A stretch of DNA of 64,000 bases from Gammaproteobacteria bacterium (GTDB lineage Bacteria > Pseudomonadota > Gammaproteobacteria > Steroidobacterales > Woeseiaceae): NCBI GenBank assembly GCA_003331585.1, contig QOPG01000002.1:1-64000 (forward strand), read 5' to 3'. Positions 1 to 64,000 of the stretch are shown in pieces. Within the stretch, counting starts at the first letter, position 1. Every line of letters begins with the position of its first letter. The position numbers and the translations under genes were made by a program. Under the pieces are notes generated by a model, which was not told the DNA's origin, did not search any database, and was given only the letters and a program-made list of their open reading frames with translations.

Positions 1-1
1 T

Positions 2-1450
2 CCAGGAACTATAGGTGGTGCAGCACTGCAAAATATAAGCCCAGAAATAATTGAAAGAATTGAAATTGTTAAAGGCGCTAGATCTTCCTTATACGGAACC
101 GATGCAATTGGAGGTGTGATAAATGTTATCACTAAAAAAGTAAACTCCAGTTCCATTAATACGAGTGTGGGTTATGGTTCATTTAATAATCGAACCGCTT
201 TGATGGATTTAGGTTATGCAAATCAATCATCTGAACTTGGAGTAACAATAAACTCAAATCAGACAGATGGTTATGCGATCAGAACTGACAGTGACACTAA
301 AAGAGGATATGAAAATTTAACCTCAAATGCTTATTACAAACAAAAATTCAGTAGCAGTGATATTGCCATGAGGTATTGGAGATCAGAAGGAAAAGTTGAG
401 TATCTGGATTTCTTTTTATCTCCTCTTGATCAAGATTATTTAAACGAAAGTACTGCATTTGAAATAAATAATGTAATCTCCGATCAATTCAAGAGTAAAA
501 TTCTTTTAAGTCATATCAAGGATGATATTAAACAAAACCAATCAACAGATTATGTCACCTCCAAACGTAATGTATTTGACGCTCAATTAGATTTCAGCAT
601 AGAAAAACATAATATTGCCGCAGGAATCTATATAAGCGATGAAGAGGCAGCAAGTTTCGCATGGGGATCAGGATATACAGAAGACACAAGATCAGAGGAA
701 TTCTTTATTCAAGACAGCATTATTGAGGGAAAACATAGAGTATTTATTGCGACTCGATACATAGATCATGAGACTTTTGGTGATGAGATTGTCTGGAATG
801 CTGAGTATGGATTTGATTTAAACGATCGTATATCTTTTTCAGGCTCATCAGGAAGTGGTTTCAGAGCCCCTGATGCAACTGATCGATTTGGCTTTGGTGG
901 AAATATAAATTTACTTCCTGAAGAATCAAATGATATTCAACTTAGTGCTTCATTCAAAAAAAATGATAACTCCTCTTACAAATTTGAAATTTTTGATACT
1001 CAGATAAGCAATCTCATCGAGTACGATATGAATGCAAATAAAATGCAAAATATCGGTCGCGCTTCAATGAAAGGTATGCAAATTGGTTATCAATATACGG
1101 ATGATATATATGTATTTAGAGCTGATGTAATTAATCAAAGAGCTAAAAATGACATTACAAATAGCGATCTTTTGAGAAGAGCAGATCAAAGTCTCACACT
1201 GAATATATCTAGAAAATTTAATGAGAATATCTTCGGTTTGTCACTTCTTGCAAGTGGAGAAAGAAAAGACTTTGGTGTCACACTTCCTGGCTATGCTATT
1301 GTTAACTTAACTGCAAAACTTAAGGTAACCAGTAACTTATCAATTAATGCTCAAATTGAGAATATTACGGATAAAGATTACCAAACTGCGTCAAATTATA
1401 GAATGCAAGGCGCAAGTGTATTTATTGATTTAACTTATAACTGGCAATGA
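2..1450 (+). CDS. btuB: TonB-dependent corrinoid receptor, BtuB-like (5' end outside window)
   Basis: This is the C-terminal part of an outer-membrane TonB-dependent receptor. The reading frame is open from base 2, upstream of the first in-frame GTG at 116, so the gene starts outside the window. The first visible residues carry the plug-domain signature IERIEIVKG...SSLYGTDAIGGVINVIT, close to BtuB. The remaining ~440 residues alternate as beta-strands and end in a C-terminal strand (VFIDLTYNWQ). The next two recognisable transport or cofactor genes are a cobalamin adenosyltransferase and btuF, which supports vitamin B12 as the ligand. A related receptor for another chelate is possible but less likely. 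A cobalamin riboswitch could lie upstream but is not in view. Confidence 0.85.
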   Translation, partial: PGTIGGAALQNISPEIIERIEIVKGARSSLYGTDAIGGVINVITKKVNSSSINTSVGYGSFNNRTALMDLGYANQSSELGVTINSNQTDGYAIRTDSDTKRGYENLTSNAYYKQKFSSSDIAMRYWRSEGKVEYLDFFLSPLDQDYLNESTAFEINNVISDQFKSKILLSHIKDDIKQNQSTDYVTSKRNVFDAQLDFSIEKHNIAAGIYISDEEAASFAWGSGYTEDTRSEEFFIQDSIIEGKHRVFIATRYIDHETFGDEIVWNAEYGFDLNDRISFSGSSGSGFRAPDATDRFGFGGNINLLPEESNDIQLSASFKKNDNSSYKFEIFDTQISNLIEYDMNANKMQNIGRASMKGMQIGYQYTDDIYVFRADVINQRAKNDITNSDLLRRADQSLTLNISRKFNENIFGLSLLASGERKDFGVTLPGYAIVNLTAKLKVTSNLSINAQIENITDKDYQTASNYRMQGASVFIDLTYNWQ

Positions 1451-1460
1451 GAGTAAGATA

Positions 1461-2021
1461 TTGGGAAATAGATTAAGCAAAATTTATACCAAAACTGGTG
1501 ATGATGGTACAACTGGCTTAGGCGATGGAAGTCGTATTCAAAAAGATGCACTCAGAGTTGAAGCATACGGAACAGTTGATGAGGTAAACAGTGCAATTGG
1601 TATTGTCCTATCTAACGATCAAATACCGGAAAAAGTAAGGGAATCACTTGTATGTGTTCAACATGATCTTTTTGACCTAGGTAGTGAACTTTGTATTCCT
1701 AATTACGAAGTAATAACCGAGGAATTCACTAAAAATCTTGAAGAATATCTCGATCATTTTAATGATTCTTTACCTGCCTTGAAAGAATTCATATTACCCG
1801 GAGGAAGTCCAGCGACAGCTCATTGCCACCTTGCCAGAACAATTACTCGAAGAGCAGAAAGACGTGTTACTTCACTAATGAAATCAGAAGAAATTCGAAT
1901 AGAGGTTTTGCATTATTTAAACCGCTTATCTGATTTGCTTTTTGTAATTGCTAGAGTGATAGCCCGAAATGAAAATAAGCAAGAGATTCTATGGGATAGG
2001 AAAAATATCAATAAAAAATAG
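1461..2021 (+). CDS. pduO: PduO-type cob(I)alamin adenosyltransferase
   Basis: This enzyme adenosylates reduced corrinoids using ATP to make adenosylcobalamin. The N-terminus MGNRLSKIYTKTGDDGTTGL is the canonical PduO-type start with the ATP-binding loop. RVEAYGTVDEVNSAIG and the later RRAERRV and LNRLSDLLF segments also match this three-helix family. It has the usual length of ~186 residues. The start is TTG at 1461, fixed by the conserved N-terminus. It lies 10 nt after the BtuB-like gene, so the two are probably cotranscribed. This family is unrelated to BtuR/CobA-type enzymes. Confidence 0.92.
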   Translation: MGNRLSKIYTKTGDDGTTGLGDGSRIQKDALRVEAYGTVDEVNSAIGIVLSNDQIPEKVRESLVCVQHDLFDLGSELCIPNYEVITEEFTKNLEEYLDHFNDSLPALKEFILPGGSPATAHCHLARTITRRAERRVTSLMKSEEIRIEVLHYLNRLSDLLFVIARVIARNENKQEILWDRKNINKK

Positions 2022-2043
2022 GGCTCAACCATAAGTATAAATT

Positions 2044-2910
2044 TTATAGTTTTGATCTAGCTTGTTCTAATTTAGAGCAAATTTCTTTGCCAGCATTAAC
2101 TAATCCAGAAGTCGGTCTTTCTAACTCCCTTGCATTTAAATAAAATAAATTATCCAATTTTATTGCCGACATATTTTCGAATTTTTCCCATATCTTAAGT
2201 TTCATTTTATTAGAAGCCACATCTCTACTTAAGATGACTTCTGGATCCCTGGAAACTACGGATTCCTCAGAAATTGATGGAGCAGTTTGTTTTACATCTG
2301 AAAAAATATTAATTCCACCACAAATATCAATGACCTCACTAATAAAATGAGATCCTCCAATAGTAAAAATTGGTTTTTCATCTATTTGAAAAAAAACCCT
2401 TAATTTTTTCTTTTTTTGATAAGTATCTTTTAGATATTTAATGCCTGTTTTAAACTCATTAGCAATTTTTTTAGCCTCGTTTTTTTTCCCAACGACGTCA
2501 CCCAATAACAATATAGATGAAGCTATATCCTCAAGATTTTTAGATTTAATAATTTTCACTTTAAATCCTAAATTGACTAGCTCATCCACAATATTTCGTG
2601 GTGTCCCGCTTTCCCAAGCCAGAATAATATCTGGTTCTAAAATAGTGATTTTCTCAATATCCAATACAAAAGCATCTCCTATATTAGGTAAGTTTTTTAA
2701 CTCTTCAGGAAAGTCGGTATATGCACTGACACCAACCAAAGTATTCAATGCACCAAGATTGAACAACATTTCAGCTAAGTGAGGAGATAAAGTGATAACT
2801 CTGCTCGCATTATTTTCAATAATAGATTCCTCTTTTTTTGAATTCTCACTAGTGCAAGACGCCATTATAAATAGAAGAAAAATACACAACTTATAAAAAT
2901 TACTAGACAT
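2044..2910 (-). CDS. btuF: BtuF, cobalamin-binding lipoprotein
   Basis: This is the helical-backbone metal-receptor protein of the B12 ABC importer. A signal sequence ends in a lipobox (IMASC, Cys19), so it is probably a lipoprotein. The body shows the BtuF pattern: SPHLAEMLFNLGA, VGVSAYTDFPEE, LPNIGDAFVLDIEKI and PDIILAWESGTP. It has 288 residues. It is convergent with the adenosyltransferase gene and follows ampD by 9 nt on the same strand. No btuC or btuD partner is in the window. The BtuF-specific WESG motif makes iron-siderophore binding less likely. Confidence 0.88.
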   Translation of the reverse strand: MSSNFYKLCIFLLFIMASCTSENSKKEESIIENNASRVITLSPHLAEMLFNLGALNTLVGVSAYTDFPEELKNLPNIGDAFVLDIEKITILEPDIILAWESGTPRNIVDELVNLGFKVKIIKSKNLEDIASSILLLGDVVGKKNEAKKIANEFKTGIKYLKDTYQKKKKLRVFFQIDEKPIFTIGGSHFISEVIDICGGINIFSDVKQTAPSISEESVVSRDPEVILSRDVASNKMKLKIWEKFENMSAIKLDNLFYLNARELERPTSGLVNAGKEICSKLEQARSKL

Positions 2911-2919
2911 TATTGTTAT

Positions 2920-3510
2920 TTATCCCCCAATCAAATGATCGTATAATTTACACCAGTCAAATGCAGGCCCTGGATCCGTTTTTCTCAATGGTGCAATATC
3001 ACTGTGAGCCACAACATCTCTCGGGGTAATATGGGGATATAAATTAAATAATGCGTTTAACGTTTTAGCTAATTTTATATATTGAATATCCTCATAAATA
3101 GTGTGGTCCTCGCCCTCTAACTCAATACCAATTGAAAAATCATTACAATTATTTTTCCCTTTGAATTCTGACTTACCGGCGTGCCAAGCTCTTTTATCAA
3201 AAGGAACAAACTGCGTTATAACGCCCTTTCTGTTAATTAATAGATGTGCTGAAACTCTCATTTGTCCAATTTGCTTAAAATAATGATGTTTATTCTGGTC
3301 TAAGGTATTCAAAAAAAGATTCCTGATGTAATCACCACCGAATACACCAGGAGGAAGGCTAATCCCATGAATTACTATAATTTCAGGCTTGCATTCTTTT
3401 GGTCTATCATCCTGATTTGGAGAATCTATGAATTCGCATGAGCTTAGATGAAAATTTTTTTTATTAACCCAGAAAAGATCGTCATTATCTGATTCAGCTA
3501 TGCCATTCAT
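2920..3510 (-). CDS. ampD: AmpD, 1,6-anhydro-N-acetylmuramoyl-L-alanine amidase
   Basis: This cytosolic zinc amidase recycles peptidoglycan by cleaving anhydro-muropeptides. The family pattern is continuous: IVIHGISLPPGVFGGDYI, RVSAHLLINRKG, FDKRAWHAGKS, CNDFSIGIELEG and AHSDIAPLRKTDPGPAFDW. The zinc ligands are the His of VIHGIS, the His of AHSDIAP and the Asp of KTDPGP. It is 196 residues long, starts at ATG, and has no signal peptide, as expected for AmpD. It lies directly upstream of btuF on the same strand, probably in a two-gene transcript. Confidence 0.95.
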   Translation of the reverse strand: MNGIAESDNDDLFWVNKKNFHLSSCEFIDSPNQDDRPKECKPEIIVIHGISLPPGVFGGDYIRNLFLNTLDQNKHHYFKQIGQMRVSAHLLINRKGVITQFVPFDKRAWHAGKSEFKGKNNCNDFSIGIELEGEDHTIYEDIQYIKLAKTLNALFNLYPHITPRDVVAHSDIAPLRKTDPGPAFDWCKLYDHLIGG

Positions 3511-3587
3511 AGAGGAATGATATAATAGTTACTTTTTTTCATATAGAAAATTTTCATCAAAGCGCCAAATAAATAATTAACATTTTT

Positions 3588-4343
3588 ATGACCAAGCATC
3601 GTTTATACATTGATTCAACAATTATTGTTGGAAATGAAATTCATCTAAGAATGGATAGGATGCACTATATTGTGAATGTTCTTAGATTAACTATTGATGA
3701 CAGCTTGATAATTTTCAATGGCAGCGGTCATGAATATTTTGCAGAAATTATTGAAATTAATAAAAAGTACGTAACGCTTATACCCAGAGAATTAACTTAT
3801 TATGAAAAACCCTCTCCTCGCACTATTCGTATTGGGCAGTGCTTAATTAAAAAATCTAAAATGGACCTAATGCTTCAGAAAACAACTGAATTAGGAGTAA
3901 ACGTTATCGTCCCTCTGGTATCAAAATATTCAGTCATTAAAATTAAAAAAAGTAACGAAAGATTAAAAAAGGATCATTGGGAAAAAATTGCTCGTAGTGC
4001 CTGCGAACAATGTGGTAGAAATTTCATCCCTGAAATTGAGAATCCTAGGTTATTAGATGAATTCATAAACGAAAAAAGCAGTAACTTTAAAATTATTCTC
4101 GATCCCACGTCCTCAAAAACTTTTAATGAAATTAACCCACAAGATAGAAACATTGATATTTTGATTGGTCCAGAAGGTGGATTTCATAACAGAGAAATCG
4201 AAGTTGCTGGTAGAAATAAATTTGTGCGTGTTTCAATGGGACCAAGAATATTGAGAGCAGAAACGGCCGCCATTAGTGCAATATCAATTATTCAGTCTCT
4301 CTGGGGCGATATGAGTGCTGACTTCCCCCTCAAGAAACGATAG
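3588..4343 (+). CDS. rsmE: RsmE, 16S rRNA m3U1498 methyltransferase
   Basis: This SPOUT-family enzyme methylates N3 of U1498 in 16S rRNA using SAM. The C-terminal knot carries IGPEGGF and GPRILRAETAAISAISIIQ, both diagnostic for RsmE. The middle has KMDLMLQKTTELGV and the Ser/Lys/Cys-rich EQCGRNF segment. The N-terminus is a PUA-like RNA-binding part. It is 251 residues long. The rsmE-gshB-ruvX order is typical of gammaproteobacteria. It opens the forward housekeeping run. Confidence 0.95.
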   Translation: MTKHRLYIDSTIIVGNEIHLRMDRMHYIVNVLRLTIDDSLIIFNGSGHEYFAEIIEINKKYVTLIPRELTYYEKPSPRTIRIGQCLIKKSKMDLMLQKTTELGVNVIVPLVSKYSVIKIKKSNERLKKDHWEKIARSACEQCGRNFIPEIENPRLLDEFINEKSSNFKIILDPTSSKTFNEINPQDRNIDILIGPEGGFHNREIEVAGRNKFVRVSMGPRILRAETAAISAISIIQSLWGDMSADFPLKKR

Positions 4344-4377
4344 GATTAATCAAACAAAAACATTTTGGATCTTAATT

Positions 4378-5331
4378 ATGAAAGCATCAAAATATAAATT
4401 AGGTATTGTCATGGATCCGATATCTGAGATAAACCCAAAAAAAGATAGCTCTTTTGCGATGTTGCTTGAAGCTAAGAAGCGAGGCTATGAAATTTTTTAT
4501 ATGGAACAGAGAGATATTAAATTAACTGACGGTATACCTACTGCTGATTCAACTGTTATTGATGTTTTCGATAAAAGTGAACCATGGTTTGAATTTAAAG
4601 AGAAATTATCGATTAATTTAAATGAATTAGAAGTTATATTGATGCGAAAAGATCCGCCTTTTGATATGGAATTTATTTATACCACATATATTCTAGAAAA
4701 AGCTGAAAAAGAGGGTGTGCTTGTTGTGAATAAGCCTCAATCTCTAAGAGATATGAATGAAAAAGTTTATACAACTTGGTTTCCAGAATGCACCCCACCA
4801 TCTTTGATAACCAGATCCATGGTCGAAATAAAATCTTTTCTCAAGGAGTATAAAAAAATTGTTGTTAAGCCTCTGGATGGAATGGGCGGTAAATCTATTT
4901 TTGTAATTGATTTAAACGATGGAAATGCAAATGTAATATTAGAGACAATTACAGATTATGGTAATCGCTTTGCCATGGCTCAATTATATATACCTGAAAT
5001 TAAAGAAGGCGATAAAAGAATTCTTCTTATTGACGGTGAACCGGTTCCGTTTGCATTAGCTAGGGTTCCTTCGGCAGATGATAATCGAGGAAATCTCGTT
5101 ATGGGCGCGACTGGAGAAGGCAGAGATCTTACAGAAAATGATAAATTAATTTGCAAAGCAATTTCTGCAACTTTGAAAAAGAAAGGAGTGTTATTCTGTG
5201 GTATTGATGTTATCGGTAACTATCTCACAGAAATTAATTCTACTAGCCCAACTGGAATAAGAGAACTGGATAACATCTTCCAATTAAACATTTCAAAAGA
5301 TCTATTTGATGTTATCGAAACTAAAATATGA
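4378..5331 (+). CDS. gshB: Glutathione synthetase
   Basis: This ATP-grasp ligase joins gamma-glutamylcysteine and glycine. The start is taken as ATG at 4378, giving MKASKYKLGIVMDPI and 317 residues, the same size as the E. coli enzyme. A longer in-frame version from 4315 would add 21 residues that overlap rsmE and have no family counterpart. Recognisable blocks are RKDPPFDMEF, NKPQSLRDMNEK, VVKPLDGMGGKSIF and EINSTSPTGIRE. Its stop overlaps the ruvX start by 4 nt (ATGA), so the two are translationally coupled. The yqgE gene that often lies between them is absent. Confidence 0.95.
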   Translation: MKASKYKLGIVMDPISEINPKKDSSFAMLLEAKKRGYEIFYMEQRDIKLTDGIPTADSTVIDVFDKSEPWFEFKEKLSINLNELEVILMRKDPPFDMEFIYTTYILEKAEKEGVLVVNKPQSLRDMNEKVYTTWFPECTPPSLITRSMVEIKSFLKEYKKIVVKPLDGMGGKSIFVIDLNDGNANVILETITDYGNRFAMAQLYIPEIKEGDKRILLIDGEPVPFALARVPSADDNRGNLVMGATGEGRDLTENDKLICKAISATLKKKGVLFCGIDVIGNYLTEINSTSPTGIRELDNIFQLNISKDLFDVIETKI

Positions 5332-5756
5332 AGAAAACTTCTGTTGTTATTGCGTTTGATTTTGGATTGAAAAGAATTGGGTGTGCGATCGGACAAAATC
5401 TCACGAATACAGCCAATCCTCTTGGAACAATATCCAATTCCAGAAGCGGTATAGATTGGAATAGAATCGAACAATGGATTGAAGAATGGCAACCGGATAA
5501 ATTGATTATTGGGAAAACTAAAAAAGCTGATGGCTCAAAATCTGATCTAGATGAGGCAATAAATATTTTCGCTAATAAATTAAGAAAGAAAAATATCCCA
5601 GTAGATTATGTAGATGAAGCCAGAAGCTCAATCGAAGCCCGGGAAATACTTAAAATAAAACGTAGAATTGGATCAAATAAAAAAATCAAAAAAGAAATGA
5701 TTGACGCAATTTCTGCATCAATCATAGCTGAAAGATGGCTTAAATATAATAATTAA
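5328..5756 (+). CDS. ruvX: RuvX/YqgF, RNase H-fold pre-16S rRNA nuclease
   Basis: This small RNase H-like nuclease (142 residues) is implicated in 5' maturation of 16S rRNA and was formerly annotated as a putative Holliday-junction resolvase. The first acidic motif is AFDFGLKRIGCAIG. The second region is PDKLIIGKTKKADG, and the third is DEARSSIEAREIL followed by the conserved IDAISASIIAERWL. The start codon overlaps the gshB stop by 4 nt. pyrB follows after 58 nt, a typical gammaproteobacterial order. Confidence 0.93.
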   Translation: MKKTSVVIAFDFGLKRIGCAIGQNLTNTANPLGTISNSRSGIDWNRIEQWIEEWQPDKLIIGKTKKADGSKSDLDEAINIFANKLRKKNIPVDYVDEARSSIEAREILKIKRRIGSNKKIKKEMIDAISASIIAERWLKYNN

Positions 5757-5814
5757 TTTAAGCTTCCACTCTTAATAAGTTTTATTTACATTAATAAGAA
5801 ATCGAGAAAATCTG

Positions 5815-6780
5815 ATGCAAAATGAATCACAAATTCAACTCGGTCAGGATGGAAGGTTACGTCACTTATTGACATTAGAAGATTTAAATAAAAATATAAT
5901 CGAAAATATACTGCACACAGCAAAAAGATTTGTTATTTCTAAAAAAATTTCAGAAAAAGAAAAAAAGATCTTTCAGAGTAGTACTGTAGCAAATTTATTT
6001 TTTGAGCCAAGCACAAGAACTCGTGGCTCGTTTGAGATTGCTTCAAAATTACTGGGATGCAACTCAATTAATATTGACATAAAAAATTCCTCAGAAAAAA
6101 AAGGTGAAACACTGCTTGATACCGTTAAAACAATACAATCGCTCGGGGTAAATTTCTTAATAGTAAGACACAGTGAAAGTGGCTCACTTAATTTAATAAC
6201 GCAAGAGATTGGCGATAAATGCATAGTTATAAATGCTGGTGAGGCAAACGTATCTCACCCCACTCAGGGCCTTCTTGATCTTTTGACGATCAGCCAAACA
6301 AAAAAAAGCTTTAATAATCTTATCGTTACAATTATAGGGGATATTTCACACTCAAGAGTAGCTCGATCAACAATTCATGGATTGACGACAATGGGAGTAA
6401 AGGAAATAAGACTAGTAGCCCCAGAAGAGTTTTCAGTAATAGAGAGAATTACACCGATATGTAAAAATTTCGAAAATATTGATGAAGGATTATTGGATGC
6501 AAATGTGGTGATGGCTCTCAGAATACAACACGAGAGAATTAAAAACTCCAAGAAAATAAAAGCGCTAAATAATTATTTTGAAAACTTCGGTCTTACACAA
6601 AAAAGAATGAAGTTGGCATCTCCTGATGCAATAATTATGCATCCTGGACCAATGAATAGAGATGTAGAGATCGAATCTTCGCTCGCCGATGGATCTCAAT
6701 CTGTTATTTTACAGCAAGTTGCAAATGGGGTTGCGATCAGGATGGCATTATTAATGGAATTATTAACACAACATGATTGA
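5815..6780 (+). CDS. pyrB: Aspartate carbamoyltransferase, catalytic chain
   Basis: This enzyme catalyses the second step of de novo pyrimidine synthesis, carbamoyl phosphate plus aspartate to carbamoyl-aspartate. The carbamoyl-phosphate loop FEPSTRTRGSFE is at residues 63-74, HPTQ at 148-151 and MHPGPMNRDVEI near 275. It is 321 residues long. No regulatory chain (pyrI) or pyrC-like pseudo-subunit follows. The 3' end overlaps yggS by 8 nt. The next pathway enzyme, dihydroorotase, is encoded ~51 kb away in this window. Confidence 0.95.
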   Translation: MQNESQIQLGQDGRLRHLLTLEDLNKNIIENILHTAKRFVISKKISEKEKKIFQSSTVANLFFEPSTRTRGSFEIASKLLGCNSINIDIKNSSEKKGETLLDTVKTIQSLGVNFLIVRHSESGSLNLITQEIGDKCIVINAGEANVSHPTQGLLDLLTISQTKKSFNNLIVTIIGDISHSRVARSTIHGLTTMGVKEIRLVAPEEFSVIERITPICKNFENIDEGLLDANVVMALRIQHERIKNSKKIKALNNYFENFGLTQKRMKLASPDAIIMHPGPMNRDVEIESSLADGSQSVILQQVANGVAIRMALLMELLTQHD

Positions 6781-7456
6781 ACAAAATTATAATCATATTC
6801 AAAAATTAATTTGCACTGCCAAGACTCAGTACAACAGAGAAAATGAAAATATATCTCTATTAGCAGTGAGCAAAAAACAGCCACTTACTGCAATTAAAGA
6901 AGCTTACAATCTTGGTCAACTCGACTTTGGTGAAAATTTTGTTCAAGAAGGTGTAGAGAAAATAAAAGAACTCAATAATAAAAATATAAATTGGCATTTC
7001 ATTGGACATATACAGAGCAATAAAACACGTCTGATTAGTGAAAATTTTGACTGGGTACATACGGTAGATAGAATTAAGATTGCAGAGAGATTAAGTAAAC
7101 AGAGACCAGAACATGCCAATAATCTTAATATTTGCATTCAAATTAACGTAGATGATGAGAAAACTAAATCAGGAATAGATATCAAAAATGTTTTTGATTT
7201 GTGCTATGTAATTGATGAACTACCAAATCTAAATTTGAGAGGTTTAATGTGTCTTCCAATGACAAGATCGGACCATGAACAACAAAGGCAACCATTTAAG
7301 GTGCTAAAAAAACTATACGAACATCTCAATAAAGAAAGATTTCATTTGGACACATTGTCAATGGGAATGACCAATGATTTTAGTGCAGCAATTCAAGAGG
7401 GTTCAACAATAATCCGAATTGGAACGGCTCTGTTTGGCCCAAGAGATAAATCTTGA
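6773..7456 (+). CDS. yggS: YggS/PLPBP, PLP homeostasis protein
   Basis: This alanine-racemase-fold protein binds PLP and buffers vitamin B6 and amino-acid pools without known catalysis. It has LLAVSKKQP with the PLP lysine, then DFGENFVQEGVEKI, NWHFIGHIQSNK, VHTVDRIKIAERL, LNICIQIN and the terminal SMGMTNDFSAAI...IRIGTALFG. It is 227 residues long and starts inside the end of pyrB. In many gammaproteobacteria proC lies between yggS and yggT. Here proC is missing and yggT follows directly. Confidence 0.94.
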   Translation: MIEQNYNHIQKLICTAKTQYNRENENISLLAVSKKQPLTAIKEAYNLGQLDFGENFVQEGVEKIKELNNKNINWHFIGHIQSNKTRLISENFDWVHTVDRIKIAERLSKQRPEHANNLNICIQINVDDEKTKSGIDIKNVFDLCYVIDELPNLNLRGLMCLPMTRSDHEQQRQPFKVLKKLYEHLNKERFHLDTLSMGMTNDFSAAIQEGSTIIRIGTALFGPRDKS

Positions 7457-7515
7457 ATAAAGAAAATTAACCCATAGATCTAAACGATGATCCAAATATT
7501 AAACAAAGAAAACAG

Positions 7516-8064
7516 ATGAAAGATGCATTGTATTTTTTAACCCAAACAATTGGAAATTTAGTTGTACTGATTTTTATTTTGAGATTTTGGTTGCCAATAT
7601 TTAGAGTAGATTTTAGAAACCCGATATCTCAATCAGTATTAAAATTTACATCACCAATTGTTAATAAAGCCAGAAGATTTATACCTTCTTTTGGTCAAAT
7701 TGACACCTCAGTTATTCTTGTGACTTTTTCTATACAATCTTTATTAATTTTTATGTTATTAACTATCTCTCAAAATACCGTAGACTTTTCATTGGTATTG
7801 ATAGCTGCAATTTTTGAACTCGCCCTTTCCAGTGCTAATTTATTTTTTTTAGTAATAATAATTAATGTGCTTTTTAGTTGGATTGCCCCTTATACCTATA
7901 GCCCGTTTAAAACCTTGGTTGAAAATATAGCCGATTCAATACTATCTCCATATAGGAAGATGTTTGGCCCAATTGGAGGACTTGATCTATCTCCCTTGTT
8001 TGCAATTATTGCAATCCAAACAATAATGATCTTTCTTAAAAGCTCTGCACCCCTCAATGTTTAG
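7516..8064 (+). CDS. yggT: YggT family integral membrane protein
   Basis: This inner-membrane protein (182 residues) has two tandem YGGT repeats. The first is around residues 5-80, with ILRFWLPIFRVDFRNPISQSV and PIVNKARRFIP. The second is around 100-180, with INVLFSWIAPYTYSPF, SILSPYRKMFGPIGGLDLSPLF and a final membrane helix. Its function is not firmly established, and cell-envelope or osmotic-stress roles have been proposed for the family. It sits between yggS and a DUF4426 gene, a conserved gammaproteobacterial neighbourhood. Confidence 0.9.
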   Translation: MKDALYFLTQTIGNLVVLIFILRFWLPIFRVDFRNPISQSVLKFTSPIVNKARRFIPSFGQIDTSVILVTFSIQSLLIFMLLTISQNTVDFSLVLIAAIFELALSSANLFFLVIIINVLFSWIAPYTYSPFKTLVENIADSILSPYRKMFGPIGGLDLSPLFAIIAIQTIMIFLKSSAPLNV

Positions 8065-8086
8065 TTGATCTTGAAAAATTAAAAAA

Positions 8087-8545
8087 ATGAAAAGATTGCA
8101 CATTACATTTTTCTTTTTAATTATATTATGGGGTTGTGGGGGCGAACAAAAAAAAATTCCACAAGCACAGAGTGCACAAAATAATATTTTCGAAATCAGA
8201 AATCATGTTGTCTATTTGAGCACCAATTACACAGAAGATATCCCTGACGATGTGGCTGAGAAATTCAGAATAGAAAAAAATGAAAATAACATATTACTAA
8301 ATGTATCAATCTTTAAAAAATCAAATAATCAGTCGACAAATGCAAACATTTCTGTGAAGGCAAATAATCTTCTAGGGCAGAGCAAGAAAATACAATCGTT
8401 TGAGATAATTGAAAATGGTAATACTTCATATGCATACCTAAGCTCAATATCTGATCAGGAGACATTGAATTACAATATAGCAATAAATATAGAAAATAAT
8501 ATTAGTAGCACGCTCAAATATTCCAATAAATTTTATGTTGAATGA
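8087..8545 (+). CDS. DUF4426-like lipoprotein
   Basis: This small exported protein (152 residues) has an N-terminal hydrophobic segment ending WGC at Cys17. The Trp before Gly-Cys is atypical for a lipobox, so lipidation is probable but not certain. The mature part has the DUF4426 pattern: FEIRNHVVYLSTNYT, LLNVSIFKK, NLLGQSKKIQSFEI and SDQETLNYNIAI. In pseudomonads and relatives DUF4426 genes lie near yggT and the met genes, which agrees with the position here, 22 nt after yggT. The domain has no established function. The family assignment is from remembered patterns. Confidence 0.7.
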   Translation: MKRLHITFFFLIILWGCGGEQKKIPQAQSAQNNIFEIRNHVVYLSTNYTEDIPDDVAEKFRIEKNENNILLNVSIFKKSNNQSTNANISVKANNLLGQSKKIQSFEIIENGNTSYAYLSSISDQETLNYNIAINIENNISSTLKYSNKFYVE

Positions 8546-8660
8546 TTTTTGGCAATGAGAGTAATAGTTATTTCTTTTTTATTATTATAGGATAATGAGG
8601 TCTTTAAAAAAAACTTCTCCAAGTTAATAGATTTGATGCTTAACTCAGGAAGATAAGTCA

Positions 8661-8999
8661 ATGAAGAGAAAAAAAACAACAGATAAAGAGATGAATAAGC
8701 AGCCAACCAAATCAGAAATATTTAGCCATATTGCCAATGAAACAGGGCTTACAAAGAAAGATATCGCTGCCGTTTTTGACTCAATGACTAATCTCATAAA
8801 GAAGAACATCAGTGGCAGAAAATCTCCAGGAATGTTCACAATACCCAATCTAATCAAAATAAAAATTGCCAAAAGAGCTGCAACTAAAACAAGACAAGGT
8901 ACTAATCCTTTTAATGGAAAAGCAATGACGGTAAAAGGAAAACCAGCAACTAAAGTTATAAAAGTTTCTGCCCTCAAACGTCTCAGAGATATGATTTAG
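8661..8999 (+). CDS. HU-family DNA-binding protein (basic, non-canonical branch)
   Basis: This is a 112-residue basic protein. An HU/IHF fold is suggested by TKSEIFSHIANETGLTKKDIAAVFDSMTNLIKKNI, followed by a beta-arm region (PNLIKIKIAKRAATKTRQGTNPF) and the closing TKVIKVSALKRLRDMI. It resembles the lysine-rich HU-like proteins of some gammaproteobacteria rather than HupA/HupB. The ATG at 8661 is preceded by AGGAAG with 8-nt spacing, which supports this start over the internal ATG at 8691. The gene for a membrane protein with a helix-hairpin-helix domain begins 6 nt downstream, so the two may be cotranscribed. Confidence 0.85.
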   Translation: MKRKKTTDKEMNKQPTKSEIFSHIANETGLTKKDIAAVFDSMTNLIKKNISGRKSPGMFTIPNLIKIKIAKRAATKTRQGTNPFNGKAMTVKGKPATKVIKVSALKRLRDMI

Positions 9000-9005
9000 A
9001 TATAG

Positions 9006-9725
9006 ATGATCGAATCTCTTCTTAATCCGAATCACTTAATAGAATACTTGCAGTCTTATTACTACTATATCTATCCATCAATTTTTATTATTTTAATTAT
9101 CAATTTTTACTTTCTTTTCAAGTATCGCAAAATAATAAATAGACAAAATATAAAATTAATTAGATTGAATGCAAGTTACACTCAGATCAAAAAATTAGTA
9201 AGAAGTCTCTCAGCAAAGATAAAAATCCATAAAAAATTTGATAATAAGAAATTTGTTTCAACAACAAATGATCGTGATTTGAACTTCATACCCGACAGTG
9301 AAAAGAATAAAATATTGTCAAGAGAATTAAGGCAATGGAAAAAAAGAGTTAGCCCGTTAATTGATAGATTCAAAAAACTATCTAATGAAAATAAGAGACT
9401 CAAGAAAGAATTATCTGAAGCTCAAAGAATTATATCAACAATTGATATAATGCAATCTCCCGACGAAACTAAAACTGTAATAAATCTAAATAATTATAGG
9501 TCCAGGGATGACTTACAAAGTATAAGAGGAATTGGCTCGTCAATTGAGAAAGTTTTAAATAAGTACGACATTTTCAGGTATCAACAAATAGCAAATATAA
9601 CTGAATATGAAATTAACCTAATTGCAAATGATATAAAAGGATTAAAAAGTCAGATATACAGAGAGGACTGGATTGGGCAAGCAGAATATTTTTGTAGTCA
9701 GGATAGTATAAAGTCAGATAGTTGA
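9006..9725 (+). CDS. Membrane-anchored coiled-coil protein with C-terminal helix-hairpin-helix domain
   Basis: This 239-residue protein has three parts. One hydrophobic segment spans residues ~20-40. A long lysine-rich helical part with coiled-coil character follows, including FKKLSNENKRLKKELSEAQRI. The C-terminal domain (residues ~166-232, DDLQSIRGIGSSIEKVLNKYDIF... to EDWIGQAEYF) is the helix-hairpin-helix type also seen at the end of some NuoE-like and L21-associated proteins. The HhH GIG turn is present. Function is unknown; DNA or protein binding at the membrane is plausible. It lies 6 nt downstream of the HU-like gene. Confidence 0.75.
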   Translation: MIESLLNPNHLIEYLQSYYYYIYPSIFIILIINFYFLFKYRKIINRQNIKLIRLNASYTQIKKLVRSLSAKIKIHKKFDNKKFVSTTNDRDLNFIPDSEKNKILSRELRQWKKRVSPLIDRFKKLSNENKRLKKELSEAQRIISTIDIMQSPDETKTVINLNNYRSRDDLQSIRGIGSSIEKVLNKYDIFRYQQIANITEYEINLIANDIKGLKSQIYREDWIGQAEYFCSQDSIKSDS

Positions 9726-9744
9726 ATTGATTACAATTTAACCT

Positions 9745-10146
9745 CTACTCTGATTCATCAAATTTCAAAGAGACTGAATTTATACAATATCTCAATCCAC
9801 TTGGTTGAGGTCCATCTTCGAACACATGCCCAAGATGCGAATCACATTCATTACATAGAACCTCTAAACCAGAAATGGAACCGTCTGGTCTTATATGTTT
9901 TTTATCTACTTTTGTTTTTATATTATTTTCAGATAGTGGTAGGAAAAAACTAGGCCATCCGGTACCAGAGTCAAATTTATGCTCAGATGAAAACAGTTCT
10001 ATACTACAACAGATACAGTTGAATTTTCCCTTACGTTCCTCATTTAGAAGCTCTCCAGTAAATGGCATTTCTGTTCCTTTTTCCTGCGTTACATGAAACT
10101 GCTCAGGCGTAAGATCTTCTTTTAAATTTTTATTGTTTTTAGTCAT
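9745..10146 (-). CDS. msrB: MsrB, peptide-methionine (R)-S-oxide reductase
   Basis: This enzyme repairs methionine-R-sulfoxide in proteins. It is 133 residues and complete. Zinc is held by Cys44, Cys47, Cys98 and Cys101 (FNCICC and CNEC). The catalytic cysteine is Cys121 in RYCINSVSL. Other family blocks are FDSGTGWPSF and HLGHVFEDGP. No signal peptide is seen, so it is cytosolic. It is convergent with the helix-hairpin-helix gene and lies downstream of htpG on the same strand. Confidence 0.96.
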   Translation of the reverse strand: MTKNNKNLKEDLTPEQFHVTQEKGTEMPFTGELLNEERKGKFNCICCSIELFSSEHKFDSGTGWPSFFLPLSENNIKTKVDKKHIRPDGSISGLEVLCNECDSHLGHVFEDGPQPSGLRYCINSVSLKFDESE

Positions 10147-10191
10147 TCTTATTATCTTGATTAATATTTTAAAGATTTTATCTCAGTGTTA

Positions 10192-12144
10192 TCATTTTTT
10201 TTTCGAAGCCTTCTTTTTTGTTACTTTCTTTTTAGATATTTTTTTCTTTGAAGAGGGCTTAGGTGATGATTTATTGATTAATAAACTTGAGACTCTTTTG
10301 ACATAGTCCGAAGGATTTTGCAGCTGCTCACCGTCTGATATTAGTGCATGATCGAGTATCACATTTGATAATGAGTTAAAAAAGTCATGATTTTTGGTGT
10401 TCTGCAGTTCATTTATTAAGTCGTGATCTGCATTAATCTCTAAAATAGGTTTAGTTTCTGGTAATTGTTGCCCAGATGCTTCTAGCATTCTTTTCATTTG
10501 GGGTGGTAAATCATTATCTCCAGGAACGACACAAGCCGCTGACTCAACTAGCCTTTGACTAATATTAATAACGTCAACTCTGTCATTTAGAGCACTTTTC
10601 ATTTTCTGAATAAAATCAGCGTGTTTACTATTTACCTTTTCTTGATCTTGCTCTTTTTCTTTTGGTAGTGATATATTTCCACGGCCTACATCTTGGAGTT
10701 CTTTTCCATCAACCTGTTTGAGGTGTTCAGCCATCCATGGATCAATTCTATCTGTAAAAAATAGAACTTCTATATCGTGCTTCTCAAGTTGCTCAAGATG
10801 GGGGTTTGATTTAGCGGATTGATAATTATCCGCTAACAGATAATAAATTTTATCCTGACTCTTCTTGCTGTCATCAATATAATTTTTAATAGATCTTGTT
10901 TGGTTGTCTGATTCTGTTTTTGTTGACGCAAACCTGAGAAGCTTTGTTAATTTTTCGTGGTTTTTTGGATCCTCAACAAAACCTTCTTTTAAAACTTGGC
11001 CAAATTCTTTCCATAAATTTTGATAAATTATTTTATCTTCTTTTGTGTCTTTGGATTCCAATTTACCCAGCATATCGAGCACACGTTTTGTTAACGCGGA
11101 TTTGATTGCCTCTATTTCTGGATTTTTTTGTAATAACTCTCTTGATATATTAAGGGGCAAATCGGAACAATCAATTACGCCTTTTATAAATCTCAGATAA
11201 AGCGGTAAAAACTGCTCTGCCTCATCCATTATAAACACCCTTTTTACATAGAGTTTAAGACCTTTCGGCGCTTCTCGATTCCAGAGATCAAAGGGTGCTC
11301 TTGAGGGGATATAAAGAAGACTGGTATATTCTCTCTTACCTTCAACTTTATTATGACTCCATTGAAGTGGATCTGAATAATCATGCGCGATGTGCTTATA
11401 GAACTCTTTATACTCATCGTCCTTAACTTCTGTTCTTGACCTGTTCCAGAGCGCGGTAGCAGAATTTACTATATTTGATTCCTCTTCTTTATCATCTTGA
11501 CTAGATAGTTCTACTGGAAAAGCAATATGATCAGAATACTTTCTGATTAAATTTTCAAGCCTCAATTTATCTGAATACTCTGTTTCGGTAGGCTTAAGAT
11601 ATAGAGTAATTTTCGTGCCACGACTTTCTTTATTAATTTTTTCAACTGTAAATTCGCCTTGCCCATCAGATTCCCATTTAAAACTCTCAGAATTTTTTAA
11701 TCCAGCACGACGAGTTTCAACAACAACTCTATCAGCGACAATAAAAGCAGAATAAAAACCAACACCAAACTGACCAATCAGTTGAGCATCTTTTTTTTCA
11801 TCGCCAGTTCTTTTGCTCAGAAACTCGGCTGTTCCTGATTTAGCTATTGTTCCAAGATTTTCTATTAATTCATTGCGTGTCATTCCAATCCCATTGTCAA
11901 TTATCGAAACGGTTTTCTTCTTAGAATCGAATGAGATTGCTATTTTTAAATTAGGGTCATCTTCCAATAACTTGGTATCTGCTAATGATTCAAATCTTAA
12001 TTTATCGGCTGCATCTGATGCGTTAGAAATTAACTCTCTTAAAAATATTTCTTTGTTGCTATACAAAGAATGAATCATTAAATGCAATAGTTGCTTAACT
12101 TCTGTTTGAAAACCTAATTTTTCTTTTTTTTGCTTTTTTGACAA
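10192..12144 (-). CDS. htpG: HtpG, Hsp90-family chaperone with lysine-rich C-terminal tail
   Basis: This is a bacterial Hsp90. The N-terminal ATPase has NASDAADKLRF, DNGIGMT and GQFGVGFYSAF. The middle domain includes YVKRVFIMD and DCSDLPLNISRELLQ. The start is TTG at 12144, preceded by TGGAG. The protein has 650 residues. The extra length comes mainly from about 26 C-terminal residues after the usual end, composed almost entirely of Lys, Ser and Pro with repeated KKK clusters. A close match to a sigma-32 promoter lies at 12187-12214. The gene is divergent from lpxL. Confidence 0.96.
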   Translation of the reverse strand: MSKKQKKEKLGFQTEVKQLLHLMIHSLYSNKEIFLRELISNASDAADKLRFESLADTKLLEDDPNLKIAISFDSKKKTVSIIDNGIGMTRNELIENLGTIAKSGTAEFLSKRTGDEKKDAQLIGQFGVGFYSAFIVADRVVVETRRAGLKNSESFKWESDGQGEFTVEKINKESRGTKITLYLKPTETEYSDKLRLENLIRKYSDHIAFPVELSSQDDKEEESNIVNSATALWNRSRTEVKDDEYKEFYKHIAHDYSDPLQWSHNKVEGKREYTSLLYIPSRAPFDLWNREAPKGLKLYVKRVFIMDEAEQFLPLYLRFIKGVIDCSDLPLNISRELLQKNPEIEAIKSALTKRVLDMLGKLESKDTKEDKIIYQNLWKEFGQVLKEGFVEDPKNHEKLTKLLRFASTKTESDNQTRSIKNYIDDSKKSQDKIYYLLADNYQSAKSNPHLEQLEKHDIEVLFFTDRIDPWMAEHLKQVDGKELQDVGRGNISLPKEKEQDQEKVNSKHADFIQKMKSALNDRVDVINISQRLVESAACVVPGDNDLPPQMKRMLEASGQQLPETKPILEINADHDLINELQNTKNHDFFNSLSNVILDHALISDGEQLQNPSDYVKRVSSLLINKSSPKPSSKKKISKKKVTKKKASKKK

Positions 12145-12186
12145 ATCATTGCTCCAGTAATTTTAATTTTCTGTATAACTACCAAA

Positions 12187-12214
12187 AGATGGTGATATTA
12201 CTGATATTTTCAAG
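12187..12214 (-). promoter_or_regulatory. Sigma-32 (heat-shock) promoter of htpG
   Basis: Read on the minus strand, CTTGAAA (12214-12208) is followed by a 13-nt spacer and CACCATCT (12194-12187). The known RpoH consensus is CTTGAAA, 13-15 nt, CCCCATnT. The -35 box is exact and the -10 box differs at one position. Transcription would begin ~35-40 nt before the htpG TTG start. The promoter's place upstream of a classical heat-shock gene makes a chance match unlikely. Confidence 0.8.
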
Positions 12215-12364
12215 TAAATCCAATTTATAATAATTTACAGACAAAACAAAATATGAATACGATGCAATTATTTTAAAAGTCAAAGATACTTATCTATTAA
12301 AAAATAAGAATGAATTGCTGTATCCTAGGTATTTAATTTATGTCTATCTAAATATCAGTGACTT

Positions 12365-13306
12365 ATGACGCGAGAAAAAAAAATACCGCTTTATACTTTT
12401 CTGACACCGTCAAATATGCACATTTGGTTGCTCTTTCTAATTTTAAGAATTAACAGTTTTTTTTCACACAACATCCAAATCAAAAATGGTAAATTTCTAG
12501 GCAGAATTCTTCATAAATTTATACCAAAAAGAAGAGCAATTACGCGACGCAATATATCCCTGGCCTTCCCTGATAAAAATAAATCACAGGTAAATCATCT
12601 GGCACTGAAGCATTTTGAGGAAGTCGGTGCTTCAGTTGCAGAATTAGGGATAGCCAGATGGGGCTCCAGTCAGAAAATTTATGAAACCAGCACTTGGGAA
12701 GGCAAACAATTTATTGAAGAAGCTAAAAAAAATAATAGAGGGATCCTTCTCTTGAGTGCTCATTTCACTACACTTGAAATTGGTGGCTCCCTATTGAGAT
12801 ATGAGTTTCCTGAGTTTGATGTTGTGTATAGAAAAAATCGTAATGAGTTTGTTACTGAAATATTTCGATCAACCAGAGAGGGCTTCGCGCGAAAAGCAAT
12901 TGAAAAAAGAGATATTAAAACAACAATAAGAACTCTGAAGAATGGCGGTGTTGTCTGGTATGCACCTGATCAAAGTTACAACAGAAAACAGTCGGCTGTC
13001 ATTCCCTTTTTTAATAGGCCAGCAATGACTAATACCGCTACCTCGGCTATAGCTAAATTAGGAAATGCTGTGGTGCTGCCTTTTTTCCCAAGAAGAAAAG
13101 AAAACGGTCATTATATTATGACGTTTAAACAGCCATTAAAAAATTTTCCAAGTGATGACTCTGTTTCGGATACGGAACAATACGTAAAAATTCTCGAGAA
13201 AGAGATTCGATTGTGTCCTGAACAATATTATTGGATTCACAAAAAATATAAAAACCTTCCAGTGGGTTTCAAGGATTTCTATTCTAATCTAGATGAATGG
13301 AAATAA
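12365..13306 (+). CDS. lpxL: Lipid A acyltransferase, LpxL/HtrB family
   Basis: This inner-membrane late acyltransferase of lipid A synthesis transfers a secondary acyl chain from acyl-ACP. It has 313 residues. An N-terminal hydrophobic helix (~19-36) anchors it. The catalytic HX4E motif is His133...Glu138 (SAHFTTLE). Further blocks are VVYRKNRNEF, WYAPDQ and QYYWIHKKYKNLP. LpxL, LpxM and LpxP cannot be told apart safely by eye. The 3' end overlaps the convergent kdkA by 28 bp. The gap before it is shared with the divergent htpG. Confidence 0.9.
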   Translation: MTREKKIPLYTFLTPSNMHIWLLFLILRINSFFSHNIQIKNGKFLGRILHKFIPKRRAITRRNISLAFPDKNKSQVNHLALKHFEEVGASVAELGIARWGSSQKIYETSTWEGKQFIEEAKKNNRGILLLSAHFTTLEIGGSLLRYEFPEFDVVYRKNRNEFVTEIFRSTREGFARKAIEKRDIKTTIRTLKNGGVVWYAPDQSYNRKQSAVIPFFNRPAMTNTATSAIAKLGNAVVLPFFPRRKENGHYIMTFKQPLKNFPSDDSVSDTEQYVKILEKEIRLCPEQYYWIHKKYKNLPVGFKDFYSNLDEWK

Positions 13307-14004
13307 CTCTCCTGGAGTTCGTCCCAGTTTGAATCACAAAAATTTATAACCGAATTATTTCTTATGATCTTGTTTATTGAAGATTTTAGTCTAGTTAAAT
13401 TAGATCGTTGTCTTCTTTTGGATTCGGTTAAATAACTTTTATCGAAATCTATTAACCAAAATTTATTATTATCATCAATCTGGATGTTATAAGCATTTAA
13501 ATCTGCGTGAAAAAGACCGATATTATGAAATTTTGCAATGAGTACTCCTACTTGTTGCCAAAAATTATCGAAATAATCTCCATCAATTAAATATCTTGCC
13601 AATGGTTTAACTTTAGGTAACTCAGCTGTAATTAGATCCGCCTTATAAAAAAAATGATATCTTTTGTAACGGGCTGCAACGGGTCTAGGGACAGGTAATC
13701 CCAAGCTGAACAACTTTCGTAATAACCTCCATTCGGAAAATGAACGTGTATTTTCTGCTCCTGTCCAAAAATAAGAATCCTTTATAAAATGTGATACTGC
13801 ACCACCCCGATTATAGTGACGTAATACATAATTACTTTCATTATTGGTCAAATAAAAAATATTATCGCGACCACCGATATCTTTTCCGGATATTCTGGAA
13901 TGTGGCCATGAGGATGGTACAAATAAATCATCTGTGACTTTCTCTATAATTGAACTATCATAGAGGATTGCTCCATGATCTATGTTATGTACAATATCAG
14001 TCAA
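13279..14004 (-). CDS. kdkA: KdkA, Kdo kinase
   Basis: This kinase phosphorylates the Kdo residue of the LPS inner core. It is 241 residues long, with LRHYNRGGAVSHFIKDSYFWTG, TRSFSEWRLLRKLFSLGLPVPRP, the kinase loop HADLNAYNIQID and the metal motif LIDFDKS. The start is TTG at 14004, supported by a strong AAGGA with ~7-nt spacing. Its last 28 bp overlap the end of lpxL. It is divergent from the glycosyltransferase gene at 14048. It fits with the surrounding LPS core genes. Confidence 0.92.
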   Translation of the reverse strand: MTDIVHNIDHGAILYDSSIIEKVTDDLFVPSSWPHSRISGKDIGGRDNIFYLTNNESNYVLRHYNRGGAVSHFIKDSYFWTGAENTRSFSEWRLLRKLFSLGLPVPRPVAARYKRYHFFYKADLITAELPKVKPLARYLIDGDYFDNFWQQVGVLIAKFHNIGLFHADLNAYNIQIDDNNKFWLIDFDKSYLTESKRRQRSNLTRLKSSINKIIRNNSVINFCDSNWDELQESYFHSSRLE

Positions 14005-14047
14005 TGCTTTTTCCTTGTGTTATTTGGTTTAACTTAATAGAGCAGCC

Positions 14048-15091
14048 ATGAAAAATATCTGCATAGTTCGTTTATCAGCTGTCGGTGATGTCTGTCATGT
14101 AACAGCAATAGCAAGATCTATTCAAGATCATTATCCAAACACAAAGATAACATGGATCATTGGAAAAGTTGAATCAAGGTTAATTTCTAAAACTAATGAT
14201 ATTGAATTCATTGTTTTTGATAAAAAAAACGGCTTGAAAGAATATATCAATATTTACAAAAAACTTTCAAAACTCACCTTTGATGTATCCCTCCTGTTAC
14301 ATGCATCATTGAGAGCTAACCTCATCTCATTGATGCTCAAATCGCCAATTAAAATTGGTTATGATTTTATTAGAGCTCGAGATTTCCAGTGGATGATATC
14401 TAATAAAAAAATCGCTCAATCCTCTGGCAAGCATGTTTTAGACAGTATGTTCGAATTTTTAAAACTTATTAATATTAAAACTAAAAACTTTAAATGGAAT
14501 ATCCCGATAGATAAAAAGAAAGCATCAGAAATTCTAAATCTTTTATCAGAAAATAGACCTAATGTGATTATTAGTCCATTCAGTAGTATAAGATTAAATA
14601 ATTTCCGTAACTGGAGATCAGAAAATTATTCAAAGATCATTGAATACCTTGTTTTAAAATATAACTGTAATGTTTTTCTCACAGGAGATCATTCTGAATT
14701 TGATAAAAAAAATGGAAAGGAAATAGAATTAAATTGTGACTCAAAATTCAATAATCTTATTGGTAAAACTTCGCTTAATGAATTATCGGCGTTAATAAAA
14801 AATTCGGACCTTGTTATTTCACCAGATTCAGCACCCATTCATCTAGCAACTGCATTAAATATTGATGTAATTGGTCTATACGCCTCCTCAAACCCAAAAA
14901 GAACTGGTCCTTATCAAAATACCAAATATACGGTAAATGAGTATCCTGCAGCCTGTATTAAATACTTAGGAAAAAATGAGAAAGACGTAAATTGGGGTAA
15001 AAGAATTAGAAATCCAAGTGTAATGGATTTGATAAAGCTAGATGATGTTGTAGAGAAAATTGATAATTATTTCTCTGATAATAGCATTTAG
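14048..15091 (+). CDS. Family 9 glycosyltransferase (heptosyltransferase-like)
   Basis: This is a 347-residue GT-B glycosyltransferase. The N-terminus NICIVRLSAVGDVCHVTAIA and the C-terminal LIKNSDLVISPDSAPIHLATALNIDVIGLYASSNPKRTGPY are typical of family 9 (ADP-heptose:LPS heptosyltransferases). The probable role is adding a heptose or related sugar to the LPS inner core, as WaaC or a WaaQ-like enzyme. The exact acceptor cannot be read from sequence. It is convergent with waaF, and a 20-bp tandem repeat lies between the two. Confidence 0.85.
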   Translation: MKNICIVRLSAVGDVCHVTAIARSIQDHYPNTKITWIIGKVESRLISKTNDIEFIVFDKKNGLKEYINIYKKLSKLTFDVSLLLHASLRANLISLMLKSPIKIGYDFIRARDFQWMISNKKIAQSSGKHVLDSMFEFLKLINIKTKNFKWNIPIDKKKASEILNLLSENRPNVIISPFSSIRLNNFRNWRSENYSKIIEYLVLKYNCNVFLTGDHSEFDKKNGKEIELNCDSKFNNLIGKTSLNELSALIKNSDLVISPDSAPIHLATALNIDVIGLYASSNPKRTGPYQNTKYTVNEYPAACIKYLGKNEKDVNWGKRIRNPSVMDLIKLDDVVEKIDNYFSDNSI

Positions 15092-15099
15092 TGACTTTT

Positions 15100-15220
15100 A
15101 ATGTATTTTAGATACTTTTATACATAATTATCAAAGTTTTATAAATAAATGTATTTTTTTAGTGAATTTTAGATACTTTTAGTCAATTATAGATACTTTT
15201 AGAGAGTTATAGATATTTTT
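15100..15220. repeat. About six tandem 20-bp units between convergent glycosyltransferase genes
   Basis: The core AGATACTTTT occurs at 15110-15119, 15171-15180 and 15191-15200, with AGATATTTTT at 15211-15220. The last three units (15161-15180, 15181-15200, 15201-15220) have an exact 20-bp period. The unit at 15100-15119 matches unit 15161-15180 with two mismatches. The two between (15120-15140, 15141-15160) are degenerate but keep the phase, one with an extra base. The array fills the intergenic region and runs into the last codons of waaF. Each unit ends in a T-tract. Confidence 0.8.
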
Positions 15221-16253
15221 TATATATATTTTCTAGTTCGAGCAGCACTTCATCTGGCTTCAATTTAACCAGGCTTGAATGATAACCCCCGTCAGCATCG
15301 CCTACTCTTATTCGACTATATCCACTCCTTTTCCTTAATGTGATCGCCCTTTCAGATAAGGGCGGTGTAAATTCGGGGCTTGTTGGGCCATAAACTGCTA
15401 CTAATGGTGTATCAACAGCTGCTGCAATGTGCATCAAGCCAGAATCATTTGTCAGAACAATGTTCATATTTGACAATACATCAACAACATCAGTAAGGGC
15501 TGTTTTTCCAGTAAGATCAAACAAATTATCATTATCCATAAAATCAGTTTTATTTATTATCGCATTCGCATCTCTTTGATCTTTCTTGGAACCCATCAGA
15601 AAGACATTCCATTCCATCGAAAGGTAATGTTTTACTACAATAGAATAATATGAAGCAGGCCATTTTTTTGCTTGGCCATATTCTGCTCCTGGAAGAATAC
15701 CAATAGATTTTCTCTCTGTATTTACATTTATTTCTTTGAAAATTCGTTTGCAATTTCTAATAGAAACATCGAGCTTAGGATAAAGGATTGATAGCTCTTT
15801 ATTCGTTTTTTTTAATCCAAGCGCGGCATATCTCTTCACGGTTTGTTCTTGGATATTAGGATTGAATGCTCGAATATCATTGATAATTCCATAACGCATT
15901 TCACCTCTATATCCTGTTCTTATAGGTATATTAGCTAACCATGGAATTAATGCAGACTTTAAACTTCTAGGGAGGATTATTGCTTGATCGTAAGCAGTAG
16001 TTTTGAGTTCTCTTGCAATCTTGAAAATAGCTTTCAAGTTTAAATGATTATGTTTGCCCAATGAATTAATCGAATTATTAACTTCAGGCATCCTCTCAGT
16101 TATAGGCAATGACCACTCAGGAGCAATAACATCAATAATCATTTCAGGTGATTGTAGTTTTAGAAGCTTAAAGAGTGACTGAGCCATTACCATATCGCCA
16201 ACCCAAGAAGGACCAACAATTAGAATTTTTTTCTTTGCATTCAAATTATTCAA
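15207..16253 (-). CDS. waaF: WaaF, ADP-heptose:LPS heptosyltransferase II
   Basis: This enzyme adds the second heptose to the LPS inner core. Diagnostic blocks are ILIVGPSWVGDMVMAQSL near the N-terminus, PRSLKSALIPWLANIPIRTGYRGEMRYGIIND, SIGILPGAEYGQAKKWP, and LTNDSGLMHIAAAVDTPLVAVYGPTSP. It has 348 residues and a TTG start at 16253. Its start overlaps the end of hldD by 8 nt, so the two are coupled. The last few codons lie inside the tandem repeat. A distinct second heptosyltransferase-like gene lies just beyond the repeat. Confidence 0.94.
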   Translation of the reverse strand: MNNLNAKKKILIVGPSWVGDMVMAQSLFKLLKLQSPEMIIDVIAPEWSLPITERMPEVNNSINSLGKHNHLNLKAIFKIARELKTTAYDQAIILPRSLKSALIPWLANIPIRTGYRGEMRYGIINDIRAFNPNIQEQTVKRYAALGLKKTNKELSILYPKLDVSIRNCKRIFKEINVNTERKSIGILPGAEYGQAKKWPASYYSIVVKHYLSMEWNVFLMGSKKDQRDANAIINKTDFMDNDNLFDLTGKTALTDVVDVLSNMNIVLTNDSGLMHIAAAVDTPLVAVYGPTSPEFTPPLSERAITLRKRSGYSRIRVGDADGGYHSSLVKLKPDEVLLELENIYKKYL

Positions 16254-17202
16254 CGAGAGAATTTAGATACTGCTTGATTCCATTATGAATATCTGTGAAC
16301 TTTTTTGAGTATCCAATTTTTCTGAGATTACCAATATCTGCCTTGGTTTCAGCTTGATAAGTTCCTTTGAGATTCTCAGGAAAATCAATGTAATTGATTT
16401 CCCCCTTTCCATGCCAATTAATGATTTCACGAGCAATTTGATTAAATGAATTTGATATTCCAGTTCCCAAATTAAAAATCCCTGAGATCTGAGAGTTTTG
16501 GTAAAACCATAAATTCACTTCTGCAATATCTTTCACGAATATGAAATCACGAAGTTGCTCACCATCCTCAAATCCATGGGAACCTTTAAATAAATTTGCA
16601 ATCCCATGATCAAGTATTTGTTGGTTAAAATGGTAAACCACGCTAGCCATTTTTCCTTTATGTTCCTCTCCTGGGCCATAAACATTGAAATATCTTAAAC
16701 CAACTACCTGATTATTCTTTGATAGACTCATATTCCTTACATATTGATCAAAGAGTAATTTTGAATACCCATAAACATTCAATGGGCTTTCATTATTCTC
16801 ATGCTCATTGAATTTATCTGATGAGCCATAAACTGCCGCAGAGGATGCATATATAAATCTCGCATTTGTTTGGAGACAAGCTTCTAATAATATCTTTGAA
16901 AAAGTGTAATTATTGTTCATCATATAATTGCCATCCCATTCAGTGGTATCAGTGCAAGCTCCCTGATGAAATACGCATTTAATATTCTTAAGAAAGTTGT
17001 CGTTCTTGTTTATAGATTTTAGAAATTCTTCTCGATCAAGATAATCACATATTTTTATATCAGAAATATTTGAAAACTTTTTCCCATGACTTAGATCATC
17101 AACAATTATGATGTCTTCATTTGTTTGATGTTCAAGCATCCTAGCTAAATTACTTCCAATAAACCCGGCGCCACCGGTAACAATTACCATAAATTTATTC
17201 AC
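16246..17202 (-). CDS. hldD: HldD, ADP-L-glycero-D-manno-heptose 6-epimerase
   Basis: This SDR epimerase makes the ADP-heptose used by the adjacent heptosyltransferases. The Rossmann motif is VTGGAGFIGSN. The active-site pair is Tyr144-Lys148 (VYGYSK), and LRYFNVYGPGE follows. It has 318 residues, near the 310 of E. coli RfaD. GTG at 17202 and ATG at 17190 are both possible starts. The AAGGAT upstream is too close to the first and too far from the second to decide. It overlaps the zinc-finger gene upstream and waaF downstream, 8 nt each. Confidence 0.93.
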   Translation of the reverse strand: MNKFMVIVTGGAGFIGSNLARMLEHQTNEDIIIVDDLSHGKKFSNISDIKICDYLDREEFLKSINKNDNFLKNIKCVFHQGACTDTTEWDGNYMMNNNYTFSKILLEACLQTNARFIYASSAAVYGSSDKFNEHENNESPLNVYGYSKLLFDQYVRNMSLSKNNQVVGLRYFNVYGPGEEHKGKMASVVYHFNQQILDHGIANLFKGSHGFEDGEQLRDFIFVKDIAEVNLWFYQNSQISGIFNLGTGISNSFNQIAREIINWHGKGEINYIDFPENLKGTYQAETKADIGNLRKIGYSKKFTDIHNGIKQYLNSLVE

Positions 17203-17410
17203 TATCCTTCAGATAGTATTCGGCACCGCAATATGGGCACTTTGCTTCACCGGTATCTTGAATAGGCAGATAAACTTTGGGATGAGAGTTCCATAGGTAC
17301 ATTCCAGGCATCGGGCAAGCTAGAGGAAGATCCTTTGTTGATACTTGATATCGACTTTGTGCATTTGCCTTATCAAGATTCTCTGAATCTTTTCCTTTTC
17401 TAATTTTCAT
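17195..17410 (-). CDS. zf-CHCC zinc-finger protein
   Basis: This 71-residue protein is related to the zinc-binding domain of mitochondrial NDUFS6 (zf-CHCC). The conserved part is LPLACPMPGMYLWNSHPKV followed by GEAKCPYCGAEYYL. The zinc ligands are the Cys of LACP, the His of NSHP and the two Cys of CPYC. The gene is widespread in proteobacteria and has no firm function. It heads the zf-hldD-waaF transcript. Confidence 0.85.
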   Translation of the reverse strand: MKIRKGKDSENLDKANAQSRYQVSTKDLPLACPMPGMYLWNSHPKVYLPIQDTGEAKCPYCGAEYYLKDSE

Positions 17411-17524
17411 TTACAAAAACCATTAATTTCAAATTAAAAGTAATTATATCAATGAATACATTCACATAACAAAACAAAGATAAAGATAAATTTATAAATT
17501 AGTTTTTACTGATATCATGAATCA

Positions 17525-17986
17525 ATGAATAAGCAAAAGAATCTCCTTGTAGTTCATCACACCAAATCAGGCAGCACGATGAAGATGACTGCTGCTATTA
17601 TAAAAGGAGCAAAAAAAACCAATATAAATATTCGATCTATAAGCGCACTCAAAGCTTCCTCTGCAGATGTATTTTGGTGTGATGGGTTAATCCTCGGTAC
17701 TCCTGAAAACTTTGGCTACATGAGTGGAGCAATGAAGTATTTTTTAGATGAAATTTATTATGACTGCCTTGAAAAGAAAGAGGGATTACCATATGCGATC
17801 TATGTAAAAGCAGGAAATGATGGAACAGGAGCAATAGTGAATATTGAGAAGATTCTATCAGGCTTATCATTTAAGAAAATCCAAGATCCAGTTTTAGTTG
17901 TTGGTGACTTAGATAAAATAGCATTATCAAGATGTGAAGAACTTGGCCATCTTATGGCGGCTGGGCTTATAGAAATGATTTTTTAA
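17525..17986 (+). CDS. Flavodoxin-like NAD(P)H-dependent oxidoreductase family protein
   Basis: This is a 153-residue flavodoxin fold. The FMN phosphate loop is HHTKSGSTMKM near residues 11-21, followed by GLILGTPENFGYMSGAMKYFLDE, as in WrbA-like and related flavoproteins. It is shorter than WrbA (~198 residues), lacks an obvious dimerisation insert, and is not a long-chain flavodoxin. The electron partner is unknown. It is convergent with dacB, with only 7 bp between the stop codons. Confidence 0.75.
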   Translation: MNKQKNLLVVHHTKSGSTMKMTAAIIKGAKKTNINIRSISALKASSADVFWCDGLILGTPENFGYMSGAMKYFLDEIYYDCLEKKEGLPYAIYVKAGNDGTGAIVNIEKILSGLSFKKIQDPVLVVGDLDKIALSRCEELGHLMAAGLIEMIF

Positions 17987-17993
17987 CTTAAAT

Positions 17994-19439
17994 TTAATCC
18001 TCGTAATTATATAACCATTGCATAATCGAATCTTGCAATTCCTCGCCAAATCCCTTGTGAATATCTCTTTCATTGTGAATTATTGCTAAACCATAACGCT
18101 TTCCTGATTTTGAATGAATGTAACCCGCGACCGAGCTTACATGATCAATACTTCCTGTTTTTATATGCAACTTCCCAGTTAATTCATCATTTTCATTTCG
18201 ATCAGACATAGTTCCATCTAAACCTGATATTGCAAGTGATGATAGAAACTCTGGCATAAAATCACTAGCATATGCATATTTTAATAAATGAATAATTTGG
18301 TCAGCGGAAACAGTTGCTATTCTTGATAATCCAGATCCATTTTCGATATAAAATCCATCAGTACTAAGATTTTTTTCTTCAAGCCATGAGTAAATGAATT
18401 TTTGCCCCTTGATAATATCTCCTGGAGCAGAGATTTTTTCTGCCGCTAACGTAAGTAACAAATTTCGACTCATAGCATTATTACTATTTTTATTTATTTT
18501 ACTAATTAAATAAGAAAGGCTATCGGATTCATGAACAAAAAATGGTTCTAAAAGCTCATCCCCGATTGCTTTTGCCCAAACCCCATCAAATTCACCGCCA
18601 ATACTCTTCCATATAGATTGAAACAAACCATATGAATATTCGTTATGAGATAATACAGAACGAAAAAGGCTGTAATCTTGACAAGAATCTGGAAAAGTTC
18701 CTGAAAATACAAATTTCTCTTTTTTTTGAGAACTCGAAATTTGAATACCCTTTTGATAACCGACGCATTTGCTGACAACAGACTTTAAATTATTTGAAAA
18801 CCTGAAATTAGGTAATAAAGGGTCCTGCTTAATTTTTATGTATTCATCTTCAATGCTTGATTCCACAAAAAAACGAACAGATCTAAAATTAAACATTAGT
18901 GCATTTGGTCCGACATTATATGATCTGAGCGGCTCATTATCGAATTCACCTGGGTCATAACTGGGGTTCAAAAAATAACTATCGTCTATCAACAAATTTC
19001 CTGTAATTTTTTTAACTCCCTCAACTTTAAGTCTATTAAGCATTTTCCATACATTCTCAGTCGTAAGATACGGATCACCATAACCTTTAATTAAAAGATC
19101 ACCACTCAATACACCATCATTTAGATCACCTTTGACATAGAATGCGGTCTTCCATTTATATGTTGGCCCCAAAGCATCAAGAGCTATTGCAGTTGTAAAT
19201 AACTTCATTACTGAAGCAGGAGTTCTGGGTACCTTTGAATTCCATGATAAAATGATGTCCTCATTCTCTAAATCAACAATAAGAACACTCAGAGATGATG
19301 GATTTAAGTTCCTATGCTTGAGGACAGACTGAATATTCTTTGGTAACATCACAGATTCTTTTCCTGAAGCCATCGAAGCATAAAAAAGCACTACGCTTAA
19401 AATCATAGAAGAAAGAAATTTTTTTAAATAGCAATGCAT
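17994..19439 (-). CDS. dacB: DacB/PBP4, D-Ala-D-Ala carboxypeptidase/endopeptidase
   Basis: This periplasmic class C penicillin-binding protein trims peptidoglycan peptides. The ATG at 19439 is preferred because it begins a good signal peptide (MHCYLKKFLSSMILSVVLFY, then ASMASG). A TTG at 19469 would add 10 unlikely residues. Counted from the ATG, the catalytic motifs are Ser76-V-M-Lys79, Ser319-N-N and Lys427-T-G. It is 481 residues long. The long insert between SxxK and SxN is typical of PBP4. It is divergent from the MATE gene, with a 47-bp gap. Confidence 0.93.
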   Translation of the reverse strand: MHCYLKKFLSSMILSVVLFYASMASGKESVMLPKNIQSVLKHRNLNPSSLSVLIVDLENEDIILSWNSKVPRTPASVMKLFTTAIALDALGPTYKWKTAFYVKGDLNDGVLSGDLLIKGYGDPYLTTENVWKMLNRLKVEGVKKITGNLLIDDSYFLNPSYDPGEFDNEPLRSYNVGPNALMFNFRSVRFFVESSIEDEYIKIKQDPLLPNFRFSNNLKSVVSKCVGYQKGIQISSSQKKEKFVFSGTFPDSCQDYSLFRSVLSHNEYSYGLFQSIWKSIGGEFDGVWAKAIGDELLEPFFVHESDSLSYLISKINKNSNNAMSRNLLLTLAAEKISAPGDIIKGQKFIYSWLEEKNLSTDGFYIENGSGLSRIATVSADQIIHLLKYAYASDFMPEFLSSLAISGLDGTMSDRNENDELTGKLHIKTGSIDHVSSVAGYIHSKSGKRYGLAIIHNERDIHKGFGEELQDSIMQWLYNYED

Positions 19440-19486
19440 TGATTCGTATTTCAAAAAACCCTGAGACAAATTAAAGTCGCACTATC

Positions 19487-20905
19487 ATGACACAAGATAA
19501 TACAGTTAAAAATAATAAGTATAAAAGCTGGATTTCAATATTTTTTAATTCTCTTAAAGAAAACGATGAAGATTTCACCACAACTCCAATAAAAATAGCT
19601 CTACCCATGCTAGCTATTCCGATGATGATTGAACTATCAATGGAGGCAATTTTTGCAGTTGTTGATATCACTTTTGTTTCTTTTTTAGGAACAAATGCTG
19701 TTGCCGCAGTCGGTATCACTGAAGCATTGATAACAGTGTTGTATGCAGTTTCTATGGGTCTGGGTGTAACTGTTACAGCGATGGTATCAAGAAGAATTGG
19801 TGAAAATAAAAGAAAAGAAGCTGCAGAAATTACAGGACAAATTATATGGATAAGCGGGGTTATTTCTATTTTTATAGCAACAATCGGTTATCTATATGCC
19901 GCAGATATGCTGGAATTACTTGGAGCGAATAAATCAGTTGTTGAAATCGGTGAAAGCTATACAACAATATTATTTTGTGGTTCGGCTAGCATAATGTATC
20001 TATTTCTTCTTAATGCCGCATTCAGAGGCGCAGGTGACGCATCCATCGCATTCAAGTCCCTCGCTTTAGCTAATGGAATAAATATAATACTGGATCCTTG
20101 TCTTATTTTTGGAATTGGATTTTTTCCCGAGCTTGGTGTTAAAGGGGCGGCAATTGCTACAACAATTGGCAGAACAATAGGCGTGCTTTACCTAGTATAC
20201 GTTCTGTTTCAGGGCAACAACAGGCTGCAACTGAAAGTGAAAAACTTAGCGATCAGACTGCATATCATAAAAAGAATTATCAAAATCTCTGTATATGGTA
20301 TTTCACAATTTCTCCTCTCAACTTCTAGTTGGCTTTTACTCATAAAAATTATAGCTATGTTCGGTTCAGCGCCAATAGCAGCATACACGATTACTCTCAG
20401 ACTAATGGAATTTGTGTGGTTACCTGTATGGGGCCTTGGAAATGCAGCAGCCACGCTTGTTGGGCAAAATCTTGGTGCAAATAGAGCAGATAGAGCGATA
20501 AGGTCAGTCAAATTAACAGCAAAATACAGCCTATATTTCATGATCATTTTCGGTGTCTTGCAATTCATATTTGCCAGTCAAATAATGAATTTATTCAGTG
20601 ACAACCAAGATGTGATTAATTACGGTATAAATTGCCTCAAAATAATTGCCTGTGGTTATCCAGCCTTAGCGATTGGAATGATTATAGTGCAATCATTAAA
20701 CGGTGCGGGCGACATAAAATCACCAGCAATTATTAATTTTTTATCCTATTGGGTTATACAAATTCCACTTGCCTACTTTCTCTCAGTACATACTGATTTA
20801 ATGGGTAATGGAGTATTTATATCAATCTTAGTTGCTGAAATTATTCTGGCAATTCTCGCCTACCTCGTTTTCCAGAAATCAAAATGGCAAGAAGTAAATA
20901 TCTAG
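19487..20905 (+). CDS. MATE-family multidrug/sodium antiporter
   Basis: This is a 472-residue membrane protein with about 12 helices in two related halves. The first half begins IALPMLAIPMMIELSMEAIFAVVDITFVSFLGTNAVAAVGI, characteristic of MATE exporters (NorM/DinF relatives). In the second half, ATLVGQNLGANRADRA and the final NGAGDIKSP repeat elements of the first (AFRGAGDAS). A soluble N-terminal stretch of ~30 residues precedes helix 1. The substrate cannot be predicted. An orphan ABC ATPase gene follows 10 nt downstream. Confidence 0.9.
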   Translation: MTQDNTVKNNKYKSWISIFFNSLKENDEDFTTTPIKIALPMLAIPMMIELSMEAIFAVVDITFVSFLGTNAVAAVGITEALITVLYAVSMGLGVTVTAMVSRRIGENKRKEAAEITGQIIWISGVISIFIATIGYLYAADMLELLGANKSVVEIGESYTTILFCGSASIMYLFLLNAAFRGAGDASIAFKSLALANGINIILDPCLIFGIGFFPELGVKGAAIATTIGRTIGVLYLVYVLFQGNNRLQLKVKNLAIRLHIIKRIIKISVYGISQFLLSTSSWLLLIKIIAMFGSAPIAAYTITLRLMEFVWLPVWGLGNAAATLVGQNLGANRADRAIRSVKLTAKYSLYFMIIFGVLQFIFASQIMNLFSDNQDVINYGINCLKIIACGYPALAIGMIIVQSLNGAGDIKSPAIINFLSYWVIQIPLAYFLSVHTDLMGNGVFISILVAEIILAILAYLVFQKSKWQEVNI

Positions 20906-20915
20906 GGCTAACTGG

Positions 20916-21725
20916 ATGAATGAAATAAAAATATTCTTTGAGGCTCATAAAGTTGATTTATTCAGAAGCAATAAATTAATTTTAAAAAACCTTAACCTAA
21001 AGATTAACGATAATGAGTCTATTGCCATTCTTGGTCCAAATGGATCAGGAAAAACAACACTTATAAAAACCATTAATCGAGAAATATATCCTGCCATAAA
21101 AAAAAGTTCGTACTTAAAGATTTATGGCAAAAAGACATGGAATGTTTGGCGATTGAGATCAATGATTGGAATCGTATCCGACGATTTAATACAATCTTAT
21201 AATCAAGATGTTATTGGAATTGAGGTTGTAATGTCTGGATATCACGCAAGCATTGGCGTTCATGGGCAAATTCAACGAAGATTGACGACCAAGCAAATTG
21301 ATAAAGCTGAAGAGATTATGGAAAAACTGGATATCTCATTACTTAAAAATCAGCCTCTAAAAAAAATGTCAATGGGTCAGAAAAAAAGATGCTTATTAGC
21401 ACGCGCCCTGGTCCATAACCCGAAGATCCTCCTCTTAGATGAACCTACAACCGGACTGGATCTTTCAAGTACCTACAAATATATGGATATTCTATCCAGT
21501 CTTAAGAAAGAGGGGCACAATATAATTCTTGTTACACATAACATCCATGAAATAAATAATGTGATAGAACGTGTCATTATGCTAAAACAAGGAAAAATTG
21601 TTGCAGATGGCAAGAAAGATAAAATTCTTACTGAAGAAAATTTAACCAATACTTTTGATATTGAAGTCGGTTTAAAAAAATTAAATGGGAATTTATTACC
21701 TTACAGAAAAACTATTCTGCAATAA
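20916..21725 (+). CDS. ABC transporter ATP-binding protein, ModF/YlmA-like, without adjacent permease
   Basis: This single ATPase domain has 269 residues. Walker A is GPNGSGKTT (40-48), the signature is MSMGQ (151-155) in place of LSGGQ, Walker B is ILLLDEPT (171-178) and the H-loop is VTHN. NVWRLRSMIGIVSDDL and the pattern around it resemble the ModF/YlmA group of stand-alone ATPases. No permease or binding protein is nearby; the upstream neighbour is the MATE gene. Its last 14 bp overlap the convergent GIY-YIG gene. The substrate and partner are unknown. Confidence 0.82.
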   Translation: MNEIKIFFEAHKVDLFRSNKLILKNLNLKINDNESIAILGPNGSGKTTLIKTINREIYPAIKKSSYLKIYGKKTWNVWRLRSMIGIVSDDLIQSYNQDVIGIEVVMSGYHASIGVHGQIQRRLTTKQIDKAEEIMEKLDISLLKNQPLKKMSMGQKKRCLLARALVHNPKILLLDEPTTGLDLSSTYKYMDILSSLKKEGHNIILVTHNIHEINNVIERVIMLKQGKIVADGKKDKILTEENLTNTFDIEVGLKKLNGNLLPYRKTILQ

Positions 21726-21996
21726 AAGCGTCAATAAAATCTCTTAATTCACTTGGATTGCTTAAGAAATATTCCTTCTTGTCTTTTGAAAACTTTTTGA
21801 GTTGATACTCGAGTTTGAGAGCCTGCCCTTTTTCTTTAATTTGATGAGAAAAAACTAAATTGAAAGGCTTCTTACCCTGAAGATATTTTGCTCCTCGCTT
21901 TCCAGATGTATGCTCTCTCTGTCTTCTTTCTATATCATTGGTGATGCCGATGTAAAGGCTGTCATCGTTGCATCTTAATATATAAATATTCCACAT
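21712..21996 (-). CDS. GIY-YIG domain protein, UPF0213/YhbQ-like
   Basis: This 94-residue single GIY-YIG nuclease-fold protein has WNIYILRCNDDSLYIGITNDIERRQREH, followed by GAKYLQGKKPFNLVF and ALKLEYQLKKFSKDKKE. The catalytic fold is intact by eye. Proteins of this small family are common in bacteria and their role is unclear, possibly linked to nucleic-acid repair. It overlaps the end of the ABC ATPase gene and sits just after the acyltransferase on the same strand. Confidence 0.88.
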   Translation of the reverse strand: MWNIYILRCNDDSLYIGITNDIERRQREHTSGKRGAKYLQGKKPFNLVFSHQIKEKGQALKLEYQLKKFSKDKKEYFLSNPSELRDFIDAFIAE

Positions 21997-22014
21997 ATTG
22001 GCACATATTATTTT

Positions 22015-22899
22015 TTATAAAAAATCATGTTTTATTTCAGAGATTTTTGTGTCTTTTTCTTGCCATAGCTGATTTAACCAACTGTGAAATTTCTCTTTAT
22101 TTTTGCTGTTTTCATGATAATCATTTGCAAGCATCCAGTCCTCAATTTCTATTTTTTTAATATCAACAATAACTCTATCAAATCCGCCACAAAGAAGATT
22201 CCAAAAACTTACCGTGCCATCTGGATAAACAATTGTTATATCCAGAATCTTGTTAAACATTTCTCCCATTGAGGATAATGCCAAACTAATTCCACCAGCT
22301 TTAGGTGCAAGTAGATTTTTGAAAGGCGAGTTTGTTTCTTTTAGCTTTTCCTCACTACATCGTGTGCCTTCAACAAAATTGATCACGCTGGTCGGATTGT
22401 CTTGAAATTTTTTACAGGCTTTTTGAGTGGCTTTAATGTCTTGCCCCTTTTTATTTGGAAATTTCTCCAAATAGGATTTTGAATATCTTTGCATGAATGG
22501 CATATCGAGTGCCCACCATGCTATCCCCAAGAACGGAAGCCAGATCAATTCACGTTTAATGAAAAATTTTAAAAAAGGAACCTTCTTATTAAGAACTGTC
22601 TGCAGAACAATGATATCGACCCAAGATAGATGATTTGCCAGGATTAAATACCAATTTTCTACAATCAACTGATCATTGCCTTTAATATTCCATTTTGTTT
22701 TATTTATGGAAGAAAATATAAACGAATTACATGAGACCCACATTGAAGCCATCTGGCTGCAGTATTTATTAAAAAAGACTTTTGAAGATTTTGCAGGTGA
22801 TATTCCTCTCAATACAGCGAAAAGTATCAGTGGAATAAACCACAACACCGTGTTCAAAAATAAAACAAATAAAACTAGTGCGCCTCTTATATTTTTCAC
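22015..22899 (-). CDS. PlsC-like acyltransferase, YihG family
   Basis: This 294-residue membrane acyltransferase is related to 1-acylglycerol-3-phosphate acyltransferases. The catalytic motif is HX4D, His90...Asp95 (NHLSWVD). The second motif is VEGTR (176-180), in place of the more usual PEGTR. An N-terminal membrane helix (~8-30) precedes it. The sequence between and after these motifs resembles the YihG group. The GTG start at 22899 has AAGG ~8-9 nt upstream. Its role is phospholipid synthesis or remodelling. Confidence 0.85.
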   Translation of the reverse strand: MKNIRGALVLFVLFLNTVLWFIPLILFAVLRGISPAKSSKVFFNKYCSQMASMWVSCNSFIFSSINKTKWNIKGNDQLIVENWYLILANHLSWVDIIVLQTVLNKKVPFLKFFIKRELIWLPFLGIAWWALDMPFMQRYSKSYLEKFPNKKGQDIKATQKACKKFQDNPTSVINFVEGTRCSEEKLKETNSPFKNLLAPKAGGISLALSSMGEMFNKILDITIVYPDGTVSFWNLLCGGFDRVIVDIKKIEIEDWMLANDYHENSKNKEKFHSWLNQLWQEKDTKISEIKHDFL

Positions 22900-23043
22900 A
22901 GAAAGCGCCTTTGTTTTATTATCCGATTAATTGATTGTATTTGAAACATTCTGCTTTGCTTGATAACTCTTATGAGTATAATGTAGACCATAAATTTAAA
23001 GTGATGCAATTATCGCTTAATTCACAAGAGGTATTCAATAATT

Positions 23044-23937
23044 ATGTCAGAAGCCAAGCTCATTAATGGAAAACTGAAAGCCCAGGAACTCACTGATAAA
23101 ATAAAGCAATCTACATCTGACTTAAAGAATAATGGAATTGTACCTGGATTGGCAGTCATAATCATTGGTGAAGATCCTGCAAGTCAAGTTTATGTCAGAA
23201 ACAAAAAAAGAACTGCGGAAGACTGTGGTTTTTTCTCTGTGCAGCATAATTTATCTAAAAATGTAAGTCAGCCAGAGGTATTGGATCTTATCAATAAATT
23301 GAATAATGATGACCAGATTCACGGTATATTGGTTCAGCTGCCACTTCCTAGCCACTTGGATGAAAAAGAAATAACACAAACTATTGCACCTTATAAAGAT
23401 GTTGATGGATTTCATTACGTTAACATAGGTCAATTGTCTGCTGGAGAATTAGAGCAAGCATTCGTTCCATGTACTCCAGCTGGATGTATGCTGATGATCG
23501 AAGATCATGTTGGCAAAGATCTCTCTGGAATGCACGCGGTTGTTATTGGAAGATCAAATATTGTTGGTAAACCAATGGCAAATCTACTCCTTAAGGCCAA
23601 TGCAACAGTGACCATCTGCCACAGCAGAACCTCAGATTTAGAATCTATTACAAAAACAGCAGACATTGTTATTGCCGCGGTCGGTCGACCAGATATGGTG
23701 AAAGGTGAGCACATAAAAGACGGAGCAATTGTGATAGATGTAGGTATAAATCGTATAGAGGTAGAAGAAAAAGGAGAGACAAAATCAAAACTTACTGGAG
23801 ATGTTGATTTCAAAAGTGCTGCAATGATCGCAAGCGCTATCACTCCAGTTCCTGGGGGAGTTGGCCCCATGACAATCGCAATGCTTATGTTTAATACATT
23901 GAAAGCAGCCGAATTTTCAAGCACAAAGCAAACATGA
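23044..23937 (+). CDS. folD: FolD, methylene-THF dehydrogenase/cyclohydrolase
   Basis: This bifunctional enzyme interconverts 5,10-methylene-, methenyl- and 10-formyl-tetrahydrofolate with NADP. The catalytic segment is Tyr50...Lys54 (YVRNKK). Other blocks are [46 protein letters not shown] and [12 protein letters not shown]. It is 297 residues long, close to the usual ~290. AGAGG precedes the ATG. It overlaps the following dioxygenase gene by 4 nt, so the two are coupled. Confidence 0.96.
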
Positions 23938-24896
23938 TTGAACTAAAAGAACCGCCAAAAATCGATCTCAACCAACTTCGAAAAGATTCCCCGGATTACA
24001 AAAAAACCATCCAAGAAATTAAACAAGCCGCATTAGATCCCGGTTTCTTTTGCCTTGAAAATATTTCAGAGGAGCAGACGGACCTTTTCGAGAACACAAA
24101 GAAACAAATGGATGCTTTCTTCTCACTTGGAAGTGATGACCCCATTAAACTGGATATCGATACAACTAATTCGGATAACAGCTATGGATGGATGCCAATG
24201 TTCCAAGAGCCGGCCTACGAGGCAGGAACCCTCGCTCATCTTGAGTCATTTGATTTTGGTAGAAGAAAAAAATCAACAGAGAAGCCATGTTATAAACCAA
24301 ACCGTTGGCCACAAATAAAATTGTTTAAAGAAGATATTCGAAATATATGGGATGCATACACAAATATAGGAATGCTGACACTTGATGCCCTAAATGAAGC
24401 TTTTATTTTTCCTAATGAATTTCTCAAAAATAATTGCAGTACCCAAGACCTCAGTACGATGAGATTGCTGAACTATCCAAAAGTAGAGAGTTCTTTTATC
24501 AATAAAAATAATGTTGGTATATCTGCACATACCGACTTTGAGTGTATTACATTGATATCGCAAACTTCTCCTGGACTGGAAGTCAAAGGCGTCAATGGAG
24601 ATTGGTATAAAGCTTCAACCGATGATAAGAAAATCATGGTAATTTTTGGAAAGATGCTTGAGGTATGGACTAATGGTGAAATCAAAGCTACACCTCACAG
24701 GGTATTAAATCGCGAATGGCAGAGATACAGCATTGTGATGTTTTTTGGAGTAAATGATGAGATTACCATAAAACCATTGGCTCAATTCACAGAGAATAAA
24801 GAGAATAAATACGCTCCAATTAAACAAAGAGCACATATCGACGAGGAAATAAAAAAAGCTCTCGAGAACAGAGATTCACTGAATGATGCTATATAA
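23934..24896 (+). CDS. Isopenicillin-N-synthase-like Fe(II)/2-oxoglutarate dioxygenase
   Basis: This is a 320-residue non-heme iron oxygenase. The iron triad is His199-x-Asp201 (SAHTDFE) and His255 (TPHRVLNR). Arg264 and Ser266 (QRYSIV) would bind 2-oxoglutarate. The N-terminal part, with [10 protein letters not shown], fits the DIOX_N domain of this family. The substrate is unknown. It is translationally coupled to folD (4-nt overlap), though a folate link is not established. It is convergent with, and overlaps by 8 bp, the serine/threonine dehydratase gene. A second member of the family lies at 46228. Confidence 0.88.
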
Positions 24897-25857
24897 TCTT
24901 CTTTAATGAATCTCTAGATATATTTCCACCACAAATTACAATAACGGCTTTCTTCCCGACATATTTTCTTTTTGTCGCTAAAAATCCCGCTATAGCAACA
25001 CTTGCCGCACCCTCTATCAGCATTCTGTGGTTATCAATAAAATTATTAAGATTCATTATTATTTCATTCTCAGAAATGAGTTCAAAGCGATCTATTAATT
25101 GTTTGCATAATTCAAAAGTTATTGCCCCCTTTTCGATGCCACCAGCGGTTCCATCTGAAAGTGTTGGTTCACTTTCAATGTCTAAAATTTCGTCCGCATC
25201 AATCGAGTGAGCCATAACAGCAGAATTAGAAGGTTGGCATCCAATAATATCAAGGGCTTTATTGGAAAATTTAGCATACGAACTGATTCCAGATATCAAT
25301 CCACCACCTCCAACCGAGACAGAAATCACATCACAGTCTGGCAATTGATCCATTATCTCAAAACCACAAGTTCCTTGCCCTGATATCACATCGAAATCAT
25401 TATAGGGTGATAGGTATGTTAGATTATTTTTAGTTGCATAGTCTCGGGCAAAATTTTCTGTATCAACGCCATCCTCACCATGAAAACGCACCTCACATCC
25501 AGAATTTTTTATGGCATTAACTTTGACTGAGGATGTAGCTTCAGGCACAAAAACTAGACCTTTAATACCGAGCTCTTTCATCGCGAAAGCTGATGCCGCT
25601 CCGTGGTTTCCGCTAGATGCAGTTACACACCCATCCTTTTTTTCTTTCTTAGATAAAGAAAGAATTTTATTGAACGCCCCTCTCGCTTTGAATGATCCGG
25701 TAACTTGAAAATTTTCTAATTTCAACCAAACTTCTGCGCCACTATGTTCACTCAAATAAGCTGAATACTCAAGAGGCGTAACTCTCGTGAAATCTTTGAT
25801 TCTGTCAACAGCCTCTTCTATCGAAGATGGCAGAGAATCTAGATTTTTTTTATTCAC
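24889..25857 (-). CDS. Threonine/serine dehydratase-like PLP enzyme (catabolic type)
   Basis: This fold type II PLP enzyme has 322 residues. The PLP lysine is Lys57 in TGSFKARGA. SSGNHGAA binds the substrate carboxylate, SVGGGGLISGI binds the PLP phosphate, and VIVICGGNIS closes the protein. There is no C-terminal ACT-like domain, unlike the ilvA product at 62083, so this is the short non-feedback type. Threonine or serine deamination is likely; serine racemase or 3-hydroxyaspartate lyase activity is possible. The start is GTG at 25857. It precedes no obvious partner gene. Confidence 0.85.
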   Translation of the reverse strand: MNKKNLDSLPSSIEEAVDRIKDFTRVTPLEYSAYLSEHSGAEVWLKLENFQVTGSFKARGAFNKILSLSKKEKKDGCVTASSGNHGAASAFAMKELGIKGLVFVPEATSSVKVNAIKNSGCEVRFHGEDGVDTENFARDYATKNNLTYLSPYNDFDVISGQGTCGFEIMDQLPDCDVISVSVGGGGLISGISSYAKFSNKALDIIGCQPSNSAVMAHSIDADEILDIESEPTLSDGTAGGIEKGAITFELCKQLIDRFELISENEIIMNLNNFIDNHRMLIEGAASVAIAGFLATKRKYVGKKAVIVICGGNISRDSLKKII

Positions 25858-25871
25858 AATTCATCTTTAAG

Positions 25872-27056
25872 CTAGACGCATTTGGAAAGTATTTCCATAT
25901 CACTTTCATAGGAACTTGCATCGAGCGGACCAAAAGAAAACCTAATAAAGTTATCCATAGGACTTGATGATTCACCGTCTCGAGTCATATCACAAAGATA
26001 TCCAGGTAGAATTCCAGCATCATATTTAAAAAGCCTTTCATTGAATTCATCAGCAGAGGTTCCATTAGGTAATAACCCCCAATGATAAAAACCTCCGCAT
26101 CCGGTAAAAAGCTCAAAACCTAGGTCACTCAAACCTTTCTCATATCTTTTTCTTTGCGACATAAAGAAATCACAAACTGCCTGACGAGCTTGTGACACCC
26201 GATCTTTTTCAAGTAGCTGCGTTACGTATAGTTGAGATGCTCTAGAGACGCCACCCATACCAATTGATGAGTAGTTCCTGAATAATTCGATATGCTTCTT
26301 CGCCGCAATTATCCACCCAACACGCATTCCTGGAACCTGAAGTCCCTTTGTAGCTGCGCCGGCAATAAATATATCTGTATCGTCTATGTTGTCAACATAT
26401 TGAATCGCACTCATTGGTTCTGGGTCATTATAAAATTCATAGGCCTCGTCGAATAGAGCACCTTTTCCTTCTTGGCTGTATTTCTTGACGATTTTTCTTA
26501 ATCGATCTGGTTCTAGTGCAACTCCTGTCGGATTGCATGGATTACTCTTAAGCAAAAAAACCCTTTTGGTATCTTCAACAGGCTCAATATCATAATCCTC
26601 ATCAGAGGGTCTAAAATTGTTGTCAATGTTGCTAGGGATAAAATGAACTTTTCTATCTAACAATCTAAACATGTCCCAATAAGGTGTATATTCTGTCTCC
26701 TCAAGTGCAACGCAGATATCTGATTCAAGAAATGTCATACATGCCATTAATCCGGGTCTGCCACCAGCAAACACTCCTACATTATCTGGAGTAATGCCGG
26801 CATCATAGTGATTGTTGTAATAATCAGAAATAGCTGTTCTTAGTTCAATTTCACCAGTTGCCTTTGGATACTTTAGGTCATATGTCGTATCAAGATTGAT
26901 CGTATCAGGTAAAGCCGGTCCATTTGGGAGTTGAGAAGTAATAGGATAACCTTGTGCCCATGGATGAGTTTTGCCATCACCCATATATTTATTTGTTGCG
27001 TCTGCAAATTTAAATAGCGTCTCGTATACACCCATTGGTGGAAATTGAATCAACAT
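25872..27056 (-). CDS. Class I/II aminotransferase
   Basis: This is a 394-residue fold type I PLP enzyme. NPTG is at 175-178, FDEAY at 202-206 (Asp203), and the PLP lysine is probably Lys237 in AGAATKGLQVPGMRVGW. The motif around the lysine is unusual; SxSK is the norm in this family. The substrate cannot be inferred. It is 14 nt upstream of the dehydratase gene on the same strand, so the two are probably cotranscribed. That suggests an amino-acid degradation pair. It is divergent from the DMT transporter. Confidence 0.85.
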   Translation of the reverse strand: MLIQFPPMGVYETLFKFADATNKYMGDGKTHPWAQGYPITSQLPNGPALPDTINLDTTYDLKYPKATGEIELRTAISDYYNNHYDAGITPDNVGVFAGGRPGLMACMTFLESDICVALEETEYTPYWDMFRLLDRKVHFIPSNIDNNFRPSDEDYDIEPVEDTKRVFLLKSNPCNPTGVALEPDRLRKIVKKYSQEGKGALFDEAYEFYNDPEPMSAIQYVDNIDDTDIFIAGAATKGLQVPGMRVGWIIAAKKHIELFRNYSSIGMGGVSRASQLYVTQLLEKDRVSQARQAVCDFFMSQRKRYEKGLSDLGFELFTGCGGFYHWGLLPNGTSADEFNERLFKYDAGILPGYLCDMTRDGESSSPMDNFIRFSFGPLDASSYESDMEILSKCV

Positions 27057-27261
27057 AATTTTTCCTTATTTTTTCTGATTTAACTTTTTTACTTTTAAGG
27101 TATTATCCATAAAAGTATATTGCGAATAGATTAAAGAATAGGTGAAAATCTTATCATTTTTTCTGGCTAGAACAATAAAAATCACACATTTCGATAGAAA
27201 AAGATTGAGATCAATTATCAAAGATAAAATATTTCTTCTCAGATGAATTAGGCAATAATAA

Positions 27262-28215
27262 ATGGCCGACAATAATATTAGTAAAGATAAGTTTGGTTTG
27301 GCATTGTCCTATCTCCTTTTAGGTGAATTTTCGGGTCTTGCCCTCGATATTTCTGCCAAATATATTCTTCAGCAATATTCTCTTGTTCAATTTATTTTTG
27401 TTAGAAGTTTAATCGCAACTCTCATTTTTTTATTGATTTGCCCTTGGTATGGCGGTCTTTCGAGTATAAAAACAAAAAAATGGAAATGGCATCTACTCAG
27501 AGCATTCTTATCAATAGTTGCAATGTTTGGATTCTTTTATGGTATCAGCAGAATGCCATTGGTCAATACAGTTACTATAGTGTATATCGCTCCAATTATT
27601 GTCACAGCACTATCCTCTTCCCTCCTTGATGAAAAAGTCGGATGGCCGAGATGGATAGCAGTTATTGCAGGATTTTCTGGAGCTTTAATAATATTAAGGC
27701 CTGGAGCAGAATCGAACATTGAGGCTTCTATAGCAGTATTCGCTTCAGCAATTGCTTTCGCACTCTTAGCTATAACAGCCAGAAAAATGGCAAAAACAGA
27801 ATCGATTATTGCAATGTCTGTTTATGTGTTGATTGGCCCAATGATTGCTGCAATATTCTTTCTTCCAAATAACTATATCTCGCCGGAAGGATCAGATTGG
27901 TTTATATTTTTATTCGCAGGGATAGCATCTGTTTTTACTTGGATTGGATACATTAATGCATACAAAAGATATTCACCTGTTTCATTGGCACCTTTTGAAT
28001 ATTTAGCTCTTATTGGAGCGGCCATTGCTGGATACTATCTTTGGAATGAAGTTCCAGATAAGTATGTATTAATTGGTGCGTCTATAATCATCGGCAGTGG
28101 TATATTTATTGCTCGTCGTGAAATAGGAAAATCGAACTCTAACTCATATATAAGAGGTTTTAGATCCTCGGGTATTAATTCAATTAGAATTAAATTGAAG
28201 CGAAAAAAATTATGA
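27262..28215 (+). CDS. EamA/DMT-family transporter
   Basis: This 317-residue protein has about ten membrane helices in two EamA halves (~15-145 and ~155-285). RSLIATLIFLLI, GFFYGISRMPLVNTVTIVYIAPIIVTALS and LLDEKVGWPRWIAVIAGFSGALIILRPG are typical of this family. Members export or import small metabolites such as amino acids, nucleosides or S-adenosylmethionine. It is divergent from the aminotransferase gene across a 205-bp gap that probably holds both promoters. Its 3' end overlaps the DUF3014 gene by 6 bp. Confidence 0.87.
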   Translation: MADNNISKDKFGLALSYLLLGEFSGLALDISAKYILQQYSLVQFIFVRSLIATLIFLLICPWYGGLSSIKTKKWKWHLLRAFLSIVAMFGFFYGISRMPLVNTVTIVYIAPIIVTALSSSLLDEKVGWPRWIAVIAGFSGALIILRPGAESNIEASIAVFASAIAFALLAITARKMAKTESIIAMSVYVLIGPMIAAIFFLPNNYISPEGSDWFIFLFAGIASVFTWIGYINAYKRYSPVSLAPFEYLALIGAAIAGYYLWNEVPDKYVLIGASIIIGSGIFIARREIGKSNSNSYIRGFRSSGINSIRIKLKRKKL

Positions 28216-29016
28216 AATCAATGCTCTGAATTCTTTTATAAATTGCTTAATTCTGCTTGAATGTCTCTTACCTGTCCTGATGAGAAGTTTTTGGCCGCTA
28301 GATAGTGATTCTAACTCAGGGTGAACAAACTCAAACAAAATATTTGGTCTATGAAGTATTATTGGATCATTTACTTCAGGAGTAGCTAGAAGATGATCAA
28401 TAACATCTATAAGACGGTCATTAAAATAGGCATCAGGGTAACCTAAATCCTGATATGCCTCCTGAAGTAACGGATAAAATCTAAGATAAATATCAGCTAA
28501 TTTATTTACATCAATTGAATCTAGTGCATTTACAAGATAATCATATCTGTCATAATTTTCTTCACTAAGAATAAAGCCACTCAAATTTCCCTGAGCTTCT
28601 ACAACAAATGAGCTTGGTTTGATTTGAATGGGCCTCATTCTCTCAGCCATATAAGATCTTGGTATATTGTCTATTGTAGCTACAATTTTTTCTACTAATG
28701 TAGTCTTAGCTATTGTCTGAGAAATATCAGCAAGCATTACATTCACTAATTCCATTCTAAGATATTCATCACTCTCACCTATAGGTGGAAGTGATATAAG
28801 ATTTTTTCTATCTATCTCATTCTCAGATATGTCCGGGATAGGGTAACGAGGAATTATCTCTTCAATTTCTTGATTTTCTGTCGGAATGTCAAGAAGAAAT
28901 TCATTTTTTTCTGTCCTAACTTGATCTGCGGTTTTCATCTGAAAATACAAAAAAGCAATGGTAAATATAAATACCAGTGAAAGAGTATATTTCAAAAAAT
29001 TATTATTTCTCTGCAT
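28210..29016 (-). CDS. DUF3014 family membrane-anchored protein
   Basis: This 268-residue protein has one N-terminal membrane segment (~9-26) and a large domain outside the cytosol. The domain matches DUF3014 by eye: LPPIGESDEYLRMELV, KIVATIDNIPRSYMAERMRPI, FYPLLQEAYQDLGYPDAYFNDRLIDVIDHLLATPE and LSSGQKLLIRTG. The family is common in gammaproteobacteria and has no known function. It is convergent with the DMT transporter gene. Confidence 0.8.
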   Translation of the reverse strand: MQRNNNFLKYTLSLVFIFTIAFLYFQMKTADQVRTEKNEFLLDIPTENQEIEEIIPRYPIPDISENEIDRKNLISLPPIGESDEYLRMELVNVMLADISQTIAKTTLVEKIVATIDNIPRSYMAERMRPIQIKPSSFVVEAQGNLSGFILSEENYDRYDYLVNALDSIDVNKLADIYLRFYPLLQEAYQDLGYPDAYFNDRLIDVIDHLLATPEVNDPIILHRPNILFEFVHPELESLSSGQKLLIRTGKRHSSRIKQFIKEFRALIS

Positions 29017-29189
29017 TGAATGTTTTTTTGTTTTCTATCATTCGCAATAAACGTTGCTGATTGTTATTACATAAAACTATAATACTTAAGAGTACTTAAA
29101 TACATAATATAAAGATATTTTTCATTTACACAATAAACGAAAGAAATAACTCTAATACGCACAATCATTTCAATAGAATATAAAAAACT

Positions 29190-29813
29190 ATGATTAACAC
29201 CACGCTTTTAGGCAGTCTTATCAGTCTAACTTTTTTAAGTATAATAACACCGGGACCTTCAAATATAATGATGATGTCATCTTCTGCTCTATTTGGTTGG
29301 AGGAGAACAATCCCTTTGTATCTTGGAATAAATTTTGGTTCAGGTGTTCTTGTTACCGCTTCTGTTTTTGGTCTTGGTGCGATCTTAGAAGCCTGGCCGT
29401 GGTTGTTATTTATTGCAAAATTATTTGGTACTTTATGGTTAAGCTTTCTCTCAATTAAATTCTTTAGAAACTCCTTTAAAGATTCAAATCAAATACAAGC
29501 ACCTGAAAATCAAAAAACCGTTAGGCCTTTTTACTTCTATGAAGGTGTATTGATGCAATGGGCAAATCCAAAAGCAATTATTGTTGCTATTGCGATTGCT
29601 GCTGCCTTCATCGACATATCTGACACTCCGGCGAAGAGTCTTTCGGTTATTGTCTTAATTTTTATTTTTATTGGTATGCCAACAGCCAGTACATGGCTGT
29701 TTCTCGGAAATATTATCAATAAATTTATGTCTAATGAAAAATACAATAAAAAATTTAATTTTGTAATGGGATTGTCTATTTTACTTACAGCTTTTGTAAT
29801 ACTTTTTGCTTGA
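29190..29813 (+). CDS. LysE/RhtB-family amino-acid exporter
   Basis: This 207-residue protein has about six membrane helices. The family motif ITPGPSNIMMMSSSALFGWRRTIPLYLGINFG is near the N-terminus. NPKAIIVAIAIAAAF is typical of RhtB-type exporters of threonine, homoserine or other neutral amino acids. The start is ATG at 29190. It stands alone, 121 bp upstream of the class III aminotransferase gene and divergent from the DUF3014 gene. The substrate is unknown. Confidence 0.88.
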   Translation: MINTTLLGSLISLTFLSIITPGPSNIMMMSSSALFGWRRTIPLYLGINFGSGVLVTASVFGLGAILEAWPWLLFIAKLFGTLWLSFLSIKFFRNSFKDSNQIQAPENQKTVRPFYFYEGVLMQWANPKAIIVAIAIAAAFIDISDTPAKSLSVIVLIFIFIGMPTASTWLFLGNIINKFMSNEKYNKKFNFVMGLSILLTAFVILFA

Positions 29814-29934
29814 AAAGTGACTATCATGAATAATCAAAATTAGCTTATATTTGACTAATTTTAATGTTGTATAATAGATCTATAACCATATATATTGATA
29901 TAATTACACACATAATATAACCGGATATAAAGAC

Positions 29935-31455
29935 ATGGCTCAACCTGCAAATGTAATAACACAAAATATTTTGCTTGACCGGCTTGAAGAAATGAGAAGC
30001 TATGGCGGGGAACGATTAACATTTGGAATAAGTAATAAAATCTTAACCAAATTTATCGAACATGATATCAACCTAAAAAAAGCGATTAATGATGCACACG
30101 AAAGATTCAACCTCTTAAAAAAAAGCCATCCTAAATTTCTGACTCTATGTGAAAATGATCAAATCAAAAAAGCACAGAACAGTATTGTAAACTTTTACGC
30201 AAAAGATATGGTTAATCCCTACGTCGCAATAGGTGCAATGGGACCATGGGTTATCTCATTGAAAGGTGCGGTAATCTATGACTGTGGTGGCTATGGTATG
30301 CTCGGTCTGGGGCATTCTCCTGAACTGGCCCTTAGTGCAATGAAAAGACCTCATGTGATGGCAAATATTATGACGCCTTCACTCAGTCAAATGGAATTCG
30401 TAAAAATCTTAAAAAAAGAAATCGGTCATACCAGAAAAGATAAAACTAATTTTTCGGATTTTTGTTGTCTAAATAGCGGATCTGAATCGGTCACTATTGC
30501 TGCTCGTTTAGCTGATGTAAATGCAAAAGAAATAACCTCAAAAGGAGCACTTCAAGAAGGGAAGAAAATCGCTAGATTAACACTTGCTGGCAGTTTCCAT
30601 GGAAGAACAGATCGACCAGCCCAATTTTCGGACTCAACAAGATCCAGTTACAAAAAACATCTCAAATCTTTCGAAAATAATAATGAATTGTTCACAGTTG
30701 AACCAAATGATATTGAAGGTCTAAAAAACGTTTTCGATCGGGCTGAAAAAGAGAATATATTTTTTGAAGCATTCTTTATGGAGCCAGTTATGGGTGAAGG
30801 TAATCCCGGACAAGCCATAACTCCAGAATTTTATGATACAGCAAGACTATTAACAAAAAGCACGGGAACATTACTTTTAATTGACTCCATTCAAGCAGGA
30901 TTGAGGGCACAAGGTGTATTATCGATCATTGATTATCCAGGTTTTGAAAACTCTGAATGTCCTGACATGGAAGCATATTCAAAAGCGTTAAATGCAGGTC
31001 AATATCCATTATCAGTATTAGCAATGAATGGAAAAGCAGCTGAACTATATAGATCAGGAATATATGGAAATACAATGACGAGCAATCCAAAAGCTCTAGA
31101 TGTCGCCACGGCTGTTATAGATTCGCTCGATCCTGAAATTCGAAAAAATATTCGTAATCGAGGAAAAGAGTTGACCGAAAAACTCAAGAAATTAGAAGAT
31201 GAATTGGGTAATGATATAACTAACGTTCAAGGAACGGGGCTTTTAGCTAGTTGCGAATTGAGTAATAAATTCAAATGTTGTGGCTCCGAAAGTACAGAAG
31301 AATACTTAAGAATAAATGGGCTTGGAGTAATACACGGTGGAATCAATTCATTAAGATATACCCCTTATTTTAAGATAACATCTGAAGAAGTTGATTTAAT
31401 TGTTGAGTTAACAAAAGATGCAATCCTAAATGGACCGAAAGCTCAAAATATCTGA
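29935..31455 (+). CDS. Class III aminotransferase with N-terminal extension
   Basis: This PLP enzyme is 506 residues, longer than the ~430 typical of class III. About 95 N-terminal residues precede the fold, which begins near NPYVAIGAMGPWV. Motifs are NSGSESV (180-186), SFHGRT (220-225), Asp317 in LLIDSIQ, and the PLP lysine Lys350 in YSKALNAGQ. It probably acts on an omega-amino group or a diamine, but the substrate is unknown. Its last 26 bp overlap the start of the cytochrome c gene, suggesting cotranscription with an electron-transfer protein. Confidence 0.85.
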   Translation: MAQPANVITQNILLDRLEEMRSYGGERLTFGISNKILTKFIEHDINLKKAINDAHERFNLLKKSHPKFLTLCENDQIKKAQNSIVNFYAKDMVNPYVAIGAMGPWVISLKGAVIYDCGGYGMLGLGHSPELALSAMKRPHVMANIMTPSLSQMEFVKILKKEIGHTRKDKTNFSDFCCLNSGSESVTIAARLADVNAKEITSKGALQEGKKIARLTLAGSFHGRTDRPAQFSDSTRSSYKKHLKSFENNNELFTVEPNDIEGLKNVFDRAEKENIFFEAFFMEPVMGEGNPGQAITPEFYDTARLLTKSTGTLLLIDSIQAGLRAQGVLSIIDYPGFENSECPDMEAYSKALNAGQYPLSVLAMNGKAAELYRSGIYGNTMTSNPKALDVATAVIDSLDPEIRKNIRNRGKELTEKLKKLEDELGNDITNVQGTGLLASCELSNKFKCCGSESTEEYLRINGLGVIHGGINSLRYTPYFKITSEEVDLIVELTKDAILNGPKAQNI

Positions 31456-31852
31456 CTCAATTACAGCATCAACATGGTTGTTCTTGATTATTTTGATGTT
31501 TTCGTCGGCACCTCTTTTATCCGAATCAGGATTATCTACTAACGATAAAATATTCAGTAAAAAGCAAGCCAAGACTGGTCAAAAACTCTACGAGCAAAAC
31601 TGTCTAATATGCCATGATAAAAAATACTTCAGACCGGTATTTAAATCATGGGAAGGACAATCACTTGGTACTTTGTTTTTAGTTATGAGCTCATCAATGC
31701 CTCAAGGCAATCCAGGCTCTCTACCAGATAAGGAATATATTGATATTCTCGCTTATATGATGTCACAGAACCGATATAGCACCGGAGAAAAAGAGCTACC
31801 GACTGATGTAGATAAGCTTAATTCTATTACCATAAAATCAAGAAAAAAATAG
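31430..31852 (+). CDS. Exported c-type cytochrome
   Basis: This 140-residue protein has an N-terminal signal (hydrophobic ~16-30) and one haem-binding site, Cys58-L-I-Cys61-His62. Met90 in SSSMPQGNPGSL is the likely sixth ligand. The segment MPQGNPGSLPDKEYIDILAYMM resembles cytochrome domains that accept electrons from PQQ dehydrogenases. A PQQ dehydrogenase gene lies ~7.6 kb downstream, so a pairing is plausible. The start overlaps the aminotransferase end by 26 bp; no later ATG would keep the signal peptide intact. Confidence 0.85.
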   Translation: MDRKLKISDSITASTWLFLIILMFSSAPLLSESGLSTNDKIFSKKQAKTGQKLYEQNCLICHDKKYFRPVFKSWEGQSLGTLFLVMSSSMPQGNPGSLPDKEYIDILAYMMSQNRYSTGEKELPTDVDKLNSITIKSRKK

Positions 31853-31950
31853 AATAAAAAAACTTCAAAGAATGAATCAGTAGTGTTAAGGTTTGTTAAT
31901 AATAAGGTAAAGTTTTGTAAATATAAAAATAATCATTTGATGGGGTTCTC

Positions 31951-33297
31951 ATGAAAAAATTAGTTCAATTTGATAGAAGATCATTTATAAAAGGCGCATC
32001 AATAGGTGCAGCAGCTGGCTCTTTGGCTAGCGTTACCAATATCGCTTCGGCAGCAGAAAAAAGACCTGGTGGAATGATAAATGGAAAATTTAATTTTGAT
32101 GAAATTTATGACCGAGATGGCACTGGGAATGTTAAATGGGATCAACAATACGGAAGATTTGGTGAAGAAAATGTTGATTTAGGGATGGGGGTTGCTGATA
32201 TGGACTTCAGAGGTGTTCCTGCTATTAAAGATGCTTTGGAAGATCGTATTCAACATAATAACTGGGGTTATGAAAATCTTACTAAATCCTACAAAGAAGC
32301 CATTGTTCAATGGAATGAAGAGAGACATGGTTATAAACTTGACCCGGATACAATAGTTATTTCGTCTGGTGTTCACACACCTCTTATTGCGACTCTGAAT
32401 GCAGTATGTCAACCACAAACCAAAGTGTTAATGAATACCCCAACATACAATGGGTTCTATGGCGATCTACTTTGGAGTAGAACTGTTGCAGCTGATAGCG
32501 AAATGTATAAAGATGAAGACGGTATCTATCATATCGATTGGGATGATTTTGAAGCTAAGATGACACCTGATTGTCACGCTTTCCTTTTGTGTAACCCGCA
32601 GAACCCAACTGGCAATATGTGGTCAGAAGATGATTTGATGAAAATGGGTGAGCTTTGCCTTAAACATGGCGTCACTGTTCTTGCTGATGAAATACACTGC
32701 GATTTTGTTATGGAAGGTAAAAAATATATTCCTTTCGCAAGTCTTCCAGACAAGGCTATTGTAAACAACAGCTTAACTTATAAAGCGGTCAGTAAAACAT
32801 TTAGCCTGGCGTCAATGAAGAGTGCTTATTTCTTTTCTACTAATCCCGTTCTCCTGGAACGAGTGAAGTATATGCACCGAGCTGATTTGAATTCGCTAGG
32901 AATTATAGCTAACGAAGCGGCCTACAGAAACGGTGGTGAATACTTTACCCAACTTAATGAATACATTGATGGAAATCAGACCTTTGCTGAAGCCTACATC
33001 AAAGAAAAAATGCCTGCAGTGAAATCCACAAAAGGTGAAGGTACCTATCTTCATTGGCTAGACATCAAAGAGGTTGCTGCAGCTGTTAATGCAGAACAAC
33101 ATGCTAAAGATAAAGGGATGAAAAGTGATTCGCATTATATGGAAGAATGGTTTGTTAAGAATGCTAAGGTACAGTTAAATCCAGGAGGAAACTATGGTAC
33201 TGGAGGTAATGGCCACATGAGGATGAATCTTGGTACTGCAAGACCGAATATTAAAAAAGCGATTGATAATATGGCTGCAGCTATAAAGAAAATCTAA
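31951..33297 (+). CDS. Tat-exported PatB/MalY-like PLP enzyme
   Basis: This is a 448-residue fold type I PLP enzyme with a twin-arginine signal (FDRRSFIKG, Arg9-Arg10, then an alanine-rich h-region to NIASAA). The mature part resembles the MalY/PatB cystathionine beta-lyase group: VDLGMGVADMDF, WGYENL, NPQNPTG (215-221), DEIHCDF (246-252) and Lys282 in AVSKTFSLASMKSAY. Export of a PLP enzyme is uncommon; Tat would carry it folded with cofactor. It may be a C-S lyase or aminotransferase. A bidirectional terminator follows. Confidence 0.85.
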   Translation: MKKLVQFDRRSFIKGASIGAAAGSLASVTNIASAAEKRPGGMINGKFNFDEIYDRDGTGNVKWDQQYGRFGEENVDLGMGVADMDFRGVPAIKDALEDRIQHNNWGYENLTKSYKEAIVQWNEERHGYKLDPDTIVISSGVHTPLIATLNAVCQPQTKVLMNTPTYNGFYGDLLWSRTVAADSEMYKDEDGIYHIDWDDFEAKMTPDCHAFLLCNPQNPTGNMWSEDDLMKMGELCLKHGVTVLADEIHCDFVMEGKKYIPFASLPDKAIVNNSLTYKAVSKTFSLASMKSAYFFSTNPVLLERVKYMHRADLNSLGIIANEAAYRNGGEYFTQLNEYIDGNQTFAEAYIKEKMPAVKSTKGEGTYLHWLDIKEVAAAVNAEQHAKDKGMKSDSHYMEEWFVKNAKVQLNPGGNYGTGGNGHMRMNLGTARPNIKKAIDNMAAAIKKI

Positions 33298-33312
33298 ATA
33301 TTAAGTCGGAAT

Positions 33313-33349
33313 TAAAAAAAAGCATTTGCAAAATGCAAATGCTTTTTTT
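33313..33349. terminator. Bidirectional Rho-independent terminator
   Basis: A perfect 10-bp stem, AGCATTTGCA (33321-33330) with TGCAAATGCT (33334-33343), has a 3-nt loop. It is followed by a T-run to 33349 and preceded by an A-run from 33314. Either strand therefore has a stem followed by T residues. It sits between the convergent PatB-like gene and the M20-like gene and would end both transcripts. Confidence 0.9.
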
Positions 33350-33356
33350 ATGTAAA

Positions 33357-34706
33357 TTAAATAGACCAGCCGTCCACCGTATCGAATAAGACTGCTATTA
33401 GTTTCACCAAATCATCTATATCCACCCATTCATTCGGTCCATAGAAATTTCCACCTAATGAACCTATCCCATATGCAGGGACCCCTAGCAGGCGAATTGG
33501 ATATCGAATATCACCCGCGTAATGATTTGGATAGGATTTTGGTGCTATTCCAGTTATATCAGTTATTGACTCTCTTAGCACTAAACTCTCTTTTCCATTC
33601 CATCGTGCTTCACCTGGATTAGTTCGATAACCTTTAGCTAATATATGTATTTGGTATTTATTATTTTTTGATGAGATCTGATCAATAAACAATTGAGCTT
33701 CATTTTGAATTTTTCTGAGCAAATCGGCCCAATTATAATCAGCCTTAAATTTTAACCTAAAATTAATAGTAACTTTATCGGGTACTGATCCAATTCGATC
33801 TCCACCATTGAATTTTCCTACATTCATCTCTATTTCTTTTAGGATATCTTTCTTTAGATGATCCAAAAATCGCATTGAGGTATCTATAGCATCTCCTCCT
33901 TCTTTCCAATCAGATGAGTCTATACTGCCAATTTCCATCTGTGGTCCACGCCAGCCTCTAACCCGCATTTCCAGATCCAATACACCAAGAACTGCATTTT
34001 TAACATCCTCCAAACCTCTGCCAGTTTCTGCAGGATGAGCGTATAAAACAGACTGGATATTATGTTTTTGTTTTCTTATCCGCTCAAAAACAGGAAGACT
34101 TCCTCGACTACCACCACCTTTTCCATGAAGACTCATAACAACAGGTAGGGGTTTATCGTTCTCGCTTAAAATTCTTGCCGCAATCAGCATTGCAGCAACG
34201 CCGCCCTTGTCGTCGGACGTACCCAATCCATACATTCGATTTTTTTTAATGATTGGTTTATATGGGTCAGTTTCCCATCCTGCATCCTCAGAATGTGTAT
34301 CTATGTGCGAAAATATTGCTGATGTCTTTCTAGATGTTTTTTCAGGCCAGCCAACAATATTTATAAATGGCCCATCACTCTCTGGATTAGGTGGCATAAA
34401 TTCTGGATGATTCTGATATAAACTCGGCCTATCTGAAGACCTTTCTATCCTGTAGGGTAGATCACTGAGATAATTATTCACTAACGCCTGTGCTTCTTCT
34501 GCTGACTCACCTGTTTGGCTTCTGATAGTTATCAAATCACTAAGTAAGCTGATTAATTCCTCTCGTTTATTTTCTGCTAAATTGAGTGCGTTTGAAGATG
34601 CCGTCATAGCCTTTCCTTGAGAGAACGAACTTAAACCAACTGCAGTTAAACTTGAACCGACAATAAAATCTCTTCTTGATGACATGTTCTTTTTCTTTTG
34701 GCTCAT
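33357..34706 (-). CDS. Tat-exported M20-family peptidase-like protein with altered metal site
   Basis: This 449-residue protein has a twin-arginine signal (SSRRDFIVG, Arg11-Arg12). The M20 fold is recognisable: FSHIDTH (His134, Asp136), GLGTSDDKGGVAAML (Asp165/166), and a lid-like dimerisation domain around 230-350. Where M20 enzymes carry the catalytic Glu-Glu pair, this protein has HGKGGGSRGS (194-203). Near the C-terminus the usual AHTPNE with its zinc His reads FYGPNE (421-426). It may be inactive or use a different metal site. AAGGAG supports the ATG. It is the last gene of the hydantoinase operon. Confidence 0.82.
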   Translation of the reverse strand: MSQKKKNMSSRRDFIVGSSLTAVGLSSFSQGKAMTASSNALNLAENKREELISLLSDLITIRSQTGESAEEAQALVNNYLSDLPYRIERSSDRPSLYQNHPEFMPPNPESDGPFINIVGWPEKTSRKTSAIFSHIDTHSEDAGWETDPYKPIIKKNRMYGLGTSDDKGGVAAMLIAARILSENDKPLPVVMSLHGKGGGSRGSLPVFERIRKQKHNIQSVLYAHPAETGRGLEDVKNAVLGVLDLEMRVRGWRGPQMEIGSIDSSDWKEGGDAIDTSMRFLDHLKKDILKEIEMNVGKFNGGDRIGSVPDKVTINFRLKFKADYNWADLLRKIQNEAQLFIDQISSKNNKYQIHILAKGYRTNPGEARWNGKESLVLRESITDITGIAPKSYPNHYAGDIRYPIRLLGVPAYGIGSLGGNFYGPNEWVDIDDLVKLIAVLFDTVDGWSI

Positions 34707-34728
34707 TTCGCTCTCCTTTAATACAATA

Positions 34729-35373
34729 TTATAAATTCATAATGGCATAATCGACAGATGCTTGAACAGGATCCAGTACAGTAATACCTAATAACTCTTC
34801 TAGAGAATCTCGATATCTTGCCATACCTGCACACCCCAGGATAATTATTTGCGCATCTTTTTCATCAATTAAATATTTACTCGCTTTTAAGATTTTATCC
34901 ATTGTGCTCTCTCCATTTACAGCTTCATCAACATCAATATCAAGACTCGTTTCACCTACATAGAATTTTTTTAAATTTAGTTTATCTATATATTTCTCGT
35001 GCCTAATGATTGAATCCTCTCCTAAAGCGATGACCCCAAAATTCTTTCTCTGATGATGGCAATATTTAACTGTGGTTTCATGGATACCATATATTGGGGC
35101 TGAAAATGCAAGAACTGATTCGCGAAGACCGGGGTCTGAATAACAAGCGATTATAAATGCGTCGAAGCTTGATAGTTTATTTTGTATTTTATTTAAGACC
35201 AGAGGTGCAACATTATTGATGTCTTCATCAGTTTCAATGCCGAATGGACCTTGTTTTAGTGAGATACAATCTACTTTCGTATTCTTTTTTTTTGGATAAT
35301 CAAGAAAAATAGCTGTCAGTTTGGTCGTAACATCTTCGTTCGAATTGGGGTTTATAACTAAAATTTTATACAT
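34729..35373 (-). CDS. Hydantoin racemase / Asp-Glu racemase family protein
   Basis: This 214-residue protein has two active-site cysteines, Cys77 (IIACYSDPGL) and Cys181 (ILGCAGMAR), as in hydantoin and allantoin racemases. VINPNSNEDVT begins the protein in the standard way. It would interconvert D- and L-forms of a 5-substituted hydantoin, or allantoin, for the neighbouring cyclic amidohydrolase. Its start overlaps the hydantoinase stop by 1 nt. A maleate isomerase or arylmalonate decarboxylase role is less likely. Confidence 0.87.
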   Translation of the reverse strand: MYKILVINPNSNEDVTTKLTAIFLDYPKKKNTKVDCISLKQGPFGIETDEDINNVAPLVLNKIQNKLSSFDAFIIACYSDPGLRESVLAFSAPIYGIHETTVKYCHHQRKNFGVIALGEDSIIRHEKYIDKLNLKKFYVGETSLDIDVDEAVNGESTMDKILKASKYLIDEKDAQIIILGCAGMARYRDSLEELLGITVLDPVQASVDYAIMNL

Positions 35374-36839
35374 TAAAAATTAATATCTACCCCAAAATTT
35401 TGATCTCGATCCAATTCAGGGGCTAAGCGACCTGGCATACCAGTGCAATCAATTTTTTTTCTATGAATAAACTCACCATCACCACGATTAACTTTGAGGG
35501 AATTATCCTCTATTACTACCTCCCCTCGTTGTATAACAATTTCAGGCCAACCTGTTATTTTCATCCCTTCATATGGCGTAAATTCCATATTGTCGTGCAG
35601 ATCTTTAGCTCTAATAATTCTTTTAGCTTTTGGATTCCAAATAGCGATATCGGCATCTTTACCTTCTGTTATCGATCCTTTTCGATGATCTAAACCATAA
35701 ATTTTAGAAACATTTGTGGCTGCAAGCGCGACAAAATGATTGAGAGAAATTCTTTTCTTCACAACCCCTTCTGAGAATAATAAAGGTAATCTGGTTTCAA
35801 TGCCCGGTAATCCATTTGCGATTTTGGTAAAAGGAGGTTTCTTGCCTGCATGTAGTTTTCCGCTTTCATCAAAACGATAAGGTGCATGATCAGAGGAATA
35901 TACCTGAAATGTTCCATTTTGCAGACAACGCCATATCTCCTCTTGAGATGCCATATCTCGTAATGGAGGGCTACAACAAAATTGAGCTCCATACATTTCT
36001 GGTAAATCCATATCATTTGCATTTAAAAACATATACTGAGGGCATGTTTCACCAAATACCTTATGTCCTTCGTAACGAGCTTGTGCAATGATTCTCGCGC
36101 CTGCTTCTGTAGATACATGCACGATCAATATAGGCGTATCAATGAAACTTGAAAGTGCGACAGCTCTATTTATCGCCTCAGATTCAGCTGTTCGAGGATG
36201 ACTGAGGGCATGGTACTTTGGTTCTTTATGTGATCCTTTGATTAGCTTTTCACTCATCCAGTTAATCATGGCATTATTTTCGGCATGAATCATAGTTAGG
36301 GCACCTAATTTTTTAGCTGCTGCCATAATTTCAAGCATTTGTTCGTCATTTACAATTAGCTTGTCATAGGTCATATAAATCTTAAAGGAAGTTACTCCTT
36401 GCTCAATGACATTTGGTAATTCAACCTTAATCGCCTCTTCGGTAGGATCTGAGATAATTAAATGAAAGGAATAATCAATGACCGATTTAGGTTTTGCTCT
36501 TGAATGATATAAATCGAGAACATCCTGTAACTTTTGCCCTCTATGTTGAGCCGCGAAAGGTATAATGCATGTATTCCCTCCAAATGCAGCTGAAACACTA
36601 CCAGAGTAATAATCGTCAGATGTCATAATGCCACCGGATGATTCTTGCTCAATGTGACAATGAGCCTCAATTCCACCAGGCAATACAAGCTGACCCTCTG
36701 CATCAATTATTTTTTTAGAATCGCCGATATTTTTACCGATCGCTACTATGATTCCATCTTTTATGCCAATATCCGATCTAAAGGTTTCAGTAGCATTCGC
36801 TATCGTCCCATTTATAATCTTTAAATCCAGTTTTTTCAT
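35373..36839 (-). CDS. Dihydropyrimidinase / D-hydantoinase
   Basis: This cyclic amidohydrolase opens hydantoins or 5,6-dihydropyrimidines. The start is taken as ATG at 36839, with AAGG at good spacing; a TTG two codons earlier is less likely. Numbered from this ATG, metal residues are His60 and His62 (AHCHIE), carboxylated Lys153 (SFKIYM), His185 (MIHAEN), His241 (VHVST) and Asp317 (SSDHAPY). It is 488 residues long. Substrate choice (hydantoin, dihydrouracil or allantoin) is open. The racemase gene next door favours a chiral hydantoin. Confidence 0.9.
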   Translation of the reverse strand: MKKLDLKIINGTIANATETFRSDIGIKDGIIVAIGKNIGDSKKIIDAEGQLVLPGGIEAHCHIEQESSGGIMTSDDYYSGSVSAAFGGNTCIIPFAAQHRGQKLQDVLDLYHSRAKPKSVIDYSFHLIISDPTEEAIKVELPNVIEQGVTSFKIYMTYDKLIVNDEQMLEIMAAAKKLGALTMIHAENNAMINWMSEKLIKGSHKEPKYHALSHPRTAESEAINRAVALSSFIDTPILIVHVSTEAGARIIAQARYEGHKVFGETCPQYMFLNANDMDLPEMYGAQFCCSPPLRDMASQEEIWRCLQNGTFQVYSSDHAPYRFDESGKLHAGKKPPFTKIANGLPGIETRLPLLFSEGVVKKRISLNHFVALAATNVSKIYGLDHRKGSITEGKDADIAIWNPKAKRIIRAKDLHDNMEFTPYEGMKITGWPEIVIQRGEVVIEDNSLKVNRGDGEFIHRKKIDCTGMPGRLAPELDRDQNFGVDINF

Positions 36840-36862
36840 CTTCAAGACCTTATAAAATAAAT

Positions 36863-37798
36863 CTAATTACCTTTTAAGCTTAGCTCTAAACGATCAATTA
36901 ACCTTATTAATTCTTTTTTATCCTCTGCACTTAAGCTTGGTCCAGGATCACGCGACTTCGATGAACTAATAGCACCTCGCCGTAATAATGTTTCTTTTCG
37001 AATTGCTAAACCCAGTCCTGGTTGTTGCTCATATCTAACATACGGAAGATAAATATCAAATAAATCTTCAGCCTCATCAATTCTCCCTTGTTTGTGCAAC
37101 TTTATTACTTCTACTAACATTTCAGGGTATGCAAAACCGGTCATTGCTCCATCAGCTCCCCTTTGCATTTCTTGAGGAAGAAATAAACCGCCGTTTCCAG
37201 TCAATACCGATACTCTACGAGTATCACCGTTATCGCTATGTTTTCGGAGCTTTGATAGTTTATTTAAACCAGGCCATTCTTCATGTTTAAACATTACCAC
37301 TTGATCATATTCTTCTATTATCTTATTGAAAGTGGCAACTGAAATTTCTGATTTCGTAAAAAAAGGATAGTCTTGATAACAGACTGGAATTCGATCATCC
37401 AATTTATCAAGAATATTAGTTAGATAATTATAAAGCTTTTCCTCTGTTCCAATCCCGGGAGGAGGAGCAATCATCACTCCCGCCGCATCATTATCCATAC
37501 TAAAATTAGATAAATCGATTAAATTATCGATACCAGGGTTTGATACACCAACAATAATAGGCACTCTTTGATTAACTTGCTTTAATACCGTATTCAAAAA
37601 AAGTTTCGATTCTTCTATCGTCAGTTTAGGCGCTTCCCCCATAACACCTAATACAGTAATTCCATCCACACCTTTTTCTAGATAGAAATCAACAAGTTTT
37701 TTTGTACTTTCGAGATCAAGTTCGCCAGAATCCTTAAATGGTGTAGCTGAAATGATATAGACTCCCTCAGCAGTTTCATCAAGTTTGTTGTATAACAT
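36863..37798 (-). CDS. DapA/NanA-family aldolase or dehydratase
   Basis: This TIM-barrel Schiff-base enzyme has 311 residues. Lys171 in VMFKHEEWPG would form the Schiff base. Tyr141 (VCYQDYP) is at the catalytic tyrosine position, and GVMGEAPKLT (51-60) is the carboxylate-binding loop. True DapA usually has GTTGE, so it is more likely a catabolic family member (pyruvate- or 2-oxoacid-forming) than a lysine biosynthetic enzyme. It lies 23 nt after the symporter gene and 23 nt before the hydantoinase ATG, inside the same operon. Confidence 0.85.
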   Translation of the reverse strand: MLYNKLDETAEGVYIISATPFKDSGELDLESTKKLVDFYLEKGVDGITVLGVMGEAPKLTIEESKLFLNTVLKQVNQRVPIIVGVSNPGIDNLIDLSNFSMDNDAAGVMIAPPPGIGTEEKLYNYLTNILDKLDDRIPVCYQDYPFFTKSEISVATFNKIIEEYDQVVMFKHEEWPGLNKLSKLRKHSDNGDTRRVSVLTGNGGLFLPQEMQRGADGAMTGFAYPEMLVEVIKLHKQGRIDEAEDLFDIYLPYVRYEQQPGLGLAIRKETLLRRGAISSSKSRDPGPSLSAEDKKELIRLIDRLELSLKGN

Positions 37799-37821
37799 CT
37801 GTAATAATCCTTATTTTCAAT

Positions 37822-39228
37822 CTATGATTTCTTTATGTATTTTTTTGATTCATCTATTAACTTAGTTTCGTATTTCATTTTCCCAGAAATATAATCTTGC
37901 ATTAAATTTATAAATACTCCACTTAAAAACAACAACGCAACTAAGTTTGGTATGGCGCTCACTGCAACAGAAATATTTGCTAATTGCCATAATTGATCAA
38001 CATTTGTTATCCCAGCAAAAATTATTCCAGGAAGAAAATATATCCATTTAATTATTCTAAATATTTTTTTACCAACTAATTCTGTAAGAGCTGTCTTGAA
38101 ATATATAAAAAAACCAATCTGAGTGGATAAACAAAAAGTTGTAATCGCAACTGATATAATTATGCTTGCAGTTGCCGTTGAATAATAACTGGAAAATCCA
38201 TCCAATAATAGCTCAATTCCTGAATTTCCACCTGCCAAAACGCCGCTAGATAAAATAACTACAGCTGTTATTGTGCAAACTAACGTAGTGTCAAAAAATA
38301 CCTCAGCTGCACCCCATAACCCCTGTTGAAATGGATGCTTTGTTTCAGCATTTGCATGCACCATTGGAGCAGTTCCCAACCCTGCTTCATTAGATAACAT
38401 ACCTCTAGCCATGCCCATTTGTATAGCCATCATTATTGAAGCGCCGGCAAAACCTCCAACTGCTGGTGCAGGAGAAAAAGCATAGCTTAGGATTTGCATA
38501 AATACTTCAGGAAGACTTTCAATATTGGCAAAAAATATAATTAACCCAAACCCTAGATACAATAGAGTCATTAACGGTACTAGTGCCTCGCAAAATTTTC
38601 CTATCCTCCTCACACCACCGATTGTTACAACCATCGTGACAAAAGCCATAAGTGATGTTGTTAGGTATGGGTTAATATTATAACTGGCATCCAATGCACG
38701 TCCTACAGTATGAGCCTGCAACAAAGATGAAGTGAAAATACAATTAATGGTAATGCCCAAACTGAATAAGATAGCCAAAAACCTCCATCCAAGTGCTTTT
38801 TTTATATAAAGCATTGGTCCACCAAAAATATCGCCATTGTCGTCTACTTCCCTATAATGTATGGCGAGAGTAATCTCAGCGGCTTTTGTGATCATTCCGA
38901 ATAAGGCCAGTACCCACATCCAAAAAATTGCTCCTGGCCCTCCAATCGATAGAGCGGTAGCAACACCAGCCATGTTCCCCATGCCAACTGTTCCGGCGAG
39001 TGATGTAGAGGTGGCTTGAAAAGGCGAGATAGTATTTTTTTCTCTGATATCTGAACGCTGAAATACTTTCAAAAAAGTCTCAGAAAAAATATATCTAAAA
39101 TTAGATAGTTGAAAAAACCGACTTTTAAATGTAAGAAATATCGACACGAATGCAATAAAGCACATTGTCCAAGGACCCCAGAGAAAAGCATCCAAATTAC
39201 TTGCTGCATTAAAAAAGATATCCCACAT
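37822..39228 (-). CDS. AGCS-family Na+:alanine/glycine symporter-like permease
   Basis: This 468-residue protein has about 10-11 membrane helices. The family signature GTVGMGNMAGVATALSIGGPGAIFWMWVLALFGMITKAAE is at ~74-115, and GMARGMLSNEAGLGTAPMVHA near 275-295 is equally diagnostic. It couples sodium to the uptake of small amino acids. As first gene of the five-gene operon it probably imports the substrate or a product of the hydantoinase system. The 206-bp gap upstream separates it from the divergent PQQ dehydrogenase. Confidence 0.9.
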   Translation of the reverse strand: MWDIFFNAASNLDAFLWGPWTMCFIAFVSIFLTFKSRFFQLSNFRYIFSETFLKVFQRSDIREKNTISPFQATSTSLAGTVGMGNMAGVATALSIGGPGAIFWMWVLALFGMITKAAEITLAIHYREVDDNGDIFGGPMLYIKKALGWRFLAILFSLGITINCIFTSSLLQAHTVGRALDASYNINPYLTTSLMAFVTMVVTIGGVRRIGKFCEALVPLMTLLYLGFGLIIFFANIESLPEVFMQILSYAFSPAPAVGGFAGASIMMAIQMGMARGMLSNEAGLGTAPMVHANAETKHPFQQGLWGAAEVFFDTTLVCTITAVVILSSGVLAGGNSGIELLLDGFSSYYSTATASIIISVAITTFCLSTQIGFFIYFKTALTELVGKKIFRIIKWIYFLPGIIFAGITNVDQLWQLANISVAVSAIPNLVALLFLSGVFINLMQDYISGKMKYETKLIDESKKYIKKS

Positions 39229-39434
39229 CAGACGATTCCCTATTTATAAGATTTATAGAATTATAATAACAAAAAGACTCGCATATTCCTCAATAACAAA
39301 AATGAACAACGAATATATTTTACCTATAACAAATAGTTTATTAGACTGAGTTGTATAACAGAATAATAAAGAATTTAATAAACATTAAAATCTCCAGCTT
39401 TTACTGGGAATTAAAGAGTTTAAGGATAAAAATT

Positions 39435-41498
39435 ATGCAAAATAAAAAAGGGATAAATATACTTACTTCTTACTTCGTATCTATCATATGCTTAATTGGA
39501 CTGATCGGCCTTGGTGGATGCACTCAAGAATCAAAATCCAGTAGCGAAGTAACTGTGAGCTCTGGGCAAGGAACAGAAGGAGGTCAATGGGAATATTTAG
39601 GTGGGGATGCTGCTCACACTCGATACTCGCCTGCGAATCAAATAAATGCAGAAAATTTTGAAGACCTTGAAGAGCAATGGGTTTGGGATGGAGCCAGTTT
39701 CAATGCTCAAAGTGGGAGATCTACACCGAGTTACATTAATGGAAAGCTCTATACTGTAGCTGGTGCAAGACGCTATGTGACAGCAATTGATCCAGCAACA
39801 GGTGAGTTAATTTGGTCTTATGGTGAACCGAAGACAGGTCGCTATGAATATTCGATGAGAAAAGATTATGGTAAGGGTGTTGCTTATGCTGAGATTGACG
39901 GAAGAGGTGTTATTTATATTTCTTCCCCCGCCTTCTTTTTGACGGCTCTTGATGCTGAAACGGGGCAACCTCTTGAAAACTGGGGAACACCTGTACCAAT
40001 AGATGGCTTTCCGAAATCTGGTGTTGTCGACATGCTTGCTGATCTTGGCCATGATTATGATCCTTACGAAGGCTTGCCACTTGAAACAGGCTATATAACT
40101 ACCTCGTCACCCCCTATTGTTGTCAATGGTGTAATAATCGTTGGAAACTCGCATGAGCAAGGTTATTACCAATCTCGTATTGAAAATGTACCGGGCGATA
40201 TATTAGCTTATGACGCCAAAACAGGAAAATTCCTATGGAAGTTTAATGTCATTCCAAGGCCGGGTGAATTTGGACATGAAACTTGGGAGAACGATGCATG
40301 GAAATATACTGGCGATGTATCATCATGGGCTCCTTTATCTGCGGATTTAGAAAGAGGAATTGTTTATATCCCGACTAATGGAGTCACTATCGACTACTAT
40401 GGAGGTTTTAGCCCTGGTGATAACTTATTCTCAACAAGTTTGATAGCTTTGGATGTTAAAACAGGAAAACGAGTTTGGCATTACCAGTTGGTCAAGCACG
40501 ATATATGGAACTATGACACGCCAACAGCTCCTGTATTATTGGATGTTGTCATTGATGGAAAAGAAGTTCCCATAGTCGCTCAAACTGCAAAGCAAAATAT
40601 GGTTTATACCTTTAACAGGGAAACGGGAGAGCCAATTTGGCCGATTGAATATAAATCAGTTCCTGCTTCTGATATTCCTGGTGAAAAGCTATCTGAGACG
40701 CAACCATTCCCTACTCTACCGAAACCATATGGTATGCAAGGACTTACACATGATGATCTAATTGATTACACCCCAGAGCTTAGAGAAGCAGCAATAGATG
40801 CTCTAAAGGAATATAAAATTGGACCACTATTCAACCCCCCTCTTCATAGAGATAATGATCAAGGATATAGAGCGGCATACTGGTGTCCTGGAGATGGAGG
40901 TGGAACAAATATTGATGGTCCAACTGTGGCTGATCCAACAACAGGAATCCTCTATGTATCCACAAGAAAAGCTTGTACTGCAAGAACAATAGTCTCGGGC
41001 GAAGAGCGTGATAAAAATATTAAACTGCCAACAGGAGCAAAATTCTCAGATTTCGCATCACTCAGATATGATAATCCTAGAGGACCTGATGGTCTGCCTT
41101 TCTTTAAACCACCATACAGTCATATCACTGCTATTGATATGAATACGGGTGAACATTTATGGCAGCTTCCTATTGGTGAAACACCCGAAAGAGTGTTAAA
41201 TCATCCAGATCTTAAGGATATGGATATCCCAACTACGGGAACTGGAAGAAATGCAGCGATGGGTGTAACTGATTCCATCTTTATGTATGCATCGACAGCG
41301 AGTGACGATACTCCAATGCTTTATTTTGTAGATAAAATTTCTGGAGAGCAACTCGGTGGTATTGAAATGGAAGATAAAACAAATTATGGCTTAATGACTT
41401 ATATGCATGAAGGAAAGCAATACATAATTTTACAAACTGGGCCAAAATTAACAGCACTTGCATTATATGATGAAGATGCTGAGGATGAAGATTACTAG
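39435..41498 (+). CDS. PQQ-dependent dehydrogenase, lipoprotein
   Basis: This eight-bladed quinoprotein propeller (687 residues) is anchored through a lipobox (LGGC, Cys29). The ATG at 39435 has AAGGA (39422-39426) upstream. An in-frame TTG at 39351 would place 28 residues before the signal and is rejected. Propeller repeats are visible as TAIDPATGELIWSY, LTALDAETGQP, LAYDAKTGKFLWKF, IALDVKTGKRVWHY and TAIDMNTGEHLWQL. HDIWNYDTPTAPVLLDV resembles the glucose/alcohol dehydrogenase group. It ends in an acidic tail. No PQQ synthesis genes are in the window. Confidence 0.88.
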   Translation: MQNKKGINILTSYFVSIICLIGLIGLGGCTQESKSSSEVTVSSGQGTEGGQWEYLGGDAAHTRYSPANQINAENFEDLEEQWVWDGASFNAQSGRSTPSYINGKLYTVAGARRYVTAIDPATGELIWSYGEPKTGRYEYSMRKDYGKGVAYAEIDGRGVIYISSPAFFLTALDAETGQPLENWGTPVPIDGFPKSGVVDMLADLGHDYDPYEGLPLETGYITTSSPPIVVNGVIIVGNSHEQGYYQSRIENVPGDILAYDAKTGKFLWKFNVIPRPGEFGHETWENDAWKYTGDVSSWAPLSADLERGIVYIPTNGVTIDYYGGFSPGDNLFSTSLIALDVKTGKRVWHYQLVKHDIWNYDTPTAPVLLDVVIDGKEVPIVAQTAKQNMVYTFNRETGEPIWPIEYKSVPASDIPGEKLSETQPFPTLPKPYGMQGLTHDDLIDYTPELREAAIDALKEYKIGPLFNPPLHRDNDQGYRAAYWCPGDGGGTNIDGPTVADPTTGILYVSTRKACTARTIVSGEERDKNIKLPTGAKFSDFASLRYDNPRGPDGLPFFKPPYSHITAIDMNTGEHLWQLPIGETPERVLNHPDLKDMDIPTTGTGRNAAMGVTDSIFMYASTASDDTPMLYFVDKISGEQLGGIEMEDKTNYGLMTYMHEGKQYIILQTGPKLTALALYDEDAEDEDY

Positions 41499-41504
41499 AT
41501 ACGC

Positions 41505-41538
41505 AGGGCTCCTCTAAGGGGAAGGGGCCCTATTTTTT
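41505..41538 (+). terminator. Rho-independent terminator after the PQQ dehydrogenase
   Basis: AGGGCTCCT (41505-41513) pairs with AGGGGCCCT (41523-41531), a 9-bp stem with one G-T pair and a 9-nt loop, followed by a T-run to 41539. It is unusually GC-rich for this window. It starts 7 bp after the dehydrogenase stop and overlaps the end of the convergent permease gene. Confidence 0.8.
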
Positions 41539-42825
41539 TATGTAAGGCGTTCTCAGTTTTATATAGATCATTACAAATGAAATATAAAGCAGGACTAGAA
41601 GCCATCCGCTTTGGTCAATATCTGAAAATGATAATGATCCCTGTCCAATCAGAATCAGTACCCCGATTGCACTGATAATCTTAAGCTTTTTCTCAGAAAA
41701 ATTCATAGTTGCATTGCTAAAAACATTCGGTAGTTTTTTTGCAAATCGAAAAGCCGCAATTAAAGGAATTAAATCATAAATAAAGACTAATCCTCCACCA
41801 AGCATAATAATGTACCTCAAATCCTTTCCTGCAAGAATTGGAATTAGACCAAATATTAAAATTACCGTTAAAAGAACATGTGGTGTATTAAATCGTTTAT
41901 TTACTTTTGCTAGGCTCTTTGGAAGCCAACCGTCATCACATGCAATTAATAATGATTTTGTCGCCCAAGAGAAAGTTGAATTAATGCTTGTAGCTAATGC
42001 AAAAAGACCAGCACCTACGATAAAAGCAACATATATTGATGGTGGTAATATTGCCTTAGCAACCTCTGCTAATGGCTTTCCTGCGGTTTGTTCAATCGGT
42101 AAGATTCCAACCGCCACGATCGAAACTAATGCAAAAAATACCGCCGCAACTGCCGTACTCAATATTATGGCACGTGGGAGATCCTTTTGCGGATTCTGCA
42201 TCTCACCCCCTAATTCTGAAATATATTGAGCACCTCCTGTTGAAAAAGAGAGAACGACACATGCCAAACCGAAGCCATACCAACCTTGAGGAAGTAACTT
42301 TTCAGGTTGAACAAAATTTTTATAATCAACTTCAAGGATTCCAAAAAATATCAATGACGAGAGACCACATAATAATAGGACAATCATAATCTTTTGTATT
42401 GAGGCAGCTTGCTTTACGCCAAATAAATTTACCACGTAAAACAAAAGCATGATTCCTATCGCTGTTAGATTAGGATTCAATTGTGGTAGCAATGCAATTG
42501 CATACTGAGAAAAACCTAGTGCAAATAACGCAATAAGGATATGCGTAAAAGTGAGTATCGCAAGATAAAAGAATCCGACTTTTGGTCCTAATATTCTCTT
42601 ACAGTATACGTATAAACCTCCTGTTGCAGGCATTGCCGACCCCATAAAAGCGATTGGTAATTGCTTTATAATGGATAATGTTGCTGACAATATAAAAGCA
42701 AATGGAATAGCATAAGCAGTAAAACCTATACCAATACCAATCAAAACCATTATTCCAGAACCAATTACCTGGCCCATCGCAATTGAGAACACATCCCAGA
42801 AATTTAAAGATCTTTTTAGTTCCAT
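41530..42825 (-). CDS. APC-family amino-acid permease
   Basis: This 431-residue protein has about 12 membrane helices. The first helix has the APC motif SIAMGQVIGSGIMVLIGIGIG, where the GSG break binds the substrate amine. MPATGGLYVYCKRILGPKVGFF follows, as usual in this superfamily. It is 4 nt downstream of the Cys/Met-type PLP lyase gene on the same strand, suggesting joint uptake and degradation of a sulfur amino acid. Its end overlaps the PQQ dehydrogenase terminator. Confidence 0.88.
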   Translation of the reverse strand: MELKRSLNFWDVFSIAMGQVIGSGIMVLIGIGIGFTAYAIPFAFILSATLSIIKQLPIAFMGSAMPATGGLYVYCKRILGPKVGFFYLAILTFTHILIALFALGFSQYAIALLPQLNPNLTAIGIMLLFYVVNLFGVKQAASIQKIMIVLLLCGLSSLIFFGILEVDYKNFVQPEKLLPQGWYGFGLACVVLSFSTGGAQYISELGGEMQNPQKDLPRAIILSTAVAAVFFALVSIVAVGILPIEQTAGKPLAEVAKAILPPSIYVAFIVGAGLFALATSINSTFSWATKSLLIACDDGWLPKSLAKVNKRFNTPHVLLTVILIFGLIPILAGKDLRYIIMLGGGLVFIYDLIPLIAAFRFAKKLPNVFSNATMNFSEKKLKIISAIGVLILIGQGSLSFSDIDQSGWLLVLLYISFVMIYIKLRTPYIKK

Positions 42826-42829
42826 AGCT

Positions 42830-44032
42830 TTATTTAATTAGCATCAATGCCTCTTCAAAATCAGCAATCAAGTCATCAGGGTCTTCTAGACCCGTCGACA
42901 CTCTGATCATTCCTTGATAGATGCCCATTTCTTGTCTTTCTTCTTCGGGAATATCTAGAAATGCCATAGTTGCAGGAATTTGTGTCGTGGTTCTTACGCC
43001 TCCCAAACTAGCTGCAAAACAAGCTAATTCTAAGTTATCTAGGACAGTTAATGCATCATCACCATTATTAACTTCAAAAGTCAGCATACCTCCAAAATTT
43101 GGCATTTGCTTTTTAGCCAGGTGGTGTTGAGGGTGACTTTCTAATCCCGGGTACCAGACTCGTTTGACTTTAGGGTGTTTTGAAAAGTATTTAGCCAAAA
43201 TCATAGCTGTTTTACATTGCCTTTCCAGTCTTACTGATAAAGTTTGAATACCTCTCAATAATACCCATGCATTGAATGGGGAAAGAGGTGAACCCCATTT
43301 GACCATCGTGTTCCATCTTATTTGCTCCATGAAATCATCTGGAAGCAACTTTGACTTCATTGCGATGACACCACCAAGAGCATCATTGTGACCGCCGATA
43401 AATTTAGTGGCACTTTCAACAACAATGTCAACGCCCCAATCAAGCGGTCTAATTACATAAGGACTGGCAAATGTGTTATCACAAACAACAACCACTTCTT
43501 TTTCATGTGCTATTTTTACCAAAGCATCAAAATCAGGAACTTTCATACTTGGATTGGCTATGGATTCAAAATACAGAACTTTTGTGTTTTCTTGAATTGC
43601 ATTTTTTACTGCATCTGCATCTGAAGTATCAACAAATGTAGTACTAATGCCATAGTCGGTTAAACGATGATCCAACATCTCATGTGTTGAACTGTAAGTA
43701 GTCCAATCACAAACAATATGATCGCCACTTTTTAAAAGCCCAAATAAAGTTACTGATATAGCAGCCATACCTGATGCAGTTGCGAGGCAAGCATCAGCCC
43801 CTTCTATCATTATCATTTGCTCTTCAAACTGATATTCATTTGGATTGCCGCATCTGCCATAAATATTTACAGATTTTCTCTCTCCGTCAACTACCTTTTG
43901 ATAAACATCAGCACCATAATGAAAACTTGATGACATAAATATTGGAGCTCCAATAGAATTGGATCCCTCATCTGGAGCATAATATACAGCTTTGCTATCG
44001 AAATTCAGTTTTCTTCTCTTGTCTTCTTTCAC
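42830..44032 (-). CDS. Cys/Met metabolism PLP enzyme (gamma-lyase/gamma-synthase family)
   Basis: This 400-residue enzyme has the PLP lysine Lys210 in ESATKFIGGHNDALGG. ATASGMAAIS, FESIANPSMKVPD and VCDNTFASPYVIRPLDWG are characteristic of cystathionine gamma-synthase, gamma-lyase and methionine gamma-lyase. The cysteine typical of methionine gamma-lyase (YGCT) is replaced by serine (YSST), so that specific call is doubtful. The start is GTG at 44032. It is coupled to the permease gene and divergent from psuK, across a 158-bp gap. Confidence 0.87.
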   Translation of the reverse strand: MKEDKRRKLNFDSKAVYYAPDEGSNSIGAPIFMSSSFHYGADVYQKVVDGERKSVNIYGRCGNPNEYQFEEQMIMIEGADACLATASGMAAISVTLFGLLKSGDHIVCDWTTYSSTHEMLDHRLTDYGISTTFVDTSDADAVKNAIQENTKVLYFESIANPSMKVPDFDALVKIAHEKEVVVVCDNTFASPYVIRPLDWGVDIVVESATKFIGGHNDALGGVIAMKSKLLPDDFMEQIRWNTMVKWGSPLSPFNAWVLLRGIQTLSVRLERQCKTAMILAKYFSKHPKVKRVWYPGLESHPQHHLAKKQMPNFGGMLTFEVNNGDDALTVLDNLELACFAASLGGVRTTTQIPATMAFLDIPEEERQEMGIYQGMIRVSTGLEDPDDLIADFEEALMLIK

Positions 44033-44190
44033 ATTAATTCCTTATTGATTTATATGATTAGGATCCCATATGTCGCGAGCTTCAATGTAGCTCTTTAGTC
44101 CAAATTTATAAAGAAAATTTTTCACATAAAGAGGTAATTTTACTGATAACACTTTATACTAGACTTATGTTTAGAATATAAACAAATGTT

Positions 44191-45297
44191 ATGATACTTA
44201 CAAATAGAGAAAAAGAAGTAATCAATGAGATATCAAAAAACCCAGAAATAACACAGATAGAGTTATCAAAAAAACTGGGTATATCGAGATCTTCAGTTGC
44301 TGTACATATTATGAATCTCAATAAAAAAGGATTCATTAAAGGAAGGAAATACATTTTAGGTAATGAATCTTCTGTCATAGTGATTGGTGGTTCAAATGTT
44401 GATATTCACGGGATATCAGATAGTAAAATAAAGTTTAGTGATTCCAATCCAGGGAAAATATATGTATCACCAGGAGGGGTAGCTAGAAATATCGCTGAAA
44501 ATTTATGTCAAATGAACTTATCTTGTAAATTAATATCTGCCATAGGCAGAGACTCCCATGGGGAGATGTTACTAACCCAAAACATAGAAGCTGGAATTGA
44601 CACAAGATATATAATTAAACACGAGAGATATCCTACTTCATCCTATCTTTCTATTGTTGATGACACAGGAGAGATGGTTGGCGCGATATCAGATATGGAT
44701 ATCATTTCAACTATTACTCCTAATTATCTAGAGTCAATTAAAAAAGTTGTCATGATGGCTGAAGTTATATGCCTAGATACCAACTTAAATGAAGATTCAA
44801 TAGAATATATTTTTAATACATTTGGTAATATCCCTATATTTGTAGATCCTGTTTCTGCAAAAAAAGCAAAAAAGATACTTCCCTTCATCAGCAAAATTAG
44901 CACTTTGAAACCAAATATTAACGAGGCAGAAGAATTATCAAACATAAAAATAAAGAACAAAAAAGATTTGAATCGTGTATCAAGCTGGTTTCATGAAAAA
45001 GGCCTTGATCAACTTTTTATCTCATTAGGGAGCAAGGGATTATTTTATTCGAATAAAAATGAATCTGGATCCGAAGAACCGAAAAATAAAAAAAATAGAG
45101 TGAAAAATGTTTCAGGTGCTGGAGATACCTTAATGGCATCACTAATCCACTCCTATAAAAAGGGGTATGAAATCAGAGAAACTGCCAGAAATGCGTTAAT
45201 CGCAGCTTCTATCTCAATTGGAGATCAAAATTCAATCAGCAGGAGCTTATCTGCCGATAAAATAAAAAGAGAATACAATGAACAATATGCACAATAG
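44191..45297 (+). CDS. psuK: Pseudouridine kinase with N-terminal HTH domain
   Basis: This 368-residue protein has two parts. Residues ~1-60 form a winged-helix DNA-binding domain (TQIELSKKLGISRSSVAVHIMNLNKKGFI). Residues ~61-360 form a PfkB-type kinase: VIVIGGSNVDIHG, PGGVARNIAENL, and VSGAGDTLMASL with the catalytic Asp. The same architecture occurs in E. coli YeiI. The psuG gene overlaps its end by 20 bp, so the substrate is probably pseudouridine. The HTH may regulate its own operon. No clear Shine-Dalgarno is seen before the ATG. Confidence 0.88.
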   Translation: MILTNREKEVINEISKNPEITQIELSKKLGISRSSVAVHIMNLNKKGFIKGRKYILGNESSVIVIGGSNVDIHGISDSKIKFSDSNPGKIYVSPGGVARNIAENLCQMNLSCKLISAIGRDSHGEMLLTQNIEAGIDTRYIIKHERYPTSSYLSIVDDTGEMVGAISDMDIISTITPNYLESIKKVVMMAEVICLDTNLNEDSIEYIFNTFGNIPIFVDPVSAKKAKKILPFISKISTLKPNINEAEELSNIKIKNKKDLNRVSSWFHEKGLDQLFISLGSKGLFYSNKNESGSEEPKNKKNRVKNVSGAGDTLMASLIHSYKKGYEIRETARNALIAASISIGDQNSISRSLSADKIKREYNEQYAQ

Positions 45298-46225
45298 CAA
45301 ATTTGATTCTTATCTGGATATAAATTCAGAAGTACAAAATGCAATCGATAATAGAGAGCCAATTGTTGCTCTAGAATCCACTATTATTTGTCACGGGATG
45401 CCGTTTCCAAAAAATTTAGAAACAGCAATCGAAGTTGAAAGTGTTGTAAGAGAAAATGGCGGAATTCCTGCTACGATAGCTATATTAGATGGTCGTCTTA
45501 AGGTTGGAATAAGCAACGAAGAAATGCAATTTCTCGCTGAAAAAGGAAAAAATATAAAAAAGGTAAGTCGTCGTGATATTCCATTTTGTCTAGCCAATAA
45601 AGATCATGGCGCTACAACTGTTGCTGCAACAATGATTATATCATCTTTAGCTAATATCCCCATCTTTGCAACCGGTGGTATAGGCGGTGTTCACCGTGAC
45701 ATAAACGATTCCTTGGATATTTCAGCAGATCTTCAAGAACTAGCACAAACCAATGTTGCTGTAATATGCTCAGGTGTTAAATCAATACTAGATATCCCAA
45801 AAACCCTGGAGTACCTTGAAACTTTCGGAATTCCTGTGATCGGTTACAAAACAAAAACTATGCCTGCTTTTTATAACAGTTCCAGTGACAGCACTCTTGA
45901 TCATATGTGTAATAAACCAGAAGAAATAGCAAAGATCATAAGCATAAAATGGGATATTCCGCAAAAAGGTGGAATTGTTATAGCTAATCCAATACCAGAA
46001 AAATACTCTATTGATAAAAAAGAGATCGATTCTGTGATTGAAGATGCATTGATTGAAATGAAAAAACAAAACATCACAGGAAAGAAAACAACCCCATTTT
46101 TATTGGAAAGAGTGGCAAAACAAACAGAAGGAAAAAGTTTAAAATCAAATATTCAGCTTGTATTGAGTAATGTTTCACTTGCTACTAAAATCTCAAAAGA
46201 ATTCAACCAAATGAGTAGAGGTTAA
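45278..46225 (+). CDS. psuG: PsuG, pseudouridine-5'-phosphate glycosidase
   Basis: This enzyme cleaves the C-C bond of pseudouridine 5'-phosphate to give uracil and ribose 5-phosphate. It is 315 residues long. Catalytic residues by family are Glu33 (ALESTIICHGMPFP) and Lys168 (CSGVKSILD). RRDIPFCL, NKDHGATTVAATM, ATGGIGGVHR and GYKTKTMPAFY complete the pattern. It starts 20 bp inside psuK and ends 2 nt before the dioxygenase gene, so the three genes form one tight operon. Confidence 0.95.
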   Translation: MNNMHNSKFDSYLDINSEVQNAIDNREPIVALESTIICHGMPFPKNLETAIEVESVVRENGGIPATIAILDGRLKVGISNEEMQFLAEKGKNIKKVSRRDIPFCLANKDHGATTVAATMIISSLANIPIFATGGIGGVHRDINDSLDISADLQELAQTNVAVICSGVKSILDIPKTLEYLETFGIPVIGYKTKTMPAFYNSSSDSTLDHMCNKPEEIAKIISIKWDIPQKGGIVIANPIPEKYSIDKKEIDSVIEDALIEMKKQNITGKKTTPFLLERVAKQTEGKSLKSNIQLVLSNVSLATKISKEFNQMSRG

Positions 46226-46227
46226 TC

Positions 46228-47208
46228 GTGAGCAAAAATCAGTCAATCCCTTCGATTGATATTAACTCTTTCTTAAATGGAACAGATGAAGAAAGAGATA
46301 AAATTGGACGACTCGTTGATGAAATATGCAGTCAAGTCGGATTCCTAAAAATCAAAAATCATTGCATCGAAGAAAAAATTATTAATGATATGTGGTCGGT
46401 GTCTGAAGAGTTTTTTTCAAATACCGAAAATGAAAAAAATAAAGCTAAACCAATTGATAATAGCTCACCCAGAGGTTACTTCCCTATGCAGTCAGAAACT
46501 CTGACTAAATCAAGAGGTATTGAAACACCGCCGGACCTTAAGGAAGCATTTAGTATTGGACCATTAAATTCACCAGCTACCAAAAACAAAAATAATGATT
46601 TTTTTTATGGGGAGAATATCTGGCCATCCAGCCCCTCAAGTTTCAAAAAAGTATGGATAGATTATTACCAAGCCATGCAACAACTTAGTTTAGAGATTAT
46701 GTCTCTTTTTGCAGTATCTCTTAATTTAGAAAAAGATTATTTTGATAGGTACTATACCCATCACATTAGTGCGCTCAGAGCATTAAACTATCCTCCTACA
46801 AAAACTAAGCAATTGCCAAATCAACAGCGAGCTGGGGCTCATACAGATTATGGCAGTCTCACTATCCTCCTTCCAGATCCAAATGTAGGTGGACTGGAAG
46901 TTAAATATGCAGATGGAACTTGGGTCCCGATTCAGTCAGAAAAAAATACTTTCATAATTAATATTGGTGACATGATGGCGCGATGGACTAATGATCGATG
47001 GGTTTCAACGCTTCATCGAGTAACTAGTTGTAACGAAGAAGCATTGTCGCCCAAAAGAAGGCAATCAATTGCATACTTTCAAAATCCAAATTTTGATGCT
47101 GAAATTTCATGTCTTCCAACCTGTCTCGATAAGAATAATCAATCCAAATATCAAGATATTGAGGCAGGTCTATACCTAATGGATCGATTTAAAGCCACAA
47201 TCAACTAA
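46228..47208 (+). CDS. Fe(II)/2-oxoglutarate dioxygenase coupled to psuKG
   Basis: This 326-residue isopenicillin-N-synthase-like oxygenase starts at GTG. The iron ligands are His205-x-Asp207 (GAHTDYG) and His263 (TLHRVTS). Arg278 and Ser280 (RRQSIAY) bind 2-oxoglutarate. It begins 2 nt after the psuG stop, so it is very probably cotranslated with pseudouridine salvage. Thymine hydroxylase belongs to the same fold family, so a pyrimidine or modified-nucleoside substrate is a reasonable guess but not shown. It is convergent with the MFS gene, 6 bp apart. Confidence 0.87.
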   Translation: MSKNQSIPSIDINSFLNGTDEERDKIGRLVDEICSQVGFLKIKNHCIEEKIINDMWSVSEEFFSNTENEKNKAKPIDNSSPRGYFPMQSETLTKSRGIETPPDLKEAFSIGPLNSPATKNKNNDFFYGENIWPSSPSSFKKVWIDYYQAMQQLSLEIMSLFAVSLNLEKDYFDRYYTHHISALRALNYPPTKTKQLPNQQRAGAHTDYGSLTILLPDPNVGGLEVKYADGTWVPIQSEKNTFIINIGDMMARWTNDRWVSTLHRVTSCNEEALSPKRRQSIAYFQNPNFDAEISCLPTCLDKNNQSKYQDIEAGLYLMDRFKATIN

Positions 47209-47214
47209 GCAAAA

Positions 47215-48390
47215 TTATTTTTCCAATAATTGAGGTGAATATTGCTCCAACTTATTTCTCATTATTAGATATACCACAATGCTCAAACCAGTAAAAATCA
47301 TACACATTACAAAAACTGCACTATAACTATAATTAGCTCCCAGTATTGTGGCGGCTATGTTGGGCCCAACAATTTGCCCCATCCCCTGAGCCCCAGGCAT
47401 CAGAGCAGAAAAAGAACCTTCTCGGTCAATAGTTGCAACAGTCGCCATTTGAAATACATCAGTGAAAATCCATAGAAAATTAAACATAAAGACACTAATC
47501 AAAAGATTAGTATCAGTTATTCCGCCAATCAATAACCCTACAATTATCATCATACCTATGGAGGCACCAACAAAAGGTTTTACAATTCCGTAAAGATTAT
47601 TTGCAATAGCAGCAAACCCACAACCAACTAGCGTGAGCAAAGATCCCCAAAATAGAACTCCGCCTGTCCAAGATTGTGATATTCCATAACTAAAACTAGC
47701 TAACTCTATATATACCCAGTAAGCACCAATGTTTATATAGGCTAAAAATATTGCTCCCATTGCAAGCCACAAAATATATTTTGGAACATCAGGTATTGAT
47801 GAAGTTTCTTTATCACTTTTAATTTGACTCATAATCCCATACGGAACAATCCACTTGATAAATAATAGGCTGATTGAGATAGCAATTATGAAAAACCAGT
47901 ATATTCCATCCATGGATAGTTGAGGAAGGACTCTCATTTCCATGGCTTGTGAAAAAGCAAATGCAAATAAAAAAAGATTAAAAGCCCTGACTGGTTTTAT
48001 TGTCGCTCCCAATGCGGCAACAGCAACACCAGTATATATACCATTCCCTATGCCAGAGAGAACTCTCAACCATAAAACTATCTCATATTGTTCAAATATT
48101 GTGCATAGATAATTTGCAAATATTGTGATCAAAGCACCATAAATGACTAGATACCTCCTATTCATTCTGGATATGATAAAGGCGACAACTACAGCACCTA
48201 GTGATAAACCTCCCATATCAGCCCCTGCAACTCTCCCAACTTGTTCGGCAGTAAATCCAAGTTTTTCTGACCAAGCCGAGCTGATAACTGGAATCCCTAC
48301 CATTACACCATAACCAACAAGCCCCATATACAAGGATAGTGTTACAGATCTCCAGTCATCAAATTTTGTTTTTGTTTGATTAATTTCCAT
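47215..48390 (-). CDS. Major facilitator superfamily transporter
   Basis: This is a 12-helix permease of ~391 residues. GAVVVAFIISRMNRRYLVIYGA carries the loop 2-3 MFS motif in weak form, and LRVLSGIGNGIYTGVAVAALG is helix 4. The ATG at 48390 is preferred because GAGGG (48400-48404) lies 9 nt upstream; an ATG at 48399 directly abuts that GAGGG. The gene begins close behind tRNA-Arg and is convergent with the psuKG-dioxygenase operon. The substrate is unknown. Confidence 0.83.
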   Translation of the reverse strand: MEINQTKTKFDDWRSVTLSLYMGLVGYGVMVGIPVISSAWSEKLGFTAEQVGRVAGADMGGLSLGAVVVAFIISRMNRRYLVIYGALITIFANYLCTIFEQYEIVLWLRVLSGIGNGIYTGVAVAALGATIKPVRAFNLFLFAFAFSQAMEMRVLPQLSMDGIYWFFIIAISISLLFIKWIVPYGIMSQIKSDKETSSIPDVPKYILWLAMGAIFLAYINIGAYWVYIELASFSYGISQSWTGGVLFWGSLLTLVGCGFAAIANNLYGIVKPFVGASIGMMIIVGLLIGGITDTNLLISVFMFNFLWIFTDVFQMATVATIDREGSFSALMPGAQGMGQIVGPNIAATILGANYSYSAVFVMCMIFTGLSIVVYLIMRNKLEQYSPQLLEK

Positions 48391-48409
48391 ATATTCCATC
48401 CCTCAATAT

Positions 48410-48486
48410 TGGCGCGCCCGGAGAGATTCGAACTCCCGACCACCTGGTTCGAAGCCAGGTACTCTATCCAACTGAGCTACGGGCGC
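48410..48486 (-). tRNA. tRNA-Arg (anticodon UCG)
   Basis: This 77-nt cloverleaf includes an encoded CCA. The acceptor stem GCGCCCG pairs with CGGGCGC and the discriminator is G. The D arm is GCTCAGTTGGATAGAGT. The anticodon arm is CCTGG-CTTCGAA-CCAGG, giving anticodon TCG, which reads CGA and other CGN codons. The T arm GGGAG-TTCGAAT-CTCTC has the expected TTCGA. It closely resembles bacterial tRNA-Arg(ACG) in the arms. It lies between the methyltransferase gene and the MFS gene, same strand. Confidence 0.95.
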
Positions 48487-48531
48487 ATAATTTGTGTAAA
48501 TATTGTTCCTTCTGAACAATTGTATCTTAGA

Positions 48532-49914
48532 CTAAGTACTTTTTTTTGAAATCACAAAACTTTCATTATTGAAGTAAAGACCACCATATTCTTTTAATGT
48601 TTCTGCTGTTATTTTTAAGTACTCATTAGACTCTATTATCGGTTGTATTTGATCGTCACCAATTTGATTTACATACACGGCTGCATTCCAAGCAGCAAAT
48701 AATGTTGAGGTACCGATACTGTCTTCAAGCTCATTAGACATGACATGCATATTGTAACGAATTAAGGATTTTTCATCAGAACCTGATAAAAAATTATAGT
48801 TTTTTGACTCTCTTCCTAATTCGGTTTTTACTGCTTTAGTTAATTTATGCCTATCAACTGGAAAAGGATTTTCATCAGGCCAAATTTTACGAATTAGTTG
48901 TAATGCAGGATCATTGCCATATGATTGAACTCCAAGTAACCTTCCATTACTTGATAATGCTCTTGAAAGAGGTGCTAATACATTTTTTGCCTTTATTCTT
49001 GCACTAACTCTTGCTCTCCATGGCTGGGAAGCAATAATCAAATCATAGTTACCTTCAACTTGCCCTGGCTTTGGTATCACATCATTTAATAAAAATTTAT
49101 GATCTTTTCGGTAAATCACCATGACAGAGGGTCTAATGTAAATTGGGTTGCCGGTTAGTTTACTGGATTTAACTTTCCACCCATCAATTAGAAATTCATT
49201 CAAATCTCTTAATTGTTCTCCATATTGGTGGGAGCTTTCTCCATCTAACTCAACATTTTGCCAATTTAAAGCAGCCGCTAGATCGATATTTTTTGGTCTG
49301 AGCCAAGGTGCTTCAGAATAATGCATATTGGTAACTACAATCACAGTTGCGGGATGCTCCACAAATCTATCTGATAACTTAGATAAAGAGATTCGAACAT
49401 CTTCTAAACTTATTTCTTTTGCGACTACAAGAAACGGCATTATAGGATATCTCCTGTGCAACGCTCTAAGAAGATGAGATAAAATAGTAGCGTCCCCCAT
49501 TCCAGCATCGAACAATTTTAGTGCTGGCGGAGTTGGTTTTAGATATTTCAACTCTTTAGCGGCCCTCTGAGCAATCTGCCATTTTTCATTGGTTGTATTG
49601 ATGAAAGAGAGATAATTTTGACGATTATCATAGAAACGTTTTGTTTTATCTGATTCAGAATTTTCTGTGTTTGAATTTTTTTTAACGACTTCAGTATTTT
49701 CACTGGAAACTTTTTTTATCTCAGATTGACTCTTGTTTGAAATAAATTGTCTTATTTTCTTACTTGTTTTTAAAGTAACGTCATTGCCATTTCTTAAGCG
49801 TGATACTAATTTTCCGTCATTTACTGATAATCTTCCAAATGTAGAGATAGCCATTTTGTGTTCATTGCAAAAGGCTTCAATTACTTCAAGTAAATTTTTT
49901 ATCTCGTATGACAT
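48532..49914 (-). CDS. HTH-SAM-dependent methyltransferase fusion
   Basis: This is a 460-residue protein of unusual make-up. Residues ~1-60 look like a small DNA-binding or repressor-like domain (ISTFGRLSVNDGKLVSRLRNGN...LKTSKKIRQF). A charged, low-complexity linker follows (~61-92). The rest is a methyltransferase-like domain, with a SAM-binding motif I at 134-143 (LFDAGMGDAT) and a later YDLIIASQPWRARVSAR strand. The substrate is unknown. Similar N-termini occur, from memory, in alphaproteobacterial proteins. No operon partner is visible. Confidence 0.65.
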   Translation of the reverse strand: MSYEIKNLLEVIEAFCNEHKMAISTFGRLSVNDGKLVSRLRNGNDVTLKTSKKIRQFISNKSQSEIKKVSSENTEVVKKNSNTENSESDKTKRFYDNRQNYLSFINTTNEKWQIAQRAAKELKYLKPTPPALKLFDAGMGDATILSHLLRALHRRYPIMPFLVVAKEISLEDVRISLSKLSDRFVEHPATVIVVTNMHYSEAPWLRPKNIDLAAALNWQNVELDGESSHQYGEQLRDLNEFLIDGWKVKSSKLTGNPIYIRPSVMVIYRKDHKFLLNDVIPKPGQVEGNYDLIIASQPWRARVSARIKAKNVLAPLSRALSSNGRLLGVQSYGNDPALQLIRKIWPDENPFPVDRHKLTKAVKTELGRESKNYNFLSGSDEKSLIRYNMHVMSNELEDSIGTSTLFAAWNAAVYVNQIGDDQIQPIIESNEYLKITAETLKEYGGLYFNNESFVISKKST

Positions 49915-50073
49915 AATTTATTTTAAATTGAATAAGTGGGCAATATACCATTTATTTTCTTTAATAAATATCTTTTATATGATTTGTTTAAAATTTCCTA
50001 CTGACCAAACACTTATAATGATTGGGATTTAGGGATTTATGAAAAATATTTGCCCACTTTTCTTAGATGTAAT

Positions 50074-50853
50074 TTATCCAGAAGCTGCAATCATCCCACC
50101 GTCAACTACTATAGTTTGTCCGCATACCCATGATGAAGCTCTTGAGCATAAATACATAGCTGTCCCTGCTATATCTTCTGGTGAACCCATACGTTTTATA
50201 GGTATTTTTTTTATAACTTCTGCAGAAAGCGCTTCATTCTTAGCAATATGGGATGTCATTTTACTGGGAAAGAATCCTGGCGCGATTGCATTTACATTTA
50301 TATTGTTTCTCGCCAAATCAGCACCTAAATGCCTAGTTAAATGAATAAGTGCTGATTTGCTTGAGGAATAGGAATAAGTTGGCATTAACGGATGTGTGAT
50401 GCCATTTATCGATGCGATATTTATTATTCGAGATGGATCATCTTCTTTCCCAGATTTTTTTAATAATGGAAGAAATTTCTGTGTTAAGAAAAATGGGGAT
50501 TTTAGATTTATATCCATTACTTTATCCCACCCCTTCTCTGGAAAATCTTCAAAAGATGAAGCCCATGCAGTTCCAGCATTATTTATCAATATATCTATTT
50601 TTGATTCATAACTGCAGATCTCTTCGAACAATCTATTTATTCCGTCGTTATCTGAAAGATCAGCTTGAATTGCTATACATTCACCGTTTGATGAAAATTC
50701 TTCACATTTTTCTTCTAGGGCATCTGCTTTTCTTGATGTGATATATGTTTTTACACCATTTTGAACGAAGGCTTCAGCAATCATTGCACCTATCCCACTA
50801 GATCCACCTGTTATGATTGCCGTTTTTCCCTCAATTGAAAATAAGTTTTTCAT
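50074..50853 (-). CDS. Short-chain dehydrogenase/reductase
   Basis: This classical SDR has 259 residues. The cofactor motif is TGGSSGIG (15-22), then NNAG (91-94). The catalytic residues are Ser148, Tyr162 and Lys166 (YSYSSSK). It ends with CGQTIVVDGGM. NADP use is possible given Arg41 after the second strand, but the substrate is unknown. It lies 10 nt downstream of the class V aminotransferase-like gene and is the last gene of the KorAB-associated run. Confidence 0.88.
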   Translation of the reverse strand: MKNLFSIEGKTAIITGGSSGIGAMIAEAFVQNGVKTYITSRKADALEEKCEEFSSNGECIAIQADLSDNDGINRLFEEICSYESKIDILINNAGTAWASSFEDFPEKGWDKVMDINLKSPFFLTQKFLPLLKKSGKEDDPSRIINIASINGITHPLMPTYSYSSSKSALIHLTRHLGADLARNNINVNAIAPGFFPSKMTSHIAKNEALSAEVIKKIPIKRMGSPEDIAGTAMYLCSRASSWVCGQTIVVDGGMIAASG

Positions 50854-50863
50854 AAAATGCCTA

Positions 50864-52141
50864 TCATTGTTTTGTTGTAAGAATACTTTCTAATATTTTT
50901 AAGAACTCTTTTATTTCTTCTATAGAGTTATAATGCACGGGTCCTGTTCTGATGACACCTCCATTCTCATATAGACCAAGACTTTTCACCACCTCGATAG
51001 CATAGCTGTGACCACTCCAAACAAAGATATTATTCTTTCCCAGTTCAGTCGCAATCTCTTCAGGATGGACTCCATCCACACTAAAAGAAACAGTTGGTAG
51101 TCTTCTGTCCATTGCATCTGATTGTGTTATTCCCTGAATCTTAATTTTTTTTAAATTAATTAGACCTTCTATTAAATATAAAGTTAATAATTTTTCATAC
51201 TCAAACAAATAATCCAGCGCTGCATGAACATATTTTGTGCGCTGACGATCAAAAGCATGTTCTTTTTGAAATTGTCCTGCGAACTCTTTACCAATCCAAG
51301 CAAAATAATCAACAGCTGCAGTGGTCCCAGCCATTCCTTCGTGACTCTGTGTTCCTGTTTCGAAAGACCCTGGAAGTTCTGATGTGGCAGGTCTCACTTT
51401 ATAAGGTTGAAGCGTTTGCATTATTTCTTTTCTGCCCCAGAGAATACCTTGATGTGGGCCAAAAAATTTGTAAGAGGAGCAAACAAGAAAGTCACAATCA
51501 ATCTCCTGCACATCTATTGCAACATGAGGAGCTAATTGAACGGCATCTATATACGTCAAAATTTTCTCATTTTTTGCTTTTTTACATATTGTTTTAATAT
51601 CATTTATTGTTCCAATTAGATTACTAGCACCCCCAACACAAATAATTCTGGTTTTTTCAGAGAATAATTCATCTAATTGATTTAAATCGAATTCAAAGGT
51701 TTCTTTATCAAAAGTTAGCCACTTTACTTTTAATCCTATGTCTTCCGCTAAAAGCAACCATGGGGATATATTTGCATCATGATCCATTTTTGAAAGAATA
51801 ATCTCATCACCTTCCTTAAAAAGACGGCCTATAGATCGAGAAATATGCAAAGTAAGAGTGGTCATATTTTGACCAAAAATAATTTCTTCCTTATACCGTG
51901 CATTGAGAAAATCAGCCATACTTTGATGAAATTCATCTAATATTTTATCAACACGATTGGATGTTTCGAATCCTCCCTGAATATTTGCATTTGATTCAAT
52001 CATGCATTTTTTCATAGCATCAGCGACCTCTGTAGGCACTTGGGTCCCAGCTGGATTATCAAAATAAATTCGTTTTCGGCCAGAATCTTCTATTGATAAC
52101 GCAGGAAATTTACTCCTAATAGTTTCCAAATGATAGTTCAT
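50864..52141 (-). CDS. Cysteine desulfurase-like class V aminotransferase family protein
   Basis: This 425-residue fold type I PLP enzyme resembles the VC1184-type cysteine-desulfurase-like group. The ATG at 52141 is chosen because GGGAGGA (52151-52157) lies 9 nt upstream; a TTG at 52162 would encode that site. RIYFDNPAGTQVP opens the protein. Asp199 (YIDAVQLAPH) and Lys225 (CSSYKFFGPHQG) bind PLP. The catalytic cysteine loop of true desulfurases is not evident. It lies 5 nt after the lipoprotein gene. Confidence 0.83.
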   Translation of the reverse strand: MNYHLETIRSKFPALSIEDSGRKRIYFDNPAGTQVPTEVADAMKKCMIESNANIQGGFETSNRVDKILDEFHQSMADFLNARYKEEIIFGQNMTTLTLHISRSIGRLFKEGDEIILSKMDHDANISPWLLLAEDIGLKVKWLTFDKETFEFDLNQLDELFSEKTRIICVGGASNLIGTINDIKTICKKAKNEKILTYIDAVQLAPHVAIDVQEIDCDFLVCSSYKFFGPHQGILWGRKEIMQTLQPYKVRPATSELPGSFETGTQSHEGMAGTTAAVDYFAWIGKEFAGQFQKEHAFDRQRTKYVHAALDYLFEYEKLLTLYLIEGLINLKKIKIQGITQSDAMDRRLPTVSFSVDGVHPEEIATELGKNNIFVWSGHSYAIEVVKSLGLYENGGVIRTGPVHYNSIEEIKEFLKILESILTTKQ

Positions 52142-52146
52142 ATAAT

Positions 52147-52995
52147 TTAATCCTCCCTGCAATAATTAGGGTCATGATTGCCTATAGTTTTGAAGCTCAT
52201 ATATGTTGATGACGCAAGAGTTGCGAAGCCAGGCATTCCATTGTCATTCTGTGTATCTGTAAAGATTGCGTGCTCCACATACATATCATAGTTCTGGCCA
52301 GGCTCTAATTTCCCTGCAGGCACAGAATATTCTGAAGCCTCATAAGTTAAATATCCATTTTTTTCAAAAGGTCGGCCACTGTGGACGATATCCTCTATAT
52401 TGCAACTGTCGATAGCAACAAAAATTGGATCATCCAGTATCTTTTTTGGATCTTTTTTTCCTACACTGAATTCGGGCCAGGTAATAATTAACTCTTTTTC
52501 TGAATCCACTTCATTTATTTCTATTTTTTTTTCATTTTGTATAAAAATAATTTTTGGATGAGGGGGGAATGAAGAATTTTTGTAACTTACAATACTATTT
52601 TTAACCTTACCTTCGGATGTTTCAAAACTAAAACTATAATCTCCCATGGGAAACTCATCCTCAAGACTTTCATAACTATCTAACATTGCACTAATGTACA
52701 TCACATCGCCTATTTCATCAGATTCAGAATATCTGTATTCAAGACTTTTAATTTCACCAGAGATTTGAGGTAGTTGGACACTAGCATTCTTAACTGTTCC
52801 GCCATCTGTTATGAAAATTTCAGCAAAAAATAATGGTTCTAATCGTTGTAGTGAGCCGTCATTAATTTGTTGATATCTTGAGACCTTACCCGTACCAAAA
52901 AAGGTCACATCTTTTTGTGTGAGAATGTTTTGTTTAGTTTCACAGCCTGATGCAAAAAAAAGACATACAGTTAAAGTTCCTAACAGACGGTACAC
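52147..52995 (-). CDS. Uncharacterised lipoprotein
   Basis: I do not recognise this family. The 282-residue protein has a signal sequence with lipobox FASGC (Cys18) and a beta-rich mature part with no clear domain. The C-terminal half has LEPGQNYDMYVEHAIFTDTQNDNGMPGFATLASSTYMSFKT and a single late Cys (PNYCRED). The start is GTG at 52995. It lies 8 nt after korB and 5 nt before the class V gene, so it belongs to the same transcript. That context implies an envelope role linked to the pathway, but nothing specific. Confidence 0.7.
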   Translation of the reverse strand: MYRLLGTLTVCLFFASGCETKQNILTQKDVTFFGTGKVSRYQQINDGSLQRLEPLFFAEIFITDGGTVKNASVQLPQISGEIKSLEYRYSESDEIGDVMYISAMLDSYESLEDEFPMGDYSFSFETSEGKVKNSIVSYKNSSFPPHPKIIFIQNEKKIEINEVDSEKELIITWPEFSVGKKDPKKILDDPIFVAIDSCNIEDIVHSGRPFEKNGYLTYEASEYSVPAGKLEPGQNYDMYVEHAIFTDTQNDNGMPGFATLASSTYMSFKTIGNHDPNYCRED

Positions 52996-53003
52996 AAATT
53001 ACC

Positions 53004-54059
53004 CTATCTGAAGCGATTCATAATGTTTGCTAACTCTTTTTTTCCTGGGCCTAGCTCTTCATATGAAATTTCAGACAATGGTATGGAAGATGATCCAGAG
53101 CTCTCATGCATATCATCCGCTTCTTTGTCTATGTACAATAATCCAGTTATAATTTCTTGTTTAGCTTGGCTCTCTCTCAAGAATGAATAAGCTCCTGCCC
53201 TACTGGTCGGATCATAATTCTTATCAACTTTTCGAAAAACAATTTTACTGCCATCATGAAGTGACACAGGCATCGCTTCTCCTTCTTTATATTTAGTTAA
53301 AATCTCTTCAGCAGGAGGTACAAAATCCGCATCAACAACTTCATTTTGTGATTTTCTAACATGAGAATAACTTTTTGTGGATTCAGGGTTATCGTTAAAT
53401 GTTACGCATGGACTTATAATATCGAGTAATCCAAAACCTTTATGTGAGATAGCACCTTTAATTAATGGCACTAATTGCTCCTTGTCACCAGAAAATCCTC
53501 TCGCAACATAAGTTGAACCTAGGGCGATTCCCATACTTACAGGGTCAATCGGTTTTTGTTGATTCGCAGGACCTTTCTTTTTCTTGCTACCAATGTCAGC
53601 AGATGCAGAATACTGGCCTTTAGTTAACCCATAAACACCATTATTTTCGATTATATATGTCATATCCAAATTCCTACGTATGACATGTGCAAATTGACCC
53701 ATACCTATTGAAAGTGAATCACCATCACCTGATATACCAATATAAGTTAGATCTCTGTTGGCTGCATTCGCTCCGGTTGCAACAGAAGGCATCCTTCCAT
53801 GAACAGAATTAAAACCATGAGATTGGCTCACAAAATATGCCGGAGTTTTTGAGGAGCAACCTATGCCGGATACTTTAGCTAAACGATGTGGTTCTATTGC
53901 TAATTCATAAACTGCTTGAATTAAAGCTGCAGTTATTGAATCATGACCACACCCAGCACAGAGAGTAGAAACAACACCCTCGTAATCTCTACGCTTGAGT
54001 CCAATATTATTTTTCTTTGACTTTGGATGACTGACTTTTGGTTTACTTATATAGCTCAC
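53004..54059 (-). CDS. korB: 2-oxoacid:ferredoxin oxidoreductase, beta subunit
   Basis: This is the TPP- and 4Fe-4S-binding subunit. The start is taken as GTG at 54059, which has GGAGA 6 nt upstream; a TTG at 54080 is less likely. From this start, cluster cysteines are Cys34, Cys37 (CAGCGH), Cys68 (GIGCSS) and Cys218 (ISPC). The TPP motif is GDGDSLSIGMGQFAHVIRRNLDM...ENNGVYGLTKGQ. It is 351 residues long. The pattern resembles KorB of Mycobacterium and other aerobes (2-oxoglutarate), but pyruvate or branched-chain oxoacids cannot be excluded. Confidence 0.88.
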   Translation of the reverse strand: MSYISKPKVSHPKSKKNNIGLKRRDYEGVVSTLCAGCGHDSITAALIQAVYELAIEPHRLAKVSGIGCSSKTPAYFVSQSHGFNSVHGRMPSVATGANAANRDLTYIGISGDGDSLSIGMGQFAHVIRRNLDMTYIIENNGVYGLTKGQYSASADIGSKKKKGPANQQKPIDPVSMGIALGSTYVARGFSGDKEQLVPLIKGAISHKGFGLLDIISPCVTFNDNPESTKSYSHVRKSQNEVVDADFVPPAEEILTKYKEGEAMPVSLHDGSKIVFRKVDKNYDPTSRAGAYSFLRESQAKQEIITGLLYIDKEADDMHESSGSSSIPLSEISYEELGPGKKELANIMNRFR

Positions 54060-54072
54060 TAATAATCTCCGA

Positions 54073-55893
54073 TTATGCAATCGATTCGTTATCTAATAAC
54101 TCTCTAACAATGAGATTAGCGTAAATTGGATTTCCATCATAATGGAGTATAGAAAAGAGTTTGCTTGGATTAACTTCTAAATCTAATATAAGAAGCGACC
54201 GCATTTGAGCATCCCTATTTTGTTCAATAACATATATCTTCTCATGTTTATTTATAAATTTCTTAATTGATTCATTAAAAGGAAATGATTTTATTCTGCA
54301 ATAGTTAACCTTTAGTCCACTTTTCCTTAGTTTTATAATCGCTTCATTTGTGGCTCCATCACTGCTACCAAACGCAATAACACCAATCTTATTTGTCTTT
54401 GAATATTTGATATCTGGCTTAGGAACCATTTTTCTTGCTGTATTCCATTTTACTTTCAACCTGTCAACAACCTCTTGATACTCATGGCCTTCTTCAGTGT
54501 ATCCTCCATATTTATTGTGTCCAGAGCCACGAGTAAAAAATGAGCCTTTTGGGTGAACGCCCGGAAGCGACCTATATGGAATACCATCACCATCTGAATC
54601 GAAATATCTATAAAAGTTTTCAAGCTTCTCTAACTGCTCAGCAGAGAGAACTTTTCCTTTTTTTGGCTCATATTTATTGTCCCACTCAAAATCTGAAGAC
54701 ATCCAATCATTCATTCCTATATCTAAATCACTCATTACAAAAATTGGAGTTTGCAGTTCATCACCAAGATCAAAAGCATTTACTGTCATATGAAAACATT
54801 CCTCAGGATTTGCTGGAAATAACATTGGATGTCTTGTATCGCCATGAGAGGCATAGGCGCATGTCAAAAGATCGCATTGTTGAGTTCTTGTTGGCATACC
54901 TGTAGAGGGTCCAGTCCTTTGAATATTGAAAATAACTGCTGGCAGTTCTGAATAATAAGCAAAACCAATAAATTCGCTCATAAGAGAAATTCCTGGTCCA
55001 CTCGTGGGAGTAAAAGCTCTCGCACCATTCCATGTTGCACCTAAGACCATTCCTATTGCAGCCAGCTCATCTTCAGCTTGTATGATGCAATAATTATTCT
55101 TATCATCTTTTTTGTTTTTACGAAATTGACTGCAAAATGTTTCATATGCATCCATGAGTGATGTTGATGGTGTCAGAGGATACCAAGCACCGACTGTTGC
55201 ACCAGCATAAACACAACCCAAACCAGCAGCAGTATTTCCATCAATAATTATATGATCTTTTGTTTTATTTATTTTCTTTACAGTGATTGGCAGAGGATTT
55301 GTGAGATTCTTTATCACGTAATTATATCCAAGCATAATTGCTTCTAAATTCGATTTAGCAAGATGTTTTTTCTTTGCGAATGTCTCATTTAAAAGAGTTT
55401 TAATAATATCTAAATCAATTTTCAATAAAGCTGCAAGCGCACCAACATAGGCTATATTTTTCATCAAAATTCTTGATCGAATTCCTTCAAAATTTTCGAT
55501 ACAAAGTTTAGAGAAAGGTATACCTATTACTGAAATATCGTTTCTATCGAGTAATTTACTTCTGGGCCAAGTTGAATCATATACTAACCACCCTCCAGAT
55601 TGGACACTCGCTAAATCTTTCTCGTATGTTTGCACGTTCATTGCTATCACAATATCAATATCATTTGATGCAGAATGATATCCGTCTTTAGTAACTCTGA
55701 CTTCATACCATGTAGGCAACCCCTGAATATTTGACGGAAAGTAGTTTTTTCCAACTACCGGAATACCCATACGAAATAGTGCTTTGAGTAACAAACCATT
55801 TGCGCTAGCTGAACCAGTTCCATTAACTGTCGCTATTTTTATTACACAGTCATTTACCCTTGGAGGTAAGTTCTTATTGTTTTGAGTTTTCAT
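54073..55893 (-). CDS. korA: 2-oxoacid:ferredoxin oxidoreductase, fused gamma-alpha subunit
   Basis: This 606-residue protein fuses a gamma domain (~15-200: NGTGSASANGLLLKALFRMGIPVVGKNYFPSN) to an alpha domain (~210-606: GLGCVYAGATVGAWYPLTPSTS, QAEDELAAIGMVLGATWNGAR, TPTSGPGISLMSEFIG). The same layout is found in KorA of Mycobacterium and haloarchaea. It is encoded 13 nt upstream of korB and 5 nt downstream of the GltD-like gene. It decarboxylates a 2-oxoacid to acyl-CoA and passes electrons to ferredoxin. Confidence 0.9.
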   Translation of the reverse strand: MKTQNNKNLPPRVNDCVIKIATVNGTGSASANGLLLKALFRMGIPVVGKNYFPSNIQGLPTWYEVRVTKDGYHSASNDIDIVIAMNVQTYEKDLASVQSGGWLVYDSTWPRSKLLDRNDISVIGIPFSKLCIENFEGIRSRILMKNIAYVGALAALLKIDLDIIKTLLNETFAKKKHLAKSNLEAIMLGYNYVIKNLTNPLPITVKKINKTKDHIIIDGNTAAGLGCVYAGATVGAWYPLTPSTSLMDAYETFCSQFRKNKKDDKNNYCIIQAEDELAAIGMVLGATWNGARAFTPTSGPGISLMSEFIGFAYYSELPAVIFNIQRTGPSTGMPTRTQQCDLLTCAYASHGDTRHPMLFPANPEECFHMTVNAFDLGDELQTPIFVMSDLDIGMNDWMSSDFEWDNKYEPKKGKVLSAEQLEKLENFYRYFDSDGDGIPYRSLPGVHPKGSFFTRGSGHNKYGGYTEEGHEYQEVVDRLKVKWNTARKMVPKPDIKYSKTNKIGVIAFGSSDGATNEAIIKLRKSGLKVNYCRIKSFPFNESIKKFINKHEKIYVIEQNRDAQMRSLLILDLEVNPSKLFSILHYDGNPIYANLIVRELLDNESIA

Positions 55894-55898
55894 CTCTC

Positions 55899-57710
55899 TT
55901 AGATATTACTTACTTTCTTTAATGGGGAAGATTCTGCTTCGTCTTTAGCTTTTGGAAGAAGTATGGTTGATTTCTGCATATCCCATGCTCCTGTTGGACA
56001 TCTTTCAGCACAAAGACCGCAGTGAACACATAGGTCCTCATCTTTCACCATAACCCTTGCTGTCTGGGGTAATTCTTCAGATACATATAGATCCTCTTCC
56101 AAATTCTCAGCTGGAGCAGTAAGTCTTGTTCTAAGATCTTTTTCATCACCATTTTCTGTTATTGTCAAACAATCCACGGGACATACATCAATACAGGCAT
56201 CGCATTCAATGCATAGGTTTGCTGCAAAAACAGTCTGAATATCACAATTCAAACAACGTTCAACCTCTTTTACTGTTTGATCTAACGTAAAACCTAATTC
56301 CACCTCAATATTTAATTGTTTGAACCTTTTCTTTAAATCAACATGTGGCATCAATCTTCGTTCAGATCCATCGTAGTCATTTGAATAGCTCCATTCATGT
56401 AGACCCATCTTTTGACTCGTGAGATTCATTCCGGGAGGAAGACGTTCCTCAAGGTTCTCTTGTGAACAATACTTATGAATCGATATCGCAGCTTCATGAC
56501 CATGAGCCACGGCCCATATAATATTTTTCGGTCCAAAGGCAGAGTCACCACCAAAGAAAACTCCATCAAGTGAACACATCATAGTTACTTCATCAACTAT
56601 TGGACAATCCCACTTATCGAATTCAATTCCCAGATCTCTCTCAATCCATGGAAATGCATTATCTTGTCCAATCGCAAGAATCACATCATCGCATTCGATG
56701 ATTTTTTCCCCAATTACATCAGAGCTCTCAATTTTACCATCATCATTGATTTGATATTTTATTTCTTCAAATAACATACCAATTAATTTTCCATTTTTAA
56801 CGACAAATTCTTTTGGTGAGTGATTAACAATAATCTCTACATTTTCTTCTTCCGCATCTTCAAGCTCCCAATCTGATGCCTTGAAAAATTCTCTGGGTTT
56901 CCTTGCCATAACTTTTACATTTTTGGCACCCAATCTTAATGATGTTCTACAACAATCCATTGCTGTATTTCCAACACCAATTATCAGCACATCTTTTCCT
57001 ATTTTATCGATATGCTCAAAAGCAACCGATTCAAGCCATTCAATACCAATATGTACATTTTTACTATCATATCTGCCCGGCAGATTAAGCTCTTTACCTT
57101 TTGGTGCACCTGTTCCAACAAAGATAGCATCAAAATTATTTTTTTCTCTAAAGTCTTTTAAACTCTCAATACGATGATTGAGTTTAAGATCTGCTCCCAT
57201 ATCAAGGATATATTGAATTTCTTCATTTAACACTTTTGGCGGCAATCTAAATTGCGGAATGTTAGTTCTCATCAAACCGCCAGTTGTACCAAGTGCTTCA
57301 AATATTGTTACGTCATAACCGAGAGGGAGTAAATCATTTGCAACAGTCAGTGAAGCACAGCCAGCACCTATTAATGCTATCTTTTTACCATTCATCTTAG
57401 ATGGCGGCTTAGGTAATCTTGCAGTTATATCATCTCTATGATCCGATGCGACACGTTTTAGCCTACATATAGCTACTGGCTTATCTTCTACTCTTGTTCT
57501 TCTACAAGCTGGCTCACATGGCCTGTCGCATACCCTGCCAAGAATCCCAGGAAAAACATTAGACTCACGGTTAACCATATATGCATCTGAAAATTCGCCT
57601 TGAGCAATTAAGCGAATATATTTCGGTACATCAGTATGAGCTGGACATGCCCATTGGCAATCTACTACCTTGTGAAAGTAATTTGGATCTGAAATATTTG
57701 TTGGTTTCAT
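55899..57710 (-). CDS. GltD/NfnB-like NAD(P)H oxidoreductase with C-terminal 2[4Fe-4S] ferredoxin
   Basis: This is a 603-residue flavoprotein. The N-terminal cysteine-rich domain (CQWACPAHTDVP, GRVCDRPCEPACRR) resembles the small subunit of glutamate synthase. The FAD motif is IGAGCASLTVANDL (114-127) and the NAD(P) motif is GVGNTAMDCC (~245). The C-terminus adds a ferredoxin with two clusters (CIECDACIDVCPVDCL and CVHCGLCAERCPTGAW). It heads the korAB operon and is the obvious electron acceptor, passing ferredoxin electrons to NAD(P). It could equally run in reverse. Confidence 0.9.
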   Translation of the reverse strand: MKPTNISDPNYFHKVVDCQWACPAHTDVPKYIRLIAQGEFSDAYMVNRESNVFPGILGRVCDRPCEPACRRTRVEDKPVAICRLKRVASDHRDDITARLPKPPSKMNGKKIALIGAGCASLTVANDLLPLGYDVTIFEALGTTGGLMRTNIPQFRLPPKVLNEEIQYILDMGADLKLNHRIESLKDFREKNNFDAIFVGTGAPKGKELNLPGRYDSKNVHIGIEWLESVAFEHIDKIGKDVLIIGVGNTAMDCCRTSLRLGAKNVKVMARKPREFFKASDWELEDAEEENVEIIVNHSPKEFVVKNGKLIGMLFEEIKYQINDDGKIESSDVIGEKIIECDDVILAIGQDNAFPWIERDLGIEFDKWDCPIVDEVTMMCSLDGVFFGGDSAFGPKNIIWAVAHGHEAAISIHKYCSQENLEERLPPGMNLTSQKMGLHEWSYSNDYDGSERRLMPHVDLKKRFKQLNIEVELGFTLDQTVKEVERCLNCDIQTVFAANLCIECDACIDVCPVDCLTITENGDEKDLRTRLTAPAENLEEDLYVSEELPQTARVMVKDEDLCVHCGLCAERCPTGAWDMQKSTILLPKAKDEAESSPLKKVSNI

Positions 57711-57826
57711 TTTTATATTATTTGGCTAATTATTCCTAATTAAAGGCATGAAATAGTGGAGCAACAAATTCTTCGTTAATATGGTATGGATGATAAACTC
57801 TTCACCGATAAAGTAAACAACTTTCG

Positions 57827-59170
57827 TCAGTTTCGTGAGCGATTAAAATGCAATCTTTTGCCCGGAATTGAATCGTTAAGTTTACCGTCACTATATGCAA
57901 TAACCCCATTTACAATTGTTGTCTGAATGGAAGAGCTGAAAGTATGACCTTCAAAGGGTGACCACTGGCATTTGTAAAGAATATTATCTTTGTTTACTTT
58001 GTAAGGTTTTTCGGTATCCACCAATACTAAGTCAGCATAATACCCTTCTCTAATATACCCTCTATCAATCACACCGAACAAATCTGCAGGGGCATGACAA
58101 GCCTTTTCTACTATTAATTCATGGGTAATCTCTCCACGCCGAGCAAGATCAAACAGCATTGGGAGTGCATGCTGTACAAGAGGTAATCCCGCGGGTGTAT
58201 TAAAATAACTACCAGATTTCTCTTCAAGGGTATGGGGCGCATGATCTGTCGCAATAACATCCAATTTACCGGAGTTTAGTGCTTGAATTAGTGCTTCTCG
58301 GTCACTTTTTTTCTTTATAGCAGGGTTGCACTTTATTAGAGCGCCTTTTTCGGGATAACTGCTCTCATCAAACCAAAGATGGTGAACGCAGACTTCAGCA
58401 GTTATTCGTTTCTCAGATCTGTGTTTCGTTGAAAATAATTCCATTTCTTTTGCAGTTGTCAGGTGCAGAATATGTAATAGAGCATCATATTTTTTTGCTA
58501 ACTCATAGGTATTTCTGGATGATCTATAACAAACCTCATCGGAACGAATGTATGGATGTTCTGACATTGGAACATCATCGCCGTATTTTTCTCTCGCTTT
58601 TTTTTCGTTTTCCCATATTAACGGGGAATCCTCACAATGTGTCACAACGATTATTGGTGCATGCTCAAATAATAGCTCCAATGCCTCAGGATCATCAACC
58701 AATAGGTCACCTGTGGAGGCGCCTAAAAAAGCTTTTATCCCACACGCATCATCAACCTCTATGGACTTTATATCTTCAATATTTGTGTTTGTTGCACCCA
58801 AATAAAAACTGTAATTTGCCCTACATCGATCCTTAGCCAATCCATATTTGTTGCGCAAAGCTTGTTTATTTGTTGTTTGAGGGTCTACATTTGGCATCTC
58901 CATAAAACTAGTGATACCTCCTGCAACTGCTGCAGCAGACTCTGTAGCTAGATCGGCTTTATGCGTCAGACCAGGTTCGCGGAAATGATCCTGATCATCA
59001 ATCATACCTGGGATTAAAAATCGGCCTTGAGCGTCAATCTCGCAAACATTATTATCAACTGTTATTGATGGTGAAATCTTAGCAATTCTTTCTCCGTCGA
59101 TAAGAACATCAGACTCATTGATTGAGCCTTCGTTTATCATTCTCGCATTTCTAATTATTGTTTTACTCAA
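57827..59170 (-). CDS. pyrC: Dihydroorotase, Bacteroidetes-like type with Gln at first metal position
   Basis: This 447-residue enzyme cyclises carbamoyl-aspartate to dihydroorotate. IDDQDHFREPGLTHKADL holds the metal-loop signature, but the first His of HxH is Gln60 (Q-D-H62). Other metal or active-site blocks are GIKAFLGASTGDLL, VTHCEDS, LHILHLTT and ATDHAPHT. IKCNPAIKKKSDREAL, VCVHHLWF and NYSFYLGA resemble flavobacterial dihydroorotases, by memory. The start is TTG at 59170. It is divergent from the M16 peptidase and not linked to pyrB. Confidence 0.85.
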   Translation of the reverse strand: MSKTIIRNARMINEGSINESDVLIDGERIAKISPSITVDNNVCEIDAQGRFLIPGMIDDQDHFREPGLTHKADLATESAAAVAGGITSFMEMPNVDPQTTNKQALRNKYGLAKDRCRANYSFYLGATNTNIEDIKSIEVDDACGIKAFLGASTGDLLVDDPEALELLFEHAPIIVVTHCEDSPLIWENEKKAREKYGDDVPMSEHPYIRSDEVCYRSSRNTYELAKKYDALLHILHLTTAKEMELFSTKHRSEKRITAEVCVHHLWFDESSYPEKGALIKCNPAIKKKSDREALIQALNSGKLDVIATDHAPHTLEEKSGSYFNTPAGLPLVQHALPMLFDLARRGEITHELIVEKACHAPADLFGVIDRGYIREGYYADLVLVDTEKPYKVNKDNILYKCQWSPFEGHTFSSSIQTTIVNGVIAYSDGKLNDSIPGKRLHFNRSRN

Positions 59171-59325
59171 AAGTGACTCTCTTTATGTTTTATAATGAAT
59201 AATAATTGTAAATTTTATATTAAAATAATGTGCTTATATATACGAGAAAATAGCAAACTAATTTTAAATCTTATTATTTTAAAAGATTAACAAAATCATG
59301 AATTATAATTTAGGATAGACTAATC

Positions 59326-62058
59326 ATGTTTAGAACATTAAAAATATTTTTATTCCCTTTTTTCATATTACAAACAGCAATCGGTGCAAATATGGTCGAC
59401 ATTAATTACGAAGAATTCAAACTGGATAATGGCCTAAGATTAATTGTACATGAAGATCATAAAGCACCAATCGTAGCTATAAATTTGTGGTATCACGTCG
59501 GCTCAAAAAATGAGGTGAAAGGCAAAACTGGTTTTGCCCATTTATTTGAACATTTAATGTTCAATGGAAGCGAAAACTATAATGATGAGTTCTTCAAACC
59601 ATTTGAGCGTGTAGGTGCAACTAATATGAATGGAACAACCTACTTTGACCGCACAAATTACTTTGAAAATGTACCGAATACAGCCCTTGATATGGCTCTT
59701 TGGATGGAATCAGATCGAATGGGTCATATGCTTGGAGCTATTACGCAAGAAAGATTGGATGAACAAAGAGGTGTAGTTCAAAACGAAAAAAGACAAGGGG
59801 ATAACCAGCCATATGGAATGGTGGAATATCATCTATTAGAGGGTATTTTTCCTAAGGATCATCCGTATTCTTGGAGCACTATTGGATCAATGGAAGATTT
59901 AGATTCTGCAAGTTTAGATGATGTTCATAGTTGGTTTAAAAAATATTACGGTCCGAATAATGCTGTGATTGTAATTGCTGGTGATGTTAATCCAGAAGAA
60001 GTTTTCCAAAAAGTCAAAAAATACTTTGGTGACATAGAGCCATCACCACCGGTAAATAAATTACTTGATTGGACAGTCAGATTGGATACTAATAAACGAG
60101 AAATTATTAAAGATGATGTCCCACAAATACGAATTCACAAAGCATGGGGCGGTCCCGCATTTCGCGATCTTGATTCGGATGTACTGCAACTCATCGATAT
60201 TATTCTTACTTCAGGAAAAACATCACGCTTATACAATCGATTAGTATATAAAGATCAGATTGCAACCGACGTTGACTCTTATCAATTTGCAGGTGATATA
60301 GGAGGGTTTTATTATATTCAATCTTCAGTTCAACCAAATGGAAATCACGAAGCTGTTAAATTAGCCATGAATGAAGAGATTGAGAGATTCTTGGAAGACG
60401 GACCAACAAAAGCGGAGTTGAGAAGAGCTAAAATGAAATTGACTTCAAGTTTTATCAGAGGTCTTGAAAAAGTTGGAGGATTTGGAGGTAAATCAGACAT
60501 ACTTGCACAGAACGCAGTATACACCGGTGACCCTGGGTACTATAAAAAATCATTTAGTGCCATTGAAAATGCTACTCAAAAAAGCATTCTTTCTGTAGCA
60601 AAAAAATGGCTGGGTAAAGGTTCTTATAACCTTGAAGTTCATCCATCACAAAAGCTTAGCTCTATTGGAAGCGGGGCTGATCGATCTTCAGTTCCGGAAA
60701 CAAAAACATTCCCTGAGAGCGAATTCATTGAGTTTGAGAGAGATAGGTTATCAAATGGATTGGAATTAATTGTGGCAGAACAAAAAAATGCTCCAATTGT
60801 AAGTTTTAATCTTCTTTTGGACGCAGGATACGCTTCAGATCAATTTTCTGAACCTGGCACATCCAGCCTCACTATGTCGATGTTAGATGAGGGAACAAAA
60901 AAAATGGATGCTCTTAAAATCAGTGATAAAGCTGCTGAAATAGGCGCAATCATAGGTTCTGGATCCGGTATTGATAACTCCTCAGTAACATTGAATGCAC
61001 TTAAGGAAAATCTTGATGAATCATTGGAATTATATACAGATATCATTTTAAATCCGAGTTTTCCTGAAGCAGAATTAGAAAGATTAAGAAACCAAAAATT
61101 AGCGCAAATACAGCAAGAAAAAAATCAACCATTTGGTATTGCTCTTCGAGTTCTTCCTGAACTTTTATATGGGAAAAATCATGCATATTCACTCCCTTTA
61201 ACAGGATCTGGAACTGAGGAATCAATTAAAAAAATAACAAGAGAATCATTGGTCGATTATCACAATAAATGGTTTAAACCTAATAATGCTTCCTTGATTA
61301 TAGTTGGTGATATTTCAATGGGTGAAATAAAGCCAAGACTGGAGAAATATTTCAAAAACTGGTCTTCGGCCGAAATACCACAAAAAAATATAAATCCTGT
61401 TGAGGTCGCTGAAAATGAAGTCATCTATTTGATAGATCGACCTGGAGCTCAGCAATCGATCGTACTAGCTGCAAATATAGCACCAAGTCCGAGTGACTCA
61501 GATGAATTAGCTATAGAGTCAATGAATGACATCATTGGTGGTTCATTTACATCTAGGATAAATATGAACCTCCGAGAAGATAAAGGCTGGGCATATGGTG
61601 CTCGCTCTCTTCTACTTAAAACTAAAGGCCAGCGTCCGTTTATTGCTTATGCACCGGTTCAAACTGATAAGACTTCTGAATCAATTACAGAAATTAAGAA
61701 TGAGCTATCAAGTTACCTTAATGCTAAACCTGCGACAGAGGAAGAAATTCAAAAAGTAAAAGACAACAATACCCTTAGTCTTCCCGGAAGATGGGAGACA
61801 ATCAGAGCGATCTCATCTGATTTATCACAAATAGTCACGTATGGACTGCCTGATAATTATTGGGGTACCTATACAGAAAATGTTCGAGGCCTGACCAAAG
61901 AGAGACTTACTAAAGCTGCTAAGGAAGCAATTAAACCAGAAAACTTAATATGGGTTATTGTTGGAGACCTGAGTGAGATAGAAGATAAAGTTAGGCAACT
62001 AGATATAAAAAATATCATAAATTTAGACGCAGATGGAAAAGAGCAAAATACCAAGTGA
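59326..62058 (+). CDS. M16-family zinc peptidase, two-domain, exported
   Basis: This 910-residue insulinase/pitrilysin-type protein has a signal sequence (~1-20). The active domain (~28-240) carries HLFEH (His72, Glu75, His76) with the third ligand Glu154 (QNEKRQ). A second M16 half begins near residue 470 (FERDRLSNGLELIVAEQ) and has lost the HxxEH motif, so it is a substrate-binding half. It is probably periplasmic and degrades peptides. The AGGAT before the ATG supports the start. ilvA follows after 24 bp. Confidence 0.92.
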   Translation: MFRTLKIFLFPFFILQTAIGANMVDINYEEFKLDNGLRLIVHEDHKAPIVAINLWYHVGSKNEVKGKTGFAHLFEHLMFNGSENYNDEFFKPFERVGATNMNGTTYFDRTNYFENVPNTALDMALWMESDRMGHMLGAITQERLDEQRGVVQNEKRQGDNQPYGMVEYHLLEGIFPKDHPYSWSTIGSMEDLDSASLDDVHSWFKKYYGPNNAVIVIAGDVNPEEVFQKVKKYFGDIEPSPPVNKLLDWTVRLDTNKREIIKDDVPQIRIHKAWGGPAFRDLDSDVLQLIDIILTSGKTSRLYNRLVYKDQIATDVDSYQFAGDIGGFYYIQSSVQPNGNHEAVKLAMNEEIERFLEDGPTKAELRRAKMKLTSSFIRGLEKVGGFGGKSDILAQNAVYTGDPGYYKKSFSAIENATQKSILSVAKKWLGKGSYNLEVHPSQKLSSIGSGADRSSVPETKTFPESEFIEFERDRLSNGLELIVAEQKNAPIVSFNLLLDAGYASDQFSEPGTSSLTMSMLDEGTKKMDALKISDKAAEIGAIIGSGSGIDNSSVTLNALKENLDESLELYTDIILNPSFPEAELERLRNQKLAQIQQEKNQPFGIALRVLPELLYGKNHAYSLPLTGSGTEESIKKITRESLVDYHNKWFKPNNASLIIVGDISMGEIKPRLEKYFKNWSSAEIPQKNINPVEVAENEVIYLIDRPGAQQSIVLAANIAPSPSDSDELAIESMNDIIGGSFTSRINMNLREDKGWAYGARSLLLKTKGQRPFIAYAPVQTDKTSESITEIKNELSSYLNAKPATEEEIQKVKDNNTLSLPGRWETIRAISSDLSQIVTYGLPDNYWGTYTENVRGLTKERLTKAAKEAIKPENLIWVIVGDLSEIEDKVRQLDIKNIINLDADGKEQNTK

Positions 62059-62082
62059 ATTTTCATGAACCGATAAAATACT

Positions 62083-63597
62083 GTGAATAAAATTAATTAC
62101 ACTCATTTGATAGATGAAGCTGATGTATACAGCGTAGCAAAAAAATCGCCACTGAATCATGCATTAATCATCTCTTCTAAGCTAAATAATAAAATTTTAT
62201 TAAAAAGAGAAGATATGCAAAGGACTTTTTCTTTTAAAGTTCGAGGTGCAATTAATAAAATCAATCAATTAAATAAAGAGGACCTTAAAAATGGTGTAGT
62301 TTGCAGCTCTGCTGGAAATCATGCCCAAGGCGTTGCTTTAGCATCTCAAATACATAAAACTCAAGCTTTTATAGTCATGCCTCAAACAACTCCAAGTATA
62401 AAAATTGATGCAGTTAAGTCGCTTGGAGCCAATGTGATCCTTTATGGGGATAATTATGATGAGGCTTTCAAAAAAGCCAAAGAACTAGAAAAAGAGAAAT
62501 CACTGATATTTATTCATCCTTTTGATGATCCTCATGTAATTGCAGGACAGGGAACAATAGCAAAAGAAATTCTTGAGGAAGTTGATGAAAATATAGATGC
62601 AATTTTTGTGCCCATTGGAGGCGGTGGTTTGATATCCGGTATAGCAGCGTATATTAAGGAAAAAAGAAGTGAAATAAATATTATTGGAGTTGAACCAGAA
62701 GATTCTGCCAGTATGAAAATCGCATTAGAAAAGGGAAAGCCAATAAAATTGGATCATGTTGGTATATTCGCTGATGGTGTTGCAGTAAAAAAAGTTGGTG
62801 ATGAAACTTTTAAAATATGCAAAAAACATCTAGATGAAATAATCACCGTTAACACAGATCAAATTTGTGCAGCAATCCAATCTATTTATGAAGATACTCG
62901 CACAATTGTTGAGCCTGCTGGAGCACTATCAATCGCAGGCATAACCAAATATGTAGCTAGAAATCAATGTTCAAAAAAAACATTTGTCGGGATAAATTGC
63001 GGTGCTAATGTCAATTTTGACCGACTCAGGCATATTGCTGAAAGATCAGCTATAGGAAAACAAAGTGAAATCATATTAGCAGTTGAAATTGATGAGAAAC
63101 CAGGAAGTTTCAAAAAGTTCTGCAAATCAATTGGTAAAAGAAATATCACAGAATTCAATTATCGATACAATAATGATAGATTTGCTAGAGTATTTGTGGG
63201 TGTCAGTTTGGGTGGTAATCCAAATGAGCGAAGTGAGATTATTAATCAAATTAATAATTCGGGATATAAAGTTTTTGATCTCAGTGAAAATGAGATGGCT
63301 AAACTTCACATTCGTCATATGGTCGGTGGAAGAGCATCAATTAATAATGAACACTTATTCAGATTTGAATTTCCAGAAAGGCCAGGCGCCCTCCTAGAAT
63401 TCTTGGATTCCATTGGAAATGATTGGAATATCAGCCTGTTTCACTACCGAAACCATGGCTCAGACTTTGGAAGAATTCTCACAGGAATTCAAGCTAGCTC
63501 TGAGCAAATGAACCAACTAAATGAATATCTTTCAAAATTAGGTTATAGATATTGGGAAGAAACTTCCAATCCAGCATATACAATGTTTTTAGCTTAA
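62083..63597 (+). CDS. ilvA: Biosynthetic threonine ammonia-lyase
   Basis: This 504-residue enzyme makes 2-oxobutyrate for isoleucine synthesis. The PLP lysine is Lys52 (TFSFKVRGA). SSAGNHAQGVA, PIGGGGLISGI and FVGINCGANVNFDRLR complete the catalytic part. Two ACT-like regulatory domains occupy ~330-500 (EIDEKPGSFKKF and FEFPERPGALLEFL), as in isoleucine-inhibited IlvA. The start is GTG. It is near the 514 residues of the E. coli enzyme. Its last 9 bp overlap the convergent hydrolase gene. Confidence 0.94.
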   Translation: MNKINYTHLIDEADVYSVAKKSPLNHALIISSKLNNKILLKREDMQRTFSFKVRGAINKINQLNKEDLKNGVVCSSAGNHAQGVALASQIHKTQAFIVMPQTTPSIKIDAVKSLGANVILYGDNYDEAFKKAKELEKEKSLIFIHPFDDPHVIAGQGTIAKEILEEVDENIDAIFVPIGGGGLISGIAAYIKEKRSEINIIGVEPEDSASMKIALEKGKPIKLDHVGIFADGVAVKKVGDETFKICKKHLDEIITVNTDQICAAIQSIYEDTRTIVEPAGALSIAGITKYVARNQCSKKTFVGINCGANVNFDRLRHIAERSAIGKQSEIILAVEIDEKPGSFKKFCKSIGKRNITEFNYRYNNDRFARVFVGVSLGGNPNERSEIINQINNSGYKVFDLSENEMAKLHIRHMVGGRASINNEHLFRFEFPERPGALLEFLDSIGNDWNISLFHYRNHGSDFGRILTGIQASSEQMNQLNEYLSKLGYRYWEETSNPAYTMFLA

Positions 63598-63999
63598 AAA
63601 ATCCTCAATTGTACTGGCAAGTGTTTCTGGATTTTCCAGATGTATCATATGGCCTGCGTCGGGTATTTCGACTATCTGTGAATTAGAAAAGATCGAACTC
63701 CTTTCTTTATTCTTCATTGTATCTAGTTGTTCTTTAAAATTAGTATTCTTACCAAAAATAAATATTATATTTGCTTGAATTAGACTCCAGCATGCTTCAG
63801 CTTCATTTCTTCGATATTGAACAGCATTAGGTAGCTTGTGAAAGGGATCTGCCCTAAGTTTTATTTTGCCTGATTCGTGCTTCATTGCCCACTCATTCGC
63901 TACAAACATAGCTACATCTTTACTCATTTTTGGGTTTCTTTTTAGTAGCTTTTCAGCGAGCTCATCGAATGTTTTATATTCGCTAAATTTTTGATCACA
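63589..63999 (-). CDS. Alpha/beta hydrolase, C-terminal part (5' end outside window)
   Basis: The frame stays open to the window edge beyond the Met at 63927, reading DQKFSEYKTFDELAEKLL upstream, so the gene continues outside. The C-terminal sequence IIFIFGKNTNF and IVEIPDAGHMIHLENPETLASTIEDFL is the standard end of an alpha/beta hydrolase, with the catalytic His in AGHMIH. The nucleophile Ser is out of view. The substrate is unknown. Its stop overlaps ilvA by 9 bp. Confidence 0.8.
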   Translation of the reverse strand, partial: CDQKFSEYKTFDELAEKLLKRNPKMSKDVAMFVANEWAMKHESGKIKLRADPFHKLPNAVQYRRNEAEACWSLIQANIIFIFGKNTNFKEQLDTMKNKERSSIFSNSQIVEIPDAGHMIHLENPETLASTIEDFLS

Positions 64000-64000
64000 A

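Follow-up and report, generated by a model that had tools for sequence, protein, structure and literature searches.

Few hydrolase families are annotated as widely as M20, and M20 chemistry is normally abolished when the general base is lost. In the catalytic domain of Vibrio DapE, Zn1 is held by H68, D101 and E164, and Zn2 by a His, D101 and E136 (PMC4012986); the Zn2 His is H349 in Haemophilus DapE (PMC4320195), and Glu134 is the proposed base (PMC5919655). DapE carrying one Zn keeps > 60% of its activity (PMC5919655), and the His355Ala substitution in ArgE causes a 380-fold loss with Co and leaves no detectable activity with Zn (PMC4320195). Here we describe an M20-like protein, M20L, which is an M20 by fold and profile but departs from canonical M20 hydrolases in the catalytic residues that define them. 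Probably it is an exported enzyme that has been re-tooled, not one in decay.

The window, a stretch of 64,000 nucleotides from a Woeseiaceae genome, encodes M20L as a protein of 449 residues with an ATG start (Table 1). It is a member of the M20 fold superfamily, with matches to Pfam Peptidase_M20 (PF01546; 76.5 bits, E 3.4e-21, cut-off 24.6) and M20_dimer (PF07687; 33.8 bits, E 3.4e-8, cut-off 21). The top NCBIfam model, TIGR01910 (ArgE/DapE), scored 101.2 bits, under its curated cut-off of 217.6. An AF2 model built from 39 homologues had a mean pLDDT of 87.5 and a pTM of 0.83, and very low confidence was confined to residues 1-34, as expected of a signal peptide. Foldseek matched the model to DapE, ArgE, carboxypeptidase G2 (CPG2) and a putative acetylornithine deacetylase (3pfo) at E < 1e-21, with TMt values of up to 0.80 against DapE, ArgE and CPG2. 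Neither the M20 fold nor the dimerisation domain is disrupted in the model.

Table 1. Features of the M20L locus, in window coordinates.
Feature	Coordinates	Strand	Basis
M20-like protein (M20L), 449 aa	33357..34706	minus	ORF; PF01546/PF07687; AF2 model; Foldseek
HGKGGGSRGS, residues 194-203, in place of the Glu-Glu motif (G195 = Glu134, K196 = Glu135 of DapE)	34098..34127	minus	Alignments
HPAETG, residues 224-229; H224 at the position of Zn1 ligand Glu163, E227 invariant	34020..34037	minus	Alignments
FYGPNE, residues 421-426; Y422 at the position of Zn2 ligand His349	33429..33446	minus	Alignments
AGCS sodium:amino-acid symporter, first gene of the operon	37822..39228	minus	PF01235 E 3e-114; TIGR00835
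DHDPS-family aldolase/lyase-like protein	36863..37798	minus	PF00701 E 1.9e-27
D-hydantoinase/dihydropyrimidinase	35373..36845	minus	NF009941 723 bits (cut-off 647); TIGR02033 546 bits (cut-off 393)
Asp/Glu/hydantoin racemase, upstream of M20L within one operon, separated by 22 bp	34729..35373	minus	PF01177 E 3.4e-43
Inverted repeat AAGCATTTGC..GCAAATGCTT, T/A runs at flanks	33314..33348		Direct sequence reading

The comparison set for M20L and its homologues comprised 37 M20 proteins, taken from related genomes and from genomes that carry a homologue, and PDB chains aligned by profile. In DapE numbering, His67 corresponds to H134, Asp69 to D136, Asp100 to D165, Glu134 to G195, Glu135 to K196, Glu163 to H224 and His349 to Y422. 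The first-pass annotation of this gene, made by eye, had claimed that HGKGGGSRGS at 194-203 stands where other M20s have their catalytic Glu pair and that a C-terminal zinc His is missing. Both losses were confirmed: the motif lies where it was placed, an ungapped alignment sets the Glu-Glu, present in 37/37 comparators, on G195-K196, and the zinc His aligns with Y422 of FYGPNE. The alignment did not place an intact Glu-Glu and His at the metal site, the finding named beforehand as one that would overturn the claim. A displaced Glu-Glu was also considered, and the protein has none: residues 189-205 align without gaps between the strand at 189-193 and G202, and E208 varies among homologues.

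The Zn1-type positions remain, as H134, D165 and H224. H134 and D136, which the annotation had listed as retained, are found in 54/54 homologues, and so is D165, which aligns as the bridging Asp; its companion in that list, D166, aligns instead with the Met or Asp that follows in other M20s. We found one further replacement that had gone unmentioned, that of Zn1 ligand Glu163 by H224. Catalytic M20s carry Glu or Asp at this third-ligand position, or His in the HyuC type, and H224 is HyuC-like, not DapE-like. The dimer-domain His194 of DapE is without a conserved counterpart, position 255 of M20L being E, P, R, A or T. Read against the ligand sets of Vibrio DapE (PMC4012986), the losses in M20L fall on Zn2 and the base.

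Conservation of the altered residues was assessed over 54 sequences, 51 of them distinct, from at least four phyla. The 49 invariant columns include H134, D136, D165, D166, K167, H194, G195, K196, G198, G199, G202 and P205 in the first part of the protein, and H224, E227, K236, E258, S264, N363, H395, D399, R401, R405, F421, E426 and W427 further on; position 422 is Tyr in 53/54 and Cys in one (L091). Mean column entropy is 0.34-0.45 bits in segments 190-205, 222-231, 395-405 and 419-428, as against 1.54 across the mature protein. The replacement residues are thus far from a chance pattern, being identical in all 54 homologues or, for Y422, in 53. Whether homologues conserve HGKGGGSRGS had been proposed as a check; H194, G195, K196, G198, G199 and G202 do not vary, and the pattern HGKxGG..G(S/T)LP holds without change in several phyla. 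The gene evolves under purifying selection, with dN/dS at about 0.06-0.2 in same-genus pairs (a rough estimate, dS being close to saturated in most), and the earlier description of a defined motif rather than decay is strongly supported. Placed among other M20s in a tree, the M20L clade has 100/100 support, with 44 members on one side and a long stem. A clade profile run on ten genomes gave the M20L member > 500 bits and the next M20 <= 64 bits, and genomes carry about one copy. These are the marks of a separate subfamily whose alternative site is fixed, and not of a gene in decay.

M20L is carried by 13/101 genomes of the window's own family, and among 274 sampled genomes of its class only by the window genome. 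When 84,980 species genomes were scanned, 40 loci were found: in Woeseiaceae, in Bacteroidota including Maribacter, in Acidobacteria and Acidimicrobiia, and in one MAG each under the labels Dehalococcoidia and Alphaproteobacteria. In the class of one Acidobacteria genome it was present in 16/193, including a divergent set without a Tat signal (L083-L091). Mobile spread was considered and set aside: plasmids gave zero matches at E 1e-20, viral contigs held no relative, and phage records yielded merely ordinary DapE or short matches. A near-identity DNA search of E. coli found no relative. The two MAG loci (L038 and L039) have almost identical gene order; probably one of the bins carries a wrong label or is contaminated. 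In Maribacter halichondriae a short broken second piece of M20L, 62% identical and with stops, lies ~3 kb downstream of the intact gene (L022:13267-13392).

The annotation had also proposed a Tat-type signal and a location outside the cytosol. A twin-arginine motif, SRRDFIVGSS, is indeed present at the N-terminus of the window protein, from which export is predicted. The proposed location is in keeping with this motif and with its counterparts in ~70% of homologues (38/54), and does not extend to the two most divergent clades (L047-L053 and L083-L091), from which the motif is absent. Export is therefore not family-defining.

In the window, M20L is the last gene of an operon that runs from an AGCS symporter through a DHDPS-like gene, a D-hydantoinase and a hydantoin racemase, with gaps of 17-23 bp or a 1-bp overlap. 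This arrangement is that of the window genus and of one further Woeseiaceae-type genome (L030), and the order is kept in L015-L019, L023 and L030. By eye, the hydantoinase retains its metal motifs (HxH, Lys, His, His, Asp) and the racemase both Cys residues, so the rest of the operon appears functional. Neither of these two proteins has a signal peptide, and M20L has one. The inverted repeat beyond M20L is likely a terminator common to convergent genes. The convergent gene (31951-33297, plus strand), which adjoins M20L in most of the window genus, encodes a PatB-like (C-S lyase type) PLP aminotransferase with the twin-arginine signal DRRSFIKG and is apparently exported as well. Beyond it lies a class-III aminotransferase of 506 aa (29935-31455, plus strand), whose N-terminal part is longer than in ArgD-type models and whose scores fall far under all NCBIfam cut-offs.

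Hydantoin-related genes recur in the most distant clade. In Acidimicrobiia (L047-L054), M20L has as divergent neighbours HyuB, HyuA and one or two Amidohydro_1 genes, at 240 bp in L053. Each of these genomes holds 7-10 HyuB genes, which makes the neighbourhood weaker evidence; we estimate that adjacency in one clade would arise by chance at ~4%. No HyuC-type carbamoylase above cut-off was found in four window-genus genomes or two Acidimicrobiia genomes. CN-hydrolases are present, and another kind of carbamoylase may exist.

In the Acidobacteria class, the eight loci L122-L129 have TRAP DctM and DctP genes directly upstream of M20L, and in 6/8 one or two M24-family genes follow it, with another beyond on the opposite strand; the D/D/H/E/E residues of these M24 proteins are intact by alignment. 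The single HyuB of genome G406 is about 8 kb distant from M20L. Members of the same M24 subfamily, 66-76% identical, lie near M20L in L024, which additionally has a DHDPS-family gene and TRAP genes, and in L026, with weaker relatives in L038/L039. This subfamily, of the creatinase/aminopeptidase P fold, thus recurs beside M20L in several phyla (L122-L124, L127-L129, L024, L026, L038 and L039); its members are apparently exported and have weak Pfam scores and intact metal residues. CitMHS transporters adjoin M20L in L130/L131. Many Tat-bearing members lie outside any recognisable catabolic cluster (L020, L025, L031-L036, L041-L046). Pairing with an active M20 partner was rejected as a general arrangement, since among the scanned neighbours a canonical M20 adjoins M20L only in L020.

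A family of 550-570 aa proteins is encoded close to M20L in four genomes (L020:6790-8463, L021:7236-8897, L028:4027-5676 and L039:5761-7464), and its L020 copy has no Pfam match. Three conserved large ORFs near homologues were discarded: N27, which matches nothing in Pfam, lies in GC-rich DNA across genes with better support, N4 overlaps TRAP and M20L genes on the opposite strand, and N7 by eye resembles glycosyltransferase/pyruvyltransferase genes.

Strict conservation across the clade, together with hydantoin-breakdown genes beside M20L in distant bacteria, makes it likely that the protein was re-tooled and did not decay. Our preferred reading, held tentatively at a little under an even chance, is that M20L is a re-tooled one-metal M20 amide/ureide hydrolase in hydantoin-type catabolism. 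The dinuclear zinc site would have been exchanged for a new fixed site, with one divalent metal at the Zn1 position held by H134, D165 and H224. K196 stands at the position of a ligand of the second metal, where the Lys ammonium could replace the second cation, and Y422 would substitute for the second metal's His. With Glu134 gone the base must be new, and proton transfer may have moved to another invariant residue, for which E227, H194 and H395 are candidates. A single bound metal is plausible given the His at the third position in HyuC-type enzymes, the activity of mono-zinc DapE and the existence of mono-zinc DapE structures. The first-pass annotation had offered a one-metal enzyme as one of its options, and this is the option we favour, given the kept Zn1-type positions and the mono-zinc activity of DapE (PMC5919655).

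The substrate would be a small amide- or ureide-type compound met in the scavenging of hydantoins or other cyclic amides. In the window organism a periplasmic M20L step might be followed by AGCS uptake and then by the cytoplasmic racemase, hydantoinase and aldolase; in clades that lack the signal, the M20L step would be cytoplasmic and follow uptake. These clades have M20L beside an importer (TRAP) or HyuA/B; on a simple reading, the step could either precede or follow uptake. Several observations weigh against the preferred reading. The hydantoinase and racemase of the window lack a signal and M20L has one, which does not place them in one compartment; the base is lost, the ArgE His355Ala mutant is severely impaired, M20L does not retain the dimer-domain His194 of DapE, and many members lie outside catabolic clusters. 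A broader proposal, that the rebuilt pocket (H134, D165, H194, K196, H224, E227, H395, Y422) carries out a reaction new to the M20 fold, serving hydantoin/cyclic-amide breakdown in several phyla from periplasm or cytoplasm, is conceivable and we consider it doubtful.

With the base, both ligands exclusive to Zn2 and the dimer-domain His all lost, M20L could instead be a non-catalytic M20 pseudoenzyme, an exported or cytosolic binding or accessory protein that captures a pathway substrate or metal without turnover. Pseudoenzymes can be strictly conserved, and most metallopeptidase families include inactive homologues (PMC11266112). We nonetheless judge this unlikely: every motif keeps chemically reactive residues (H194, K196, H224, E227 and H395) across the 54 proteins, M20L sits among catabolic-cluster enzymes and transporters with no active M20 partner outside L020, and capture is already performed by DctP-type binding proteins where these are present. 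The binding protein that the first-pass annotation had listed is likewise made less likely by the operon contexts.

The exact placement of K196 at a metal-ligand position, and its invariance along with that of H194 and the glycine-rich loop, would also suit a metal-free or lysine-based chemistry in which K196 serves as a nucleophile, as acid/base or as a (carbamylated) ligand, for example in a lyase, isomerase or ring-opening reaction on a hydantoin-like compound. Hydantoin contexts in two distant branches are compatible with such a role. Retention of the ligand-competent H134, D165 and H224 would be unexpected in a metal-free enzyme, and we think this reading quite improbable. We give as little credence to a rebuilt dinuclear site, in which H194, H395, E227 or Y422 would stand in for E135, H349 or E134 and M20L would be a functionally ordinary M20 hydrolase. 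Four extra conserved candidate ligands do occur in motifs that line the M20 cleft, and the Cys that replaces Tyr in L091 is itself a possible ligand; against this, the central position of K196 would repel a second cation, and the ligand roles are those suggested by alignment. That a normal M20 gene has decayed, been misassembled or suffered a frameshift, for which only the absence of canonical residues speaks, was rejected: the open frame is intact, dN/dS is low, and the same motifs recur in independent genomes of several phyla.

Proteins of the M20L clade are called M20 peptidases by profile despite missing residues that the mechanism requires. In place of the residues for base and second metal they have a fixed Lys/His/Tyr set, kept across several phyla and found with hydantoin genes, and the clade offers a clean natural experiment in the rewiring of a dinuclear hydrolase site. 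M20L may supply a missing step in the hydantoin-type catabolism of marine bacteria. A search of the open-access literature found no account of M20 proteins with this motif, and a review of pseudopeptidases does not treat M20; as far as that search went, the branch is previously undescribed.

Among known systems, the TIGR01910 ArgE/DapE deacylases are the closest. They give the best sequence and fold matches and share with M20L the two-domain fold, HxD, DxKGG and an NE-type C-terminal loop; M20L departs from them in having Gly, Lys, Tyr and His for the catalytic Glu, both Zn2-only ligands and the Zn1 Glu, in lacking the dimer-domain His, in scoring far under the family cut-off and in being often exported. 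The 5-nitroanthranilate aminohydrolase (PDB 5k8m-5k8p) is a mononuclear-metal enzyme with non-peptidase chemistry. Its M20-like fold was within the top 50 Foldseek matches, at an identity of only 16-18%. HyuC-type N-carbamoyl amino acid amidohydrolases and allantoate amidohydrolases (TIGR01879) resemble M20L in using His as third ligand (ELHIEQG versus AHPAETG in M20L). HyuC often accompanies hydantoin racemase and hydantoinases, and M20L is found with the same genes. Unlike M20L, however, HyuC-type proteins keep the Glu-Glu and the C-terminal His, and membership of that group was rejected, as M20L had no reported TIGR01879 match (cut-off 204 bits) in six genomes and is separate from HyuC in the tree. 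The locus as a whole recalls hydantoin-utilisation operons, which combine hydantoinase, racemase and carbamoylase: a hydantoinase and a racemase lie directly upstream of M20L, and HyuA/HyuB lie near its most distant homologues. It differs from them in that the place of the carbamoylase is occupied by M20L, which in the window organism bears a Tat signal.
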